Positions 1-64,000 of a DNA stretch of 64,000 nt are shown piece by piece. The notes below the pieces were generated by a model that saw only the letters and a program-made list of their open reading frames with translations, was not told where the DNA came from and did no database searches. Source of the stretch: Bacteroidaceae bacterium (GTDB taxonomy: Bacteria; Bacteroidota; Bacteroidia; Bacteroidales; Bacteroidaceae); NCBI GenBank assembly GCA_016291905.1, contig JAEEZS010000081.1, positions 62,001-126,000 on the forward strand, written 5' to 3'. Both the position numbers and the translations under genes were made by a program. The stretch's first letter is position 1, and every line of letters begins with the position of its first letter.

Positions 1-1
1 G

Positions 2-202
2 AAGTCGTTTCTTGTAAACCACGGAATGACGTGGATAAATGTGCGTGACGACCATCCAGGGCGTCAAGACAGTAAGGCATGGTATAACTATGCCCTTCAT
101 GGCATTCCTACAGTAGTGCTGATAGATTGTAAAACCAAAGAAATCATTGGCCGTGGTCATCCTGACGATCTGGAGACGATGCTTGCCGAGATACACTTTT
201 AA
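2..202 (+). CDS. Thioredoxin-fold (TlpA/AhpC-like) protein, C-terminal end only
   Basis: Open frame entering from the left edge and ending at TAA 200-202, so only 66 C-terminal residues are visible. They contain a TWINVRDD strand followed by GIPTVVLID, which fits the cis-proline loop and following strand of TlpA/ResA/AhpC-type thioredoxin-fold proteins, then a short C-terminal helix. The catalytic CxxC, if present, lies outside the window. The gene ends 22 bases before the next start in the same direction, so the two are probably co-transcribed. Family is inferred from the fold pattern only; the substrate cannot be told. Confidence 0.6.
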   Translation, partial: KSFLVNHGMTWINVRDDHPGRQDSKAWYNYALHGIPTVVLIDCKTKEIIGRGHPDDLETMLAEIHF

Positions 203-224
203 TCCTAAATAATACTTTTAAACA

Positions 225-842
225 ATGAAAAAACTCTATTTCTTTTGCCTGATGGCTGCCGCGTGCCTGCTTGAATTGCCTGCACAAACGGCAACCCCAA
301 TTAACAACGAAGTGATAAACACCATTATGGCACGTCGTTCTGTCCGAAAATATCTTAACAAGCCCGTTGAACATGAGAAACTGGAGGCTGTAATACACTG
401 CGGCATCAATGCTCCCAGCGGTATGAACCGCCAGCCGTGGGTGGTGCGTGTGGTGGAGGACCAAAAGCTCATAGCTGATGTGACGGAAGTTTATAAAAAG
501 GAAAACGCCGAGCAAGTGAAGCGCGACAAGGACTTCAAGAACATGTTTCGCAATGCTCCCAACCTGATTTGCATCTGCACCCCTGCCAACGGAGGTGGTG
601 AACTGGAAGCTGGCCTTTTGGGCGAGAACATGATTCTTGCAGCGCAGTCTCTTGGCCTTGGCACATGTTGCCTGGGCGGTCCTGTGCGTTTCATATTGTC
701 GAGCGAGAAAGCCAAATTCTTCCTTGAGCGTCTCGACATCCCAACCGATTATAAACTGAACTACATCATCGCCATTGGTTATCCTGACGAACAGCCTGAA
801 GCAAGGCCTCGCGACGCATCGAAAGTGAAGTTTATAAACTGA
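225..842 (+). CDS. Nitroreductase-family protein, exported
   Basis: A 205-residue FMN-dependent nitroreductase-like protein. Residues 1-20 form a signal peptide ending LPAQ. The family's N-terminal FMN phosphate-binding signature RRSVRKY is at 37-43, and the second conserved segment APSGMNRQPW is at 63-72. The C-terminal AIGYPDE motif before an arginine-rich tail is also typical. These enzymes reduce nitro compounds or quinones with NAD(P)H; the physiological substrate is not deducible. An export signal on a flavin nitroreductase is somewhat unusual, though it recurs in Bacteroidales. The start is the ATG at 225, which gives the intact signal peptide. Confidence 0.85.
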   Translation: MKKLYFFCLMAAACLLELPAQTATPINNEVINTIMARRSVRKYLNKPVEHEKLEAVIHCGINAPSGMNRQPWVVRVVEDQKLIADVTEVYKKENAEQVKRDKDFKNMFRNAPNLICICTPANGGGELEAGLLGENMILAAQSLGLGTCCLGGPVRFILSSEKAKFFLERLDIPTDYKLNYIIAIGYPDEQPEARPRDASKVKFIN

Positions 843-893
843 TACCCACTTTTTTTCACTCCAGCGCGTGTAACATTTAATTCCATAACAACC

Positions 894-1913
894 ATGAAGA
901 TTCTCATTATCGGTGGGACGGGTACCATCAGCAGTGCCATTACCCGACAATTGGCTGCGGAGGGCCACGACCTGTGGCTGCTGAACCGCGGAAACCGAAG
1001 CAACGAAGTGCCTGAAAACGTCAGGCAAGTTATCTGCGATATCAATGACGAAACTGAGGTGTTGCGTCAGCTAGCTGGCGCGCAGTTCGATGCCGTCTGC
1101 GAGTTCATCGGCTATGTCCCTGCGCAGGTGGAGCGTGACCTCCGCCTGTTCCGTGGGCGTACGAGACAGTATGTCTATATTTCATCGGCTTCGGCGTATA
1201 ACAAGCCTGCGGCAAGCCATGTCATCACAGAGGGTACGACGCTTGCAAATCCCTATTGGCTTTACTCTCGCAACAAGATTGCCTGCGAGGAGCTGCTCAT
1301 GCATGAGTACCGCGAGAATGGTTTCCCTGTGACTATCGTCCGTCCCAGTCACACCTATTGCGAACGCGCCGTGCCTCTCAGCGTACACGGGCCACGTGGG
1401 TCGTGGCAGGTGTTGCAGCGCATGCTTGATGGCAAGCCCATCATTGTGCATGGCGACGGCTCGTCGTTATGGACGCTGACATGGAACGAAGACTTTGCCC
1501 GAGGATTCATCGGCCTCTTGGGTAACCCAAAAGCCATCGGTGAGGCGTTCCAGATTATGAGTGACGAGTCGCTAACGTGGGACCAAATCTATGCGAGCGT
1601 AGCTGTCGCCCTCGGCAGAGAGTTCCACCCCTGCCATGTAGCCTCAGACTTCATTGTTTCTACCAGTCCGAAGGAGTGGGACTTTGAAGGCAATCTGCTG
1701 GGAGACAAGAGTGTCTCGGTGGTCTTCGACTGCACGAAATTGAAGCGCGCTGTTCCTGGATTCCAGGCTACCGTGCGTTTCGACGAGGGCGTCCGCCGCT
1801 GCGTTGCCTATCTCCTTGCCCATCCTGAGTCGCAAATCCTCGACCCTGATTTCGATGCATGGTGCGACCGAGTAGTGGAAGCACAGGAGAAAGCAAAGAA
1901 ATCTTTAGCGTAA
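894..1913 (+). CDS. NAD-dependent epimerase/dehydratase (extended SDR)
   Basis: A 339-residue cytosolic extended short-chain dehydrogenase. It has the Rossmann glycine motif GGTGTIS at 7-13, a conserved YISS strand near 94-97 and the catalytic YxxxK as Y124-SRN-K128. Such proteins act on nucleotide sugars or other sugar derivatives; the atypical glycine motif (GxxGxxS rather than GxxGxxG) points to the divergent reductase branch rather than to GalE. It follows the nitroreductase by 51 bases and meets the symporter gene tail to tail with no gap. The substrate is not identifiable. Confidence 0.82.
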   Translation: MKILIIGGTGTISSAITRQLAAEGHDLWLLNRGNRSNEVPENVRQVICDINDETEVLRQLAGAQFDAVCEFIGYVPAQVERDLRLFRGRTRQYVYISSASAYNKPAASHVITEGTTLANPYWLYSRNKIACEELLMHEYRENGFPVTIVRPSHTYCERAVPLSVHGPRGSWQVLQRMLDGKPIIVHGDGSSLWTLTWNEDFARGFIGLLGNPKAIGEAFQIMSDESLTWDQIYASVAVALGREFHPCHVASDFIVSTSPKEWDFEGNLLGDKSVSVVFDCTKLKRAVPGFQATVRFDEGVRRCVAYLLAHPESQILDPDFDAWCDRVVEAQEKAKKSLA

Positions 1914-3332
1914 TTATTCCCAGCACTCCAGCTCGTGCTCAATCTCGGGCAGCTGACTGCGGTGGAACGTGGGCTCCTTGATGCCGCGCCGCTTCTGCCG
2001 GCGGTAGTCGTCGAGCAGGCGGAAGGCATATTTGCCAAGCAGCATGATGGCGATGAGGTTACAGGCCGTGAGGAACGCCATGAAGAAATCGACGATGTTC
2101 CACACCAGCTCGAAGCTGGCCATGGCGCCAAACATCACCATCACCCCGCCGGAGAAGAGGCGATAGACGGTCAGCACCTTCGGATTGGCCGTGATGAAGC
2201 GGATGTTGGCCTCGCCATAATAGTAGTTACCAATGATGCTTGAGAAGGCAAACAGGAAAATAGCCACAGCTACAAAGATGGGGCCTGCGGCTCCTATCTC
2301 GGACTGTAGGGCCGACTGCGTGAGCATGATGCCGTTTAATTCTGGGACATCGTAGAGTCCACTAATAAGAATGATAAAGGCTGTGCACGAGCAGACCAAC
2401 AACGTGTCCGTAAAGACACCCAGCGCCTGTATCAAGCCTTGTTTCACAGGATGCGTCACCGAGGCTGTCGCAGCTACATTGGGTGCACTTCCCTCGCCCG
2501 CTTCGTTGCTGAAAAGGCCTCGCCTTACGCCAATCATGATGGTGGCTCCCAACGCTCCGCCGACGGTCTGCTCTAGTCCAAAAGCGCTGGTTACTATGAC
2601 CTTCATCACGTGAGGGACCTCTTGGATATTCATCATGATGACGACGAGCGCCAGCACCACGTAGCCTATCGCCATAACGGGCACAAGTACCGCGCTGACA
2701 TTGGCGATGCGATGTATGCCGCCAAACACAATGAAGAGCGCCATGACGGCCAATGCGACTCCCACCCAAAGAGGCGACCACCCGAAGGCCTCCTGCATGG
2801 CGCCGCAGATGGTGTTGGCCTGAATGGAGTTGTTCGACAGGCCGAACTGGACCGTAATGAGTACGGCAAACAACACCGCCATCCAACGCTTGTGAAGTCC
2901 GCGTTGGATGTAGTAGGCAGGACCTCCGATGAACGAATCCTTGTGGCGTTGCTTGAAGAGCTGTGCCAGCGTGGATTCAACAAAGGCTGTGGCAGCGCCA
3001 ATGAGGGCAATAACCCACATCCAAAACACGGCACCAGGGCCTCCCACGGCAATCGCCGTGGCCACGCCTGCCAGATTTCCCGTTCCCACGCGAGTGGCGA
3101 CAGAGACGGCAAAGGCCTGAAAGGATGAGATGTGTTTATGTCCTCCCTGCTTGTCATCGGTCTTGCCGGTGGACGTCGTCGCCGAGTCGGTGAGCAGACG
3201 GAACATCTCGCCAATCATACGGAACTGCACGCCGCGCGTCTTCCACGTAAACCACAGTCCACAGGCTACCAGAGCGCCAATCAGCACGTAACCCCAAATG
3301 ATATCGTTGGCTTGGGTAATAATCTCGTTCAT
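1914..3332 (-). CDS. Sodium:alanine symporter family (AGCS) transporter
   Basis: A 472-residue multi-spanning inner-membrane transporter of the alanine/glycine:cation symporter family, importing small amino acids with Na+. The family signature is visible as GTGNLAGVATAIAVGG followed by GAVFWMW, and the later segment RRGLFSNEAGEGSAPN is also characteristic. A longer reading from 3419 would add 29 basic residues overlapping the promoter; the ATG at 3332 (MNEIITQAND) starts exactly where family members start and lies 34 bases from a minus-strand -7 box. The C terminus is a hydrophilic tail. It fits the Na+-based energetics suggested by NQR elsewhere in the window. Confidence 0.9.
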   Translation of the reverse strand: MNEIITQANDIIWGYVLIGALVACGLWFTWKTRGVQFRMIGEMFRLLTDSATTSTGKTDDKQGGHKHISSFQAFAVSVATRVGTGNLAGVATAIAVGGPGAVFWMWVIALIGAATAFVESTLAQLFKQRHKDSFIGGPAYYIQRGLHKRWMAVLFAVLITVQFGLSNNSIQANTICGAMQEAFGWSPLWVGVALAVMALFIVFGGIHRIANVSAVLVPVMAIGYVVLALVVIMMNIQEVPHVMKVIVTSAFGLEQTVGGALGATIMIGVRRGLFSNEAGEGSAPNVAATASVTHPVKQGLIQALGVFTDTLLVCSCTAFIILISGLYDVPELNGIMLTQSALQSEIGAAGPIFVAVAIFLFAFSSIIGNYYYGEANIRFITANPKVLTVYRLFSGGVMVMFGAMASFELVWNIVDFFMAFLTACNLIAIMLLGKYAFRLLDDYRRQKRRGIKEPTFHRSQLPEIEHELECWE

Positions 3333-3365
3333 GAAAAATCGTACTACTTGCCTGAATAATCGCGG

Positions 3366-3373
3366 CAAAGATA
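3366..3373 (-). promoter_or_regulatory. -7 box for the AGCS symporter
   Basis: Read on the minus strand this is TATCTTTG, the Bacteroidetes -7 consensus TAnnTTTG, 34 bases upstream of the ATG at 3332. A clear -33 TTTG is not seen, only a T-rich stretch. It is back to back with the plus-strand box at 3396-3403. Confidence 0.55.
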
Positions 3374-3395
3374 GCGAAAAATCCGAAAAAAGACG

Positions 3396-3403
3396 TAACT
3401 TTG
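3396..3403 (+). promoter_or_regulatory. -7 box for the HAD protein and possibly GH127
   Basis: TAACTTTG matches the TAnnTTTG consensus and lies 38 bases before the ATG at 3441. The downstream leader carries the TCCATT-type repeat described separately. The divergent box at 3366-3373 makes this a shared intergenic promoter region. Confidence 0.5.
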
Positions 3404-3410
3404 CCCTGCA

Positions 3411-3437
3411 AATATCCATTCTCCATTATCTATTCCG
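3411..3437. repeat. TCCATT-rich short repeat, intergenic copy
   Basis: The sequence is a run of ATCCATT/CTCCATT/ATCTATT units just before the ATG at 3441. A very similar run occurs in frame inside the GH127 gene at 5739-5775. The two copies suggest a small dispersed repeat. No hairpin or coding role is visible. Confidence 0.45.
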
Positions 3438-3440
3438 CCC

Positions 3441-3866
3441 ATGTCCATCGAAAAAGCCTTCATAGCGGCCATGAACCGCAAGACGGAACGTCACTGGGAA
3501 AAGATTTACGTCATTGTGGACATCCACGACACCATCGTCCATGCCTGCTACGAGAACACCGAGACGTTCGACTATTTCCTTTCAGCCAAGGAAGCCCTCC
3601 AGCTGATGACAAATCGCGACGACGTATGCCTTATCCTATGGAGCTCCACCTATAGAGAGAAACTGGCAATGTATCTCGACCATTTTGCCGCCGACGGCAT
3701 TCGTTTCGACTATGTGAACGCCAACCCCGAGGTGACGAACACAGCGCTTTCGGACTTCGAGGCCAAGCTCTATTATAATGTTGGCATTGACGACAAGTTC
3801 GGCTTCGAGCCCGAGACCGACTGGACGAGCGTGATAGAAGTGCTCAGCCTCTATAAAACAAATTAA
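3441..3866 (+). CDS. Small HAD-superfamily protein (phage-type DxHxT)
   Basis: A 141-residue soluble protein. After a short helix comes the hydrophobic strand YVIV followed by DIHDT at 27-31, equivalent to HAD motif I (DxDxT) with histidine in place of the second aspartate. Motif II fits the serine pair in LILWSSTYRE, and the DD of NVGIDDKFGFEPETDW matches motif IV. I know the DxHGT variant of this layout from small phage and Bacteroidetes HAD proteins. Phosphatase activity is possible, but the altered acid/base position makes it uncertain. It lies 13 bases before GH127 in the same direction. Confidence 0.65.
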   Translation: MSIEKAFIAAMNRKTERHWEKIYVIVDIHDTIVHACYENTETFDYFLSAKEALQLMTNRDDVCLILWSSTYREKLAMYLDHFAADGIRFDYVNANPEVTNTALSDFEAKLYYNVGIDDKFGFEPETDWTSVIEVLSLYKTN

Positions 3867-3879
3867 GATAAAACCGTTT

Positions 3880-6330
3880 ATGAAAAAGATTCTGGCCATG
3901 CTCGTCATCGCCACCAGCGTGATGCAGGCGAGCGCTCAAGACAAGCTCTATGCCGACGAGTTCCCGCTCGGCGATGTAACACTGCTGGACGGACCGTTGA
4001 AGTCGGCCCGTGACCTGAACATCAAGACGCTGCTCCAGTACGACTGTGACCGTCTTTTAGCACCCTATTACAAAGAGGCAGGCCTGACGCCCAAAGCCAA
4101 GCCCTACCCAAACTGGGACGGACTGGACGGACACGTTGCCGGACATTATCTGACGGCGATGGCCATGAATGCCGCCACGGGCAATGAGGAATGTCGGCGG
4201 CGCATGGAGTATATGATTGGCGAACTGCAAATCTGTGCCGATGCCAACACGAAAAACCACCCCGACTGGGGCAAGGGGTATGTAGGTGGCATGCCAAACA
4301 GCGAGCGCATCTGGAGCACGTTCAAGCGGGGCGACTTCGGTACGTACTTCGGCTCATGGGCTCCCTTCTACAACCTCCATAAGATGTTCGCCGGCTTGCG
4401 CGACGTGTGGCTTTATTGCGGCAACGAGCTGCAGCCTTGGGGTCTGAAAGACATAGGATTTCAGGCGAAACAGCTCTTCCTCGGCTTCTGCGACTGGGCC
4501 ATCGATCTGACGGCTGGCCTTAGCGATGTTCAGATGGAGCAGATGCTGGGCAATGAGCATGGGGGCATGAACGAGGTGCTGGCCGATGCCTATGCCATCA
4601 CTGGCGACATGAAATACCTCAATGCGGCCAAGCGGTTTTCTCACCGCCGTCTGCTCACGCCCATGTCGCAGCGCGTGGACTGCCTCGACAATATGCACGC
4701 CAACACGCAGGTGCCGAAGGTGGTTGGCTTCGAACGTATTGCCGAGCTGAGTGGCGACGAACAGTTTTTCCATGCTGCCGATTTCTTCTGGGACATCGTG
4801 ACGGGTGAACGCTCGCTGGCCTTCGGCGGTAACAGCCGTCGTGAGCACTTCCCCAGCAAGGAGGCCTGCACGGACTTTATCAACGACATTGACGGCCCCG
4901 AGACGTGCAACACCAACAACATGCTGAAGCTCACCGAGGACCTGCATCGCCGCAACCCCGAAGCCCGCTATGCCGACTATTACGAGCTGGCGACTTTCAA
5001 CCACATCCTCTCGTCGCAGCATCCCGAACACGGCGGCTACGTCTATTTCACCCCTGCCCGTCCCCGCCACTATCGCAACTACTCCGCTCCGGGCGAGGCC
5101 ATGTGGTGCTGTGTGGGCACAGGAATGGAAAACCACAGCAAGTATGGCCAGTTCATCTACACCCATGTGGGCGACGCCCTCTACGTGAACCTCTTCGCAG
5201 CTTCCGAACTCAACTGGCGTGATCGGGGCATCCGTCTGCGTCAGGAAACCGCCTTCCCGTATGGGGAGACAAGCCGCATCACCATCGCCGAGGGCAAGGG
5301 ACAGTTCCCATTGTTGGTTCGCTATCCCGGTTGGGTGGCACCAGGAGCATTTGTGGTGAAGGTCAACGGCAAACCCGTTTCCATCGTTACGGGCCCCTCC
5401 AGCTATGTCACCATCGACCGCAAATGGAAAAAGGGCGATGTGGTGGACATCACGTTCCCCATGCACAACAGCGTGAAGTATCTCCCCAACGTGCCTCAGT
5501 ACATAGCCCTGATGCACGGCCCCATATTGCTCGGCATGAAAACAGGCACGGAGGACTTGGCACACCTCATCGCCGACGACAGCCGCTTCGGACAGTATGC
5601 CAGCGGCAAGAAGCTGCCCATCGACGAAGCCCCCATCCTCATCAGCAATGACATCGAGGGCATCGCAAACCACCTGCAGCCCATTAGCGGCAAGCCCCTG
5701 CACTTCACGCTGGACGCCAGGCAGGGAGGAGACAGCCCATTATCCATTGTCAATTATCCATTATCCATCCATTCCCCGCTCGAATTGCAGCCATTCTTCG
5801 AGATTCACGACAGTCGCTACATGATGTACTGGCTCGCCCTGTCGGAGCAGAGCTACAGGGGACGGATGGCCGAAATAGCACGGGCCGAGCAAGAACGCCA
5901 GGCGTTGGAGGAGCGCACCGTCGACAAGGTGCAGCCCGGTGAGCAACAGCCCGAGACCGACCATAAGATGGAAACCGACGGCTCCGTCACGGGAAACACC
6001 AACGACGTCTTCTGGCGCGATGCCCGCAACGGCCACTCGTTCAGCTACCTCATGCAGACCGCCGGCCGTACCGACCTTTCGCTCCGTCTGAAGTTCTGGG
6101 GCGTAGGTGAGTGGAAGACCCACGAGTTTGACATCTTCGTTGACGACCAGCTCCTTGCCAGCGTCAATAATACAGGCAAGTACCGTATCTCTGAATTTAA
6201 GTACGAGACATTCCCCATCCCCGCCGAGCTACTACAGGGCAAGCAGCAAGTGCGCATCAGATTCGTGGCCAAGCCCGGCAAACAGATAGGCGAGATCTAC
6301 GGTGTCCGACTGATAAAGAACGAACAGTAA
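3880..6330 (+). CDS. Glycoside hydrolase family 127 (beta-L-arabinofuranosidase-like), exported
   Basis: An 816-residue protein with a signal peptide (1-19, ending ASAQ) and the GH127/DUF1680 opening FPLGDVTLLDGPLKSARD. The zinc-site residues known from the bifidobacterial family enzyme are matched: the Glu and Cys of ETC at 341-343, and the Cys pair in MWCCVGTG at 410-411, one of which is the expected nucleophile. The family removes terminal beta-L-arabinofuranose from plant glycoproteins and arabinans. The C-terminal 200 residues form an added beta-rich domain. A repetitive NYPLSIHSPL segment at about 620-632 is encoded by the same short repeat as 3411-3437 and probably sits in a loop. It heads a cluster with GH8 downstream. 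Confidence 0.92.
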   Translation: MKKILAMLVIATSVMQASAQDKLYADEFPLGDVTLLDGPLKSARDLNIKTLLQYDCDRLLAPYYKEAGLTPKAKPYPNWDGLDGHVAGHYLTAMAMNAATGNEECRRRMEYMIGELQICADANTKNHPDWGKGYVGGMPNSERIWSTFKRGDFGTYFGSWAPFYNLHKMFAGLRDVWLYCGNELQPWGLKDIGFQAKQLFLGFCDWAIDLTAGLSDVQMEQMLGNEHGGMNEVLADAYAITGDMKYLNAAKRFSHRRLLTPMSQRVDCLDNMHANTQVPKVVGFERIAELSGDEQFFHAADFFWDIVTGERSLAFGGNSRREHFPSKEACTDFINDIDGPETCNTNNMLKLTEDLHRRNPEARYADYYELATFNHILSSQHPEHGGYVYFTPARPRHYRNYSAPGEAMWCCVGTGMENHSKYGQFIYTHVGDALYVNLFAASELNWRDRGIRLRQETAFPYGETSRITIAEGKGQFPLLVRYPGWVAPGAFVVKVNGKPVSIVTGPSSYVTIDRKWKKGDVVDITFPMHNSVKYLPNVPQYIALMHGPILLGMKTGTEDLAHLIADDSRFGQYASGKKLPIDEAPILISNDIEGIANHLQPISGKPLHFTLDARQGGDSPLSIVNYPLSIHSPLELQPFFEIHDSRYMMYWLALSEQSYRGRMAEIARAEQERQALEERTVDKVQPGEQQPETDHKMETDGSVTGNTNDVFWRDARNGHSFSYLMQTAGRTDLSLRLKFWGVGEWKTHEFDIFVDDQLLASVNNTGKYRISEFKYETFPIPAELLQGKQQVRIRFVAKPGKQIGEIYGVRLIKNEQ
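5739..5775. repeat. TCCATT-rich repeat inside the GH127 gene
   Basis: A run of TTATCCATT-like units (two nearly identical 14-mers followed by a third partial one) lies in frame in GH127 and encodes PLSIVNYPLSIHSPL. It resembles 3411-3437 upstream. The codons differ from the GC-rich surroundings, which supports insertion of a dispersed repeat into a tolerant loop. Confidence 0.55.
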
Positions 6331-6369
6331 CACCTCGGCAGATAATAATCACAACATAAGTATTTGGAT

Positions 6370-7725
6370 ATGAAAAAGCTATTCATCCTTTCCACTTGCT
6401 GCTTGGTCGCTTGCATCGCATTGCAGGAGGCGAAGCGGGTGGGCTACACCCCTTGGACAAAAGGAGCCTTCGAGTCTGGCCAATACCGTAACCTCTTCGT
6501 GGAAATGGGCTACCAGCCCGACGAGGTGGAGGCCAAGGTGAAGGAGGTGTTCAACGACGTGTTCCACGGCCCGAACAAGGTCTATTTTGAGGTGGGCGAC
6601 TCGATGGGATATGTCAGCGACATCAAAAACCACGACGTTCGCACCGAGGGCATGTCGTACGGCATGATGATTGCCGTGCAGTTTGGCGAAAAGGACATCT
6701 TCGACCGCCTCTGGCGTTGGAGCAAAAAGTACATGCAGCACCAGAGCGGCAGTCGCGAAGGCTACTTTGCATGGAGCTGCAAGACCGACGGAACGCACAA
6801 CAGCGACGGCGCTGCCAGCGACGGCGAGCTCTACTTCATCACCGCCCTCATCTTTGCCTCGAACCGTTGGGGCAACGACACCGGCATCGACTACAAGGCC
6901 GAGGCGCAGCATATCCTCAGTTGCATCCAGCCTCGCGAGTACACGCCGGAAGCTCGTCCCGGGGGTTTCGGCGGCTTTGGCGGCGGGCAGCAGCAGGGCC
7001 CGCAGAAGATGTACCTCATCGACCCCGAGACGAAGCTCATCACGTTCACGCCCGACGGCTGGGGACAGCGCTTCACCGATCCCAGCTACCACATCCCTGC
7101 CTTCTATGAGGTATGGGCCCGCTGGGGCGACGACGGACGTAGCGACTACTGGATGGAATGTGCCCGGAGGAGCCGCGAGTTCCTCCACAAATGCATCAAC
7201 GAGCAGACGGGGCTGAACGGCGACCAGTGTCAGTTCGACGGCAGCGAGATGCAGATGCCGCGCTTCCCGGGTATGGCACAGGGTGCTCCCCGCCGCAACG
7301 GCAACAACAACTTCCGCTACGACTCGTGGCGCGTGCCGATGAACATCGCCCTCGACTACGAATGGAGTTGTGCCGACGGCGAGTGGCAGCGCAGGTACGG
7401 CGAGACAATCCAGAACTTCTTCTACTCGCAAGGCATCGACACGTTCCTCGACCAGTATCGCCCCGACGGCACCGTGCCCGAGGAGGGCGAGATTCTGGGA
7501 GCCGGGGGCTTCCGCAAACTGCGCCACAGCATCGGCCTCGTCGCCACCACGGCTGCCGCCTCCATGATGTGCTCACACACAAAGAGCAAGGAATTCGTCG
7601 ATGCGCTCTGGAACGCCCGGCACGAGCCTTTCGACGACGGATACTTTGATGCCTACTACGACGGTCTGCTGCGCCTCTTCGCCTTCATGCACCTGAGCGG
7701 CCATTATCGCATTGTTACGCCATAA
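6370..7725 (+). CDS. Glycoside hydrolase family 8, exo-oligoxylanase (Rex)-like
   Basis: A 451-residue exported enzyme; the start is the ATG at 6370, since an in-frame TTG at 6364 adds only two residues. Family hallmarks are EGMSYGMM, with the presumed general acid Glu93, and GAASDGELYF, with Asp151 in the conserved DG pair. Length and motifs match the reducing-end xylose-releasing exo-oligoxylanases rather than endocellulases. A glycine-rich insertion (GGFGGFGGGQQQG) near residue 200 and a Pro/Asn-rich stretch near 300 are probably surface loops. It follows GH127 by 39 bases, suggesting joint action on arabinoxylan fragments. The N terminus (CCLVAC) could be either a cleaved or a lipoprotein signal. 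Confidence 0.9.
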   Translation: MKKLFILSTCCLVACIALQEAKRVGYTPWTKGAFESGQYRNLFVEMGYQPDEVEAKVKEVFNDVFHGPNKVYFEVGDSMGYVSDIKNHDVRTEGMSYGMMIAVQFGEKDIFDRLWRWSKKYMQHQSGSREGYFAWSCKTDGTHNSDGAASDGELYFITALIFASNRWGNDTGIDYKAEAQHILSCIQPREYTPEARPGGFGGFGGGQQQGPQKMYLIDPETKLITFTPDGWGQRFTDPSYHIPAFYEVWARWGDDGRSDYWMECARRSREFLHKCINEQTGLNGDQCQFDGSEMQMPRFPGMAQGAPRRNGNNNFRYDSWRVPMNIALDYEWSCADGEWQRRYGETIQNFFYSQGIDTFLDQYRPDGTVPEEGEILGAGGFRKLRHSIGLVATTAAASMMCSHTKSKEFVDALWNARHEPFDDGYFDAYYDGLLRLFAFMHLSGHYRIVTP

Positions 7726-7743
7726 GCCCGAAGACGCTCAGGG

Positions 7744-7839
7744 ATGAAGCGACGTACCCTGATGGCACTCCTTTTCGCTGGAACTATGGCGACCGCCGCC
7801 AGCGGACAGGATGCACGTGAACAGCCTGGCGACCTGTAA
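7744..7839 (+). pseudogene. Orphan signal peptide ORF (31 residues), probable gene remnant
   Basis: ATG at 7744 opens MKRRTLMALLFAGTM..., a textbook signal peptide (basic start, hydrophobic core, ATAASGQ cleavage region), but TAA comes at 7837-7839 after only about 10 mature residues. The same frame stays open for another 37 codons after the stop, to about 7953. This looks like the 5' end of an exported protein gene that lost its body, lying between GH8 and the propeller gene. A functional micropeptide cannot be excluded. Confidence 0.4.
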
Positions 7840-7976
7840 GACGAACGGACGCAAAGAAACAACGCCTCTTTTTCGGGAGGATTTGCGGGAATCGGCGAAC
7901 TGAGTCGTTATAGAGGTAAAACATCTCAAGTCTTGCATGTCCAAGGAGTGTAGAACTTCAGATGAGTTGAATAAGA

Positions 7977-9362
7977 ATGAAACCATTGTCGATTATGAAG
8001 AAACGACTTCTCCTGTGCATTCCCGTCCTTCTGCTGACGGCGATGGGCGTCCGCGCCGGCGATGACCTCACGCGCGAGGTCGAGGCTGACACGGTGCGCT
8101 TCCCCGCCCCAATCATCAAGGAGGACTGGAACCTGGTCTGGATGCCCCATAACTGCTCGGACCACAACGTCTATGTCTATAAGGACAAGCTCTACGACGA
8201 GCTGTTCACCCGTACGCTGGGTTGGAACGGCGGCGACGGCGTGCAGACAACGTTGCTGCCCGGCGGCAATCTGTTCTGGTCGTTCAACGACAGCTTCTAC
8301 GGCCGTGTGTCGGCCAGCAGCCGCGCCCGGACCAACAGCAACTTCCCCCGCAACACCATCATGGTGCAGACGCCGGGCGACGACGGCCTGCCGGGGGACA
8401 ACGCCACCAACCTCGTCTGGCTTGCCGATTATGTGAATACGACCAACCCCTCGTCGTCGCGCTACTACAACGCCCGCACGCATCTCCGTCATCCGAAGGG
8501 CGAGAAGACAGCCTCCCAGATTGCCAACGGCGACATCGACCAGCAGTATCTCTATTGGGCGGGCGACGGCACGGTGGTCGACGGCCAGCTGCAGGTGCTC
8601 TGGGCGGGGGTTTACAACGGCACGCAGAACCTCATGCAGAGCGACAACCGCGCCCTCGCCATCTACAGCCTCGAAGGAACGCCCGGCGACGACACCTATC
8701 TGAGCCTGATCTCCGTGGACCATAACTTCTTTGAGAAAGACCCCATCGGCTATGGCCAGACGCTCTGGGAGGACGAGGACGGGCACACCTATCTCTATGC
8801 GTGCAACCAGTTCAAGAAGAATGAGGGCGATTTGCTGAACACCTCCAGCCCCGTGGTGGCACGCTCGAAGACACACGACCTGCGCAGCGGATGGGAGTAC
8901 TACGTAGCCGATGCCCAAGGCAATTTCCATTGGCAGGACACCTATCCGACAACAGAGGAGGTGAACCGCTCGGCCATCAGCTCACGCTCCGTCTCCACCG
9001 CATGGGTGTTCAAGGAGGGCGACTGGTACTACATGACGGCTCAGGGATTCGTCTTCAGCAAGCAGGTCTATATCATGCGCAGCCGCCATCCCTGGGGACC
9101 GTTTGAACATTGCCACCAACTGTGGACGTTGCCCTACGTGCTTGACAAGAAGGGCACGCGCACCTACCAGAACTTCTACATGCCCCATCTCCATCAAGGT
9201 CTTTCGCGAACGGGCGAACTGGTGTTCTCCACCAACACCGATGCCGCCAACTGGAACGACAACTTCAACTCCACCGGCAGCGCCGACTTCTACCGCCCCT
9301 ATTTCTTCCGGGTTTTCAACTGGCAGGCACTCTTTGCTGACGACCCCGACGACGACCAATGA
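7977..9362 (+). CDS. Exported putative beta-propeller protein (DUF5005-like)
   Basis: A 461-residue protein with a signal peptide (either ATG 7977 or 7995; cleavage near VRAG). The mature part is rich in repeated W/Y-containing strands such as LLPGGNLFWSFND, QYLYWAGDGTVVDGQLQVLWAG and EGDWYYMTAQGF, the rhythm of a five-bladed beta-propeller like those of GH43/GH117 and DUF4185/DUF5005. I cannot point to a full catalytic triad. Position after GH8 and before a surface lipoprotein supports a role in binding or cleaving the same glycan. Family assignment is from memory of similar Bacteroidales proteins and is moderate. Confidence 0.6.
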   Translation: MKPLSIMKKRLLLCIPVLLLTAMGVRAGDDLTREVEADTVRFPAPIIKEDWNLVWMPHNCSDHNVYVYKDKLYDELFTRTLGWNGGDGVQTTLLPGGNLFWSFNDSFYGRVSASSRARTNSNFPRNTIMVQTPGDDGLPGDNATNLVWLADYVNTTNPSSSRYYNARTHLRHPKGEKTASQIANGDIDQQYLYWAGDGTVVDGQLQVLWAGVYNGTQNLMQSDNRALAIYSLEGTPGDDTYLSLISVDHNFFEKDPIGYGQTLWEDEDGHTYLYACNQFKKNEGDLLNTSSPVVARSKTHDLRSGWEYYVADAQGNFHWQDTYPTTEEVNRSAISSRSVSTAWVFKEGDWYYMTAQGFVFSKQVYIMRSRHPWGPFEHCHQLWTLPYVLDKKGTRTYQNFYMPHLHQGLSRTGELVFSTNTDAANWNDNFNSTGSADFYRPYFFRVFNWQALFADDPDDDQ

Positions 9363-9378
9363 TTAACTGACCACGCAT

Positions 9379-10233
9379 ATGAACAACATGTATATAAGGA
9401 ATAAGCATCAGGCTTTACATGCCGCGCGGGTTCTAGTCGCTTTTGTGATACTGGGCGCTATTGTCACCTCGTGCTACAAAATCATCCGCACCTATGCCCC
9501 CACCGAAGTGACGGGGACGGAAACCTTCGAAGCGCGTATTGTGGTAGCCGACGACGGCTCTTCGACGCAGAACTTCACCACCGACTGGTCCGTCGCCGCC
9601 GTGCGCGTACCCGAGGGCTGGACCGTCGCCGTCCCCACCGGCTGCCACCAGCAGTATGCCGAGGACTGGGTCTATTACAGCGACGGCACCAAGGTCGCCG
9701 GCCGCCAGAACATGAAGTACAACGCCCACCTCTCCGACCTCTACAATGCCGGAGCCCCCAAGGCAGGCTATCGCTGGTGGGCGTTCGTCACCGTCAGGCG
9801 CGTGCCGAAGCACATGACGGCCTGCTGGCGCAACGGCTGCGACAGCATCGCCATCACCTTCCAGATTACCCCCGACGGCGTGCCCGGCACCTACCAGCTC
9901 GACTTCATCGCTGGCGACGAAGAGGACGAGGAGGGCGTCAGCAAGTACAACAGCTTCAGCGAAGCTTCGTCCACGCGTCTGATACATGCAGCCACCATCT
10001 CCTCGTTCTCCAACGGAAAGAAACCCGACAACGCCGCTCCAGGACTTTCGCGTACCATTGTGGTAAAAGAGGGCTCGGGCATCCGTCCGACGGAAACAGC
10101 CGAGGAGCTGTCGCGGAGAAATCCCGACGCCATCTATAGCATCGACGGCCGTCTCCTGCGCATAGGAACATCCACCGAGGGACTTGCCCCTGGCGTTTAC
10201 ATCATTGGCGGAGAGAAGAAGACCGTTCGATAG
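9379..10233 (+). CDS. Surface lipoprotein with T9SS-like C-terminal tail
   Basis: A 284-residue protein. A basic/hydrophobic N terminus ends in IVTSC, a plausible lipobox (Cys32). Residues about 45-200 are a beta-rich domain of unknown function, possibly related to DUF4961. The last 35 residues (IYSIDGRLLR...GLAPGVYIIGGEK) match the Por/T9SS type A sorting-domain pattern, in which a G-x-YI-x-GGEKK strand ends the protein. It lies 16 bases after the propeller gene, so the two are probably translated together. A lipobox together with a T9SS tail in one protein is an odd combination. Confidence 0.65.
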   Translation: MNNMYIRNKHQALHAARVLVAFVILGAIVTSCYKIIRTYAPTEVTGTETFEARIVVADDGSSTQNFTTDWSVAAVRVPEGWTVAVPTGCHQQYAEDWVYYSDGTKVAGRQNMKYNAHLSDLYNAGAPKAGYRWWAFVTVRRVPKHMTACWRNGCDSIAITFQITPDGVPGTYQLDFIAGDEEDEEGVSKYNSFSEASSTRLIHAATISSFSNGKKPDNAAPGLSRTIVVKEGSGIRPTETAEELSRRNPDAIYSIDGRLLRIGTSTEGLAPGVYIIGGEKKTVR

Positions 10234-10263
10234 CCCCTCCATAAGAGATTAACGGTCTTTTCA
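10219..10263 (+). terminator. Terminator overlapping the end of the lipoprotein gene
   Basis: AAGACCGTT (10219-10227) pairs with AACGGTCTT (10251-10259) and a T run follows. The left arm lies inside the last codons of the CDS, so hairpin and stop codon overlap. The loop is long (23 bases), which lowers confidence. Confidence 0.5.
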
Positions 10264-10306
10264 ACGCCCTTCCGTTTAGTGGGTTGAAACAAAAGTGCCG
10301 TATTTC

Positions 10307-10337
10307 TTGGTTGTTTGCCTACTGCGTCGTATCTTTG
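10307..10337 (+). promoter_or_regulatory. Promoter of the WYL regulator leader
   Basis: TTGG at 10307-10310, 19 bases, then TATCTTTG at 10330-10337, close to the Bacteroidetes TTTG-N19-21-TAnnTTTG pattern. It lies 125 bases upstream of the WYL gene, leaving a leader that holds a small ORF and a terminator-like hairpin. Confidence 0.6.
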
Positions 10338-10357
10338 TAGCAGAATCTTATAGAGGT

Positions 10358-10465
10358 ATGTATCGCCAGAAAAAACGGGCAAGTCCCTTCTATACTATTG
10401 ATAGACTAACGACAAATGAGTCGTTTTTTTCGAATAAAAAACATGTAACATCAAAATCCCCATGA
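10358..10465 (+). CDS. 35-residue leader ORF coupled to the WYL gene
   Basis: ATG at 10358 gives MYRQKKRASPFYTIDRLTT... and ends at TGA 10463-10465, overlapping the WYL start codon (ATG 10462-10464) in an ATGA arrangement. It starts about 20 bases after the -7 box and reads through the hairpin at 10408-10430. The product is basic with no known domain. Overlap, position and hairpin are what a leader peptide would show; translation is unproven. Confidence 0.35.
   Translation: MYRQKKRASPFYTIDRLTTNESFFSNKKHVTSKSP
10408..10430 (+). terminator. Terminator-like hairpin in the WYL leader
   Basis: AACGAC and GTCGTT form a six-pair stem with an ATG-containing loop, directly followed by a run of seven T. 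It lies between promoter 10307-10337 and the WYL start at 10462, so it could attenuate WYL transcription instead of ending an upstream unit. Confidence 0.5.
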
Positions 10466-11418
10466 AGACACCCTCTCTTTTCAAGGAATACATTTGGTTG
10501 GTAAATACCATCTACCACGCCAAGGCTATCACTTTTGCCGAAATAAACGAGCGCTGGTTAGAAACGGACATGAGTGAGGGAATCCCCTTGGCCCGTGCTA
10601 CGTTCAATCGTCACAAGGATGCCATCGAGGACATCTTCGGCTTAATTATCGACTGCGATCGTCGCAACGATTACAAATATTTCATAGCTAACGACGAAGT
10701 GCTTAAGGAAGACAGCGTGCAGAATTGGATGCTCTCCACTCTGTCTGTAAACAATGTCCTCAGCGAAAGCCTATCGTTACAAAACCGAATACTCCTTGAA
10801 GCATCCTCTTCTGGAGGGGAGTATCTTCCCCAGATGATTGAGGCGATGAAGAAGAACGTAAGGGTAAAGGTCTGCTATCAGCGGTATGGGACAGACGAAT
10901 CCAAACTGTTGGACTTTGAGCCCTATTGTATCAAGCTGTTCAACAGGCGTTGGTACATTCTAGGCCATTTCCATCGCGATGCCACGAAAGAAATGGAGGC
11001 CGACGATTACTTCGGCATGTTTGCATTCGACAGAATCAGAAATTTGGAATTGACGAATGTAAAGTTCCAGATTGACTCAAACTTCGATGCCGCAACGTAT
11101 TTCAGCGAGAACTTCGGCGTGTTGGTGCATGATGGCACTTCAATGGAGCGCATCGTTATCCGTGCCTACGGTCAAGAGCGCTACTACTTGCGAGACCTCC
11201 CCATCCATCACAGCCAAAAAATCATCGAGGAGGGCGAAGACTATTCCGACTTTGAACTAAACTTGCGCCCCACGATTGACCTCACACGCCATTTGCTGGG
11301 CTTGGGTAGTACTGTTCAAGTCCTCTCGCCAGATTGGCTTGCCGATGAGGTTCACGAGATGCATTTGGATGCTGCTATGCTCTATGGTTTACCCCCGGAA
11401 AAAGAAAATGCAGAATAA
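10462..11418 (+). CDS. WYL-domain transcriptional regulator
   Basis: A 318-residue protein. The N-terminal 60-70 residues look like a winged helix (FKEYIWLVNTIYHAKAITFAEINERW ... ARATFNRHKDAIEDIFG). Residues about 145-225 are the WYL domain: the sequence FEPYCIKLFNRRWYILGHFH includes the family's aromatic/basic ligand patch and AFDRIRNLEL completes it. The C-terminal part matches the WCX extension. WYL regulators sense nucleic acid or nucleotide ligands and often control defence or DNA-repair genes. Here it precedes a nuclease-like gene in an accessory island, so local control is plausible but inferred. Confidence 0.88.
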   Translation: MKTPSLFKEYIWLVNTIYHAKAITFAEINERWLETDMSEGIPLARATFNRHKDAIEDIFGLIIDCDRRNDYKYFIANDEVLKEDSVQNWMLSTLSVNNVLSESLSLQNRILLEASSSGGEYLPQMIEAMKKNVRVKVCYQRYGTDESKLLDFEPYCIKLFNRRWYILGHFHRDATKEMEADDYFGMFAFDRIRNLELTNVKFQIDSNFDAATYFSENFGVLVHDGTSMERIVIRAYGQERYYLRDLPIHHSQKIIEEGEDYSDFELNLRPTIDLTRHLLGLGSTVQVLSPDWLADEVHEMHLDAAMLYGLPPEKENAE

Positions 11419-11525
11419 TTTGATTTTTTGCTGTTGTTCCACGAATTGAGACATCTCTGTGTCATTTTTGTAATGTGATTATTTGACAAATATAATTATA
11501 AACTAAAAAAACAAATTAAATAATT

Positions 11526-12209
11526 ATGCCACAATCAAATGAAGAGTATGGTTACGTTTACGTCCTTAAAAACGATTACATGCCAGGATTAGTAAAAATT
11601 GGCATGACTATACGAGATGATTATAGAAACAGATTAAATGATCTATACACAACAGGTGTTCCTGTTCCTTTTAAAGCTGTCCATGCAAGTAAAGTAAGGA
11701 AAGAAGATACAAGGAAGATAGAGCAAGCGTTACATGTTGCCTTTGCGCCAGATAGAGTTAATCCTCGTCGAGAATTCTTCCATATGGAAGCAGAAAGGGT
11801 AATTGCAATGCTCCGTGTGATTGAGATTGAGGATGTTACAGATTACACGAATGTTATCTTAAGGGAGAATCTAGACCCTTCTGAATTAGAAGCACAAACT
11901 CGGGCAACAGAAGAAAGAGAACGTGAAGAAAGCGAACAAAGAAAAAAACGTCCAACATTGAATTATCATGAATTGGGAATTCAGGATGGAGAACGCCTTT
12001 TATGGAAAGACAATCAGGAAATCTATGTAATAGTGAGTGGAGAAAGGAAGGTTAAATATAAAGGAGAAGAGTATTCTTTGACTGCCGTAACTCAAAAACT
12101 AAAAGATACTTCAAAAGCTATCGCACCTGCGCCATATTGGCTTTATGGAAGTAAGAGCTTGATTGAAATATATAATGAAAAGTATCCTCCAGAAGATTCC
12201 GTTGAATAA
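11526..12209 (+). CDS. T5orf172 (GIY-YIG) nuclease domain plus RAMA-like domain
   Basis: A 227-residue AT-rich gene. Residues 8-100 match T5orf172, a GIY-YIG branch: GYVYVLKN strand, GLVKIGMT, then an arginine in YRNRLNDL and the later E (IEQALHVAFAP, REFFHME). A Glu/Arg-rich coiled segment spans about 120-145. Residues 148-222 (LGIQDGERLLWK ... GEEYSLTAVTQ ... PYWLYGSKSLIEIY) resemble the RAMA domain found next to DNA methylases and nucleases. A DNA-binding or cleaving role is likely; modified-DNA recognition is inferred. Its own terminator follows. Base composition sets it apart from the host genes. Confidence 0.75.
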   Translation: MPQSNEEYGYVYVLKNDYMPGLVKIGMTIRDDYRNRLNDLYTTGVPVPFKAVHASKVRKEDTRKIEQALHVAFAPDRVNPRREFFHMEAERVIAMLRVIEIEDVTDYTNVILRENLDPSELEAQTRATEEREREESEQRKKRPTLNYHELGIQDGERLLWKDNQEIYVIVSGERKVKYKGEEYSLTAVTQKLKDTSKAIAPAPYWLYGSKSLIEIYNEKYPPEDSVE

Positions 12210-12223
12210 TATTTATTTTTTTC

Positions 12224-12260
12224 AGAGGTTGTCTCACACATTGAGACAACCTCTATTTTT
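12224..12260 (+). terminator. Intrinsic terminator after the T5orf172-RAMA gene
   Basis: A perfect 13-pair stem, AGAGGTTGTCTCA (12224-12236) with TGAGACAACCTCT (12242-12254), loop CACAT, followed by ATTTTT. A strong rho-independent terminator 15 bases after the stop codon. Confidence 0.85.
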
Positions 12261-12304
12261 CTTTGCACCGTGATTCGTAAGTTTAACTAAAAAAGGAACG
12301 CGAA

Positions 12305-12829
12305 ATGAGTAGGTACACAGAAATGACAGACGAGCAGTATTTCGCTGCACAAGACGAGTTTATGGAGAAGTTTGGCGCGCCCAAGTGCGAGCCCATAGAG
12401 GTGTTGGATTTAATCATGCGCAAAGAGTATGCCGAAGAAATTCTTAGCGGTAAGAAGAAAGTGGAAGTTCGCCAAGGGTCAGAGTTCTATTTGAATCGTC
12501 TTACCGACAAGAACGTTGACAAGTGGATGACTGAACATCGTGATGATGCAGACATGGATGTGGATGCTTTCAACGAATTTATGAATGCCACACGCCCTGT
12601 AATGAAAATCCATTTCCATGATTATAACAAGTCATGGTACCTTGAAGTCGAGTGTACTGAGAACGCGTTGATTGGTTTAACCAAGCTGAATGTCAAGGAC
12701 TTGCAGCAGCGTTTTGACTGCCACGAGTTTGATGATGTTCTTGCTGACTATGAAAGTCGTCATGATGATAATCGTCCTCTGTTCTATTACTTTGTCTTGG
12801 GGGAAATCCTGAGCACAGATTTGCTGTAA
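12305..12829 (+). CDS. ASCH/PUA-like domain protein
   Basis: A 174-residue protein. The core [28 protein letters not shown] follows the ASCH pattern (hydrophobic strand, YAxxIxxGxKxxExR) of RNA-binding PUA-like folds. The middle part ([26 protein letters not shown]) fits the following strands. ASCH proteins can bind or hydrolyse modified nucleosides; some sit in defence or toxin-antitoxin contexts. It begins a run of four same-strand genes (12305, 12867, 13715, 14650), all AT-rich. Function here is unknown. Confidence 0.6.
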
Positions 12830-12866
12830 TTGGAGAGATTACTGGTTTTTAGAGAGAGCAACAGTA

Positions 12867-13676
12867 ATGGGTTGGGATGTAGTAGAAATAGGTTTAAGGC
12901 ATAATTTGCCTGTCAATGATCCTTTTGCAACGGCAAAAGAGGTTGCAAAGAGGATGAAGAAGAATATCAGGCTCGTATATCAGAATGAATACGAGTATGA
13001 TAGTGCAAATAACGTCGTAAGAAAAGTAGAAGGGTATGAATTGATTGAACTCGGGAAGTTTGAAGTAAATGATTCGGAAGACTATCTGCAAATGACGGTT
13101 TCTGATTATCAGGCACATCAAATACTGAAATCAGTAGGTATTGAGAAACTGCGTCAGGCAACCTTTGAAGGTAAATATGCGGATTTGATACTTGACGATA
13201 TTGAAGACTCTTTCGAGTTATACGAAATAGAAGATAAAAAAGAAAAACTTGATATTAGAATCTTTAAAGAGACAATTAATCTTGATGTGTATGTAATTGA
13301 AAGATGGCATAGGTGGGAAGAAGCATTTTACTCATCAAGCCAAGAAAATCGAGAACGGTTATACAATTATCGGATGCAAATATACAAACAAGCTAAGATG
13401 TTTGGTTGCCAGGAGGTGATTATATGTGCTGACCAAGGCCCAACAATGGAGATTTACGAACGAGCTAATTATTCTTCAGATGATTTAAAGGAATACGCCC
13501 AATCATATCAATACCTAAAAGACGATACATGGTTGGAGGATTGGGAGAAAGAAGACTGGAAGAAGAATGCAAAGCACATAATGTTCTCCGATTATTTCCA
13601 AAATCAACTTAACTTGTCTGGTGATGATTTCATAGATGTCATCTTTGATGACTTTAGCGATATTGATAACTCATGA
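12867..13676 (+). CDS. Hypothetical acidic protein
   Basis: Not recognised. 269 residues, soluble, no signal peptide or membrane span. The N terminus (MGWDVVEIGLRHNLPVNDPFATAKEVAKRM) resembles openings of uncharacterised Bacteroidales proteins that I cannot name. The middle carries many Asp/Glu and the segment FGCQEVIICADQGP suggests a Rossmann-like strand-turn. The C terminus is a very acidic DDFIDVIFDDFSDIDN. The gene is AT-rich and follows the ASCH gene by 37 bases. Immunity-protein-like acidity is noted but no function is claimed. Confidence 0.7.
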   Translation: MGWDVVEIGLRHNLPVNDPFATAKEVAKRMKKNIRLVYQNEYEYDSANNVVRKVEGYELIELGKFEVNDSEDYLQMTVSDYQAHQILKSVGIEKLRQATFEGKYADLILDDIEDSFELYEIEDKKEKLDIRIFKETINLDVYVIERWHRWEEAFYSSSQENRERLYNYRMQIYKQAKMFGCQEVIICADQGPTMEIYERANYSSDDLKEYAQSYQYLKDDTWLEDWEKEDWKKNAKHIMFSDYFQNQLNLSGDDFIDVIFDDFSDIDNS

Positions 13677-13714
13677 ATTAAGTTTTTTGATATGTTCTAA
13701 TAACGAGATAAATA

Positions 13715-14650
13715 ATGAAGATAAACAAGGAATACCCAGCAACTCATTCCATGTCAACGGCATGGTATTGTGTAGATGAAGATGGTAACGTTGGTGTCAT
13801 AGATATTGAAGACAACGGACCTGTACCTGTTGGAGGCTATGAACAGAACTGTGTGGAAGAGGTATTTTGGGATGATTTTTCCATTGATAATGGGGATTTG
13901 ATTAAAGACTACATGTTAAATCCAGAACAAATTTTCTCTTTGTTAATAGAACCCACAGACAATTACGGAAATTGGGATAAAAATGAATATGGATGGTCTA
14001 ATTCTGAATGGATGTATGTCATCATTAAGATAGATATGTCAAAACTGGAAATATTGAAACAGGCTTTGAGTAAAGATAGAAGTTCGTTTCAGCGTCCAAT
14101 TTGCCTGTCTAAAGAACAAGGATTGTTTTACGTAGATTTCTTTGACAACAAGGAAGGTGTTGAACTACTCGAAAAAAACAATGTGATTCTTGCAAAATAT
14201 GAAGCACCCCATTATAGTACTCAATGGGCTGAAGGTTACGAAGAAAAAGGGGTAAAAAATACCAATGCATTTCCTTTGTTCATTTATCATCAAGACTATG
14301 TTCTTAATGATCTGCCGGCAATGAGACTTACCAATCCTCCATCGCCATTAAAGATTGATCAATTACCAAAGGAGATACAGGCAAAGATGCATAAACTGCC
14401 ACTCAAATTTAAAGAAACTGAACGCATTCAACTTGCAGAATTGATGCCTGTTGAACATATATGGAGCATGGACTATGTATATGATGGGAAGATTTGGTGG
14501 GAACTAGCATCTTCAGATGACAGTTTGATTTACTATAATGAAGAGAGTAACACGATTATTACTAAAGAAAGAATGGATATCCTTATTGCAAATGGTGAGG
14601 CAGAGGAATTCAATTGGGATAAGCATCGTCATATAAAAGAAGAGCGATAA
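13715..14650 (+). CDS. Hypothetical protein overlapping the radical SAM gene
   Basis: Not recognised. 311 residues, acidic, soluble. The N terminus contains STAWYCVDEDGNVGVIDIEDNGPVP, a beta-hairpin pattern I have seen in uncharacterised Bacteroidales proteins, and the middle is rich in W/Y/N. The stop codon TAA (14648-14650) shares its last base with the ATG of the radical SAM gene, so the two are tightly coupled. That makes a functional link to the radical SAM protein likely, as substrate, partner or target, but nothing in the sequence identifies which. Confidence 0.7.
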   Translation: MKINKEYPATHSMSTAWYCVDEDGNVGVIDIEDNGPVPVGGYEQNCVEEVFWDDFSIDNGDLIKDYMLNPEQIFSLLIEPTDNYGNWDKNEYGWSNSEWMYVIIKIDMSKLEILKQALSKDRSSFQRPICLSKEQGLFYVDFFDNKEGVELLEKNNVILAKYEAPHYSTQWAEGYEEKGVKNTNAFPLFIYHQDYVLNDLPAMRLTNPPSPLKIDQLPKEIQAKMHKLPLKFKETERIQLAELMPVEHIWSMDYVYDGKIWWELASSDDSLIYYNEESNTIITKERMDILIANGEAEEFNWDKHRHIKEER

Positions 14651-15228
14651 TGATTGAACTTCTTTCAATAGACCTTTCTAATTATTGCTCTAAGCAATGC
14701 TCTTTCTGCTATAACCATAGCAGGCGAGATGGTAATACGATGTGGAAACCGTCTGAGGTAATTGATTTTGCTTCTGATTGTATAGCTCATGGCATAAAGG
14801 CAGTATCTCTGGGAGGTGGAGAGCCATTTGAATACGAGGGCGAGTTTGAGGTGATAGAGGCACTGTATCCGAAGTGCTATTTGTCTGTTACATCCAATGG
14901 ATTGCCTTTGGAAGAAACTGATGTATGGCAGAAACTGGAGCAATGTAAGCCAGATAAAATCCATATTACCATTCATCAACCTGATAACGAAAGGGAAGTG
15001 CAGAGGGTTGAGTCATTGCTTCCAAGAATTGATGCCATTGGGATAAAACCTGGCCTCAATCTGTTAGTTGGCGCTGATAAGATAGAAACTGCTACCAAAG
15101 TATTTCAGCGAATGACTAAGATACTGCAAAGTGACCAGATTATCCTTGTGCCGCAGCGATTCTCAAACACGCCAACCCTTAAGCAGCTGGCATCTGTAGC
15201 TGGAGGGGAACCATTTCAAAGCCCTTAA
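14650..15228 (+). CDS. Radical SAM protein, truncated by an in-frame stop
   Basis: 192 residues to the TAA at 15226-15228. The [4Fe-4S] motif CxxxCxxC is C12-SKQ-C-SF-C19, followed by the SAM-binding GGEP (SLGGGEPFEY, about 57-60). The barrel strands continue (YLSVTSNGLPL, KIHITIHQP, GLNLLVG). The same frame continues after the stop for 54 codons as CLLACKRPENFYSVSWDKKVNSCSFAP..., a cysteine-rich tail typical of radical SAM C termini. The gene is therefore either a nonsense pseudogene or encodes a shortened barrel. It is not anSME- or viperin-like by length or motifs. The ATG overlaps the upstream stop. Confidence 0.75.
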   Translation: MIELLSIDLSNYCSKQCSFCYNHSRRDGNTMWKPSEVIDFASDCIAHGIKAVSLGGGEPFEYEGEFEVIEALYPKCYLSVTSNGLPLEETDVWQKLEQCKPDKIHITIHQPDNEREVQRVESLLPRIDAIGIKPGLNLLVGADKIETATKVFQRMTKILQSDQIILVPQRFSNTPTLKQLASVAGGEPFQSP

Positions 15229-15393
15229 TGCCTACTTGCCTGTAAGCGACCAGAAAACTTCTATTCTGTTTCATGGGACAAGAAGGTGAACTCTTGTAGT
15301 TTCGCGCCTAATAAAAGACCATTAGAAACTCTTGATTATGCAGGATTAACGGATGCATTAAACAAAGTAAATTGGAAAAGTTGTTTATTGTAA
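15229..15393 (+). pseudogene. Severed C-terminal part of the radical SAM gene
   Basis: Immediately after TAA 15226-15228 and in the same frame, 54 codons encode a peptide with four cysteines (CLLAC near the start, NSC in the middle, SCLL at the end) and the SWDKKVNSCSF pattern used for extra cluster ligands in radical SAM enzymes; it ends at TAA 15391-15393. No start codon is near. A single base change restoring the stop to a sense codon would give a 247-residue protein. Confidence 0.65.
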
Positions 15394-15435
15394 CAGGCCT
15401 CATAGGGAAGAAGGGCTTGTAAGAGAGAGAGTTGT

Positions 15436-15622
15436 GTAGCGGGTATGTCAGTTATGTCAATTACAATTAGGTTTTTGAGGGTAAGTGTTTTCTCCATTCT
15501 CCTTTATATTATTATATAATTAATTAATAATTAATATATTATAATATAAAATAAGGTAGGGAAGCGAGAATGATACCCTTTAAAAAATAACTGACATAAC
15601 TGTAATTGACATGCCCGGCTAC
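15436..15622. repeat. 187-bp imperfect inverted repeat with AT-rich centre
   Basis: The left end reads GTAGCGGGTATGTCAGTTATG; the right end, reverse complemented, reads GTAGCCGGGCATGTCAATTAC. The similarity continues inward on both arms (TTATGTCA, AGGGTA, TTCTC, CCTTAT) to a centre near 15510-15548 that is nearly pure A/T and itself palindromic (ATTAATTAATAATTAAT). The arms are about 70 bases each. It starts 43 bases after the radical SAM remnant and may mark the edge of the accessory island. No ORF lies inside. Confidence 0.7.
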
Positions 15623-15784
15623 GATTCGTTTCATCTAAAAAGCAATCAGACAACGATATACGACATGGAAGAACCAGCTGCTCCGGCTATGTCAAAGCTC
15701 AAAATGAGCACAAAAAGTATCAAAAACCTGCTTTTTCAGGCCTCAAAACACAGCAAAAACCGTTAATTCTGATGTTTTTTTGAT

Positions 15785-15973
15785 ATTCCAAGCAACTATT
15801 CTCACAGCCCAGTGGGCTAATTTCACAGCCCAATGGGCTAATTTGTCAGCCCAAGCATCTAGCAGCACAGCCCAAGGGAATAATTCCGCAACCCAAGCAA
15901 CTATTTATAAACACGGGCGCAGTTTATATAAACAGGGGCCGTGTTTATATAAACAAGGGCGCTGTTTATAAAT
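15785..15973. repeat. 21-bp tandem array, nine degenerate units
   Basis: Units start at 15785, 15806, 15827, 15848, 15869, 15890, 15911, 15932 and 15953, an exact 21-bp period. Units 1-6 share AGCCCA near the start, two of them forming the palindrome AGCCCANTGGGCT; units 7-9 shift to a GGGSGC core flanked by the palindrome GTTTATATAAAC. The array has no ATG-started ORF. It lies in the 900-base gene-free stretch 15394-16290, which otherwise holds only the inverted repeat, the CTACA repeats and the promoter element. Unlike a CRISPR there are no unique spacers. Confidence 0.8.
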
Positions 15974-16039
15974 ATCGCACTACGTGCAGAAATTGCCGTC
16001 AAACGAGGGAATACTCCCCATAAAAAACATGAAAAAATA

Positions 16040-16157
16040 CTACATTACTACACTAAAAGCCCTATTTTGCTGGGACATAAACCATTGAGCGATGTAGATA
16101 GGCAAATTACTACACGATTACTACACGATTACTACATTTTACTACACATGTCTACAC
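16040..16157. repeat. CTACA direct repeats, about 11-bp spacing
   Basis: CTACA cores occur at 16040, 16048, 16110, 16121, 16132, 16142 and 16152. The right-hand group is spaced 11, 11, 10 and 10 bases (ATTACTACACG units), one helical turn, like iterons or a multi-site protein-binding region. No replication gene is nearby. Distance to the promoter element at 16196 is about 40 bases. Confidence 0.55.
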
Positions 16158-16195
16158 AAAAAACGGGTATTTGTTGGTGGCTACAGAGAGTATTA

Positions 16196-16267
16196 GCTTT
16201 TTAGATAGGCGGCGCTTCGGGAAATCACAAATAAATTTGCATTTTCTCTCGGTTCGCACTATCTTTG
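16196..16267 (+). promoter_or_regulatory. Promoter-bearing interspersed element, copy 1
   Basis: A 70-base block starting TTTTTAGATAGGC and ending TATCTTTG. It has -33 TTTG (16236-16239), a 20-base spacer and -7 TATCTTTG (16260-16267), an ideal Bacteroidetes promoter. Nearly the same block stands at 55920-55989 before GH31. Here it drives the TolB-phosphatase gene, whose ATG lies 24 bases after the -7 box. Confidence 0.8.
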
Positions 16268-16290
16268 TATCCAGAAAAAAGTTCAATTCT

Positions 16291-18462
16291 ATGGATAATA
16301 ACAAAAGAACTCAAAGGTGTATGGCCACACGAACGGCTTATTGGGTTGCCCTGTGCATGCTCTGCATGGCAACAAACATGCAGGCACAGCAGCAGAACAG
16401 CGTAACAAGCGGGCTGGAGGTGCTGGACACCCGGACGGGCGAACGAAGGATTGTCAGGGAGTTTGACCACCTCATAGAGGCTCCCAACTGGACGCGCGAC
16501 GGACGATGGATCTACTTCAACTCAGGCGGACTGATCTACAAGATTAACGCGAAGGGCAAGGGCGAGGTTCGGCTGGTGGACACACAGCCTGTAAACAAGT
16601 GCAACAACGACCACGTGCTGTCGTTCGACGGTAAGTGGCTGGCTGTGAGCGGGGCCGACGACAGCACCTCGGGCTGGGGCTCGTATGTCTATGTGCTGCC
16701 CGTCGATGGCGGCACGCCTCGACAGGTCACACCCAAAAGCCCCAGCTACCTGCACGGCTGGAGCCCTGACGGCAAGACGCTGGCATATTGCGCCTTCCGC
16801 GACAACGAGAAGGGTGCCGACATCTACACCATCCCCGCCACCGGAGGCGAGGAGACGCAGCTTACCGATGCGCCAGGGCTGGACGACGGCCCTGAATACA
16901 GCCCCGACGGACGGCACATCTGGTTCAACAGCGTGCGGACAGGCTTGATGCAGGTGTGGCGCATGAAAGCCGATGGCAGCGAGCAGACGCAGATGACGTT
17001 CGACACGACGCGTAATGCGTGGTTTCCCCATGTCTCTCCCGACGGGAAGCAGGTGATATACATCACCTATCACGTGGGCGACCTGGAGCCTGGGGAGCAT
17101 CTTGCGGGTAAGAACGTGGAGCTGTGGATGATGCCCTCCGAGGGCGGAACGCCCCGTCTGATGGTGCAACTGTTTGGCGGACAAGGAACCATCAACACCA
17201 ATTCGTGGGCGCCCGACAGCCGCCATGTGGCCTTTGTGAGCTATCGCTTAGGCAGCTCTCCGGCAGACATACTGAAGACCAATCCGAGGAAAGCCTACGG
17301 AACGGACTACCCGTATGAGTTCACAACGGAGAAACTGACCAAGGCCCCGAAGGGCTACAAGCCGTTCTACATCAGCCACTATGGGCGCCACGGCTCACGC
17401 TACTACTGGAACGCCCTCCTCTATCGCGATCTGGACAGCCTGTTGACCACAGCCCACAGCAGAAAGCAGCTCACGGCCGAGGGCGAGGCTTTCTATAAGC
17501 GATTCGAGGCTGCCAAGGACGAGCTCTCGACGGGCGTCAGCGAACTGACGGACCTGGGCTGGGAGCAGCACCAGCGCATCGCCCGCACCATGTACAACAG
17601 CTTCCCCGAAGTGTTCAAGAAGGGCGGCAACGTGCTGGCCATCTCGTCGCTGACGGGCCGTTGCGTGCTCAGCATGTCGGGCTTCTGCCAGGAGCTGGTG
17701 CAATGTAACCCAAAGATAGAGATTCGGGAGCAGTCGTCGCGCTTCACCCTCGACGGCGTGGTGCCGGTGGACAGGCTGAACCCCGTGAAGCACGACTTCC
17801 CCAAGCCAAGGCCCCGTTTTGAGAAGAACATCAGCCAGTTCAAGGACAACGACAACCTGCGCGAAAAGGTGATTAGCCGAACGTTTTCCAGCACGGAAGG
17901 CCTGCCGGGCGACATGAAAGAAATCGGCGACAACCTCATCAACCTCTACACCTCGCTGCCCAACATCGGCCATGAGGGCATGATGGGCAACCTCGTCAGC
18001 GATGCGGAGATTGCGGCGCGCTGGGAGAGCGCCAACCTAGGCGCCTACTCCTGGCTGTTCCCCGAACAGTACACCATGATTCCCATCCTCCAGGATATCA
18101 TTCGCAAGGCCGACGCCGTGCTCGACGGCAGTAGCGACCACATAGCCGACCTGCGCTTCGGGCACGACAACTGCCTGGGGCCGCTCCACATCCTGATGGG
18201 CATCAACGACGCCGACAAAGACCCCGAGAATCCCTATGAGGTGAAAAACTGCTATCAGAACTGGGAGACCTGCAAAGCCAGCAACCTCCAGCTCATCTTC
18301 TACCGCAGCAAGAAGAACGATGACGATGTGCTGGTAAAATGCCTGCTCAACGGCAAGGAGGCTACCCTACCCATCCCCACCGATAGCTATCCCTATTACA
18401 AATGGTCGGATTTCCGTCAATTTTATACCGCCCGCTGCAGCGGTATCGACAGAGCCCAATAA
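16291..18462 (+). CDS. TolB-like propeller fused to histidine acid phosphatase
   Basis: A 723-residue exported protein (start ATG 16291 just after the promoter; ATG 16321 would also give a full signal peptide ending MQAQ). Residues about 35-315 are a TolB/PD40 beta-propeller with repeats such as SPDGKTLAYCAF, SPDGRHIWFNS and SPDGKQVIYITY. Residues about 325-720 are a branch-2 histidine phosphatase: the nucleophile motif RHGSR at about 365-369 and the distal HDN (DLRFGHDNCLGPL, about 625). Such enzymes release phosphate from phytate or sugar phosphates. The propeller runs directly into the phosphatase without a linker, and both halves look complete. Confidence 0.82.
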   Translation: MDNNKRTQRCMATRTAYWVALCMLCMATNMQAQQQNSVTSGLEVLDTRTGERRIVREFDHLIEAPNWTRDGRWIYFNSGGLIYKINAKGKGEVRLVDTQPVNKCNNDHVLSFDGKWLAVSGADDSTSGWGSYVYVLPVDGGTPRQVTPKSPSYLHGWSPDGKTLAYCAFRDNEKGADIYTIPATGGEETQLTDAPGLDDGPEYSPDGRHIWFNSVRTGLMQVWRMKADGSEQTQMTFDTTRNAWFPHVSPDGKQVIYITYHVGDLEPGEHLAGKNVELWMMPSEGGTPRLMVQLFGGQGTINTNSWAPDSRHVAFVSYRLGSSPADILKTNPRKAYGTDYPYEFTTEKLTKAPKGYKPFYISHYGRHGSRYYWNALLYRDLDSLLTTAHSRKQLTAEGEAFYKRFEAAKDELSTGVSELTDLGWEQHQRIARTMYNSFPEVFKKGGNVLAISSLTGRCVLSMSGFCQELVQCNPKIEIREQSSRFTLDGVVPVDRLNPVKHDFPKPRPRFEKNISQFKDNDNLREKVISRTFSSTEGLPGDMKEIGDNLINLYTSLPNIGHEGMMGNLVSDAEIAARWESANLGAYSWLFPEQYTMIPILQDIIRKADAVLDGSSDHIADLRFGHDNCLGPLHILMGINDADKDPENPYEVKNCYQNWETCKASNLQLIFYRSKKNDDDVLVKCLLNGKEATLPIPTDSYPYYKWSDFRQFYTARCSGIDRAQ

Positions 18463-18497
18463 CAGAGGCAGTAAAGCTGAGAGTCTTTCCGGAATAG

Positions 18498-19583
18498 TCA
18501 GAACTTCACGGGACGCCCTGTCCGTGCGCTACGACGGGCAGCATCCAGAATGCGCACAACCATCAGATTGTTTTCCAACGAACTGAGGTCGTAAGGCGGA
18601 AGTGTAATCTCGCCGCGCACCACGGCACGCAGGAAACGGAACGAATCGTCGTAGGGCGGTTGCAGCTGCGGCGCATCGAAAGGCCCGCTGTCGCGCCCCT
18701 CCATGCGTGTCTCCATGCGCGTGGGGGTTAACTGGAACACGCTGCCGCGCGAGCCATAGACATACATGTCCTTGCGTCCCTTAGGCCAGCACCACGACGC
18801 CATGATCTGAACCGTGCAGCCCGGATACTCCACCACGATGGTGGCATCGTCGTCCACTTTGGGATAGACGTCGGGCTTGTGGGTCTTCAGTACCGCATAG
18901 ACGCTCCTGGGTTGCTGCCCGTGGAGCAGCCAGGTGGCCAGGTTGGCCCCGTAGCAGCCAAAGTCGATCACGGCGCCCCCGCCGTTGAGCACAGGGTCGG
19001 TGAGCCACTCCAGGAACATCGGGCTGCAGCCTATCTCTTTCGGGCCCTCGTGTCCGTCGTAGATATTGATGCGAAGGGGCGTGCCGATCTTCCCCTCGTC
19101 GATGAGCTCGCGGGCATGCTGGTTGGTGGTGTACCAGGTGGTCTCGTAGTTGGTGAGCACATGGATGCCGTACTTCTCAGCCAGCCGGGCCATGCGGCGT
19201 GCGGCTTTTTCGTTGACAGCAAGCGGCTTCTCCACCATGACATGTATGCCACGCGGGGCACAGGCCTCCACGACGGCCAGATGGTCGTAGATGCTGCCAT
19301 AGGCCACCACGACCTCAGGCTTCCGCTCGTCGAGCATCTGCTCAAGGTCGGCATAGAAGAGGCTCGCGTCGAGCCGTCTGGTCAGGTCGTTCCTGGCAAG
19401 ATAGTCGTCGCGGGGCTCGGCCACGCCCACAATCACGAAGTCACCACGGTTCATGCGGCGCACCACTTCGCCCAGATGGCCGTGAGTGATGCCTGCCACG
19501 CCCAGCCGCAGCGGGCTGTCGTCGGCCTGGGAAACAAGCGTGCATGATACCGTCAAACAGAGAAGGAAGAAGATGCGTTTCAT
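18498..19583 (-). CDS. Gfo/Idh/MocA-family oxidoreductase, exported
   Basis: A 361-residue protein. The longest frame starts at 19682 in the promoter of the divergent sulfatase; the ATG at 19583 begins a proper signal peptide (MKRIFFLLCLTVSCTLVSQA). The Rossmann domain shows LGVAGITHGHLGEVV and the family EKPL motif (VMVEKPLAVNEKAA), with Lys as the expected catalytic residue; the GGGAVIDFGCYG segment matches the second conserved motif. These NAD(P)-dependent enzymes oxidise or epimerise sugars. The substrate is unknown; the divergent sulfatase suggests a sulfated or host glycan. Confidence 0.87.
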   Translation of the reverse strand: MKRIFFLLCLTVSCTLVSQADDSPLRLGVAGITHGHLGEVVRRMNRGDFVIVGVAEPRDDYLARNDLTRRLDASLFYADLEQMLDERKPEVVVAYGSIYDHLAVVEACAPRGIHVMVEKPLAVNEKAARRMARLAEKYGIHVLTNYETTWYTTNQHARELIDEGKIGTPLRINIYDGHEGPKEIGCSPMFLEWLTDPVLNGGGAVIDFGCYGANLATWLLHGQQPRSVYAVLKTHKPDVYPKVDDDATIVVEYPGCTVQIMASWCWPKGRKDMYVYGSRGSVFQLTPTRMETRMEGRDSGPFDAPQLQPPYDDSFRFLRAVVRGEITLPPYDLSSLENNLMVVRILDAARRSARTGRPVKF

Positions 19584-19614
19584 AACGGAAGGATTGAAAT
19601 TCATTTGGTTTTTG

Positions 19615-19622
19615 CAAAGATA
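19615..19622 (-). promoter_or_regulatory. -7 box of the Gfo/Idh gene
   Basis: Minus-strand TATCTTTG, 31 bases from the ATG at 19583. It forms a divergent pair with the plus-strand box at 19667-19674. Confidence 0.55.
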
Positions 19623-19666
19623 CGGCTTTTTTCTGAATAATTGTTTTAGGGGCGTGTTTTTTTGCT

Positions 19667-19674
19667 TATCTTTG
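19667..19674 (+). promoter_or_regulatory. -7 box of the sulfatase gene
   Basis: TATCTTTG, with TTGT at 19641-19644 as a possible -33 element. It ends one base before the first in-frame ATG (19676), so transcripts starting 5-9 bases downstream would miss that ATG and use 19685 or 19694, giving an almost leaderless mRNA. Confidence 0.6.
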
Positions 19675-19684
19675 CATGGCAAAA

Positions 19685-21229
19685 ATGAAAACCATGGACC
19701 GGAACATCTTACGAAACATTCTCATCCTCACAGGCAGCACCGCCGCGCTGGCTCCCACCTATGCACAGACAACACGGAAGCCCAACATCATCTACATCAT
19801 GTGCGACGACATGGGCTATGGCGACTTGGGATGCTATGGGCAGCACTACATCAGCACCCCATGCATCGACCAGATGGCACGCGAGGGCATGCGCTTCACC
19901 CAGGCCTATGCGGGCAGCCCCGTCAGCGCCCCCAGCCGTGCCTGCCTCATGACGGGGCAGCACAGCGGACACACATGGGTGCGCGGCAACAAGGAGCATT
20001 GGAAGAGCAGCCCCATCATCTACTACGGCGACAACGCCGACCACACGCAGGTGGGACAGGAGCCCTACGACACGGCCCACATCATCCTACCCGAGGTACT
20101 GAAACTGAACGGCTACACCACCGGCATGTTCGGCAAGTGGGCAGGAGGCTACGAAGGCAGCACCAGCACCCCCAAGACAAGAGGCATCGACGAGTACTTT
20201 GGCTACATCTGCCAACATCAGGCCCATGCCTACTACCCCAACTTCCTCAATCGCTACAGTCCCTCGCGAGGCGACACCGATGTGGTGCGCATCGTGCTGG
20301 AGGACAACATACGGTACGGCATGCCCTGCTCCGACACGTATGAGCAGCGCACCCAGTATAGCGCCGACCTCATCCACCGCGAGGCCATGGCATGGCTGGA
20401 GGAGCGGGCCAAGCACCCCGACGTGCCCTTCGCCGGCCTGCTCACCTACACGCTGCCCCATGCCGAGCTGTTCCAGCCGCGCGACAGCCTGCTCAGCGGC
20501 TACCAGAAGATGTTCCACGACGAAAAGTCATATGCCGGCAGCCCCGGCACCATGTACCACTACACCGACTGCGCCCACAGCCAGTTTGCCGCCATGATAA
20601 CGCGCCTCGACGCCTATGTGGGCGAAGTGCTGACATTCCTTCGTGAGCATGGGCTTGACGAAAACACCATCGTGGTGTTCACCTCCGACAACGGCCCCCA
20701 CGAGGAGGGCGGCGCCGACCCCACCTTCTTCAACCGCGACGGCCTGCTGCGGGGCATCAAGCGCAGCACCCACGAGGGCGGCATCCGCATCCCCTACATC
20801 GTCAGGTGGCCGGGACATGTGAAGGCGGGCACGGTGAACGACCATCAGCTGGCGTTCTACGACGTGATGCCCACGGTGTGCGAGCTCATCGGCGACGAGG
20901 GCTTCCCCGAGAAGTACGTCAATCCGCGCCTAACGCACGACTACTTCGACGGCATCAGCTTTGCTCCCACCCTGCTGGGACACGAGGGCGAGCAGCTGAG
21001 GCACGACTTCCTCTACTGGGAGTTCCACGAGACGGACATGATGGGCGTGCGCATGGGCGAATGGAAGCTGGTGGTGAAGGCGGGCGAATGTAAGCTCTAC
21101 AACCTCGCCGACGACCTCCATGAGGACAACGACGTGTCGGCCCTGTACCCCGACATCGTGGCCCGCATGAAGCAAATCATCCGACAGGAGCACACCGAGA
21201 GCGCCCTCTTCCGAGTCACCCTGCCGTAG
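19685..21229 (+). CDS. Serine-type sulfatase, exported
   Basis: A type I sulfatase of 514 residues from ATG 19685 (19676 lies against the -7 box; 19694 is also possible). After the signal peptide (ending PTYAQ) comes the metal-binding IYIMCDDMGYGDLGCYG. The formylglycine site is SAPSR (Ser codon 19925-19927) followed by ACLMTGQH, so it is the Ser-type that needs the radical SAM maturase anSME, which is not in the window. Later conserved parts are FGKWAGG, TSDNGPHEEGG and HEGGIRIPYIVRWPG. It removes sulfate esters from glycans; the exact linkage is unknown. Confidence 0.92.
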   Translation: MKTMDRNILRNILILTGSTAALAPTYAQTTRKPNIIYIMCDDMGYGDLGCYGQHYISTPCIDQMAREGMRFTQAYAGSPVSAPSRACLMTGQHSGHTWVRGNKEHWKSSPIIYYGDNADHTQVGQEPYDTAHIILPEVLKLNGYTTGMFGKWAGGYEGSTSTPKTRGIDEYFGYICQHQAHAYYPNFLNRYSPSRGDTDVVRIVLEDNIRYGMPCSDTYEQRTQYSADLIHREAMAWLEERAKHPDVPFAGLLTYTLPHAELFQPRDSLLSGYQKMFHDEKSYAGSPGTMYHYTDCAHSQFAAMITRLDAYVGEVLTFLREHGLDENTIVVFTSDNGPHEEGGADPTFFNRDGLLRGIKRSTHEGGIRIPYIVRWPGHVKAGTVNDHQLAFYDVMPTVCELIGDEGFPEKYVNPRLTHDYFDGISFAPTLLGHEGEQLRHDFLYWEFHETDMMGVRMGEWKLVVKAGECKLYNLADDLHEDNDVSALYPDIVARMKQIIRQEHTESALFRVTLP

Positions 21230-21263
21230 AAGGGGCAAGGCAACTTATTTCTCCGACAAAGGG

Positions 21264-21554
21264 TTAATTCCCTGTTCCGAATTTGAACAACAACACGCCA
21301 GCGACTATCAACTGCACGACGATGATGGCCGGTATGCCATAGCGGAATTTCTTGTGCAAGGTCTTGTGATGCCAGACCTTCATACCTAACCACGCGCCCA
21401 CGCTACCGCCAAGGAGAGCCAGCGTCAGCAACGCAGCTTCCCTAATGCGCCATTTTGACTTTTTGGCCTTCCACTTATCAACGCCGAACATGAGGAATGC
21501 CATCACATTGGTGACAATGAGGTAGATGACGATTATATGGAGGAACTCATTCAT
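21264..21554 (-). CDS. DUF1294 membrane protein
   Basis: A 96-residue protein with three hydrophobic segments (5-24, about 40-58, 74-92) and the family pattern NVMAFLMFGVDKWKAKKSKWRIRE...LGGSVGAWLGMKVWHHKT. DUF1294 proteins are small inner-membrane proteins of unknown role. It follows GH29 by 20 bases on the same strand, probably as the last gene of that transcript. Confidence 0.85.
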   Translation of the reverse strand: MNEFLHIIVIYLIVTNVMAFLMFGVDKWKAKKSKWRIREAALLTLALLGGSVGAWLGMKVWHHKTLHKKFRYGIPAIIVVQLIVAGVLLFKFGTGN

Positions 21555-21574
21555 AGTTTATTATTTTTTCCTGC

Positions 21575-22954
21575 TTATCGTTTGGCTTCAAATACGGCAA
21601 AATGACGTATAATGGGCTTGGCCTTCTGTTCGTCAACAACAAGTCTTACTGCTTTCACTTCCACTGGCTCGAAACTGCTTATACGCTTGTGCCCAATGTT
21701 CTCGCCACTACAAAGCGTTACGACAGAGCCGTTGGCTAATGTCCCTTCCACATGCCACTTCAACACACGTTCCCCGTATTTGATGTTTTCCTGTAAGACA
21801 AGGCGATCTATCGTTTTAGGTTGTTTTAGATTTAACGAGACGATGTCGCCCTTGCCGGAAGTGTGAACTACAGGCGTACCGTAGCGTTCTTGGATGGCAT
21901 GGCCAAACTCAGCGATGCGCTTCACATCAGCATCGGGTACAAGCCCTCGATCGTCGATGACGATGCCCAGCAGCATATTGGTGTTACGTCCCACGCTGGT
22001 CTCATATTTCTTCATCAGTTCATCGACGGAGAACATCAGATTATCCTGCCCTTCGTGCCAAAACCATCCCCCTTGATATGAACGGTTGAAACGCAACGTG
22101 AAGTCCGATTCGCCTGGACACCAGAAGGGTGCATCAGCTCTGCCGTTCAGCCCTGTAACCACACGCACACCGTCGGAGTTGGTTGTGGAGTCGGCCGTGG
22201 CCCAACAGGGATCGGGAGCCGTCCCTATCTCGTTGCCCACCCAGCGGATGAGGTTTCTGTGGCCATACGGCCCTTGAAAGGCAATGGCATCAGGCTGAAG
22301 CTTCTGGACGAGCGCCAGCACATCGGCTCCGCCCTCCTTCGGAGACAACACCCCACCATCGAACCAGATTTCAAACAGGTCACCGTAATTGCTCCAAAGC
22401 TCCGTCAGCTGCTTCACGACGATGGCATTGTACTCCTGTTGAGTAACAGGAGACCCCGTCTGGACAAGCCCCGGGTTATCAACGTACAGATAGCCGTTAG
22501 CGGTGGTACTGGCATAGATGCCTGGCTTGATGCCATACTTCCGGCACGAGGCAATAAAGTCGGCCACGATGTCACCCTTACCATCCTTCCAAGGACAATT
22601 CTTTACGCTATATTCATGCGCCTCAGTAGGCCAAAGACTGAATCCGCTACAATGCTTTGCTACCAACACAGCATATTTGGCGCCAAGCGACTGCGCTGTT
22701 TCAAGCCACTGGTCAGTATTAAGCGCCGAGGGGTTGAAGGCAGTCGTAGCAGGGTGTGTGCCCCAGCGGCGAAAGTTGTATGTGTCATCAAAGACGGGCA
22801 TGTCGAAATGAAAGAGCACGCCAATTTCAGCATCTGCCCATGCGAGCTGTTTCGCATTGGGGCATACCACATGCTCATCTTTCTCCGCACACGACAGCAA
22901 TAATAAGATTGCCGCAAAAAGCATCAAATGGAAAAAACATTGACTTCGTTTCAT
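21575..22954 (-). CDS. GH29 alpha-L-fucosidase, lipoprotein
   Basis: 459 residues. The signal ends LLLSC, a lipobox, so it is probably membrane-anchored. GH29 features are WADAEIGVLFHFDM, AKYAVLVAKHCSGFSLWPT, YGIKPGIYAS and the nucleophile segment LFEIWFDGG. The last 100 residues are a beta-sandwich. It releases alpha-linked L-fucose from host or plant glycans. It lies 34 bases after the GH92 gene, so the two form an operon suited to N-glycan or mucin-type glycans. Confidence 0.9.
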   Translation of the reverse strand: MKRSQCFFHLMLFAAILLLLSCAEKDEHVVCPNAKQLAWADAEIGVLFHFDMPVFDDTYNFRRWGTHPATTAFNPSALNTDQWLETAQSLGAKYAVLVAKHCSGFSLWPTEAHEYSVKNCPWKDGKGDIVADFIASCRKYGIKPGIYASTTANGYLYVDNPGLVQTGSPVTQQEYNAIVVKQLTELWSNYGDLFEIWFDGGVLSPKEGGADVLALVQKLQPDAIAFQGPYGHRNLIRWVGNEIGTAPDPCWATADSTTNSDGVRVVTGLNGRADAPFWCPGESDFTLRFNRSYQGGWFWHEGQDNLMFSVDELMKKYETSVGRNTNMLLGIVIDDRGLVPDADVKRIAEFGHAIQERYGTPVVHTSGKGDIVSLNLKQPKTIDRLVLQENIKYGERVLKWHVEGTLANGSVVTLCSGENIGHKRISSFEPVEVKAVRLVVDEQKAKPIIRHFAVFEAKR

Positions 22955-22988
22955 ATCAATAACTCTTTAATTAAAAAGCATTATATAC

Positions 22989-25900
22989 TTACTGTTTGCC
23001 CCATTGCTTGTTGGGCAAGGGGCCCATCTCCAACTGCAGCTTGCCGCCCCGAAGAAGTTCGGAAGCGGGGAAATGGAAGGTCTGGAGCGGTTTTCCATTA
23101 AGGGTGGCACGCTGGACGTAGATGTTCCGCCGCGAAGCGTTTTTCGCCTCTATGATAAAATCCTTCCCCCGGCCATAACGCCCGCCAAGATGAATGACCG
23201 AACGGCGATAGAGCGGGCTCGCTATCTCATAGATGGGATTGACGCGGCAGCCGCCGTCGGTCTGAAACAATCCCAAGGCAGCCATCACGAACCAGGCGCT
23301 CATCTGGCCCTGGTCCTCATCGCCCAGATAGGCATTGGAGACGCCCGAGCCGTAGTAACGATCCACCACGGAGCGGGCCCATTTCTGGGTGAGCCAGGGA
23401 TAGCCAGCCCAGTTGAAGAGGAAAGCGAAATGCATGCTCTGCTGGTTGCCATGAACAACGGGATAGTCCCAATACGCTTCGTTGACCGCATTGAACCGGA
23501 AGGGCTCCGACTTGCGGAATCCCTCGTCCAGACGGCTGGCAAATGACTGCGGCCCCATCACCTGGACCAACGCCGGCACATCATGGGGCACGAAGTAACT
23601 CAGTTGCCAGGCATTTCCCTCGACATATTGCGAATTGGCGCCTGTCCTGAAGGGGTCGAAGTCCGTCATGAAATGCCCCGTCGTATCGCGCAGCTGGGCA
23701 TAGCCCGTCGCGGGATTGATGGCGTTCCGCCACCAGGTTCCTCGTTCGGAAAAGACCTGGGCATCATGGGCCTCGCCCAACGCCTGAGCCATCTGAGCGA
23801 CGGTCCAGTCGTCGAAAGCATACTCCAATGTATTGGAAAATCTCCCCTTCTCGTAGGGCACATAGTGATAGCGGAGATAGGGCTCAAGGTCGCGATTGCC
23901 GGCAAAGCCTCCCTCGACATGGGCGGCGGGGGTGGTCTGCATCTTGCGCATCGCCTCGAGGGCATGGTTGGCGTCGTAGTCCCGGATGCCCATCTGATAG
24001 GCCGAGACCATGAGCGGAATCTCGTGCTCGGCCACCATCACGGGGATATATTCCATTCCCGCAGGACCTTTTCCCAACCACCCGCAGGCATCGTAGAGAG
24101 CCAGCTGCGAGCGCACCCATCGTGAACTCCATTCGGGGGTAACCAGGTTCCAGAACTGATTGAGGTTCCAAAACGTGTTCCAGAAAGCATCGCATCCCAG
24201 CGCCAGCTGGTCCGGGTCGGAGCTGTGCCGCACCTTTTCGTCAGGGGCTATCCAGTCGCCGTTGACATCGCTCCAGGTGTTCCGGCAAAGCGCACGGTAC
24301 ATATTGGTGTAGAACCTGACCTTCTCCTGCCTGTCGTCGGTGGAGATGTCTATCCGGCCGAGGATGTCATTCCAGACCTCCTTCTGGTGATCCACCACAG
24401 CCGTGAAGTCCCAGCCGAAAGGATCGGAAATCTCCGTGCGCAGATTCAGGGCCGCATTCTCGAGGCTAACCAACGAGATTCCTGTGCGTACCTGTACGAC
24501 AGGATGGCTCTTGGTGTCGAACTCCACAAACATCCCGCCGTCAGCTAGCTTGTCGCTTTTCAGCCAATGCTGCTGAACGACCTCCCCGTCTTTCCAGACG
24601 CCCACCTTTTTAAAAGGTACATCGAACTCAATGACGAAATGAAGGGTGTATTCCTGGTCGGCGTCGCTGCTCCAGACACGAGGTGTCAACTGATGGCTGA
24701 ACCCCTCGATACGACGGTCTGAAACCTGACGGATATCCACATCAACCAACTGGTAGCTGTACTCGGCAGGTATCTGAAGGTCTATCATCACCCTACCATC
24801 CTGCTCTTGCGGAAAGGTGAAACGCATCAGCGAGGCACGTTCGGTAGCCGTCAGCTCGGCCCGAATCCGGGTGTCGGAGAGAAGGACGCGATAGACACCC
24901 AGGGGCGTTTCCTCGGAAGCCTTGTCGATGCGCGAACGATAGCCTTCATCGGGTCTCATCTGATCACCCGTCTGCGTCAGCAGGGGGCCGTTGGTAGGCA
25001 TGATGCCCAGCCCGGCCATGGTCCATTCGTGGATATGGGAGAAGCAGCCGATACTCTCCACGCTTGGCTGGTAGCCCGATTGCCAGCCCGCATTCTCGTT
25101 GTCGGGACTGAGCTTCACCATGCTGAAGGGCATCCACGGCCCGGGGGCAATCATCCAGCGGGAATGGGCCGTTCCCATGCGGGTATCCACATAGTCGGCA
25201 GGTGTCTGCAGCGTCTGCGGGCTGCGTACCACCTCGCCCTCTTCAAGCAGGGTGTCGTCGGCTAAAATCTGATAATGCGAAATCATTCCTTTCTTCACCG
25301 CCTTCATGGGAACCTCCAGCACATATCGGGCCGAATCGAGATGCGTGGTATAAATCTGCTTCCCATCCAGACGGACTTTCAACTCACGGAACTCGCCCAG
25401 ATGTTCCACATCGACAAGCAGAGGCTGCGCGCGCCTCTTGCCCCCCAGCTCATACTCTGCAGTCCTCACCGAACGAACGAAGGCAAAGGGATTGTCCCTT
25501 TTCAGCGACATGCCCGAAGGCCCCTCCAGACGAATCTGGTCAAACGCCACCCAAGCCCCTTCCAAAATGGTGAGCGTGACCTCATTGCCACCCCTACGCA
25601 ACACCCCCGGCGCAAGCGGTATCTTCAGCAGTCGCTCATCCTCTGCCCGAATGTCGCCCGTAATAACCCTGTCAGCTCCATTCGCCAGTTCGTGATAGGA
25701 CACGGCATCGTTTACCATGACCTTGAGCACCGAACGGCCCCAGAACATACCCGCCAAGTCTATCGTAAGCAGCGCCGGCTCAGGCTGCCCAACCGTCTCC
25801 AACGCGAAAAGGATGTTCAGCACCTGCGTCCTGCACCCCGATGCCTGTGAAGAGCCAGCCCATTGGTCGTCAGGGCCTGGAAGAACATACGGAAATTCCG

Positions 25901-26126
25901 TCTTGGGGTCGGAATGTCCCACGATAAACCTACGGTCCTCAAATCCGAAATCGGCACGGACGAAGTCTGTGTAATTCGCCGGGGCCAGCGCAAACTCGCT
26001 TGTGGAGTTGTCGCTCTCCCCTATCGTCCATATCACATGCCCGTCGGCCCAACCAAAGGCTGACGCCAGCATCGCCAAAGCCCACAGCAGGAGCATCATT
26101 GTCCGTTGCCTTACCATAACCGTCAT
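22989..26126 (-). CDS. GH92 exo-alpha-mannosidase with N-terminal lyase-type domain
   Basis: 1045 residues. Signal peptide to about residue 26 (start ATG 26126 or 26117). Residues about 28-215 form a carbohydrate-binding-like sandwich of the kind at the C terminus of PL4 lyases (HVIWTIGESDNST, IVGHSDPKTEFPYVLPGPDD). The GH92 core then shows MPFSMVKLSPDN, EGNAWQLSYFVPHD, HFAFLFNWAGYPWLTQ and GDEDQGQMSAWFV, the family calcium and active-site motifs. It removes terminal alpha-mannose from N-glycans or mannans. First gene of the GH92-GH29-DUF1294 transcript, divergent from an esterase gene. Confidence 0.92.
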   Translation of the reverse strand: MTVMVRQRTMMLLLWALAMLASAFGWADGHVIWTIGESDNSTSEFALAPANYTDFVRADFGFEDRRFIVGHSDPKTEFPYVLPGPDDQWAGSSQASGCRTQVLNILFALETVGQPEPALLTIDLAGMFWGRSVLKVMVNDAVSYHELANGADRVITGDIRAEDERLLKIPLAPGVLRRGGNEVTLTILEGAWVAFDQIRLEGPSGMSLKRDNPFAFVRSVRTAEYELGGKRRAQPLLVDVEHLGEFRELKVRLDGKQIYTTHLDSARYVLEVPMKAVKKGMISHYQILADDTLLEEGEVVRSPQTLQTPADYVDTRMGTAHSRWMIAPGPWMPFSMVKLSPDNENAGWQSGYQPSVESIGCFSHIHEWTMAGLGIMPTNGPLLTQTGDQMRPDEGYRSRIDKASEETPLGVYRVLLSDTRIRAELTATERASLMRFTFPQEQDGRVMIDLQIPAEYSYQLVDVDIRQVSDRRIEGFSHQLTPRVWSSDADQEYTLHFVIEFDVPFKKVGVWKDGEVVQQHWLKSDKLADGGMFVEFDTKSHPVVQVRTGISLVSLENAALNLRTEISDPFGWDFTAVVDHQKEVWNDILGRIDISTDDRQEKVRFYTNMYRALCRNTWSDVNGDWIAPDEKVRHSSDPDQLALGCDAFWNTFWNLNQFWNLVTPEWSSRWVRSQLALYDACGWLGKGPAGMEYIPVMVAEHEIPLMVSAYQMGIRDYDANHALEAMRKMQTTPAAHVEGGFAGNRDLEPYLRYHYVPYEKGRFSNTLEYAFDDWTVAQMAQALGEAHDAQVFSERGTWWRNAINPATGYAQLRDTTGHFMTDFDPFRTGANSQYVEGNAWQLSYFVPHDVPALVQVMGPQSFASRLDEGFRKSEPFRFNAVNEAYWDYPVVHGNQQSMHFAFLFNWAGYPWLTQKWARSVVDRYYGSGVSNAYLGDEDQGQMSAWFVMAALGLFQTDGGCRVNPIYEIASPLYRRSVIHLGGRYGRGKDFIIEAKNASRRNIYVQRATLNGKPLQTFHFPASELLRGGKLQLEMGPLPNKQWGKQ

Positions 26127-26142
26127 TTAAGGATTACTTCCG

Positions 26143-26150
26143 CAAATTTA
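26143..26150 (-). promoter_or_regulatory. -7 box of the GH92 operon
   Basis: Minus-strand TAAATTTG, 17 bases from the ATG at 26126, giving a very short leader. Divergent from the plus-strand box at 26205-26212. Confidence 0.5.
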
Positions 26151-26204
26151 CGACAACTTTTCAAAAAGTTGGCAAAAAAACGCCATTTATTCTACGATTA
26201 CCCT

Positions 26205-26212
26205 TATCTTTG
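26205..26212 (+). promoter_or_regulatory. -7 box of the esterase gene
   Basis: TATCTTTG, 44 bases before the ATG at 26257; only a T-rich region stands at the -33 position. Confidence 0.55.
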
Positions 26213-26235
26213 CAAAAAGTTATCCTATCATTTAA

Positions 26236-27135
<900 letters not shown>

Positions 27136-27161
27136 GAGTCACACGGCAAAGAACATAAAAG

Positions 27162-27190
27162 AGGTAGCCTTCACGCGGCTACCTTTTTTT
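27162..27190 (+). terminator. Terminator of the esterase gene
   Basis: AGGTAGCC (27162-27169) pairs with GGCTACCT (27177-27184) followed by seven T. The hairpin also sits at the tail of the convergent DUF3857 gene. Confidence 0.85.
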
Positions 27191-27207
27191 ATGCAAGTCC
27201 CTGTCGG

Positions 27208-28143
27208 CTATTGAATCTTCAAGTGTGGGCGGCCTGCGGGTATAGTTGCAGGAGGGGTGACGGCAGGCTTGACAATCTGGCTGGTGAAGGGCGCCACCGT
27301 GTCGTCCTCAGGCAGTATGTAGTCACCGACGATGGTATAGTGATTGGTGGGGCACGACTTGGGTTTCTTCAGGTCGGGCCGGCCCACGTCGTAAGCCAGG
27401 CGGCCAGCCACCACGGTTGATTTGATGTGCCTGTCGATGGGGGCATTCATGTTGAACAGCATGAATGCCGGCACCTCGATGTCGCATTTCGAGCGCACCG
27501 TCGGGATGCACTCCTGAAATGTCCAGTCGTAGAGGAACGTGGGGCGGGCGCTGGTGATGTTGTACTGGTATTCGATGATGCTTCCAGCCTCCACGTCGGG
27601 CACCACCACGTGCATCACCACGTAGTTGCTGTCCACGCGCTCTTTGACAAAGCCGTCGGTGCTGACCGTCCGTTTCACCACCTTCCCCTTCGCGTTCTTG
27701 GTGAAGACCTTTATCTTCAGCCCCCACAAGTCGTCCATGGCGAGGTCCACATCGTCGTCGGCATCGAAATAGGTAATGTCAATGTTGGCGTGGCGGGCGC
27801 CCTCGGGCGTCAGAATCTTGGTGCGGAGGCAGCACTCATACTTCACCAGCGTGCTGCTCTCGTCAAGCTCGTTCTTGCCGAAGTCAGGGAGGTTGTCGTA
27901 GGTGATTTCGGTGTATGACTGATTGCTGTTGGTCAGCCGGTCGGAAAGCTGATACGTTGTCCTCATCGTCTTGCACAGGACAATGGCATCGGCCCGCGTG
28001 GCATCGCCCCAGCCGACAAACTCCCATTCCATCTTCGACGGCTTGCCGAACTTCTCATTAGGCAGCTGGGCTACCGCCCTACCGCCAAAGGCAAAGAGAG
28101 CCACCACTAACACGATTATCCGTAAAAAAGAGTGCATAATCAT
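27208..28143 (-). CDS. DUF3857 protein without a transglutaminase domain
   Basis: 311 residues with a signal peptide (to about GGRAVAQ). The DUF3857 beta-sandwich is recognisable in YTEITYDNLPDFG, IDITYFDADDDVDLAM and VVVPDVEAGSIIEYQYNI...FLYDWTFQ. In the usual Bacteroidales protein this domain is followed by a transglutaminase-like domain and DUF3858 (about 640 residues). Here the protein ends soon after in a proline-rich tail, so it is a stand-alone or shortened form. Periplasmic, function unknown. Confidence 0.75.
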   Translation of the reverse strand: MIMHSFLRIIVLVVALFAFGGRAVAQLPNEKFGKPSKMEWEFVGWGDATRADAIVLCKTMRTTYQLSDRLTNSNQSYTEITYDNLPDFGKNELDESSTLVKYECCLRTKILTPEGARHANIDITYFDADDDVDLAMDDLWGLKIKVFTKNAKGKVVKRTVSTDGFVKERVDSNYVVMHVVVPDVEAGSIIEYQYNITSARPTFLYDWTFQECIPTVRSKCDIEVPAFMLFNMNAPIDRHIKSTVVAGRLAYDVGRPDLKKPKSCPTNHYTIVGDYILPEDDTVAPFTSQIVKPAVTPPATIPAGRPHLKIQ

Positions 28144-28278
28144 CTATCCGTTTTTTTCGCTACAAATACTGTTTATCTTTTTTTGTCTTCCTTCTTCTGG
28201 TAGGAGAGCAGCTTGCGGTAGTTGCCCAAAGGGCGGATGAGCTTTTCTGGCATGGCGGTGGTGTTTTTTGAGTTTAAT

Positions 28279-28332
28279 GACTTTAGGGTCTTTAAAGACT
28301 TTAAGGACATTAAGGACCTTAAAGACTTTAAA
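28279..28332. repeat. 9-bp tandem repeat, six units
   Basis: Exact 9-bp units GACTTTAGG, GTCTTTAAA, GACTTTAAG, GACATTAAG, GACCTTAAA, GACTTTAAA. The same unit (AAGGACCTT and similar) forms the KD-repeat inside the V-ATPase I gene at 30692-30775, in the opposite orientation. It lies in the 465-base gene-free gap 28144-28608, which also holds the 21-bp array and the ntp terminator. Confidence 0.75.
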
Positions 28333-28435
28333 TGACGCCACAAAGATAATGAAAAATATTGTGAATGAAAGAATGACGGACGTTTTTTCCCAATTGGCAG
28401 GCAAAAAACATAATAAATCTATTTAACAAATAACA

Positions 28436-28519
28436 GGGCCGTCGTACGTGATAACAAGGCCTTCGCACATGGCAGAAAGCCCTTTGTACACGATAAAAGG
28501 GCGGACGTAGCAGCGACAA
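28436..28519. repeat. 21-bp tandem array, four units
   Basis: Units start at 28436, 28457, 28478 and 28499 with a GGGCC/AGGCC/AGCCC/GGGCG head and a GTACGTG / GCACATG / GTACACG core. The minus-strand translation gives repeats of the type CHVRRP, but there is no convincing gene. Same period class as 15785-15973. Confidence 0.65.
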
Positions 28520-28553
28520 TCCCCAAAACTTCGGCCATAGGCCGACCTAAACC

Positions 28554-28585
28554 GAAAAGGGGGAGGACACGATGTCCTCTCCCCT
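28554..28585 (-). terminator. Terminator of the V-ATPase operon
   Basis: GGGGGAGGACA and TGTCCTCTCCCC form a long GC-rich stem with loop CGA; on the minus strand it is followed by CTTTTCGG. It lies 24 bases after the ntpK stop codon. Confidence 0.7.
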
Positions 28586-28608
28586 ACTCTCTTTCTATGA
28601 GTTTTGTC

Positions 28609-29088
<480 letters not shown>

Positions 29089-29116
29089 TTACTAATTATT
29101 TTTCATTTTTCATTCT

Positions 29117-30991
29117 TCACGCGGCTGTCTGGCCGAAGGGATGATATTCCTCGCCGCCACCGGTGTAGCCGGCATTCTTGAAGAATTCCACGAAGGTGAG
29201 TCGCATGGGATGGACGACGGCACCGAGGATGTTCATGAAGATGTTGAGCGCGTGGCCCACGCAGAATATCAGCGCCGTGACAAGGAAGCCGATAACGGGC
29301 GTCTTAGGGCTCATGCCCACCGCCATGCTGTTGAACACGTTGGCGAGGATGCCGCCGGAGAGGCCGAGGGCAAACAGGCGGACATACGACAGCACGTCGC
29401 CCAGCAGGCCGGTGGCCATGTTGTAGGCATCCCACAGCGCCATGCCGACATTGAGGAAGAGGTTCTTCCCCGGGCTCTGGAAGAAGAGGATGCCGACGGC
29501 TGCCAAGCAGAGCAAGGCGATGACGACGGGGTTGGAGAAGGGCGTCTTGGTAAGCACCGCCACGCCGATGGTGACCAGAAGCAAGAACCACCCGATGGTG
29601 CTGAGCGCATACTTGAAGCCGAGCTGGATGGTGAGGTTGACGGCCTTCAGCACCATGCCGAACAGAATCTGCACCACGCCGATGCAGAGCGAGACGGTGA
29701 ACATGGTGGAGTTGTCAACGAAGAGGAACTCCTTCATCTTCTGCACAAAGGGGATATCGAGGCTGTAGAGGCTGAAGCCGAAGAACGAGCCGGAGAGCAG
29801 TCCGCACAGCATGGTGCTGGCGCCGAACAACACGACAAGCCACTTGGAGAAGTCCGGGTTGATGAGCTTGAAGAGCTTGGTGAAGATGGGCAGCGCCACA
29901 ATCATCAGCAGGCCGTAGCCGATGTCGCCCAGACAGAGGCCGAAGAACAGCATGAAGAAGGGGGCGAAGAAGAGCGTCAGGTCAAGCTCGTTGTACTGCG
30001 GCAGCATGTAGAGCTTCGTCAGGGGCTCGAAGAGACGGGCGAATTTGTTGTTCGAAAGCTGGATGGGTATTTCATCCTCGGGCGTGGGGTCGTCAATCTG
30101 GTAGAACTGCCCCGAGGCGTCGAGGTTGGCGCGGATGTCGTCGATGCTCTTGGCAGGTGCCCAGCCTTGCAACAGGATGAGCTTGTCGGCAGCCACGGGC
30201 TCGCCGGTGAGGCGCACGCGGGCAAAGTCGATGTGGTCGTCAAGTTGGGTGCGGGCCTCCTGCAGCGCGCCAACATTGGCGGCAGCAAAGTCGGCCAGCC
30301 GTTGGTCGAAGACGGCCAGCGAGGCTTCCTCGGCGGCAATCTGCTGCTGGACGGCGCTGAGGGCGACGTTGGGCAGGTGGCATTGCTCGGCATTGATGTC
30401 GGGGAAGTGGCCGGGGGCGGTGACGGTGAGGAAGTAGAGTTTCTGCTTCCCGTGGTTGACGATGATGGTGTTGTACTTCTGCGCCCACTCCTCGTCGTAG
30501 GCTCTGGTGGGGCAGGCAAAGAAGTTCATCTCGTAGCCGGCATTGGCCAGGCGACGGACGCTGGCGGGGTCGAAGTCGCCCCACGGCAGCAGCTGGGCCT
30601 CGTCCTTACGCAGGACGGCGAGGCGCTGCTCGGTGGCAGCCTTCTCGGCCAGCAGGGCGTCGTAGGCGTCGAGCACGGCGGAGGGGTCGGAAAGGTTGCT
30701 AAGGTCGTTAAGGTCCTTAGAGTCCTTAAGGTCTTTAAGGTCGTTAAAGTCCTTAGCGTCTTTAAAGTCCTTGGCGCCTTTACTCTCTTTGGGGAGAAGG
30801 GGCTCAAGGGCAGTGATGGCCAGGTTGCAGCGGCTGAGCAGACGGACGTCGTCGGCCAGGGCGGCATTGGTTATCTGCCCCTGCTCGCGCTGCTGGACGT
30901 GGATGACGCCCATGTCGTGCAGGCGCTGCAGGAACTCCTCGTACTCCTTATAGAACACCAGGAAGGTGAGTTTCTTCATCTTTGTTATCAT
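29117..30991 (-). CDS. ntpI: V-type ATPase subunit I (a-subunit) with KD-repeat insertion
   Basis: 624 residues from the ATG at 30991 (MITKMKKLTFLVF), which overlaps the ntpD stop as ATGA; the frame continues upstream to 31402, but that part is the shadow of ntpD. The N-terminal half is the peripheral arm with a coiled coil; the C-terminal half has seven or so membrane helices including FFGLCLGDIGYGLLM and the GLLGDVLSYVRLFALGL segment with the essential arginine. Residues about 74-103 are a low-complexity run (KDFKDAKDFNDLKDLKD...) encoded by a 9-bp repeat. Confidence 0.92.
   Translation of the reverse strand: MITKMKKLTFLVFYKEYEEFLQRLHDMGVIHVQQREQGQITNAALADDVRLLSRCNLAITALEPLLPKESKGAKDFKDAKDFNDLKDLKDSKDLNDLSNLSDPSAVLDAYDALLAEKAATEQRLAVLRKDEAQLLPWGDFDPASVRRLANAGYEMNFFACPTRAYDEEWAQKYNTIIVNHGKQKLYFLTVTAPGHFPDINAEQCHLPNVALSAVQQQIAAEEASLAVFDQRLADFAAANVGALQEARTQLDDHIDFARVRLTGEPVAADKLILLQGWAPAKSIDDIRANLDASGQFYQIDDPTPEDEIPIQLSNNKFARLFEPLTKLYMLPQYNELDLTLFFAPFFMLFFGLCLGDIGYGLLMIVALPIFTKLFKLINPDFSKWLVVLFGASTMLCGLLSGSFFGFSLYSLDIPFVQKMKEFLFVDNSTMFTVSLCIGVVQILFGMVLKAVNLTIQLGFKYALSTIGWFLLLVTIGVAVLTKTPFSNPVVIALLCLAAVGILFFQSPGKNLFLNVGMALWDAYNMATGLLGDVLSYVRLFALGLSGGILANVFNSMAVGMSPKTPVIGFLVTALIFCVGHALNIFMNILGAVVHPMRLTFVEFFKNAGYTGGGEEYHPFGQTAA
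30692..30775. repeat. 9-bp repeat inside ntpI (KD-repeat)
   Basis: On the minus strand about nine units of the type AAGGACTTT/AAGGACCTT/AACGACCTT encode repeated K-D-(F/L/A/S). Related to the intergenic repeat at 28279-28332. It lies in the coiled-coil arm of subunit I, where added residues could be tolerated. Confidence 0.75.
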
Positions 30992-31602
30992 GCCTCGTCC
31001 TCCTCTTTCTTTTCGCGCTTCTCGAGGATGTCCTTCAGAATCTTTTGCGACGACTTGGAGAGGTTCTCCTCGTCCTCCATGAAACGCTTGATTTTGCGAA
31101 TGGCATCGGCATAGCCGGGAATCTGCACCTTCTCGAAGAGGTTGACCTTCTGCGTGGTCTTCTTGCGGGCGTGCTCCAGGAGCCCCAGCTTGGCCTCGGT
31201 GAACTCGCACTCGATGGCGTTGCGGGCCAGGCCCTGCAGGAGCGCGATGCCGTCGTAGTACCACTTGGGGCTGTTGAAGAGGCTGAAGGGCTTGACGTCG
31301 AAGTCCACGTCGCCCAGCACGGGCACGCGCACGCCGGCAATCTTCTTCACGTCGAGGTGCACGTCGCGCACGCTCACCAGCGAGGCATCGAACTCGTTCC
31401 AAAGCGCGAACATGTATTCGTAGCTCTGGATCTGCTCCTCGAGGGCGCTTTGCAGCTGCTGATACTCCGTCTTGCAGCGCTTCACCTCCATGCGCAGGGC
31501 ACTCTCCTTGTTCTTGATGATGGGGAGGGTGCGCTGGCGCACCTTGAGCTGTTTCTCCAGGTGCTGCAGCGACGTCTTATTATATTGATATTTGATAGCC
31601 AT
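30988..31602 (-). CDS. ntpD: V-type ATPase subunit D (central stalk)
   Basis: 204 residues, helical: the N-terminal coiled coil begins YQYNKTSLQHLEKQLKVRQRTLPIIKNKESALRMEVKRC, the typical opening of subunit D, and the protein returns as a C-terminal helix ending in a charged KREKKEEDEA tail. It forms the rotor shaft between the A/B head and the c-ring. It overlaps ntpI by four bases and follows ntpB by 26. Confidence 0.92.
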   Translation of the reverse strand: MAIKYQYNKTSLQHLEKQLKVRQRTLPIIKNKESALRMEVKRCKTEYQQLQSALEEQIQSYEYMFALWNEFDASLVSVRDVHLDVKKIAGVRVPVLGDVDFDVKPFSLFNSPKWYYDGIALLQGLARNAIECEFTEAKLGLLEHARKKTTQKVNLFEKVQIPGYADAIRKIKRFMEDEENLSKSSQKILKDILEKREKKEEDEA

Positions 31603-31628
31603 TGGTTAGTGTGCTATGCAAGAACGCG

Positions 31629-32951
31629 TTAGTACTTTGGCCAGTAGGTGTCGACAAGTTCTTTCTTGATGCTGACTTCCTCGGGCTTGAAGTATTTGCC
31701 GAAGAGGCCCCAGGTGACGTCGAGCATCTCGGTGGTGTCGAGGTTGACGTCGATGGCCAGGAGTTGGTCGGAGTAGGCCTTGGCGAAGGCCAGCGTGCGC
31801 TCGTCGTAGTCGGTGAGGTCGAAGCCGTTCTCAAGCTTGGTCTTGGCGTTGGCGGCGTCGGCATAGAGGCGCACGGCGGCGTTCATCACCTGCGGATGGT
31901 CGCGGCGTGTCTTCTTGCCGCTGACGAGCTGCTTCAGACGCGAGAGCGAGCGGAACGGGTCGACGATGACCTTGCCGATGTCGCTGTCGCGGCGCAGGAA
32001 GAGCTGTCCCTCGGTGATGTAGCCCGTGTTGTCAGGCACGGCGTGGGTGATGTCGCCGCCCGAGAGAGTGGTGACGGCAATGATGGTGATAGAGCCTCCG
32101 GAGGGGAACTGCACGGCTTTCTCGTAGATCTTGGCGAGGTCGCTGTAAAGCGAGCCGGGCATGGAGTCCTTCGAAGGTATCTGGTCCATACGGTTGCTGA
32201 CGATGGAGAGGGCGTCGGCATAGCTGGTCATGTCGGTGAGCAGCACAAGCACCTTCTCGTTTTTCTCCACAGCAAAATACTCGGCGGCGGTCAGCGCCAT
32301 GTCGGGCACTAGCAGACGCTCCACTGCGGGGTCCTCGGTGGTGTTGACGAAGCTGATGATGCGGTCGAGCGCGCCGGCGTTGGAGAAGACGTTCTTGAAG
32401 TAGAGGTAGTCGTCGTTGGTCATACCCATGCCACCGAGGATGATCTTGTCCGTCTGTGCGCGCAGGGCGACGTTGGCCATCACCTGGTTGAAGGGCTGGT
32501 CGGGGTCGGCGAAAAAGGGAATCTTCTGGCCCGAAACGAGGGTGTTGTTAAGGTCGATGCCGGCGATGCCGGTGGCGATGAGCTCAGAGGGCTGCTTGCG
32601 GCGCACGGGGTTGACGGACGGGCCGCCAATCTCCACCTCCTTGCCTTCGATCTGCGGGCCGCCGTCGATGGGATTGCCGTAGGCGTCGAAGAAACGACCT
32701 GCCAGCTGCTCGCTCACCTTCAGCGACGGAGCCTTGCCCAGGAAGACGACCTCGGCGTTGGTGGGGATGCCGTTCGTACCCTCGAAGACCTGCAACGTCA
32801 CGTCGTCGCCCGTAATCTTCACCACCTGCGCAAGCTTGCCGTCGATGGTAGCCAGCTCGTCATAGCCTACGTCCGTAGCCTTCAGCGAGCAGGTTGCCTT
32901 GGTTATCTGACTGATTTTCGTGTATATCTTTTGAAATGCAGTTGTTGCCAT
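31629..32951 (-). CDS. ntpB: V-type ATPase subunit B
   Basis: 440 residues, regulatory (non-catalytic) head subunit. Features: VFEGTNGIP beta-barrel, RKQPSELIATGIAGIDLNNTLVSGQKIPFF, the LTDMTSYADALSIVSNRMDQIPSKDSMPGSLYSDLAKIYEKA helix set and GGSITIIAVTTLSGGDITHAVPD. There is no Walker A, as expected for subunit B. Full length for the family. Confidence 0.95.
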   Translation of the reverse strand: MATTAFQKIYTKISQITKATCSLKATDVGYDELATIDGKLAQVVKITGDDVTLQVFEGTNGIPTNAEVVFLGKAPSLKVSEQLAGRFFDAYGNPIDGGPQIEGKEVEIGGPSVNPVRRKQPSELIATGIAGIDLNNTLVSGQKIPFFADPDQPFNQVMANVALRAQTDKIILGGMGMTNDDYLYFKNVFSNAGALDRIISFVNTTEDPAVERLLVPDMALTAAEYFAVEKNEKVLVLLTDMTSYADALSIVSNRMDQIPSKDSMPGSLYSDLAKIYEKAVQFPSGGSITIIAVTTLSGGDITHAVPDNTGYITEGQLFLRRDSDIGKVIVDPFRSLSRLKQLVSGKKTRRDHPQVMNAAVRLYADAANAKTKLENGFDLTDYDERTLAFAKAYSDQLLAIDVNLDTTEMLDVTWGLFGKYFKPEEVSIKKELVDTYWPKY

Positions 32952-33000
32952 GTTGATTCTCGAATTTACGATTTACGATTTCTGCAATGTGCGTCTCTGA

Positions 33001-34752
33001 CTATTTCCTCTTCGTGGCCATGAATTCGTCGAGCTCCTTGCGGTAGCGGTAGTAGTCGTCAGACTGATAGATGCTGTAGTTCACCTGCTTGCAGATGTTG
33101 ATGACCTTCTTGAAGAAGTCCATGACTTCGAGGAAGGTGTCGAACTCAAGGTCGGTGTGGCAGATGTCGATGACCATGTCGACGATCTCCTTTTGGCGCT
33201 CCAGCGGGGTGATGGCGTCGATTTCGTCGAAGGCATCCTGCTGGAGGACGACATAGTCGATGAGCTCGGACTTCCAGAAGATGACGTGGTAGTCAACGGG
33301 CACACCGTCGTCGCCAAGGATGTTGATCTGCTCGGCAATCTCCTTGCCGCGCAGCATGCGGGTCTTCATCTCGTTGACCTTGCCAATCCACTCGGCGTTG
33401 ATGCGCTCGGCGATGTACTCCTCAAACTCGGGATACTCGAGGTATTTCGAATAGGAGTCGATGGGGTTGACGGCGGGATAGCGCTTCTTGTCGGCGCGCT
33501 CCTGCTCGAGGGCGTAGAAGCAGCGGGCCACCTTCTTGGTGTTCTCGGTGACGGGCTCTTTGAGGTTACCGCCTGCGGGCGACACGGTGCCGATGAAGGT
33601 GATGGAGCCGCGCTGGCCGTTGTTGAGGATGACCATGCCGGCTCGGCCGTAGAAGTTGGCGATGATGGAGGAGATGTCCATCGGGAAGGCGTCGGGGCCA
33701 GGGAGCTCCTCCATGCGGTTCGACATCTCGCGCAGGGCCTGTGCCCAGCGGCTCGTGGAGTCGGCCATCAGCATGACGCGCAGGCCCATGGCGCGGTAGT
33801 ACTCGGCCATGGTCATGGCGGTATAGACGGAGGCCTCGCGGGCAGCCACGGGCATGTTGGAGGTGTTGGCGATGATGATAGTACGCTCCATCAGCTTGCG
33901 GCCCGTGTGGGGGTCGATGAGCTCGGGGAACTCGGTGAAGATTTCCACCACCTCGTTGGCGCGCTCGCCGCAGGCTGCCATGATGACGATGTCGGCAGCG
34001 GCCTGCTTGGAGATGGCGTGCTGAAGCACCGTCTTACCCGTGCCGAAGGGACCGGGGATGAAGCCCGTGCCACCCTCGACGATGGGGTTGAAGGTATCGA
34101 TGGTGCGGACGCCGGTCTCAAGCAGCTTGTAGGGGCGCACCTTCTCGGCGTAGGCCGTGAGGGCAATCTTCACCGGCCAGCGCTGCACCATGTCGACCTC
34201 CACGTCGTTGCCCTGCTCGTCGGTGAGCACGGCGATGGTGTGGCGGATGGTGTAGTCGCCTTCGTCGGCAATCTTCTTGACGGTGCTGACGCCCTTCTGG
34301 CGGAAGGGAGCCATCATCTTGAGGGGCTGGAAGTTCTCTTCCACCTCGCCCAGCCAGTCGCCGGCGCGCACCTTGTCGCCCACCTTGACGATAGGCTTGA
34401 AGTGCCAGAGGCGCTCCTCGTCGAGGGGGTTGGTGTATTGTCCGCGGCGCAGAAAGACACCGTCCATCTTGTCGAGGTCGTTCTGCAGACCGTCGTAGTT
34501 CCTTGACAACATGCCGGGGCCAAGCTGAACCTCCAGCATGTGACCGGTAAACTCGGCTTCTGCGCCGACCTTCAGTCCGCGGGTGCTCTCGAACACCTGG
34601 ACATAGACGTTGCTTCCTGTCACCTTGATGACCTCGGCCATCAGGCGGACGCCGTTCAGCAGGATGTAGCAGATTTCGTTTTGAGCCACAGGGCCATCGA
34701 CGGCAAGCGTCACCATGTTGGCAATAATGCCACTAACTTTTCCTTTTGTCAT
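33001..34752 (-). CDS. ntpA: V-type ATPase subunit A (catalytic)
   Basis: 583 residues. Walker A is GPFGTGKT, the VHA-type version; MAACGERANEVVE and MLMADSTSRWAQALREMSNRMEE follow as expected, and the non-homologous bulge region is present near 100-200. It hydrolyses or makes ATP at the A/B interface. Its length matches bacterial V-type A subunits. 49 bases upstream of ntpB in the operon. Confidence 0.96.
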   Translation of the reverse strand: MTKGKVSGIIANMVTLAVDGPVAQNEICYILLNGVRLMAEVIKVTGSNVYVQVFESTRGLKVGAEAEFTGHMLEVQLGPGMLSRNYDGLQNDLDKMDGVFLRRGQYTNPLDEERLWHFKPIVKVGDKVRAGDWLGEVEENFQPLKMMAPFRQKGVSTVKKIADEGDYTIRHTIAVLTDEQGNDVEVDMVQRWPVKIALTAYAEKVRPYKLLETGVRTIDTFNPIVEGGTGFIPGPFGTGKTVLQHAISKQAAADIVIMAACGERANEVVEIFTEFPELIDPHTGRKLMERTIIIANTSNMPVAAREASVYTAMTMAEYYRAMGLRVMLMADSTSRWAQALREMSNRMEELPGPDAFPMDISSIIANFYGRAGMVILNNGQRGSITFIGTVSPAGGNLKEPVTENTKKVARCFYALEQERADKKRYPAVNPIDSYSKYLEYPEFEEYIAERINAEWIGKVNEMKTRMLRGKEIAEQINILGDDGVPVDYHVIFWKSELIDYVVLQQDAFDEIDAITPLERQKEIVDMVIDICHTDLEFDTFLEVMDFFKKVINICKQVNYSIYQSDDYYRYRKELDEFMATKRK

Positions 34753-34786
34753 GCTGTATTGTTGTGTATTTTGTTTCTCCGTTTTG

Positions 34787-35623
34787 TTATACCCTGAACT
34801 CTGCAGGGATGTTGACGTCTTTCATGCGGGTTATCATGGAGCGTAGCACGCCGCCGCCGATTTCCTTGTCGAGGCGTGCCCAGCGTTCCACGATGCGGTT
34901 CTTCACGAGGAAGCCGAACAGCTTCTCGATGCCGAAGTAGTCGAAGAACGACTCATCGTCGAGCCAGCTCCAGCGGAGGGCGTCGATGCGGTGCTCGCGC
35001 TCCACCAGGTTGGCGGTGTCGTGGATCTGCTGGATGGTGTCAAGCCGTTCAAAGCTGCCCGTCAGCCCGAAGTCGCGGCTGCTGTTGGTACGCAGGGCCT
35101 CGGCCACCTCGTCGTCGCCCACCACCACGGAAGCCACGTTCAGACGGTGCTTGCGGGCGGTCATGGCGGAGAGGATGTTGTTCATGTCGAGGTTGAAGGC
35201 GAACCAGCGGCTCACGAACTCGTTGTCGGCACCCATGGCGTGCCTATAATAATAAGAGGAAAGGAGGTCGGAAGGCATCTCCTTCTCGGTCTCCTCGGCA
35301 TCGTAGGCGCGGATGAAGTCGCGCAGGTAGTGGGGATAGCGGGCGTCCCACTTCTCGTCCTCGCGGGCCATGCGGATGACCTCGCGCAGCTCCTCGGCGG
35401 TGTAGAGGCCCTCGCTGTCAGGCTCGGCGCCCTTGTCGGCCAGCAGGGCCAGCAGGTTGCGGTTGTCCTGTTCCAGCCACAGCAGGTCGGTCAGCGCGCG
35501 GTCCTCGGCCGTCAGCTCGGGATAATACTCTTTGCGGAACAGCTCCATCGAGCAGACCGGCTTCGAGTCGTCCATGCTGATGTCGGGCAGGCCGGCAATC
35601 AAGTAATAGTAGTTCTTACTCAT
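34787..35623 (-). CDS. DUF2764 protein of the V-ATPase operon
   Basis: 278 residues from the ATG at 35623 (MSKNYYYLIAGLPDISMDD), chosen over a frame extension to 35692 that lies inside ntpE. DUF2764 always appears between E and A in Chlamydia, spirochaete and Bacteroidetes operons of this type and is thought to stand in for subunit C. The operon has no separate C, F or G gene, which supports that view. Overlaps ntpE by eight bases. Confidence 0.85.
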   Translation of the reverse strand: MSKNYYYLIAGLPDISMDDSKPVCSMELFRKEYYPELTAEDRALTDLLWLEQDNRNLLALLADKGAEPDSEGLYTAEELREVIRMAREDEKWDARYPHYLRDFIRAYDAEETEKEMPSDLLSSYYYRHAMGADNEFVSRWFAFNLDMNNILSAMTARKHRLNVASVVVGDDEVAEALRTNSSRDFGLTGSFERLDTIQQIHDTANLVEREHRIDALRWSWLDDESFFDYFGIEKLFGFLVKNRIVERWARLDKEIGGGVLRSMITRMKDVNIPAEFRV

Positions 35624-36224
35624 CGGTCTTCGCTTGTCCGAACAGCATCTCCACCAGCTGAGGACGGAGGAATGACTTGAAGAAGTTCTCAAACTCCTCT
35701 TCGCCGAAGTTCATCTTGTACGAGCCGTCGGCGGGGGCGATGCTGAACAGCGCTTTCTGGCCGTTGACTTCGTTGATGGTGACGCCCTTGTCGAGAAGCG
35801 CCTTGGCTTCCTTGGCGAAGTAGGCCTTCAGCGTGGCGGCATCGGCGGTGTTGATGACGGCACCCTTCTCGCCAAACTGCTGGGCCATGGCAACAATGAA
35901 CTTGCCCATCACCTCCTTGTCGTTGGTGATGCTCTTGACGGCTTCCTTGACGACGCCGTCGGTCACCAGCGTGGCAACCTCGGACTTCAGGGCGTTCATG
36001 GCCTGCCCGGCAAACAGCTTCAGCTCGGCCTGCGTGTGGGCGTTCAGTTCGTCAGCGGCTTTCTTGGCCGCAAGTTTCGAGGTCTCGGCCTCCTTGTTGG
36101 CTTCCGTCACGATCGACTCGGCCTGGCGCCTTGCTTCTTCGACAATGCGCTGGGCTTCCTGCTGACCTTTCTCCACGCCGTCGCGGAACATCTTCTCCGT
36201 CAGTTCCTGAATGTTCTTTTCCAT
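35616..36224 (-). CDS. ntpE: V-type ATPase subunit E (peripheral stalk)
   Basis: 202 residues. The N-terminal half is a long Ala/Glu/Lys-rich coiled coil (GQQEAQRIVEEARRQAESIVTEANKEAETSKLAAKKAADEL), and the C-terminal half is a compact domain ending FKSFLRPQLVEMLF. First gene of the operon; the promoter-like -7 box TAACTTCG lies at 36267-36274 on the minus strand with CTTG 20 bases further upstream. Confidence 0.9.
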   Translation of the reverse strand: MEKNIQELTEKMFRDGVEKGQQEAQRIVEEARRQAESIVTEANKEAETSKLAAKKAADELNAHTQAELKLFAGQAMNALKSEVATLVTDGVVKEAVKSITNDKEVMGKFIVAMAQQFGEKGAVINTADAATLKAYFAKEAKALLDKGVTINEVNGQKALFSIAPADGSYKMNFGEEEFENFFKSFLRPQLVEMLFGQAKTDE

Positions 36225-36266
36225 TGAATTATAGTTTATTGAATGAAAATCGTATAAAACTCGGCG

Positions 36267-36298
36267 CGAAGTTACACAAATTTCCGCAAAAGGCCAAG
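36267..36298 (-). promoter_or_regulatory. Promoter of the V-ATPase operon
   Basis: On the minus strand CTTG (36295-36298), 20 bases, then TAACTTCG (36267-36274), a near match to TTTG-N20-TAnnTTTG. It lies 43 bases from the ntpE start. Confidence 0.5.
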
Positions 36299-36378
36299 AA
36301 AAACCGACAAAAATGCCCCATTAATTTTTCGGCTTTTTCCCCCTGTTTCTGTCCGTTTCCGATACGTCCTTTCCCCGT

Positions 36379-36468
36379 TCAAGCCTTTCGCCGCAACGCC
36401 AAACGTTTCATCGCATCCGACGGAACGTTTCGTCTCACGCAACGAAACGTTCCATTGCACGGCAGAAG
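36379..36468. repeat. 22-bp tandem array, about four units
   Basis: AACGTT cores at 36402, 36424 and 36446 give an exact 22-bp period; a weaker unit precedes at 36380. Units look like GGAACGTTTCGTCTCACGCA, with a palindromic AACGTT centre. The array occupies the middle of the 317-base divergent gap 36225-36541 between ntpE and asparaginase, leaving both promoters outside it. Confidence 0.7.
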
Positions 36469-36489
36469 GCCTAAAAAACGGCGTAACTG

Positions 36490-36520
36490 TTGGTGTTTTG
36501 CGTGCCTTTCACTACCTTTG
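36490..36520 (+). promoter_or_regulatory. Promoter of asparaginase
   Basis: TTGG (36490-36493), 19-base spacer, TACCTTTG (36513-36520). It lies 21 bases before the ATG at 36542. Confidence 0.6.
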
Positions 36521-36541
36521 CGGCGGAAAAGAACGGCTTTT

Positions 36542-37564
<1,023 letters not shown>

Positions 37565-37583
37565 GAGCCCAGCCTCCGACGTT

Positions 37584-38540
37584 TTACTGGATGCTGAACA
37601 ACCAGCCGACGTAGCCGACGTAGCAAAGAAGGTAGATGGCGGCGTCGGCACGGTCAATGACGCGTTTCCGGAAGCAGAAGGCAGCTGTAAGCAGCAACAG
37701 CGCAGACAACAGAAACAGGCCAAGGTCGACACGCGTCAGCGATGCCACGCTGAGCGGAGTGACGGTGGCGCTGACGCCAATAATAAGCAGTATGTTGAAG
37801 ATGCACGAGCCGATGATGTTGCCCAGCGCCAGGTCGTTCTTCTTTTTCAAGGCCGCCACGACACATGTGGCCAGCTCAGGCACCGAGGTACCAAAGGCCA
37901 TCATCGTCACCGCGATAAAAGCATCCGAGACATGCAGTGCACGCGCAAAGCTCACCGTGTTATCCACGAACAGGCGCCCGCCCACAACGAGCCCCGCAAT
38001 GCCTAACAACGTTAGCACCACAGCCTTAGCCGTGGGCAAAGGCTTCGCCGAGACCTCTGTTGGCTGCCCGTCGCCCTTCCCCGTTCTAAACGAATAAATC
38101 ATGAACAGCACAAAGCATATTAGCAGGATGATGCCGTCCCAACGGCTCACGCCCTGCGGAAGGCCCAGGGGATTCCAGCGCACAACCATCAGCGACAGCA
38201 GCACGGTCACAGCAATGCAGATGGGGATGTCGCGACGGATGTTACTCTTTGAGTAGGCCAAGGGGGAAATCAAGCCCGTGACGCCCAGGATGAGCAGCAC
38301 GTTACAAATGTTCGAGCCCGTGACATTGCCGATGGCCATGTCGCCATGACCCTCGATAGCCGAGAAGAGGCTCGACACTAGTTCGGGCATCGACGTGCCG
38401 AAGCCCACCACCGTCATACCAATCACAAACTCCGTCACACCCGCACGACGGGCAATGCCCGAAGCGCCTTCAACCAGCCAATCCGAGCCCAGTGTCACCA
38501 ACACAAGTCCCACGAGAAGCCACAAAACATCTGTCCACAT
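37584..38540 (-). CDS. Calcium/sodium antiporter (CaCA, YrbG type)
   Basis: 318 residues from the ATG at 38540 (MWTDVLWLLVGLVLVTLG); the longer frame to 38828 runs through the tRNA and is rejected. Ten membrane helices in two inverted repeats, with the alpha motifs VVGFGTSMPELVSS and MAFGTSVPELATC. It exchanges cytosolic Ca2+ for Na+. The minus-strand -7 box TACCTTTG at 38574-38581 lies 33 bases upstream. Confidence 0.93.
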   Translation of the reverse strand: MWTDVLWLLVGLVLVTLGSDWLVEGASGIARRAGVTEFVIGMTVVGFGTSMPELVSSLFSAIEGHGDMAIGNVTGSNICNVLLILGVTGLISPLAYSKSNIRRDIPICIAVTVLLSLMVVRWNPLGLPQGVSRWDGIILLICFVLFMIYSFRTGKGDGQPTEVSAKPLPTAKAVVLTLLGIAGLVVGGRLFVDNTVSFARALHVSDAFIAVTMMAFGTSVPELATCVVAALKKKNDLALGNIIGSCIFNILLIIGVSATVTPLSVASLTRVDLGLFLLSALLLLTAAFCFRKRVIDRADAAIYLLCYVGYVGWLFSIQ

Positions 38541-38573
38541 AGCGCAAAATATCGTATTCCTTTTTTTGACGCG

Positions 38574-38581
38574 CAAAGGTA
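38574..38581 (-). promoter_or_regulatory. -7 box of the antiporter gene
   Basis: Minus-strand TACCTTTG 33 bases before the ATG at 38540. Confidence 0.5.
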
Positions 38582-38663
38582 CATGTTTTCGACGGAACGG
38601 AGGGATATTTTTTGCATTTTTTGGGCTTTTTACGTCGTTGGCAGCCTTTTTTTCCTCTTTTCG

Positions 38664-38694
38664 TTTCAGACTTGATATTTTTTCCTTACCTTTG
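38664..38694 (+). promoter_or_regulatory. Promoter of tRNA-Arg
   Basis: TTTC (38664-38667), 19 bases, TACCTTTG (38687-38694), 13 bases before the tRNA 5' end. Confidence 0.6.
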
Positions 38695-38707
38695 CGCCGT
38701 TTTTTAT

Positions 38708-38781
38708 GGTTCCGTAGCTCAGCTGGATAGAGCAACTGCCTTCTAAGCAGTAGGCCTTGGGTTCGAATCCCAACGGAATCA
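38708..38781 (+). tRNA. tRNA-Arg (anticodon UCU)
   Basis: Full cloverleaf of 74 bases: acceptor GGTTCCG with CGGAATC, D-arm GCTC...GAGC, anticodon stem ACTGC/GCAGT with loop CTTCTAA (anticodon TCT at 38742-38744), T-arm TTGGG-TTCGAAT-CCCAA and discriminator A. The CCA end is not encoded. It reads AGA codons. The rest of the gap to 38869 shows nothing else. Confidence 0.95.
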
Positions 38782-38869
38782 CGAGAGAAAAAGAATAAGA
38801 TTATCAGAGGAGTAAGCTTTACACACACAAGTATTAACGATCATATCTAACAATAAAACGACCCTAAAA

Positions 38870-39604
38870 ATGAAATCAAACAACTTATTACTCACAATTT
38901 GCGCTGCGCTGCTGATGCTCGGCGGTGGTGTCGCATCTGCTGAAGAATATATCTTCGACCGTTTTGCCGTTGGCGTAGAGGTAGGTACGGCAGGAGCTGG
39001 ACTTGAACTTGCCACTCCCGTCACGCGCTTTGTGACGCTGCGTGCCGGCGTGTCGGCGCTGCCTGAGCTCAGTAAGACCTTCACCCAACCCTACTCTATC
39101 GGAAAAATCCAGTACTCGACAACCATTGAGGGCAAGCTACACAAGATTGACGGCAAATTCCTGACCGACATCTATCCCTTCCCTGAGAGTTCCTTCCACC
39201 TCACCACAGGTATTTACATGGGCACTCCCGACTTCATCCGCGTGCAGAACACCACGCCCCTCCAGGGCATCGGCAAAGGCGAAGGTATCACAGTGGGCGG
39301 CATGCTCATCTCGCCTGACGCCCAAGGCTACATCAAGGCAAACATCAAGGCTGCCGCTCTGAAGCCCTACTTCGGTATCGGCTTCGGACGCCCTGTGTCG
39401 GACCATCATCTGAATCTTGCCGTTGACCTCGGCGTTCAGTACTGGGGCAAGCCCACGGTCAATGCCTGGTCACCCGATGAAGAGACTTGGGCCACCGTCA
39501 CGCCTAATGACTTCAACAACAACGAGGTCCAAAAATACTACGACCTTATTTCCGGCATCTCCGTCTATCCCGTCGTCAACCTGCGACTCTACTATTGCTT
39601 CTAA
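38870..39604 (+). CDS. Outer-membrane beta-barrel-like protein
   Basis: 244 residues with a signal peptide (1-24, ASAEE). The mature part shows alternating amphipathic strands (FAVGVEVGTAGAGLELATPVTRFVTLRAGVSAL, YIKANIKAAALKPYFGIGFGRP, NLAVDLGVQYWG) and ends LRLYYCF with a terminal aromatic, as in outer-membrane barrels. No specific family is assigned. It is followed by a lipoprotein gene, probably in the same transcript. Confidence 0.65.
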   Translation: MKSNNLLLTICAALLMLGGGVASAEEYIFDRFAVGVEVGTAGAGLELATPVTRFVTLRAGVSALPELSKTFTQPYSIGKIQYSTTIEGKLHKIDGKFLTDIYPFPESSFHLTTGIYMGTPDFIRVQNTTPLQGIGKGEGITVGGMLISPDAQGYIKANIKAAALKPYFGIGFGRPVSDHHLNLAVDLGVQYWGKPTVNAWSPDEETWATVTPNDFNNNEVQKYYDLISGISVYPVVNLRLYYCF

Positions 39605-39648
39605 CCAACGAATCATCTTCGGCTTGCCGAACTAACATCAATCATCGT

Positions 39649-40557
39649 ATGAAAAAGTATTTTATCATCTTAACATTAACATGCATCCTTCCCCTCTTCT
39701 GCGCCTGCGAAAAGGATAAGGACGACAATCCCGACACCCCCGAACTGAAGACGCTGGATCTTCAGGAAAAAGCCGTCAGCCTCTCCATCAAGGGCGATGC
39801 CCCCTTCACCTCTATTGTTCTTACGGAAACCGGCAAGGCCATCCTCACCAAAGCTGTCGAGAAAACGATGGCTCCTGCTACCCGTGCCGAAATCTACGTC
39901 CCCGAGTATATCTACGGGAGATATGTGGTCACTGGCGACGTCTATACCATCTACGACGACAACAACCGTTTCGTATGCCACCTGATGCTGCTCAGGGACG
40001 AGGGTGTCATCACCTCAGCCACCATCTTCCTGAACAGCGAGGTGCAGGAGGGCACCACCTATGCCGTTCAGCAGATTTCGAATATCTCTGACAGCGACCT
40101 TACGCAGGACCTCTGCCGCAACTGGAACATCCGCTACACGCACATCACCCTGGACGGAGCCGTGAAAGCCACGAAGGTCTTCGAAGCTCCTGAAGCCTCC
40201 AGCTTCAACGCCTTCCTCGCCTATGCCAAAGAAAAGGCTCCCCAGCTGGATGCCGAACTGGAAGAGGGCATGAGCATTACAGACATCATGTTCACCCAGT
40301 CGGGCTCGTTCATCGTCCTCTTCAAGAACGGCAAGATTTTTGTCGGTAACTGGAGTTGGAAGAACGAGAAGACGGGCGAACTGAGCTACTCGTGGGAAGG
40401 TGGAGAGAAAATCTACACCTACGAGAGCGGCAAGGCCACGTTTACCGTCGAGACGTATAAGAAAGAGGATTTCTATACCCTCACCCTCAGCGCCAGCGTA
40501 ACCGACGGCGGCAAGACCTACAACATCGCCATCGCCTTCAACTTAGAGGAGAAGTAA
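39649..40557 (+). CDS. Lipoprotein of unknown function
   Basis: 302 residues from ATG 39649 (MKKYFIILTLTCILPLFCAC), the longer frame from 39595 being in the gap. Lipobox FCAC. The mature protein begins with a Lys/Asp-rich linker and then two beta-rich halves (residues about 40-150 and 160-300) with repeated strand patterns such as GSFIVLFKNGKIFVGNW. Not recognised. Expression is probably shared with the barrel protein 44 bases upstream, which hints at a cell-surface pair. Confidence 0.7.
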   Translation: MKKYFIILTLTCILPLFCACEKDKDDNPDTPELKTLDLQEKAVSLSIKGDAPFTSIVLTETGKAILTKAVEKTMAPATRAEIYVPEYIYGRYVVTGDVYTIYDDNNRFVCHLMLLRDEGVITSATIFLNSEVQEGTTYAVQQISNISDSDLTQDLCRNWNIRYTHITLDGAVKATKVFEAPEASSFNAFLAYAKEKAPQLDAELEEGMSITDIMFTQSGSFIVLFKNGKIFVGNWSWKNEKTGELSYSWEGGEKIYTYESGKATFTVETYKKEDFYTLTLSASVTDGGKTYNIAIAFNLEEK

Positions 40558-40579
40558 AAAACGGCAAACGCCATGCCGA

Positions 40580-40640
40580 TTCGAAACGTTTGAAAGCCGC
40601 TTTCGAAGCTACTGAATCAAACATTCGAAGCTTTACAAAA
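40580..40640. repeat. 22-bp tandem array, three units
   Basis: TTCGAA palindromes at 40580, 40602 and 40624, an exact 22-bp period; flanks are degenerate. It lies between the lipoprotein stop and its terminator, so it is transcribed as 3' UTR. Confidence 0.65.
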
Positions 40641-40645
40641 ACAAT

Positions 40646-40676
40646 AAAGGGAGCCTTCGCGTAAGGCTCCCTTTTC
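40646..40676 (+). terminator. Terminator of the lipoprotein transcript
   Basis: AAAGGGAGCCTT (40646-40657) pairs with AAGGCTCCCTTT (40663-40674), loop CGCGT, ending in a T run. Nearly symmetric, so it could also act on the convergent isomerase transcript. Confidence 0.85.
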
Positions 40677-40737
40677 ATTTGCCTGCGCTAAGAAATCAGT
40701 CCCTTGGTTCCCCAGCGCAGCGTTTTACGCTAATCCG

Positions 40738-41598
40738 TCAGACCACTGCGCAGACGGCGCGGAAGTAGCCCACGCTTTCGGCAATGCCGAGGAAGGGGTC
40801 TTTCATGTCCTTTTCATACTCGAGGCTGCACGAACCGTTGTAGCCCACCTTGCGCAGCATCTTCACGAAACGGGGAAAATCAATCTTGCCGCGTCCCAAC
40901 TCGATGGCGCGTCCTTCGCGGGTGTTGCCCGTGACGTCCTTCAGATGGATGTCAAAAACACGGCTAGCATAGCGTTTCAGGTCACGGATGGGGTCGGCGC
41001 CAAAGCGCATATCGTGTCCGATGTCGAGGCACATGCCGATGCGTGGGTCAAGGTCTTTCACGTTGTTCCAGATGTCAGAGGCATCGGGATAGAGCTTCAT
41101 GTCGGGACCGTGAAGGTGGATGGCCGTGCGGAAGTCATACTCCTGTACTTTCTTCTCCACGTAGGGCAGCAGCTCGTAGTTGGGCACACTGACAATCAGC
41201 TTCACCCCAACCCTCTGCGCGTAGGCAAAGGCACGGTCCACCTCGGCCTCGCTCTTCATGTAGATGGGACCGACGGCGTAGCCCGTTACGTCTTTCTCGG
41301 CCAGTTTGGCATGGAAGGCGCGAATCTGCTCGTCTGTGCTGTCAAGCGGAAGGTGGAAGTCCTTGATGCAGAGCCAATGGACATCAAGACGCTGCATGAT
41401 GCGCAGCGTAGTATCGATGTCGAAATTGACAAACGTATAGCCCGCCATGCCGAGGTGGAATTTGTCGGCACTTGTACGCTCTTTTTTCATGCCGCTGTTC
41501 GTCGGGGCAGCCTCGGGCACACGGCCCAATGCCACTTCGGGCAAAGCCAGCAGAGCGGCACCCGCCGCTCCGGCTTTGAGGAAATCTCGTCTGTTCAT
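40738..41598 (-). CDS. Sugar phosphate isomerase/epimerase (TIM barrel), Tat signal
   Basis: 286 residues. The N terminus MNRRDFLKAGAAGAALLALP is a twin-arginine signal. The mature part is a xylose-isomerase-like TIM barrel: FHLGMAGYTF, CIKDFHLPL, IHLHGPD, GMCLDIGHDMRFGADP, VFDIHLKD and GSCSLEYEKD supply the expected metal ligands (Glu/Asp/His). Such exported proteins are found with Gfo/Idh oxidoreductases in sugar pathways. 27 bases upstream of it on the same strand lies the CobW gene. Substrate unknown. Confidence 0.82.
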   Translation of the reverse strand: MNRRDFLKAGAAGAALLALPEVALGRVPEAAPTNSGMKKERTSADKFHLGMAGYTFVNFDIDTTLRIMQRLDVHWLCIKDFHLPLDSTDEQIRAFHAKLAEKDVTGYAVGPIYMKSEAEVDRAFAYAQRVGVKLIVSVPNYELLPYVEKKVQEYDFRTAIHLHGPDMKLYPDASDIWNNVKDLDPRIGMCLDIGHDMRFGADPIRDLKRYASRVFDIHLKDVTGNTREGRAIELGRGKIDFPRFVKMLRKVGYNGSCSLEYEKDMKDPFLGIAESVGYFRAVCAVV

Positions 41599-41625
41599 GA
41601 TACTATGAAATTAGATAATAAGGTG

Positions 41626-42912
41626 TTATTCTTCAGCCTTACAAGCATCAAGGGTTTCTCGAAGAGAAGCCTTGTCGAGGTGCTGACCGATGAAGACTAT
41701 CTTCTGCATACGGTCGCCATACTCCTCATCCCAGTCACGCTGGAGCGTGGTGTCCACCTCAAGTTGGCGGCGCAACTCGTCCTCGGGCATAGTGGCAAAC
41801 CATTGGCCGATGTTCTTCAGCGAGAACTGGCGTCCGGCCTGCTCAAAGAGGTAACAGACATCAGACTCGTCCTTGAACCAGCACATTCCTTTGGCTCGGA
41901 TAACCTGCGCGGGCCAACGCTTGGCGACAAAGAAATCGAACTTGTTCAAGTCGAAAGGAGCGCGGCTATAATAGACCCAAGTGGAGATGCCGTACTCTTC
42001 TGCCTCACCTTCATCATGGTGGTGGTGATGGTGGTGGTGATGGTGATGTTCTTCTTCCTCCTTATCATCATCGTCATCGTCATCATCGTGATGATGGTCA
42101 TGCTCCCCATCGTGATGGTGGTGGTGATGATGTTCTTCTTCGTCATCATCGTCGTCATCCTCATCCTCATCGAGTTCAGGAGCACCCTCCTCCACCTTCT
42201 GAATCCACGTAGCCGAGGTAGCCACGTTCTCGTAATCAAAAGCGCCCGTGTGGATTATCTTCTCCAAATCCACGTCGGCATAGTCGCATCGGATGATCTC
42301 GGCCTTGGGCTGAAGGGCACGGATAATGCTTTCGATGCGTCCCAACTCCTCCGACGTAACCTCAGAAGCCTTGTTGAGGAGGATTTTATCACAGAACTCT
42401 ATCTGCTGTATGAGCAGGTTCTCGATGTCGTCTTCCTCCAAATCCTTCTTCTTCAAGTTATCGCCACAGCCGAATTCGCTTTGCATACGCATAGCATCCA
42501 CCACGGTGACGATGCAGTCCAGGCGCGGGATGCCCTTTACCACATATTCGTAGCCCATCGAGGGAATGGAACAGATGGTGCGGGCAATTGGCTCAGGCTC
42601 ACAGATACCGCTGGCTTCGATGACGATGTAGTCGAAGCGTTGCATCTTCATGATGTCGCCCAGCTGCTCAATAAGGTCCATCTTCAACGTGCAGCAGATG
42701 CAGCCATTCTGGAGCGCAACAAGGCTCTCCTCTTTCTGGCCCACGATACCTCCTTTTTGAATGAAGTCGGCATCAATGTTGACCTCGCCTATATCATTGA
42801 CAATAACCGCAAAGCGAATGCCCCGCTTGTTGGTAAGAATTCGATTGACCAGAGTTGTCTTTCCGCTGCCTAAATAACCCGTAAGCAGCAGGACGGGTGT
42901 TTCTTTCATCAT
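41626..42912 (-). CDS. CobW/ZNG1-type GTPase with His/Asp-rich tract
   Basis: 428 residues. P-loop GYLGSGKTT (12-20), metal motif CICC (C71-I-C73-C74) in the GCICCTLK context, the expected Walker-B-like VIVNDIGE and the NKxD-like LLNKASE. Between about 246 and 300 runs a tract of Asp, Glu and His only (EEEHHHHHHH, HHHDDDDDDDD), followed by the CobW C-terminal domain. It is a metal, most likely zinc, chaperone that charges target enzymes with GTP hydrolysis; the tract can bind metal. The tract is encoded by GAT/CAT microsatellites. Confidence 0.88.
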   Translation of the reverse strand: MMKETPVLLLTGYLGSGKTTLVNRILTNKRGIRFAVIVNDIGEVNIDADFIQKGGIVGQKEESLVALQNGCICCTLKMDLIEQLGDIMKMQRFDYIVIEASGICEPEPIARTICSIPSMGYEYVVKGIPRLDCIVTVVDAMRMQSEFGCGDNLKKKDLEEDDIENLLIQQIEFCDKILLNKASEVTSEELGRIESIIRALQPKAEIIRCDYADVDLEKIIHTGAFDYENVATSATWIQKVEEGAPELDEDEDDDDDDEEEHHHHHHHDGEHDHHHDDDDDDDDKEEEEHHHHHHHHHHHDEGEAEEYGISTWVYYSRAPFDLNKFDFFVAKRWPAQVIRAKGMCWFKDESDVCYLFEQAGRQFSLKNIGQWFATMPEDELRRQLEVDTTLQRDWDEEYGDRMQKIVFIGQHLDKASLRETLDACKAEE

Positions 42913-42921
42913 ACGTTTTCT

Positions 42922-43788
42922 CTATTTTGATGAGTAATTTTGTACCTTTTTCAGACGGATGGCGCGAATGCCCGGACATGATTTGCGCGAGCTGAGCATT
43001 GCCGACAATGAGCGCGGCTCCACTATGACCTTGCCTACGGCAGAGGAGGCATGGAGCAGACGCAACTCACCTTGTTCCTTAACCACAATGCCAAGATGGG
43101 AGACATCCAGCCCCTTCACCGTCGTCAGTAGGGCAACCACATCGCCTTCCTGAAGCATGGCAAAAAGTAGAGTATTCGCTTTAGGGATGTATCGGACAGA
43201 ATAGCCGTTATAGTGTTTCTCGATGTCACTTATTTGAGAGATTACCTGGGGATTCCCTTTCAAGGCTGGATAGCTGTCGGGGTACGTGCTCATAAATGAG
43301 AGCGACACTTTCTGCTGGGGGCAACGGGCATCGTCCGCAGCAGGCAGGAGATCAAACCATTCGGCATTGTCTTGAGCGAAGTCGGTGAAGTAATGCAAAC
43401 GCGAGGCATAGCCGTCCAACGCCCCGCATCGGTAGCGCAACTCCGTCAGCCAGCGGCAAAAGGCTGCATAGTCTGTTTCGCCATGCAAGACAGTCAATGT
43501 AAGAGCCAGCACTTGGTCCACAAACGTCGTGCAATCCACTTCACGCGTATTCACGACAAGCGCTTCGTCAGGAGCGTTCACTTCGAGTGTTCCGCCCACG
43601 TAAGGCCTGCCCAGAAACTCCTTGCCAATGGCTGCCACCAACGTCCCCGCATCTTTCGTCATAGCCACATCGCATACCGATGCTTCGGCATATTTCTTCA
43701 GCACCTGTTCCACAAACAGGCTGTCCGTCGGCTCTGCATGCAAAGCCGACGTCAACAAGAGAAGAAGCAAGGGGACTATCCGTTTCAT
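42922..43788 (-). CDS. DUF1460 (NlpC/P60-like amidase) protein
   Basis: 288 residues with a signal peptide (1-19, LHAEP). The DUF1460 core is visible: FLGRPYVGGTLEV, LVVNTREVDCTTFVDQ with nucleophile Cys86, and the His region VSHLGIVVKEQGEL. DUF1460 members are cell-wall amidase-like enzymes acting on peptidoglycan stem peptides. It lies 10 bases before CobW on the minus strand and directly abuts the pseudouridine synthase gene, so three genes share a transcript. Confidence 0.82.
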   Translation of the reverse strand: MKRIVPLLLLLLTSALHAEPTDSLFVEQVLKKYAEASVCDVAMTKDAGTLVAAIGKEFLGRPYVGGTLEVNAPDEALVVNTREVDCTTFVDQVLALTLTVLHGETDYAAFCRWLTELRYRCGALDGYASRLHYFTDFAQDNAEWFDLLPAADDARCPQQKVSLSFMSTYPDSYPALKGNPQVISQISDIEKHYNGYSVRYIPKANTLLFAMLQEGDVVALLTTVKGLDVSHLGIVVKEQGELRLLHASSAVGKVIVEPRSLSAMLSSRKSCPGIRAIRLKKVQNYSSK

Positions 43789-44706
43789 CTATCGTGTGGA
43801 GGAATAAAACGACTTCGGAGCAGGCAAGTCAAACGAAAGCAGTTCGTGCGTCACAGGATGCACCAGCGAGAGTCGATAATTGTGCAGCATCAGGCGCGAG
43901 GCAGGGCTGGTCGTTGCTCCGTACTTTCGGTCGCCAGCCACAGGGCAGCCAATCTCTGCCAATTGGACACGAATTTGGTTTTTACGTCCAGTAAACAAAT
44001 GAACGTCAAGCAACGAATGATGTCCATTTGTCTGGACGATAGCATAGCGTGTCACGGCTAGTTTGGCTTCTGGGGGAATCTTTTCGCTGTGTACGACATG
44101 GACGCGATAGGAGCTATCCTCCAAGAGATAGTGTCGCAACTCATCATGCTCGTTGGCAGGCACGCCCTCCACAACGGCATAATAACTGCGCTCGCGTACA
44201 AAGGTATCCCACTGGTAGCGTAACGTGCGCTGCACATTGCCGTCCTTGGCAAAGACCAAGATGCCCGAGGTGTATTGGTCGAGACGGTGGCAAACGTACG
44301 CCGTGCTGCGCGGGTCTTTCTGCTTCATGTAATCCGTCAGCAGGCTCCACGCCGTACGCTCTTCCCCACCCTCACGGCCTACGGATAGCATCCCCGACGG
44401 CTTTTCGATAGCAATCAGGTAGTCATCTTCGTAAAGAATATGCACACGGTTGTCTCTCACGACGGCAAAGGGGCGGGTGAAGTTGATAGAGACTCTGTCA
44501 GAAGGGGTCAGCGGCATGTCAAACTGCGTTACCGTCGTCCCGTTCACTTGCACATGATAGTGGGCAAGCATGGACTTGACGTCGCTGCGGCTCTTAGGTG
44601 CCAACACTTCCAGGAGGAATGGGAGCAGCGTCATGTCCTCTGTCGGACAGTAGTCGAACACCACAGGCTGACCTTTTTTTCCGTATCGTTTTTGTTTCAT
44701 TGTCAA
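43789..44706 (-). CDS. RluA-family pseudouridine synthase
   Basis: 305 residues (ATG 44706, alternatively 44700). An S4-like N-terminal part (SDVKSMLAHYHVQVNGTTV) is followed by the catalytic motif VCHRLDQYTSGILVFAKD with the active Asp, and the distal TGRKNQIRVQLAEIGCPVAGDRKYG. It isomerises uridines in rRNA or tRNA; the RluC/D versus RluA subtype cannot be decided. Its stop touches the DUF1460 start and its start lies 13 bases before the TamB stop. Confidence 0.92.
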   Translation of the reverse strand: MTMKQKRYGKKGQPVVFDYCPTEDMTLLPFLLEVLAPKSRSDVKSMLAHYHVQVNGTTVTQFDMPLTPSDRVSINFTRPFAVVRDNRVHILYEDDYLIAIEKPSGMLSVGREGGEERTAWSLLTDYMKQKDPRSTAYVCHRLDQYTSGILVFAKDGNVQRTLRYQWDTFVRERSYYAVVEGVPANEHDELRHYLLEDSSYRVHVVHSEKIPPEAKLAVTRYAIVQTNGHHSLLDVHLFTGRKNQIRVQLAEIGCPVAGDRKYGATTSPASRLMLHNYRLSLVHPVTHELLSFDLPAPKSFYSSTR

Positions 44707-44719
44707 TTTAGAAATGGGG

Positions 44720-47700
44720 TTATGGGACTAAAGTGGTATCTGAGGAGTTGGTTGTCAGCGTATCCGCAGGGACTTCGGCTGGCGCGGATTGGCGAGGGCG
44801 AGAGAAACCGTCGAAATCACGATTAAACATCAGTCCGATGCCCTGCGTCGTGAGCGAAGTCTTTGAGAAGTAACGGTCATTGGTTCTGTTATAGCCTTTC
44901 AGCCAAAGGTTCGACCTCGGAAAGAGCAGGTAACGGATATCGAAATCACCAATGAAGTTGCTGGCATACATGGGATTGTCACGATAGCCAAAGTTACCGT
45001 TCACCAGCAGGCGGTTGTTCAGCAAGCGTCCTTCCAACACTCCCTCTACTTCCATATTGCCCATGGTCAATTCCTCGCTGGAGTAGTTTCCAAGCAGGTT
45101 GTCCGACTTGATGCTGCTCGACAGGCTCCAGTTCTCGCTCGGAAGCAGGTTGGAGATAAGCGAGTTGATTTGACTGGACACCGTGGAACTCAGCAACGAC
45201 TGCATGGCGGCAACACCGCCCTGTGTTCCCTGCGTAGAGGCCTGCGAAAAGTCGTAGGTGTAGAACTTGCTCAAGCCAAGCAGGTAGATGAACTGCAGAT
45301 TCATTTGCTCTTCCGTAGCAGTATAGGTGCGGAGCAGGGTCTTTTGTTCCTCGGTGCCCTGCGGCAATTCGATGTTAAACGTCAATTGCGGAGCATTCGG
45401 CGTGCCTCCGATGCCCAACAGACAGTTCACTCGCACGCTGCCCATCGATGCAGCGTCGGCACTCAAGTCAGCCAACGAGACGCTGTTCACCGTGTGCGAA
45501 GCCGTGATGTTTAGTCGTGCTTCCAACGGGTCGCCATCAAACTCTACCGTCGAGCCATTCACCACGTCGAACTTTTTGGTGACTAGGTCTTGGATGTTCA
45601 GGTTGTAGTCACCCCTCATCAGCGTGTAGGTACCATACAGACCGATGTTGTCATTTCTCATTCTAATGTTGAGCCGGCCCGAACCCTTTGCCTTAATAGC
45701 ATCGTCGGTAGCAGCATCAGTCACCAGGCGGATGTCGGCGTCAGGAGTGATATTGGCATTGACATTTATCCACACATCAGGCTGCACAGAGCGTTGTCCG
45801 CTGCCCGTACGGGATGTGGATGTGCGTCGGCGCAAAAGCTCACTACCCGTCTGCGCCCTAATCCGCTCCAACCTGAGCTGGATTTCCTGGTCAGAAGGTA
45901 TCGTGTCGCGGTCGCGGAAGCGAATGAAATCGGCATCGGAAGTCGTGCTGCTGCCAAGGTTCAAAGCAAAGAAAGAGTTGGGACGCGTTTCGGCATCCAC
46001 ATCCACATTCAGGCTGTTGCTGCTTTCGGAGCCCCACACATGTATCTTTCCATCGGCATAGATAGACATCCAGAAGGGATCCACGCCGGTATTCGGTAGG
46101 TTCATCGCCTGAACGTTGTTTGTCCTCACGGTGAGGTCGTATCCCCAATTCTGAAGGTGCGAGTGCGTGATATCGCCGCTCAGAATGGCGGAGTGCGGTT
46201 CGGCTGTCGGGGCGTAAGACGAGGTATGGTTGTAAAGGGGGTTATAGGCCGTGTCGAAAATCCGGAGGTCTTCAAAGCGGATGGCACCCGGGACGAAATT
46301 GATGTAGTCGTCAAACTCGTACTTCACATTCGTGGGCACAAGGGTAAACGTGGCATTTTGCGCTCTCAGCCTGCCCTCCACATCCAATCCGGTGAAGGGG
46401 CCGTGGATGTGAAGCGTGCCGAATCCCCTACCCTGTACGTCAGACATGATGCCCACCAGCATGGAATTCAAGAAGCTGACGTCCGTGCTGTCGGCCTTGA
46501 TTGTCAAGTCGAGGTTCTTCTCGGCTATCGATGCCGTGCCATCAATGTTTGCCGTCGGCGAACTGACGTTAAAGAAAATTCCGCTGTCGTTATAGCCCAC
46601 CTGAGCAAGGGCATCGCCCAGCGAGGCGTCGCAGAACGTCAGGCTATCCACTTCTAAACGGGCGCCTACGCGAGGAGCCTGTGTCATCAGTCCTGCCACG
46701 TCGGCATGGCCCGAAATAACACCGCCGAAGGTCATTCCCTGCAGCTTCGCCAACGAGAGGAAGGGCGCCATGTCGATATTATTCAGCCGCACGGAGAGGC
46801 TATCGGCCTGCGGGGACGCTGCCGTCGGATGGGCAACAACGGTACCGTCAAGTGTGAGATACTGCGCCCCACTCGTAAGCCTAAAGCCCTCTACGCCATA
46901 CGCAGCTTCCGAAAGGACAGCTTTAAAGGGCGAGAGCAACCAAGCCTCATTATTAATAACGGCTGTCGAAGGCTTACCTGTCAGTGTTGTTTCAAGCCTT
47001 CCTAACGCATCTTTGGCGAAATCAGCTTTCGCATGAAGATTCCCTTCGAAAAAGCCTTTGACGGAGTTGCGCCATTCAGCATCAAGTTCGATGTCGTCGT
47101 TGACCAGCGTAGCCAAAACGTCTGCCACCAACGCCTTTCCGTCCTTTTCCACCTTCTCTCCTCCTGCTTGCAGACGCATAGCGGAGCCGTTCTCGTTGGA
47201 AATGTTTAACGTCAGGTTGCGGAATTGTGTTTCGTCGTACCGCAGTTGGGGGACGTCAACGTTAAGCTTCAGGATACCCCTATCCTCGTGCAGAGCGCCA
47301 TCGAGGCGCATTGGATAGTTGGCTTTTACGGGGATAAAGAAGAGTTCGTCAAGTAGGGACAAATCGTTTACCGTAGCCTGGAAGGTGAGCACATTGGCAT
47401 TACCCGCGCGAGCTGCTTTGTCGGCTCGTTGGGCGGCTTTCGCTCCCTTGGGCATCAGCACCGACAGCAACGTAGGCTCGTAGTCCATCAGCAGGTTATA
47501 CACGCTGCCCAAAAGATTCTCTGGCGTGAAGTAGCCCGAGGCGCGGAGCTGCATGAAATCGGAATCAATGGTGTAGAGCTGCTGCGCCCCGTTGGGGTAC
47601 GAGCCAAGACGGAAGTGGTTCATCGTCCAGCGGTGTGCAGGGTCTTCCATCTGCAGGCTGTCGAGGGAGAGCTGACCACGAAGGGCATCCAGCGAGTTTC

Positions 47701-49384
47701 CTTTGAAGTTGCCGTTGACGCTAAACGCAAAGCGCGATAACTCGTGTTTGTCCGTCAGGTGGAGGTTATAGAGATTGAGCTTCGACACGTCGGCGTTGAG
47801 TTGATAGCTGTTCTGCACGCCTTTCGCATCATATTCCGCTGCCAGCTGTGTGTGCACGTTCGGGTCGTTTACTTTCATCGTGGCTTTTAGCCGGTTATCG
47901 GCCCAAGTGCCATTCAAGAGAATGGGGCTGTAGGTGTAGTTCTTAAAATCAATTGACGTTATCTCCCCATCAAGGGAAGCCTCACGTACGCTTTCCGTCA
48001 GCAGGTTTTTCGTGCTTGCGTTTTCCGCGGAGAAGAGTTTCTTTGCAAGTATGCCGTTCAGGTTCAGCGAAGCCGTCATCTTGCCAAGCTCGCTATTCTC
48101 CAATGCCTTCCCCAGCTCCAGCGAGCGGGTATCGACGGAGGCAGAGAAGCGTCCGCCCTTCAGCGCCGCCTTCACGTCGGCCTCGCCCAAGTCGGCTTTC
48201 AGCGAGAGATTTGCCAACGCCTGCTCGGGTGTCCTGTCCGCAGCAAACTGCATGGTGGTTTCGCCCGTAAGCTGTGTGTTACCCAGCCGCGCCTCCAAAT
48301 CCTCGCAGAAGGGGCGCAACGTCGTGCCGCACTTCGCATCCACCGCCCCAAGCAGCCCCTGCAGGGAATTCCAGCCCATAGGCGTTACCGACAGACGAAG
48401 CAGCTTCCCATCGACATACGAAGGCGTGCCCTCCCCCTGCAGCATCAGATCCACGTCCCTGCGCCCCAGACGCACAATAAGACGAGGCAAATCGAAGCGC
48501 CCGTCAGCTCCCCCCTTAAAAGAAGAACTCAGCGTCAGCTTCGTCGCGTTGTCGCGCAGCCCAGGCACAAAGGCGCTGAAGTCCGAGGCTGTCAGCGTGG
48601 AAGACGGTATATCGCCCTTCAGGCGAAGGGGCGCCTCCTCACGGTAGTCGGCAAAGAGCGAATCGACGCGCAGCTCCGACGCGGGTAGGCGCAAATTGAA
48701 ACCCACAAGCGTTGCCCCTTGCTGGTTGGCTACCACGCGGAACGTTATGTCGTCCAATCGAAAACCGCTCTTCTCTTTCAGCGAAAACTGGCGCATCATC
48801 ACGCTCAGCGTATCCTGTGACAGAGCCTTCAGCGACAGGTGGGCATTCAGGTCACTCACATCCAAGTGCGAGAGGTTGAACTCCGCAGGAGTCTCCGGCT
48901 CGGAAAGGATGTCGTACTTCAGATGCGCTCCACGGATAATAAGCGAGTTTATCTGGATATCGGGGATTTTTGCTTCCTTCCCCGTGCTGAAGGCGTCAAT
49001 TAGGAACTGGTAGTTGGGCACAGCACCTATGGAATCCGCTCGCACGGCAATCGTCGGGTTGTAGAGGCGGATGTTGCGGACAGCGATATGCTTGCCGCCA
49101 AACAACGAGCGCCAGTTCAGCTTTACCGCAAGCCTGTCGGCTGTGAGCAAAGGCTCGCCTTCAAGGTCGTCAAGCCGCAGGCTGTCCAAGAATACGTCTG
49201 CCGGCAGACGCCAGCGGAGTCCGTCGAGCACCACGTGCGTACCTATCCTGTCCTCAAGCGCATTTGCCACAGCCACAGCCGTGCGACGCTGCACCCACGG
49301 CAAATGGATGATCAGCACCAGGAGCAGTATCACGACGCATAGCGCCCTGAACACTCCACGAATTCGACTGCTTGCCTTGCTCAT
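44720..49384 (-). CDS. tamB: Translocation and assembly module TamB (DUF490)
   Basis: 1554 residues. One N-terminal transmembrane helix (13-28, ALCVVILLLVLIIHLPW) followed by repetitive beta-helical sequence typical of AsmA/TamB proteins and the C-terminal DUF490 region (GGTPNAPQLTFNIELPQGTEEQ ... NPMYASNFIGDFDIRYLLFPRSNLWLKGYNRTNDRYF). The family bridges inner and outer membranes and transports lipids or assists barrel assembly. The usual partner TamA/BamA homologue is not in the window. First gene of a run that includes the Rlu, DUF1460 and CobW genes. Confidence 0.9.
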   Translation of the reverse strand: MSKASSRIRGVFRALCVVILLLVLIIHLPWVQRRTAVAVANALEDRIGTHVVLDGLRWRLPADVFLDSLRLDDLEGEPLLTADRLAVKLNWRSLFGGKHIAVRNIRLYNPTIAVRADSIGAVPNYQFLIDAFSTGKEAKIPDIQINSLIIRGAHLKYDILSEPETPAEFNLSHLDVSDLNAHLSLKALSQDTLSVMMRQFSLKEKSGFRLDDITFRVVANQQGATLVGFNLRLPASELRVDSLFADYREEAPLRLKGDIPSSTLTASDFSAFVPGLRDNATKLTLSSSFKGGADGRFDLPRLIVRLGRRDVDLMLQGEGTPSYVDGKLLRLSVTPMGWNSLQGLLGAVDAKCGTTLRPFCEDLEARLGNTQLTGETTMQFAADRTPEQALANLSLKADLGEADVKAALKGGRFSASVDTRSLELGKALENSELGKMTASLNLNGILAKKLFSAENASTKNLLTESVREASLDGEITSIDFKNYTYSPILLNGTWADNRLKATMKVNDPNVHTQLAAEYDAKGVQNSYQLNADVSKLNLYNLHLTDKHELSRFAFSVNGNFKGNSLDALRGQLSLDSLQMEDPAHRWTMNHFRLGSYPNGAQQLYTIDSDFMQLRASGYFTPENLLGSVYNLLMDYEPTLLSVLMPKGAKAAQRADKAARAGNANVLTFQATVNDLSLLDELFFIPVKANYPMRLDGALHEDRGILKLNVDVPQLRYDETQFRNLTLNISNENGSAMRLQAGGEKVEKDGKALVADVLATLVNDDIELDAEWRNSVKGFFEGNLHAKADFAKDALGRLETTLTGKPSTAVINNEAWLLSPFKAVLSEAAYGVEGFRLTSGAQYLTLDGTVVAHPTAASPQADSLSVRLNNIDMAPFLSLAKLQGMTFGGVISGHADVAGLMTQAPRVGARLEVDSLTFCDASLGDALAQVGYNDSGIFFNVSSPTANIDGTASIAEKNLDLTIKADSTDVSFLNSMLVGIMSDVQGRGFGTLHIHGPFTGLDVEGRLRAQNATFTLVPTNVKYEFDDYINFVPGAIRFEDLRIFDTAYNPLYNHTSSYAPTAEPHSAILSGDITHSHLQNWGYDLTVRTNNVQAMNLPNTGVDPFWMSIYADGKIHVWGSESSNSLNVDVDAETRPNSFFALNLGSSTTSDADFIRFRDRDTIPSDQEIQLRLERIRAQTGSELLRRRTSTSRTGSGQRSVQPDVWINVNANITPDADIRLVTDAATDDAIKAKGSGRLNIRMRNDNIGLYGTYTLMRGDYNLNIQDLVTKKFDVVNGSTVEFDGDPLEARLNITASHTVNSVSLADLSADAASMGSVRVNCLLGIGGTPNAPQLTFNIELPQGTEEQKTLLRTYTATEEQMNLQFIYLLGLSKFYTYDFSQASTQGTQGGVAAMQSLLSSTVSSQINSLISNLLPSENWSLSSSIKSDNLLGNYSSEELTMGNMEVEGVLEGRLLNNRLLVNGNFGYRDNPMYASNFIGDFDIRYLLFPRSNLWLKGYNRTNDRYFSKTSLTTQGIGLMFNRDFDGFSRPRQSAPAEVPADTLTTNSSDTTLVP

Positions 49385-49584
49385 TTCTGGTACGGTTTTG
49401 CAATAAAACTTGCAAAAATACGAAAGAATTCCGAACCTGCCAACAGAAGAGCCTTTTTTTTATAAAAAAAGAGTGTGAGCCGAAGTTTAAGGCAGAACAC
49501 ACAAATAAGGTTGCCACTCAATCAGAAAAATGAGTCGCGCTGTAAGTAGGCAACTTTTGAAATAACAAATCAAATGTTGTTATT

Positions 49585-49672
49585 GTACCAAACGGGTTGG
49601 GACACGTGTCCCAACGGGTTAGGTAAGGTGTCCCAACGGGTTAGGACACGTGTCCTAACGGGTTTGGTACAA
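49585..49672. repeat. 22-bp tandem array, four units
   Basis: AACGGG at 49591, 49613, 49635 and 49657, exactly 22 bases apart. Between them lies the palindrome GGACACGTGTCC, complete twice and decayed once. It is in the 479-base divergent gap 49385-49863 between tamB and nqrA; the rest of the gap holds only the nqr promoter. Confidence 0.8.
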
Positions 49673-49787
49673 CAAGAAAAGACTGGTTTCGCATTCGAAA
49701 TTCTGCTTTTGCGAAGTTGCCCGCTTTGTTGCGAAGGGAGAAAACTGCTTTCCCGTTATACCTTTTTAAAAAAAGAGCGTGAAAGTC

Positions 49788-49818
49788 TTTCAAAGGTGGA
49801 TTTTTTTTAGTAATTTTG
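49788..49818 (+). promoter_or_regulatory. Promoter of the nqr operon
   Basis: TTTC (49788-49791), 19 bases, TAATTTTG (49811-49818); 45 bases before the nqrA ATG. Confidence 0.55.
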
Positions 49819-49863
49819 CAGCGTTTTACTGAAGAATAATAGTATTTCAATTTTCAATAAACT

Positions 49864-51216
49864 ATGCCAGAAGTAATTAGATTACGAAAAGGCCTTGACA
49901 TCAAGCTGAAGGGGGCTGCCCCTACGGCGGAATGCGTCGTGCTGCCGGAGGCATCGGGCTATGCGCTCGTGCCGGACGACTTCACGGGCATCACGCCGAA
50001 GGTGGTGGTTGCCGCAGGCGATAAGGTCAAGGCGGGCGATGCCTTGTTTGTTGACAAATGGCATCCCGCACTGAAATTTGTGAGTCCTGTCTCCGGCGTG
50101 GTAGCAGCGGTGAACCGCGGCCTGCGCAGGAAGGTGATGAGCATCGTTGTCGCGCCCGACGGCAAGAACGAGTCGGTGACGTTCGGCACAAAGAGCGTGC
50201 ACAGCCTGACCCCGGAGCAAGTGAAAACGGCTCTGCTGGAGAGTGGCTTGTTTGCCTTCGTGCGCCAGCGCCCCTACGACATTGTAGCCAACCCCGAAAC
50301 AACGCCCAAGGCGGTGTTTGTGAGCGCATTCGACTCTGCGCCGTTGGCTCCCGATTTTGAGGTGGTGCTGAAGGGACACGAAGCCGATTGGCAGGCGGGC
50401 CTGAGCGCCCTTGCCAAGCTGGCTCCGACGTTCCTGGGCATCAGCAAACGCCAGACAGCCAAGGCGCTGACGGAGGCACAGAACGTGAATATAACCGCCT
50501 TCCGCGGCCCGCATCCCGCAGGCAACGTGGGCGTGCAGATCAACCACGTACGCCCCGTCAACAAAGGCGAGGTGGTGTGGACGGTTGCTGCGCAGGACGT
50601 CATCATGATAGGCTCGCTGTTCAACAAGGGTGCCGTCGACTTCACACGCACTATTGCCCTTGCAGGCACAGGCCTTTCGACGCCGACGTACGCCCGCGTG
50701 ACGCTGGGTGCCCGCATGGCCGACGTGCTGGGTGACAACATCCGCATCGACCGTCACTACCGCATCATTGGCGGTAACGTCCTCACGGGCCGGGTTGTCA
50801 AGAAAGAACAATGGCTGCCGGCCTTTGCCAACATGGTTACCGTCATCCCCGAGGGCGACGACACCAATGAGCTGCTGGGCTGGATTGCCCCGAGGTTCAA
50901 CCACTTCAGCGTGAGCCGCACGTTCATGAGCTTCCTGACGCCGAAGCGTGCCTACGACATCGACGCCCGCGTGAAGGGCGGCGAGAGGCACATGATTGCC
51001 TCCGGCGAGTACGACAAGGTCTTCCCGATGGACATCTACCCCGAATACCTCATCAAGGCCATCATCACGGGCGACGTGGACAAGATGGAGGCGATGGGCA
51101 TCTACGAGGTGGCGCCCGAGGACTTTGCCCTGTGTGAGTTTGTAGATTCTTCAAAACTGGAGCTGCAGCGCATCGTCCGCGAAGGACTGAACAAGCTGCG
51201 GGCCGAAATGGAATAA
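49864..51216 (+). CDS. nqrA: Na+-NQR subunit A
   Basis: 450 residues, peripheral quinone-site subunit of the Na+-translocating NADH:quinone oxidoreductase. Opening RLRKGLDIKLKG, the biotinyl-lipoyl-like AAGDKVKAGDALFVDK, PGGR-like FRGPHPAGNVGVQI and the C-terminal IYPEYLIKAIITGDVDKMEAMGIYEVAPEDFALCEFVD are family hallmarks. It distinguishes this operon from RNF, which has RnfC instead. First gene of nqrABCDEF; nqrB starts four bases after its stop. Confidence 0.96.
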   Translation: MPEVIRLRKGLDIKLKGAAPTAECVVLPEASGYALVPDDFTGITPKVVVAAGDKVKAGDALFVDKWHPALKFVSPVSGVVAAVNRGLRRKVMSIVVAPDGKNESVTFGTKSVHSLTPEQVKTALLESGLFAFVRQRPYDIVANPETTPKAVFVSAFDSAPLAPDFEVVLKGHEADWQAGLSALAKLAPTFLGISKRQTAKALTEAQNVNITAFRGPHPAGNVGVQINHVRPVNKGEVVWTVAAQDVIMIGSLFNKGAVDFTRTIALAGTGLSTPTYARVTLGARMADVLGDNIRIDRHYRIIGGNVLTGRVVKKEQWLPAFANMVTVIPEGDDTNELLGWIAPRFNHFSVSRTFMSFLTPKRAYDIDARVKGGERHMIASGEYDKVFPMDIYPEYLIKAIITGDVDKMEAMGIYEVAPEDFALCEFVDSSKLELQRIVREGLNKLRAEME

Positions 51217-51220
51217 GACT

Positions 51221-52426
51221 ATGGGACTGAAACAGTTTAACTACAATCTGCGCCGCTTTGTCAACCAGATAAAGCCCAACGTTATGGAAGGCGGCAAGTT
51301 CCATGCCTTCCGTTCGCTCTTCGAAGGCTTCGAGACCTTCCTCTTCGTGCCCAACGAAACCAGCAAGGCAGGAGGCGTCAACATCCACGACTCGTTCGAC
51401 TCGAAGCGTCTGATGATTCTCGTGGTCATCGCCTTGGTGCCCGCCATGCTGTTCGGTATGTACAACATCGGTTACCAGAATATGGCCTTGGGCGCCTCAA
51501 TGGGCGTCGCTGCCAAGTACACGGGCTTCTGGGCCACCTTTGCCTACGGCCTGCTGGCCTACCTGCCCAACTTCATCCTGGCCTACGTGACGGGTCTTGC
51601 CATTGAGTTCACCGTAGCCCAATGGAAGGGTGAGGAGATTCACGAGGGCTTCCTCGTCACGGGATTCATCATCCCCCTCATCATCCCCATCACCACTCCC
51701 TGGTGGATAGTGATACTGGCTACGGCGTTTGCCGTCATCTTCGCGAAGGAAATCTTCGGCGGCACTGGCATGAACATCTTCAATGTGGCGCTCATCACAC
51801 GTGCCTTCATCTTCTTCGCCTACCCCAGCGTTATCAGCGGCGACTCGGTGTGGGTGCTCGACCACACGATCTTCGGCCTCGGCTGCAACCTGCCCGACGG
51901 CGCCACATGCGCCACTCCGCTGGGAGAGGCTGCCGTCACAGGCGCTACAGCATTCGACTGGAACATGGTGTGGGGCTTCATCCCCGGCTCTGTGGGTGAA
52001 ACCAGCATCATCGCCATTGCCCTTGGCGCCCTGCTGCTCATCGGCACTGGCATCAGCAGCTGGAAGACCACGCTGAGCATCTTCGCCGGCGGTGCCCTCA
52101 TGGCGTTCATCTTCAACAAGACGGGCGACACGCAGAACGCCGTTGCCATGATGCCTTGGTACCAACACCTGGTGCTGGGCGGCTTCGCCTTCGGCGCCGT
52201 CTTCATGGCTACCGACCCTGTGACAAGCGCACGCACCGAGACGGGCAAGTGGATCTATGGCTTCCTCATCGGTGTTGTTGCCATCATCATCCGCGTGGCT
52301 AACCCGGGTTACCCCGAAGGCATGATGCTCGCCATCCTGCTTATGAACCTCTTTGCTCCGCTCATCGACTATTGCGTCTATCAGACCAACATCAGCCGAC
52401 GCGCCAAACGTATTGCTAAAAAATAA
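51221..52426 (+). CDS. nqrB: Na+-NQR subunit B
   Basis: 401 residues with about ten membrane helices. Carries covalent FMN on a Thr in a GAT motif, here VTGATAFDW near residue 243. FVPNETSKAGGVNIHDSFDSKRLM and the later ATDPVTSARTETGKWIYGF match the family. It is the main Na+ channel subunit. Directly follows nqrA. Confidence 0.95.
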   Translation: MGLKQFNYNLRRFVNQIKPNVMEGGKFHAFRSLFEGFETFLFVPNETSKAGGVNIHDSFDSKRLMILVVIALVPAMLFGMYNIGYQNMALGASMGVAAKYTGFWATFAYGLLAYLPNFILAYVTGLAIEFTVAQWKGEEIHEGFLVTGFIIPLIIPITTPWWIVILATAFAVIFAKEIFGGTGMNIFNVALITRAFIFFAYPSVISGDSVWVLDHTIFGLGCNLPDGATCATPLGEAAVTGATAFDWNMVWGFIPGSVGETSIIAIALGALLLIGTGISSWKTTLSIFAGGALMAFIFNKTGDTQNAVAMMPWYQHLVLGGFAFGAVFMATDPVTSARTETGKWIYGFLIGVVAIIIRVANPGYPEGMMLAILLMNLFAPLIDYCVYQTNISRRAKRIAKK

Positions 52427-52452
52427 TCATTGAACCCATCGAACATACCATT

Positions 52453-53172
52453 ATGAATACAAATAAAAATTCATATACCTTTATCTATGCTTCGATAGTC
52501 GTGATTATCGTAGCATTCCTGCTGGCATTCGTGTCGAGCGCGCTCCACAGCCGCCAGCAGAAGAACATCGACCTTGACAAGATGAAGCAGGTGCTTGCCT
52601 CGCTCAACGTCCGCAACGTCAAGGATGCCGAGGCTGCCTATAAGCAGTACATCGTCAGCGAGCAGTTGCTCAGTGCCGACGGCTCCGTCGCCACCTCCAC
52701 CCAGCCCTACCAGATGGGCGAAAAGGGAGGCGACAAGGGCTGCGCCTTCCTGTGCACCACGGCTGACATCCTCGACAAGCGCCCCGTCTTCGTAGCCAGT
52801 GTCGACGGCCAGACCAAGTACGTCTTTCCCCTCTACGGCAATGGACTTTGGGGTCCTATTTGGGGCTATGTTTCGCTGAACGCCGACCGTCAGACGGTCT
52901 ATGGCGTCTATTTCTCACACGCCAGCGAGACCCCTGGCCTCGGTGCTGAGATTACTAATTACGAGAAATTCCAGGTACCCTTCGGCGGCAAGCACGTCAT
53001 GAAGGACGGCAGCGTCGCGCTCTCCGTCGTCAAGAACGGCAACGTCAAGGACGCCGAGTTTGAAATCAACGGCCTCAGCGGCGCCACCTTCACCTCGAAG
53101 GGCGTGAGCGACATGCTGCAGAAAGACTTGAGTGCCTACGCGGCTTTCTTGGGAGTTGAGTCTAACCAATAA
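52453..53172 (+). CDS. nqrC: Na+-NQR subunit C
   Basis: 239 residues: one N-terminal membrane helix (8-29) and a periplasmic FMN-binding domain. The flavinylation motif is GLSGATFTSKGV near the C terminus (about 208-218), which needs the transferase ApbE, not found in the window. The HASETPGLGAEI segment is also diagnostic. Confidence 0.95.
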   Translation: MNTNKNSYTFIYASIVVIIVAFLLAFVSSALHSRQQKNIDLDKMKQVLASLNVRNVKDAEAAYKQYIVSEQLLSADGSVATSTQPYQMGEKGGDKGCAFLCTTADILDKRPVFVASVDGQTKYVFPLYGNGLWGPIWGYVSLNADRQTVYGVYFSHASETPGLGAEITNYEKFQVPFGGKHVMKDGSVALSVVKNGNVKDAEFEINGLSGATFTSKGVSDMLQKDLSAYAAFLGVESNQ

Positions 53173-53192
53173 AATAAGGAGGAAACAGAACT

Positions 53193-53822
53193 ATGTCACT
53201 TTTTTCAAAGAAGAATAAAGAGGTCTTTACTGCTCCTCTTGGTAAGAACAACCCCGTCACCGTGCAGGTGCTGGGCATCTGCTCGGCCCTGGCTGTCACG
53301 GCGCAACTGAAGCCCGCCATCGTCATGGGACTCTCTGTCACCATCATCGTGGCGCTAAGCAACCTCGTCATCTCGCTGCTCCGTAACACCATCCCTAACC
53401 GTGTCCGCATCATCATCCAGCTGGTGGTTGTCGCTGCACTTGTTACCATCGTCAGCGAGGTGCTGAAGGCCTTCGCCTACGACGTCAGCGTGCAGCTCAG
53501 CGTCTACATCGGACTTATCATCACCAACTGCATCTTGATGGGACGCCTCGAAGCCTTCGCCATGAGTAACGGCCCATGGGAGAGCCTCCTCGACGGACTT
53601 GGCAATGGCCTCGGCTACGCTAAGATTCTCGTCATCGTCGCATTCCTGCGCGAGCTGTTCGGCTCGGGCTGCCTCTTTGGCTATCGGGTCATCCCCCAGT
53701 GGTGCTACGACCACGGCTACCTCGACAACGGTCTTATGCTGATGCCGCCGATGGCGCTCATCATCGTGGGCTGCATCATCTGGTGGCAGCGTGCCCACAA
53801 CAAAGACCTTCAGGAACAATAA
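53193..53822 (+). CDS. nqrD: Na+-NQR subunit D
   Basis: 209 residues, six membrane helices, with VQVLGICSALAVTAQLKPAIVMG and the twin-Cys region YIGLIITNCILMGRLEAF, where the cysteine of ITNC is the iron ligand shared with NqrE. Preceded by AGGAGG-like AAGGAGGAAA, one of the few visible Shine-Dalgarno-like sites. Confidence 0.95.
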   Translation: MSLFSKKNKEVFTAPLGKNNPVTVQVLGICSALAVTAQLKPAIVMGLSVTIIVALSNLVISLLRNTIPNRVRIIIQLVVVAALVTIVSEVLKAFAYDVSVQLSVYIGLIITNCILMGRLEAFAMSNGPWESLLDGLGNGLGYAKILVIVAFLRELFGSGCLFGYRVIPQWCYDHGYLDNGLMLMPPMALIIVGCIIWWQRAHNKDLQEQ

Positions 53823-53861
53823 ATCAACCGTTTAAGAAACAGAAAACAACAGAATCGCACT

Positions 53862-54488
53862 ATGGAACATTTCTTTAGTCTCTTCGTACGCTCCATCTTT
53901 GTGGACAATATGATTTTCGCGTTCTTCCTCGGTATGTGTTCCTACCTTGCCGTTTCGAAGAACGTCAAGACAGCCCTCGGCCTCGGCGTGGCGGTGACGT
54001 TTGTGGAGATTATCACTCTCCCCGTCAACTACCTGCTGCAGACCAAAGTGCTTGGCCCTGATTGCCTCGTGCCTGGCGTTGACCTCTCGTTCCTCTCCTT
54101 CATCCTGTTCATTGCTGTCATCGCCGGTATCGTACAGCTGGTGGAGATGATTGTCGAGAAGTTCAGCCCCGCGCTCTATAACTCGCTGGGCATCTTCCTG
54201 CCCCTCATCGCCGTTAACTGCGCCATCATGGGTGCTTCGCTCTTCATGCAGCAGCGCATTGGCCTCGACCCCTCCAACACCCAAGCCATCACCAACTTCG
54301 GCGATGCTATCGCCTATGCTCTCGGCAGTGGCATCGGATGGGGACTTGCCATCGTCTGCCTTGCAGCCATCCGCGAGAAGATGGCCTACAGCGACGTACC
54401 CAAGCCGCTCAAGGGACTCGGCATTACGTTTATTACCGTCGGACTCATGGCCATGGCCTTCATGTGCTTCTCCGGCCTCACCATTTAA
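53862..54488 (+). CDS. nqrE: Na+-NQR subunit E
   Basis: 208 residues, six membrane helices, homologous to NqrD in inverted topology. [39 protein letters not shown] and [16 protein letters not shown] carry the Cys iron ligands. 39 bases after nqrD and 20 before nqrF. Confidence 0.95.
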
Positions 54489-54508
54489 AATAAGGAGGAA
54501 CAGACACT

Positions 54509-55777
54509 ATGATGAAACTAATTCTTACGAGCGTAATCGTATTCCTCGTTATCATACTGCTTTTGGTCGCCATCCTGCTTGTCGCGAAGCGCTACCTCGT
54601 AGCCTCGGGTCCCGTCAAGCTCGTTATTAACGGCGACAACGAAATGGAAGTCGAGAGCGGCGGCACGCTGCTCAACACCCTTGCCGTCAACGGCGTTCAT
54701 CTCCCTTCGGCCTGCGGTGGCAAAGGCTCCTGCGGACAGTGCAAGTGCCAGGTTGTCGATGGCGGAGGCTCCATCCTCCCCTCCGAAGTCAGCCACTTCA
54801 CCCGTAAGCAGCAGCAAGACCACTGGCGTCTCGGCTGTCAGGTCAAGGTCAAGGGCGACCTCGGCATCAAGGTGCCCGAGAGCGTCATGGGCGTCAAGGA
54901 ATGGGAGTGCGAGGTCATCAGCAACAAGAACGTGGCGACCTTCATCAAGGAGTTCATCGTTCAGCTTCCCCCAGGAGAGCACATGGACTTCCTCCCCGGC
55001 TCCTACGCACAGATTCGCATACCCAAGTACTCCATGGACTACGACAAGGACATCGACAAGTCCCTCATCGGCGACGAATACCTGCCCGCATGGCAGAAGT
55101 TCGGACTCTTCACCCTCAAGTGCAAGAATGACGAGGAGACCATTCGTGCCTACTCCATGGCCAACTATCCTGCTGAGGGCGACCGCATCATGCTTACCGT
55201 CCGTATTGCTACGCCTCCCTTCAAGCCAAAACCACAAACGGGCTTCATGGACGTCATGCCCGGTATTGCTTCGAGCTATATTTTCTCCCTCAAGCCGGGT
55301 GACAAGGTTATCATGAGCGGCCCTTATGGCGAGTTCCATCCCAACTTCACCAGCGGACGCGAAATGATTTGGGTTGGCGGTGGCGCCGGTATGGCTCCGC
55401 TGCGCGCACAAATCATGCACATGACCCGCACGCTCCACACCACCGATCGCGAAATGCACTACTTCTACGGTGCCCGCGCTCTGAACGAAGTCTTCTACCT
55501 TGACGACTTCCTTGCCATTGAGAAGGAGTTCCCCAACTTCCACTTCCACCTTGCCCTCGACCGCCCCGATCCCGCTGCCGATGCAGCAGGCATCAAGTAC
55601 ACCCCGGGCTTTGTGGCACCCGTCATGGGCGACACCTACCTCAAGAAGCACGAAGCCCCCGAGGATATTGAATACTACCTCTGCGGTCCTCCCATGATGG
55701 CCAAGACGGTTCTCGACCTCCTCGACAGCCTCGGCGTCGATCCCAACATGATCAGCTTCGACAACTTCGGCGGCTAA
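54509..55777 (+). CDS. nqrF: Na+-NQR subunit F
   Basis: 422 residues: an N-terminal membrane helix (9-26), a 2Fe-2S domain with C69-C75-C78 (ACGGKGSCGQC) and C110 (RLGCQ), then a ferredoxin-reductase-type FAD domain (RAYSMANYP) and NADH domain (IWVGGGAGMAPLRAQIMH, YYLCGPPMMAKTV). It accepts electrons from NADH. The start may be the first or second ATG of ATGATG. Preceded by AAGGAGGAA, a Shine-Dalgarno-like site. Confidence 0.96.
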   Translation: MMKLILTSVIVFLVIILLLVAILLVAKRYLVASGPVKLVINGDNEMEVESGGTLLNTLAVNGVHLPSACGGKGSCGQCKCQVVDGGGSILPSEVSHFTRKQQQDHWRLGCQVKVKGDLGIKVPESVMGVKEWECEVISNKNVATFIKEFIVQLPPGEHMDFLPGSYAQIRIPKYSMDYDKDIDKSLIGDEYLPAWQKFGLFTLKCKNDEETIRAYSMANYPAEGDRIMLTVRIATPPFKPKPQTGFMDVMPGIASSYIFSLKPGDKVIMSGPYGEFHPNFTSGREMIWVGGGAGMAPLRAQIMHMTRTLHTTDREMHYFYGARALNEVFYLDDFLAIEKEFPNFHFHLALDRPDPAADAAGIKYTPGFVAPVMGDTYLKKHEAPEDIEYYLCGPPMMAKTVLDLLDSLGVDPNMISFDNFGG

Positions 55778-55806
55778 CGAGCGCAAAAGTCTACATCATC
55801 AAGGTG

Positions 55807-55837
55807 AAAAGGGGCATCCATTGGATGCCCCTTTTTT
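55807..55837 (+). terminator. Terminator of the nqr operon
   Basis: AAAAGGGGCATCC and GGATGCCCCTTTT form a 13-pair stem with loop ATT, followed by further T. 30 bases after the nqrF stop. Confidence 0.9.
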
Positions 55838-55874
55838 ACCTTTAAATACTTTTTTTACTAATAAATGAATTTAT

Positions 55875-55906
55875 TTTGCTTTTTCACTCGGCTTGCACTA
55901 TCTTTA
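55875..55906 (+). promoter_or_regulatory. Promoter element, decayed copy
   Basis: TTTG (55875-55878), 20 bases, TATCTTTA (55899-55906), with the shared CTCGGCTTGCACTATCTTT tail. Only the promoter end of the element is left, and the last G of the -7 box is A. Confidence 0.55.
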
Positions 55907-55919
55907 ATCCCCTGCAGGG

Positions 55920-55989
55920 CTTTTAGATAGGCTGCGCCTCGGATAATTGCAAATAAATTTGCATTATCGCTCGGCTTGCACTATCTTTG
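55920..55989 (+). promoter_or_regulatory. Promoter-bearing interspersed element, copy 2
   Basis: TTTTAGATAGGCTGCGCCTC ... TGCAAATAAATTTGCA ... CTCGGCTTGCACTATCTTTG, almost the same as 16196-16267. -33 TTTG (55958-55961) lies inside the palindrome TGCAAAT-AA-ATTTGCA; -7 TATCTTTG at 55982-55989; spacer 20. It drives GH31. Confidence 0.8.
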
Positions 55990-56037
55990 TCAGGGAAAAG
56001 AAATTGTGAACAGAACAACATAATAATATCAACCGCT

Positions 56038-58989
56038 ATGAGAAAACTTTTCAGAACAATTATGTGCTGTGCGATGGTATCGTGCAGTCTGACGGCGTGG
56101 GCCGAGGTGGTCTATCAAGATGCCAACGTGCGTTTCACGCTCATCGACGAGGGGACACTCCGCCTCGAGTATGCCCCCGACGGCAAGTTTGTTGACAACA
56201 AGAGCTTCATGGCCGTCATCCGCGAGTATCCCGAGGTCCCCTGTAAGGTTAAGGACGGCTCACGCCAAGTGACCATTAGCACCAGCAAGCTGAAGCTGGT
56301 CTATAAGAAGGGTACGGCACCGCTGAGTAGCGACAATCTTACCATCAGCAACACCAAAGCAATCTCGACACCTTTTGTCTGGAAGCCCGGCATGCAACAG
56401 AATGGTAATCTGAAGGGCACCTACCGCACCCTGGACGGCTACGACGGAGCCGAATACCAGTACAGCAACCCTAAGCGTGAGATGCCCATTGAGGACGGAC
56501 TGCTTGCCACCGACGGCTGGACCCTCATCGATGACAGCAAGAGCCTACTCTTCGACGGTGATGCCGACTGGAACTGGGTCACCGAGCGTGAGAGTACCGA
56601 AGGGGCTCAGGACTGGTACTTCATGGCCTATGGCCACGACTACAAGAGTGCTCTGCTCTCCTACACCCGCTTCGCCGGACGTGTGCCCCTGCCGCCCCGC
56701 TACACCTTTGGCTACTGGTGGAGCCGCTACTGGAGCTACTCCGACCAGGACCTCCGTAATCTCATCGGCAACTTCCAACGGCTCGACCTTCCGCTTGACG
56801 TGCTGGTCATCGACATGGACTGGCACCCCATCAGCGAACAGGCCGGCGGAGGCTGGACGGGCTGGGACTGGAACGAGATTCTATTCCCCGACTACAAAGC
56901 CTTCTTGAAATACCTTGACGACCAAGGCGTCAAGACCACCATGAATCTCCATCCCGCCCAAGGTGTACGTCCCTATGAGAAGAAGTACATCGAGTTCATG
57001 CGTCGTCTGGGCAAGAACGACGGCAAAACCTACGAATGGCTCGGTTCCGACAAACGCTACGTAAAGGCTCTCTTCGACACCTATCTCCACCCCTACATGA
57101 ACGAGGGCGTTGACTTCTGGTGGCTCGACTGGCAGCAATGGGAGAAGGACCGTGCCATCAAGGACCTCGACAATGTGTTCTGGTGCAACTACATCTGGTT
57201 CTCCGATATGGAGCGGACCGGTACCAAGCGCCCCATGCTCTATCATCGTTGGGGCGGACTGGGCAACCATCGCTATCAGATTGGCTTCTCGGGCGACTCA
57301 TACATCACCTGGAAAAGCCTTAAGTTCCTGCCCTATTTCAATTCAACGGCCTCCAACGTACTCTACGGCTACTGGAGCCACGACATAGGCGGCCACCAGA
57401 GCCATCGCTATGGAACCCCCGTCGAGCCACAGCTCTACACCCGCGCCATGCAGATGGGACAGTACCTGCCCATCATCCGAAGCCACAGCACCAAGGACCC
57501 CAGCTTGAACAAGGAGCCCTGGGCATTCGACCAGACAACCCAGCAACGGCTGGCAAACGTCATCAACGGCCGCTACGCTCTTGTGCCTTACATCTACACC
57601 ATGGCGCGTAAGACCTACGAGACCGGCATCTCGCTGTGCCGTCCCCTCTACTACGACTATCCAGAGGCCAAGGAGGCATACGAGTATAAGGAAGAGTACA
57701 TGTTCGGCGACAACATGCTCATCGCTCCCGTCACCGAAGAGGTTGACAAGGCCGACGGCTATGCCACCGTTAGTCTTTGGCTCCCCGACGGCCAATGGCT
57801 CGAGTATGAGACCGGCCAGATGCTCCAGGGCGGACAGTCCTACCAGCGCCGTTTCACCATGGACGAATATCCCGTCTATGTCAAGGCGGGAAGCATACTC
57901 CCCTACTACGGCAAGCTTAAAAACCTATCCGGCACTACCCAGGCCGTCACAGTCCGCGTCTTCCCCGGTGCCGAAAAAGGTGAATTCCAACTCTACGAGG
58001 ATAATGGTGAAGACCGCAACTACGTCACCGAATATGCCTTCACGCCCCTTTCCTTCTCCCGTCAGGGCGACGTGCTTTCCGTCACCATCGGTGCCCGCAA
58101 AGGAAACTACAAGGATATGCCCGCCCGTCGCCACTACTCTGTCGCCCTACCCTGCCAGAAAGCACCCGTTAGCGTTTCGTGCGGCGGAAAGGCCGTACCC
58201 TTCACCTATGACGGTATGAACCTCGAAGCGACCATCGACCTTGGCGAAGTTGACTGCTCATCCGCCACCACCCTCGAGGTCATCATGCCCGCACAGCCTG
58301 ATCTGGTGGCCGGCACGAAGGGCGAATTCCGTCACCTGCAGACCGTCGTGCGCGACTTCAAACAGCATGATGCCGGCATGGTCTATACCGCCGACTTCGG
58401 CTTCCTCGAGGCTGCGCCTTTGCGTCTCTCCTATCATCCCGAAAACCAGGAAGAGACGCTCAACACTTTCTTCCAAAAAGATGCCGCCATCCACCAAGTG
58501 CTGATGGAGCAGATGGGCGTGGGCGACAACTACCAGCGCGCCGTCCGGCATCTGGGCATTCAGAGTGTCCTCACCGATGTTCCTGCCGAGGCCTACCAGG
58601 CTGACGGCAAGACAGGGTTTACCGCCCGTTATTTCAACAACAAGACCCTCACGGGCGACCCCGTGGCTACGGCTCACATGGAAAAGATCGACATGTTTGA
58701 GAGCCAAAGTCCCCATGACGGCGTTAAGGCCGACGGCTGGAGCATGATTCTGGAGAGCGAGCTCACGTCGCCAGCTGACGGCACGATGGCCTTCTCCCTC
58801 ACCGGCGATGACGGCTACCGTCTTATCGTCGATGGTCGCGAGCTATGCTCTGACTGGGGCGACCATGCCGAAACGTCTCGCCTCGCCACCATCACTACCA
58901 TTAAGGGTCAGCGCCACACCGTACGGATAGAGTACTACGACAACGAGTACAACGGCATCCTCCGCTTGAAGACAATGGTGTTACAATAG
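56038..58989 (+). CDS. GH31 alpha-glucosidase-type enzyme with C-terminal PA14 domain
   Basis: 983 residues from ATG 56038 (signal peptide MRKLFRTIMCCAMVSCSLTAWAE); the longer frame from 55987 starts inside the promoter. N-terminal sandwich to about 220, then the GH31 barrel: nucleophile Asp364 in FWWLDWQQW and acid/base Asp449 in WSHDIGGH, with RSHSTKDP and the DUF5110-type sandwich (FQLYEDNGED) after it. The last 125 residues (GFTARYFNNKTL ... TGDDGYRLIVDG) are a PA14 module, usually carbohydrate-binding. Substrate may be alpha-glucan or isomalto-type; not decidable. Confidence 0.92.
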   Translation: MRKLFRTIMCCAMVSCSLTAWAEVVYQDANVRFTLIDEGTLRLEYAPDGKFVDNKSFMAVIREYPEVPCKVKDGSRQVTISTSKLKLVYKKGTAPLSSDNLTISNTKAISTPFVWKPGMQQNGNLKGTYRTLDGYDGAEYQYSNPKREMPIEDGLLATDGWTLIDDSKSLLFDGDADWNWVTERESTEGAQDWYFMAYGHDYKSALLSYTRFAGRVPLPPRYTFGYWWSRYWSYSDQDLRNLIGNFQRLDLPLDVLVIDMDWHPISEQAGGGWTGWDWNEILFPDYKAFLKYLDDQGVKTTMNLHPAQGVRPYEKKYIEFMRRLGKNDGKTYEWLGSDKRYVKALFDTYLHPYMNEGVDFWWLDWQQWEKDRAIKDLDNVFWCNYIWFSDMERTGTKRPMLYHRWGGLGNHRYQIGFSGDSYITWKSLKFLPYFNSTASNVLYGYWSHDIGGHQSHRYGTPVEPQLYTRAMQMGQYLPIIRSHSTKDPSLNKEPWAFDQTTQQRLANVINGRYALVPYIYTMARKTYETGISLCRPLYYDYPEAKEAYEYKEEYMFGDNMLIAPVTEEVDKADGYATVSLWLPDGQWLEYETGQMLQGGQSYQRRFTMDEYPVYVKAGSILPYYGKLKNLSGTTQAVTVRVFPGAEKGEFQLYEDNGEDRNYVTEYAFTPLSFSRQGDVLSVTIGARKGNYKDMPARRHYSVALPCQKAPVSVSCGGKAVPFTYDGMNLEATIDLGEVDCSSATTLEVIMPAQPDLVAGTKGEFRHLQTVVRDFKQHDAGMVYTADFGFLEAAPLRLSYHPENQEETLNTFFQKDAAIHQVLMEQMGVGDNYQRAVRHLGIQSVLTDVPAEAYQADGKTGFTARYFNNKTLTGDPVATAHMEKIDMFESQSPHDGVKADGWSMILESELTSPADGTMAFSLTGDDGYRLIVDGRELCSDWGDHAETSRLATITTIKGQRHTVRIEYYDNEYNGILRLKTMVLQ

Positions 58990-59020
58990 TCCGCCCCTCT
59001 TTGATAAACCCCATAATCTT

Positions 59021-59059
59021 TCCGTCCAAAGCACGCATTCATTGTGTGCTTTGGACGGA
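59021..59059. terminator. Long hairpin between GH31 and PatB genes
   Basis: TCCGTCCAAAGCAC (59021-59034) and GTGCTTTGGACGGA (59046-59059) form a perfect 14-pair stem. There is no immediate T run, only AGTTTTTG ten bases later, so it may be a terminator or a stabilising 3' hairpin for the convergent genes. Confidence 0.55.
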
Positions 59060-59202
59060 ACTCTAAGTTTTTGCCCACTAAAACTCCTTCTGAAGATAAG
59101 GAAGCCTTTTCTTCCTCAACCTTTTTTACGAGAAACAGGCAAAATCATCGAAACGAGCGGTTTTCACAGCTCATTATGGCAAAAACACCGATGAACGAAG
59201 CG

Positions 59203-60417
59203 TCAGAAGCGACGGTCGTACGCCTCCTTCAGCTGGTGCATGGCCTTCGCAATAACGGAGCGAGGCGAAGCAACGTTGAGCCGCATGAATCCCTCGCCAG
59301 GCTTGCCGAACATGGCACCTTCATTGAGCGCAAGATGGGCATTTTCAACGAAGAAGCGGTTGAGCGCCTCGGACGTGAGACCCAGCGCACGGCAATCAAG
59401 AAATATCAAATACGACGCTTGCGGACGAATCATACAAATGCGCGGCATATCGTGAGCCAGCGTTTGCTCCACATAATCAATGTTCCCTTGGATATAGTCA
59501 AGACATTGGTCGAGCCACTCCGTTCCATGGCTGTAAGCTGCCGCCACGCTGATGAATGAAAAGAGGTGTCCGAGGTTCAGTTCGCTATTCTCGAGGAATG
59601 TAGCAAAGCGTTCACGAATATCTGGATTAGGGATAATGGCATAACTGCTGGTAAGCCCTGCCATGTTGAACGATTTCGACGGGCTGGCAAAAGTGATGCT
59701 ATTCTGTGCCGCAGCCTCGCACGACGAGGCAAAGGGAATGTGCGTGTATCCGTGCAAAGTAAGGTCGGCATGGATTTCGTCGCTAACCACAAGTACACCC
59801 TTCCGCTGGCATATCTCGGCCATGCGGATAAGTTCTTCGCGTTTCCAAACCCGTCCGCCTGGATTGTGCGGGTGACAAAGCAAAAACAACTTACATCCCT
59901 CTGCCTTACGCTCAAAGTCCTCCCAGTCGATAGCCATCTCAGCGGCGGGAAATGAGACGGGATAATGATTCTCACGCAGTTCCTCTTTCCTTATTATAAA
60001 AGGGCTTTCTACCACAACCCTATCGTTCTTCTGAGGCACAAGGATATATGGGTGATAGACGGGTGTCTGAATGAGCACTCTATCCCCCGGGCGGGTAAAA
60101 CAATGTATGCAGAAAGCAATACCAGGTACAATGCCAGGCACGAAATTCAGCCATTCCTCACGAATCGCCCAACCATAACGCATCTGCTGCCAATGCACAA
60201 TAGCCTCATACCACGCACGGGCACGGCACGTATAGCCCAGCACAGGGTGTTCACAGCGTTGTTTTAGCGCGTCAAGAATAAAAGGAGGCGTTGCAAAGTC
60301 CATATCCGCCACCCACAAAGGGAGCAGGTCTTCCCTGCCCCACAACTCAGGCACATAGTCAATCTTTAATGCATCTGTGTGCCTACGGTCTATGACTTCA
60401 TCAAAATCGTATTTCAT
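59203..60417 (-). CDS. MalY/PatB-type cystathionine beta-lyase / aminotransferase
   Basis: 404 residues, PLP fold type I. Opening YDFDEVIDRRHTDALKIDYVPE and LPLWVADMDFATPP are typical of PatB/MalY; HPHNPGGRVW, VVSDEIHADL and the PLP Lys in SPSKSFNMAGL follow. It cleaves C-S bonds of cystathionine or cysteine conjugates. Cytosolic. Stand-alone, followed on the minus strand by nothing in frame; the serine peptidase gene lies 23 bases upstream. Confidence 0.92.
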   Translation of the reverse strand: MKYDFDEVIDRRHTDALKIDYVPELWGREDLLPLWVADMDFATPPFILDALKQRCEHPVLGYTCRARAWYEAIVHWQQMRYGWAIREEWLNFVPGIVPGIAFCIHCFTRPGDRVLIQTPVYHPYILVPQKNDRVVVESPFIIRKEELRENHYPVSFPAAEMAIDWEDFERKAEGCKLFLLCHPHNPGGRVWKREELIRMAEICQRKGVLVVSDEIHADLTLHGYTHIPFASSCEAAAQNSITFASPSKSFNMAGLTSSYAIIPNPDIRERFATFLENSELNLGHLFSFISVAAAYSHGTEWLDQCLDYIQGNIDYVEQTLAHDMPRICMIRPQASYLIFLDCRALGLTSEALNRFFVENAHLALNEGAMFGKPGEGFMRLNVASPRSVIAKAMHQLKEAYDRRF

Positions 60418-60440
60418 CTCAGAAAATTGTTCCCTAATTC

Positions 60441-61826
60441 CTATTTTTCAGTTTTTGCCCATTCATTTAGTATTGCTATAATCTCATCTCGCATATCGTC
60501 AGGCATATTGTTGATACGCGAACGGTGCGAACCCTCAGGCTGGATAAAGACGTGCATGTTTTTCTTTGGCGAGGGAAGGACAACACGCGTGGCACTCCAA
60601 GGATCCCATTCGCCATAGATGAACATAGCAGGAATGTCCTGTTCACGGAGAAAAGTACAGCATTGTTCGTAGAGATCCCCCTTGAATTCCAAGTAGCTGA
60701 GTTCTTCGGGAATCATCACGCGGCGCATATAACCTTCGTAAGTCGGGCGGCTGATGAGGCCCCTGAAATGCTCCACGTCGTAGCCGTAATAGCCAATTTC
60801 GCGCATGGCCTGCACGTTGAAGGGCACGTAAGGTGTCTGACGCGCGAAATAGTTGGGCTCGCACTTCTCCACCAAGCTACGAAAGAGCTCGTCAGCGCCC
60901 ACTTCTGGAACGACCATCTCCACGTCGGGCTTGCCGCGACGCTTCTTCGCCTTAGGCACTAACAGCGTGCGCGTCTCGGGTACCGTCGCGAGGTCGTCGC
61001 CCCATTGCCAGAAGGCGAAGGGATACTCAAGCACCATCAAATCGAACACTTCCTCCAAGGGGACACGGAACGTGTAACCCTTCAACGACACGTATTCTTC
61101 CAGCATAGGCAGGAGCTCGGCTTTGCGCAGCAACACCGTGAGTTGGAAGTAACGAATCTTATCGCGGGCCTCTGCTGTGCCGACGGTATCAAGGAAGACC
61201 TCGTGTCGCCCGTCTTCAAGCGCCTTGTTGAGCGGAGCCACGTAGCTGACGTTGGCTACCACATCGTCAGGGAAAAACGTGCGGTAGAATAAGGCCGTCT
61301 GTCCTCCCTTGCTGATGCCCGTTGAAAACCATTTTCCCTTATACAGCTTTCCAAATGTTGTACGGATGTGATGGTAATCGTAAGCAGAGTTTCTCACCGT
61401 CAGATACCTCCACAGCTCGCTTTCGTAGGCTGCGTTGCCCGTCAGCCCTTGCTGAGTAATGGGGTTGCTGGCGCCATTGAAGCGGTGCTCAGTCATAATC
61501 ACGTTGGCCTCAAGCAGCTCAGAAAGTTCCTCCGTATAGCGCGGGTGCAAGGCATACTCGTTGTTATATCCTTCGGTAACGATAACAGTGGGGCGGTCGA
61601 ACCCGCGATGACGAATCACCAATCGCTGCTCGAACATGCCTTCGCACGAATCCGGTGGGGCGACAGGCTGCTCGAACATCACCAAACGCTTTGCCACACC
61701 GTCGGCAGACTCAAGGGTTTCCACACGGGTTACACCGGGCAATGCCCTCAACGCATCGTTGAGGGCATCAGCCACAGCACTTAGCGCCACAAACAGCAGC
61801 GCAAGAAAGAGGACTGTTTTCTTCAT
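60441..61826 (-). CDS. S28/S37-type serine aminopeptidase, exported
   Basis: 461 residues with a signal peptide (1-19, VADA). An alpha/beta-hydrolase peptidase: TVIVTEGYNNEY, ANVIMTEHRFNG, nucleophile elbow FSTGISKGGQTALFYR, Asp in IYGEWDPWSATR and the His in PEGSHRSRI. This matches Bacteroidales tripeptidyl/prolyl-type S28 or PS-10 (S37) peptidases, which cut short peptides in the periplasm. The S28 versus S37 choice is not certain. Confidence 0.78.
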   Translation of the reverse strand: MKKTVLFLALLFVALSAVADALNDALRALPGVTRVETLESADGVAKRLVMFEQPVAPPDSCEGMFEQRLVIRHRGFDRPTVIVTEGYNNEYALHPRYTEELSELLEANVIMTEHRFNGASNPITQQGLTGNAAYESELWRYLTVRNSAYDYHHIRTTFGKLYKGKWFSTGISKGGQTALFYRTFFPDDVVANVSYVAPLNKALEDGRHEVFLDTVGTAEARDKIRYFQLTVLLRKAELLPMLEEYVSLKGYTFRVPLEEVFDLMVLEYPFAFWQWGDDLATVPETRTLLVPKAKKRRGKPDVEMVVPEVGADELFRSLVEKCEPNYFARQTPYVPFNVQAMREIGYYGYDVEHFRGLISRPTYEGYMRRVMIPEELSYLEFKGDLYEQCCTFLREQDIPAMFIYGEWDPWSATRVVLPSPKKNMHVFIQPEGSHRSRINNMPDDMRDEIIAILNEWAKTEK

Positions 61827-61831
61827 ATAAA

Positions 61832-63232
61832 TTATACTTCTATCGAATACCCAGCACGGTAGTCGTAGTGCATCAGTTTAGTGGCTTCAGGATCATTGGT
61901 AAACTTCTGGACGATGGGATTCCAGATGACAGGACGTCCTAACTCAAGGGCGATATTACCCAAGTTGCAAACGGTGCAGGAGGTATGTCCCGTCTCCACA
62001 GGGCAGTTGGGATCAACGTGCGCCTTCACAGCGTCAATCCAGAAACGACGATGTGCCGACTGAGCCTCATAAGCACCGCTTTCCACGCCAAGGTCCATCT
62101 TCTCGAACTTCGGGTCTGAGGCACGCAGCGAGCCACGACAAACCTTTATCCAACCGTTCTCGCCATAGATTTGCAAACCTTGCTCGCCTCCATTATAGGG
62201 TTCTTCGGTAACGACTGTGCCATTATCATATTCAAAGGTAAGCACATCGTAGCGTCCATATCCGGCAGGACTTATCTTAACAGGGCCTCCATTGCCATCC
62301 TTACCGATAGCCCATTGAGCGATGTCGAACATGTGAGCGCCCCAGTCAGTCATCAGTCCTCCGCCAGTTTCTTTGTACCAACGCCAAGCACCCCAGAGCT
62401 GCTCATCATGCGATTCATCCACGATAGGATCGAGATCGGAGTGATACCACACAGATGTGGGAAGCGGACCCAACCATTTATCCCAGTTCAGCCCTGCCGG
62501 CACATCCATCTTAGGCAGATTGCAGGGAACAGGAGCCGCACTTTTCGGGTTTACGCCATTTCGCCCACAATGGACTTTGATTTTCTCAATTTTGCCCATG
62601 ATACCTTCGCGGCACAGGGTGGCTGCGTGGATGAATTCGCCGCTACTGCGCTGTTGGCTACCCACCTGAAGGATGCGTCCATACTTACGCACGGCCTTGC
62701 AAAGCTGTTTGCCCTCGTAGATGGTGAGCGTCAGAGGTTTCTCCAAATAAATATCCTTTCCAGCCTTACAGGCAGCAATGGCAATGATGGCATGCTGATG
62801 GTCAGGCGTTGCAATTACAACGGCATCGATATCCTTTCGAGCCAGAAGGTCCTGATAATCCTCATAGACATCTACTTTCACCTTCTTTTCACCTTTCTTC
62901 TGGTAGTAGTCCTTAACGCGACGCACGAAGCGGTCACGTTTTATGTCATACACATCACAGCCTGCCAACACGCGCACGTCGTCAAAAGCCATGAATGTGC
63001 TCAACAAATACATGGCCTGCTGCCCAAGACCGATGAAACCAAGGTTCACCTTCCCATTGGCAGACTTCTTCGCAGCAGAAGCTACATCTGGCAAATTAGA
63101 ATAAGCTTCTGACGGATTAGAATAGGCTTCTGCCGGATTAGAGCAAGCTTCTGTTGCACGAATCAAATTAGCTGGCGCAGCTACAGCTGCAGCACCCAAT
63201 GCACTCACTTTCAAAAATTCTCTTCTTTTCAT
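61832..63232 (-). CDS. Gfo/Idh/MocA oxidoreductase, Tat signal, with 7-residue repeat
   Basis: 466 residues. MKRREFLKVSALGAAAVAAP is a twin-arginine signal. Residues about 28-48 are three 7-residue repeats (EACSNPA, EAYSNPS, EAYSNLP) encoded by an exact 21-bp tandem repeat. The Rossmann domain then starts (VNLGFIGLGQQAMYL), with EKPLT (IYLEKPLTLTIYEG) and DWGAHMFDIAQW downstream. It belongs to the GFO/IDH proteins of sugar metabolism; the adjacent divergent uxaC suggests uronate-related sugars. Substrate unknown. Confidence 0.87.
   Translation of the reverse strand: MKRREFLKVSALGAAAVAAPANLIRATEACSNPAEAYSNPSEAYSNLPDVASAAKKSANGKVNLGFIGLGQQAMYLLSTFMAFDDVRVLAGCDVYDIKRDRFVRRVKDYYQKKGEKKVKVDVYEDYQDLLARKDIDAVVIATPDHQHAIIAIAACKAGKDIYLEKPLTLTIYEGKQLCKAVRKYGRILQVGSQQRSSGEFIHAATLCREGIMGKIEKIKVHCGRNGVNPKSAAPVPCNLPKMDVPAGLNWDKWLGPLPTSVWYHSDLDPIVDESHDEQLWGAWRWYKETGGGLMTDWGAHMFDIAQWAIGKDGNGGPVKISPAGYGRYDVLTFEYDNGTVVTEEPYNGGEQGLQIYGENGWIKVCRGSLRASDPKFEKMDLGVESGAYEAQSAHRRFWIDAVKAHVDPNCPVETGHTSCTVCNLGNIALELGRPVIWNPIVQKFTNDPEATKLMHYDYRAGYSIEV
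63087..63153. repeat. 21-bp tandem array inside a coding sequence
   Basis: TCTG at 63087, 63108, 63129 and 63150, exactly 21 bases apart, with AAGCTT or AGGCTT at each junction. It lies just after the Tat signal of the oxidoreductase and keeps frame. Confidence 0.75.
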
Positions 63233-63286
63233 GGTTTATAGTTTTTAATTGGGGTTAATCTAAAGGCGAGCAAATTTACAACATTT

Positions 63287-63318
63287 TTTGGTAATCTCAA
63301 AAAAAAGCATTACTTTCG
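63287..63318 (+). promoter_or_regulatory. Promoter of uxaC
   Basis: TTTG (63287-63290), 20 bases, TACTTTCG (63311-63318), 28 bases before the ATG at 63347. Confidence 0.55.
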
Positions 63319-63346
63319 TCGCAAAATACTAAAATCAAGACGCCGT

Positions 63347-64000
63347 ATGAAAGCATTTATGGACGAAAACTTCCTGCTCTCCACCGAGACAGCCCAGCAC
63401 CTCTATCACAACCACGCCAAGAAGATGCCCATCATCGACTATCATTGCCATTTGATCCCACAGATGGTAGCCGAGGACCATCAATTCCGCAGCATCACCG
63501 AGCTTTGGCTGGGTGGAGACCACTACAAATGGCGTGCCATGCGCACCAACGGCGTGCCAGAGCGCTATTGCACAGGCTCCGACACTACCGACTGGGAGAA
63601 ATTCGAGAAATGGGCCGAGACAGTCCCCTACACCCTTCGCAACCCGCTCTACCACTGGACGCACCTTGAACTGAAAACGGCCTTTGGAATCAACAAGATA
63701 CTCAACCCCACAACAGCTCGTGAAATCTTTGATGAGTGTAACGAAAAGCTCTGTCAACCCGGTTATACTGCCCGAGGATTCATGCGCCGCTATGGCGTGG
63801 AAGTGGTTTGCACCACCGATGACCCTGTGGATGACCTTCGTTGGCATCGTATAACACGCGAAAGCGGATTTGAAGTCCGTATGCTCCCCACCTGGCGTCC
63901 CGACAAAGCAATGGCTGTAGAGAATCCGACAACCTTCCGAGCCTATATCGAAAAACTCGCCGAAGTCAGCGGCGTAACTATCAGCAAATTTAACGACGTC
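63347..64000 (+). CDS. uxaC: Glucuronate isomerase, N-terminal part
   Basis: 218 residues up to the window edge. MKAFMDENFLLSTETAQHLYHNHAKKMPIIDYHCHL is the standard UxaC opening, the HCH being metal ligands of this amidohydrolase-fold isomerase; ITELWLGGDHYKWRAMRTNGV and VVCTTDDPVDDL also match. It converts glucuronate to fructuronate or galacturonate to tagaturonate, in the cytosol. It continues beyond 64000. Confidence 0.95.
   Translation, partial: MKAFMDENFLLSTETAQHLYHNHAKKMPIIDYHCHLIPQMVAEDHQFRSITELWLGGDHYKWRAMRTNGVPERYCTGSDTTDWEKFEKWAETVPYTLRNPLYHWTHLELKTAFGINKILNPTTAREIFDECNEKLCQPGYTARGFMRRYGVEVVCTTDDPVDDLRWHRITRESGFEVRMLPTWRPDKAMAVENPTTFRAYIEKLAEVSGVTISKFNDV

Follow-up and report, generated by a model that had tools for sequence, protein, structure and literature searches.

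A sharp tandem period of 21 or 22 bp is common to arrays of differing unit sequence, both in the Bacteroidaceae genome studied here and across the Bacteroidales. Minisatellite-bearing MITEs are known; what appears to be new is a geometric two-turn rule that runs over dispersed minisatellite- and MITE-like repeats. We favor, tentatively and at somewhat less than an even chance, the reading that the arrays are mostly selfish repeats, iteron-like lattices in which the step is set by putative binding proteins.

The six arrays of the window

The window is the whole stretch of 64,000 bp that was analyzed (G000:C6:62001-126000, where G000 is this genome, a 3.27-Mb draft in 86 contigs). At one gene the closest named relatives are Bacteroidaceae and Bacteroidales MAGs with 84-85% protein identity, records of this or a very near genome possibly having been excluded. 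The first-pass annotation had placed six arrays in the window, and all six were recovered: 21 or 22 bp, or its double, is the best period within 8-44 for every one of them, and for each of the six stretches the best self-identity value was reached by 0 of 500 shuffles. The features are as follows, with a strand given only for array 6.

15785..15973: array 1, a composite 21-bp array built of two dispersed families that keep to one 21-bp register; 108/168 matches at lag 21
15785-15905: class A units of array 1, each a 13-bp site plus an 8-bp spacer
15906-15970: family B units of array 1 (TTTATATAAAC type)
16106..16147: 10/11-bp repeats (ATTACTACACG type) of the same composite element, after family B
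28436..28519: array 2, a degenerate 21-bp array of 4 units; 36/63 matches at lag 21
36379..36468: array 3, a degenerate 22-bp array; 35/68 matches at lag 22
40580..40640: array 4, 3 units of 22 bp with convergent genes on either side; 23/39 matches at lag 22
49580..49675: array 5, a family C element of ~96 bp with inverted termini (TTATTGTACCAAA type) and 22-bp units; 48/66 matches at lag 22
63087..63153, minus strand: array 6, a coding 21-bp array of seven-residue repeats; 38/46 matches at lag 21

Arrays 2, 3 and 4 are degenerate and lie under the threshold of the genome-wide catalogue, so that the genome-wide counts given below are built on stronger arrays than three of these six. Tandem Repeats Finder at a score of 30 left arrays 2 (28436) and 4 (40580) unlisted and listed array 3 with 67% matches. 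The arrays had been described as unrelated to anything else, which does not apply to arrays 1, 5 and 6: these are members of dispersed families, matching 28, 11 and 8 places in 1.22 Mb of the genome (self included), and the array 1 stretch has 57 matches across the whole genome with both strands counted. For arrays 2, 3 and 4, which match 2, 1 and 1 places in the same 1.22 Mb (self included), dispersal was not found, array 2 having one other place. Array 3 stands upstream of an asparaginase gene (36542-37564, identified by Pfam) and is missing from the shorter orthologous spacer of loci L029-L032, and array 4 is missing from the orthologous spacer of the congener G016. Array 6 is protein-coding and follows the signal peptide encoded by the gene at 61832-63232.

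Other repeats stand close to these features. An AT-rich dispersed repeat of ~400 bp (15386-15780), with many copies here and in G003, G009, G016 and G017, immediately precedes array 1, and a further dispersed repeat at 16199-16280, the end of which is promoter-like (TATCTTTG), has matches in most genomes of the genus. Two arrays with a 9-bp step and similar TTTAAGGAC-type units (28273-28331 and 30692-30776) lie 2.4 kb apart.

Period, unit families and distribution

In a sample of 1,222,224 bp of this genome, window included, the spectrum of periods is uneven and shows the sharp excess at 21 and 22 bp that the first-pass annotation had named as support; sequence beyond a greedily chosen set of ORFs (at least 100 aa) was counted as noncoding. 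Noncoding segments with a score of at least 18 number 31 at period 21, 26 at 22, 11 at 42 and 15 at 44, with 1 at 20, 0 at 23 and 1 at 24 among the neighboring periods; the short periods are represented by 7 (20 segments), 8 (7), 10 (4), 11 (13) and 14 (8). Identical 6-mers in noncoding sequence are spaced by 21 bp 1222 times and by 22 bp 627 times, with 139 cases at 20 and 98 at 23, and further peaks are found at the short spacings of 7 (560), 8 (353), 11 (455) and 14 (413). Shuffled sequence gave no such arrays: three dinucleotide-preserving shuffles (448 kb) held no segment at periods 10-60 under the same threshold.

The distribution was counted with one best period per array (9-60) and a score of at least 16. 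Noncoding arrays at 21, 22, 42 or 44 bp make up 57 of 102 in this genome (1.22 Mb), 18 of 22 in five congeners (400 kb), 4 of 4 at L029-L032 (79 kb), 24 of 62 at the 76 more distant loci L033-L108 (1.26 Mb) and 4 of 7 in further genomes of the family and order (311 kb), while arrays at 19, 20 and 23-26 number, in the same sequence of samples, 2, 0, 0, 6 and 1. Small samples from outside the order gave 1 of 4 arrays at these periods in other orders of the class (160 kb) and 0 of 4 in other classes of the phylum (240 kb), where three were at 25; 200 kb of E. coli K-12 contained no array of period 9-60. It is possible, rather than probable, that the Bacteroidales harbor an order-wide class of dispersed arrays defined by geometry, in which any two-turn unit is allowed, which is built and kept by diversifying two-turn binders or by one sequence-blind process, and in which new families keep arising.

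Units were merged into one family when, in any rotation and on either strand, they differed at no more than 6 positions, an arbitrary cut-off. The genus then has 34 families of period 21 or 22 (23 of 21, 11 of 22) versus 7 of other periods from 16 to 60, and the other Bacteroidales have 26 (6 of 21, 20 of 22) versus 19; since half-units are common to some of the 21-bp families, independent origins are fewer than these family counts. Such sharing raises the alternative of common descent, by which the arrays would go back to one or two old superfamilies (step 21 and step 22) with units drifted or shuffled beyond recognition, and the period would be inherited because change takes place by whole units, neither a constraint nor a ruler being required. 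Class A, family B and further units do have one frame, a 13-bp site and an 8-bp spacer in one register (seen for class A and family B in array 1 and at L308), the same half-units turn up in many different pairings according to an arm list compiled by eye, and an array in a Tannerellaceae MAG (L091:8863-9150, fourteen 21-bp units) is class A-like by eye. Class A arm sites number 126 versus 11.5 expected from base composition, an excess that is partly circular because the arm list was drawn from the arrays themselves, and the spacing between neighboring arms is 21 in 54 cases, 42 in 9, 63 in 2 and elsewhere in 2. Against descent from so few ancestors stand the 34 and 26 families that persist even at up to 6 mismatches, and the scarcity of arrays at 20 or 23, although single-base indels within a unit should spread too. 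Common descent accounts well for the mixing of families in one 21-bp register and may underlie part of the shared period, but it leaves unexplained why 20 and 23 are almost missing once sequences have changed completely, and we regard it as unlikely on balance.

That most units carry a palindrome, as had been proposed, did not survive a count: a dyad test at 0.05, in which same-family copies are unmerged and looped palindromes are missed, was passed by 26 of 108 noncoding 21/22-bp arrays and by 2 of 34 arrays of other periods. The palindrome was accordingly rejected as a defining feature, since most arrays fail the test. DNA shape was discarded as well, since for most families neither the A/T runs inside a unit nor the harmonics of its A/T content exceed those of shuffled units (p<0.05 in 0-6 of 34 genus families and in 0-2 of 26 families from other Bacteroidales, depending on the measure).

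Turnover between relatives and dispersed elements

Of 19 genomes in the genus, counting the present one, 18 have a region related to that around the nqrA-like gene (49864), and arrays of several families are found upstream of the gene in this genome and in 7 of 17 congeners. Family C occupies this position here, a TTTCATTGCAATGAAA family in G009, G016 and G003 (3.6, 9 and 7 units), family B in G017 at a distance of 0.7 kb, and an unrelated 22-bp unit in G010, with weak 21- and 42-bp arrays in G015 and G005; the 10 other congeners have no array upstream of the gene, one of them with just 59 bp of sequence there. Recurrence at one gene (two of the arrays being weak and one 0.7 kb off), together with the mostly noncoding position of the arrays and the palindromes of many units, speaks for a host function, in which the arrays would be binding or hairpin sites for the chromosome or for neighbor genes, acting in nucleoid organization, supercoiling or at RNA ends. 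We nevertheless consider this very unlikely. Gene orientation is as length predicts, convergent spacers holding 14 arrays (12.0 expected), divergent spacers 15 (14.3) and tandem spacers 25 (27.7), on which ground a terminator or promoter role was rejected; a known RNA family was rejected after an Rfam search of 124 kb that returned two tRNAs only; orthologous spacers turn over in array content; and most families are without an A/T phasing signal. The lack of an orientation preference, the incomplete avoidance of coding sequence and the differences between orthologous spacers speak for spread that is blind to the adjacent gene, and such blindness favors the reading as selfish, iteron-like lattices.

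Whole-unit allele differences between near relatives, for which the first-pass annotation had proposed a comparison of strains, were borne out in the pair G003/G016 and in the ortholog of array 6. The two congeners are 94.7% identical across 17.9 kb, and their TTTCATTGCAATGAAA-family arrays near the nqrA-like gene differ by 44 bp, that is, by two units. Seven orthologous pairs of family B were compared in G003/G016, at 23 of 29 input loci (the remainder being the same places on the opposite strand): the members of two pairs are exactly one 21-bp unit apart in length, and in a third pair the class A stretch next to family B includes one additional complete unit, which differs in sequence. Array 6 is exactly one 21-bp unit longer than its G016 ortholog. 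The G003/G016 alignment, which covers 37.6 kb, contains 20 indels of at least 6 bp, and 13 of these reach 10 bp or more; among the 13, 3 are whole units of existing arrays, with G016 the longer in all three, and 9 of the other 10 fall within one poorly aligned locus. No indel of 21, 22 or 44 bp occurs outside existing arrays in these 37.6 kb. Differences by whole units demonstrate the gain or loss of units, but not the birth of arrays with a 21- or 22-bp step.

The whole-unit differences and the independence of the step from sequence would also be expected from a copying ruler, by which an enzyme or repair process duplicates steps of 21-22 nt regardless of sequence, leaving the arrays as scars. 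A frame filter on both lengths would moreover predict the excess seen in ORFs, where 12 arrays have period 21 and just 1 has period 22, although many of the 13 ORFs that hold an array look spurious, and for this reason the coding excess at 21 is weak evidence. Set against such a process are the confinement of 21-, 22- and 44-bp indels to existing arrays in the G003/G016 alignment (3 of the 20 indels of at least 6 bp), the fact that birth of an array from unique sequence was never seen, and the want of an account of why one array holds 21 and another 22. We judge this explanation improbable. Two coding arrays of 21 bp, in frame at G000:C46:108891-108942 and 127353-127405, lie in ORFs that by eye resemble a DEAD-box helicase and IspE.

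Several of the families are dispersed elements with sharp borders. Family C is an element of ~96 bp with inverted termini and 22-bp units, represented by 10 copies and one short 29-bp copy in 1.22 Mb and by 21 places in the whole genome; it is present in 6 of 18 congeners and in 0 of 22 genomes of other genera. Being short, multi-copy and bounded by terminal inverted repeats, it is MITE-like, and within 1.22 of the 3.27 Mb its terminus motif is confined to the family C copies and the one short copy. Inspection by eye of the flanks of 10 copies revealed no consistent target duplication. Empty sites were sought by comparing this genome with its relatives, the spacers of which are too diverged, and in the G003/G016 pairs, which gave no clean empty site. 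Across species (8 sequences) the family C unit conserves AAC..GTT and GGACA..TGTCC with variable dyad centers, which indicates that its half-sites flip direction every 11 bp. Each of the 6 copies of family D inspected consists of a fully palindromic 22-mer repeated four times, and family B has tens of copies in congeners.

Rep3 iterons and related elements

The plasmid iterons of Rep3 initiators are a few tandem direct repeats, about two turns apart, with a unit specific to the replicon. The arrays described here resemble them in having tandem sites about two turns apart, and the step is 21 at Bacteroidales Rep3 loci; they differ in their many chromosomal copies and in that this genome holds no Rep3 gene. 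Rep3 initiators (PF01051) were found in 6 of 198 genomes drawn from the order, at 19 loci, and at 7 of these, from 4 of the 6 genomes, a noncoding period-21 array lies upstream of the initiator gene. Three of the seven loci are near-identical pieces of one contig, and the arrays comprise five unrelated units in 2.5 to 4.5 copies, three of the five being weak; the score threshold was 14, lower than elsewhere, and ORF positions were checked at 15 of the 19 loci. The Rep3 locus L321 has additional arrays of 26 and 43. Eleven of the other 12 loci, all without a period-21 array, come from one genome (G174, a member of the order that is 1.2 Mb in size and gives 11 Rep3 matches), and three of those have 32-bp tandem arrays beside them (L328, L336, L338). 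The 22-bp step, the commonest outside the genus, was not seen at the 19 Rep3 loci.

By analogy, these iterons suggest that unrelated units can be held to a 21-bp step by protein geometry in the Bacteroidales, and the same step over unrelated units again runs counter to common descent. Between a fixed copying step and face-aligned protein binding, the Rep3 comparison leans towards protein geometry. The partial text of a study of plasmid iterons reports that iteron length and spacing differ between plasmids and that Rep binding is affected by a half-turn insertion between iterons (PMC10797057). A search of this genome for PF01051 gave no match, and no protein binding the dispersed arrays was found.

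In the iteron-like lattices that we favor, sites would repeat every two helical turns (21 or 22 bp), fully palindromic families presenting one dyad per turn, and a protein spanning two turns could fill every unit on one face of the DNA, touching its neighbor. Unit sequences would diverge between families because the binders differ and change fast, while the step would be preserved because protein and DNA geometry fix its length. Many lattices would form part of small MITE-like elements, inserted intergenically with little heed to adjacent genes, and arrays would gain or lose whole units in situ, so that the register survives. We infer binding of the dispersed arrays by proteins, on which their spread or maintenance would depend. 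If protein geometry sets the step, the arrays would point to numerous DNA-binding proteins and small mobile elements, as yet unexplored, in common gut bacteria, and these could be found by period alone, without sequence similarity; if copying sets it, there would be a new mutational process of measured length. Under either mechanism the period is a cheap signature, testable on whole genomes.

Among other known systems, REP/BIME elements with RAYT transposases are dispersed intergenic palindromic repeats in mosaic clusters. The present arrays are likewise dispersed, intergenic and mosaic, but their step is fixed and their sequences are many. A RAYT/REP origin was rejected, the sole Y1 transposase gene having other flanking palindromes. 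This gene (PF01797; L157, G000:C12:51761-52217) is flanked by CCCAGGGC..GCCCTGGG palindromes, a REP/RAYT-like arrangement separate from the 21/22-bp arrays. CRISPR arrays were also excluded, as the units are contiguous and alike over their full length in most arrays.

The first-pass annotation knew of no named element with this rule. Near relatives do exist in the minisatellite MITEs of Porphyromonas and in plasmid iterons; a literature search, with subscription journals mostly outside it, returned no description of an order-wide two-turn rule over unrelated units. The BrickBuilt MITE of Porphyromonas gingivalis is, in the portion of the source available, one family with a 23-nt unit and IS5-like termini, and 22-, 23- and 41-nt repeats are mentioned there for strain W83 (PMC4596501). 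From the same portion, the likeness lies in a dispersed intergenic minisatellite of the Bacteroidales with a short unit, variable copy number and inverted ends, and the difference in one 23-nt family there as opposed to many families of 21 or 22 here (PMC4596501). In 1.22 Mb, 0 noncoding segments have the period of 23 of the BrickBuilt unit, and two exact variants of its termini (GAGACCTTTGCA type) returned 0 matches. PINSR of Prevotella intermedia, also an amplified intergenic repeat restricted to one Bacteroidales clade, is 188 bp long and lacks terminal inverted repeats, and a 21/22-bp step is not described for it in the excerpted text (PMC4755523).

A separate element family in this genome has complex inverted ends built of the 11-bp site AACACTTACCT, each with an outer site, an inverted site at +49 bp and, at +16 bp, two to four tandem sites, the other end being mirrored. 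Copies lie at L027 (G000:C76:166467-168133), G000:C46:59928-60385, C81:43009-43330 and C81:138420-138712. Most are ~250-460 bp long, and one 1.67-kb copy carries a VapE-like gene (PF05272) alone; the family is present in 6 of 19 genomes of the genus, with no transposase within the copies read. At G000:C46:231932-233614, a left end of this family is followed by three or more small ORFs, by eye toxin-antitoxin-type cargo, and then by a complete short copy of the element.
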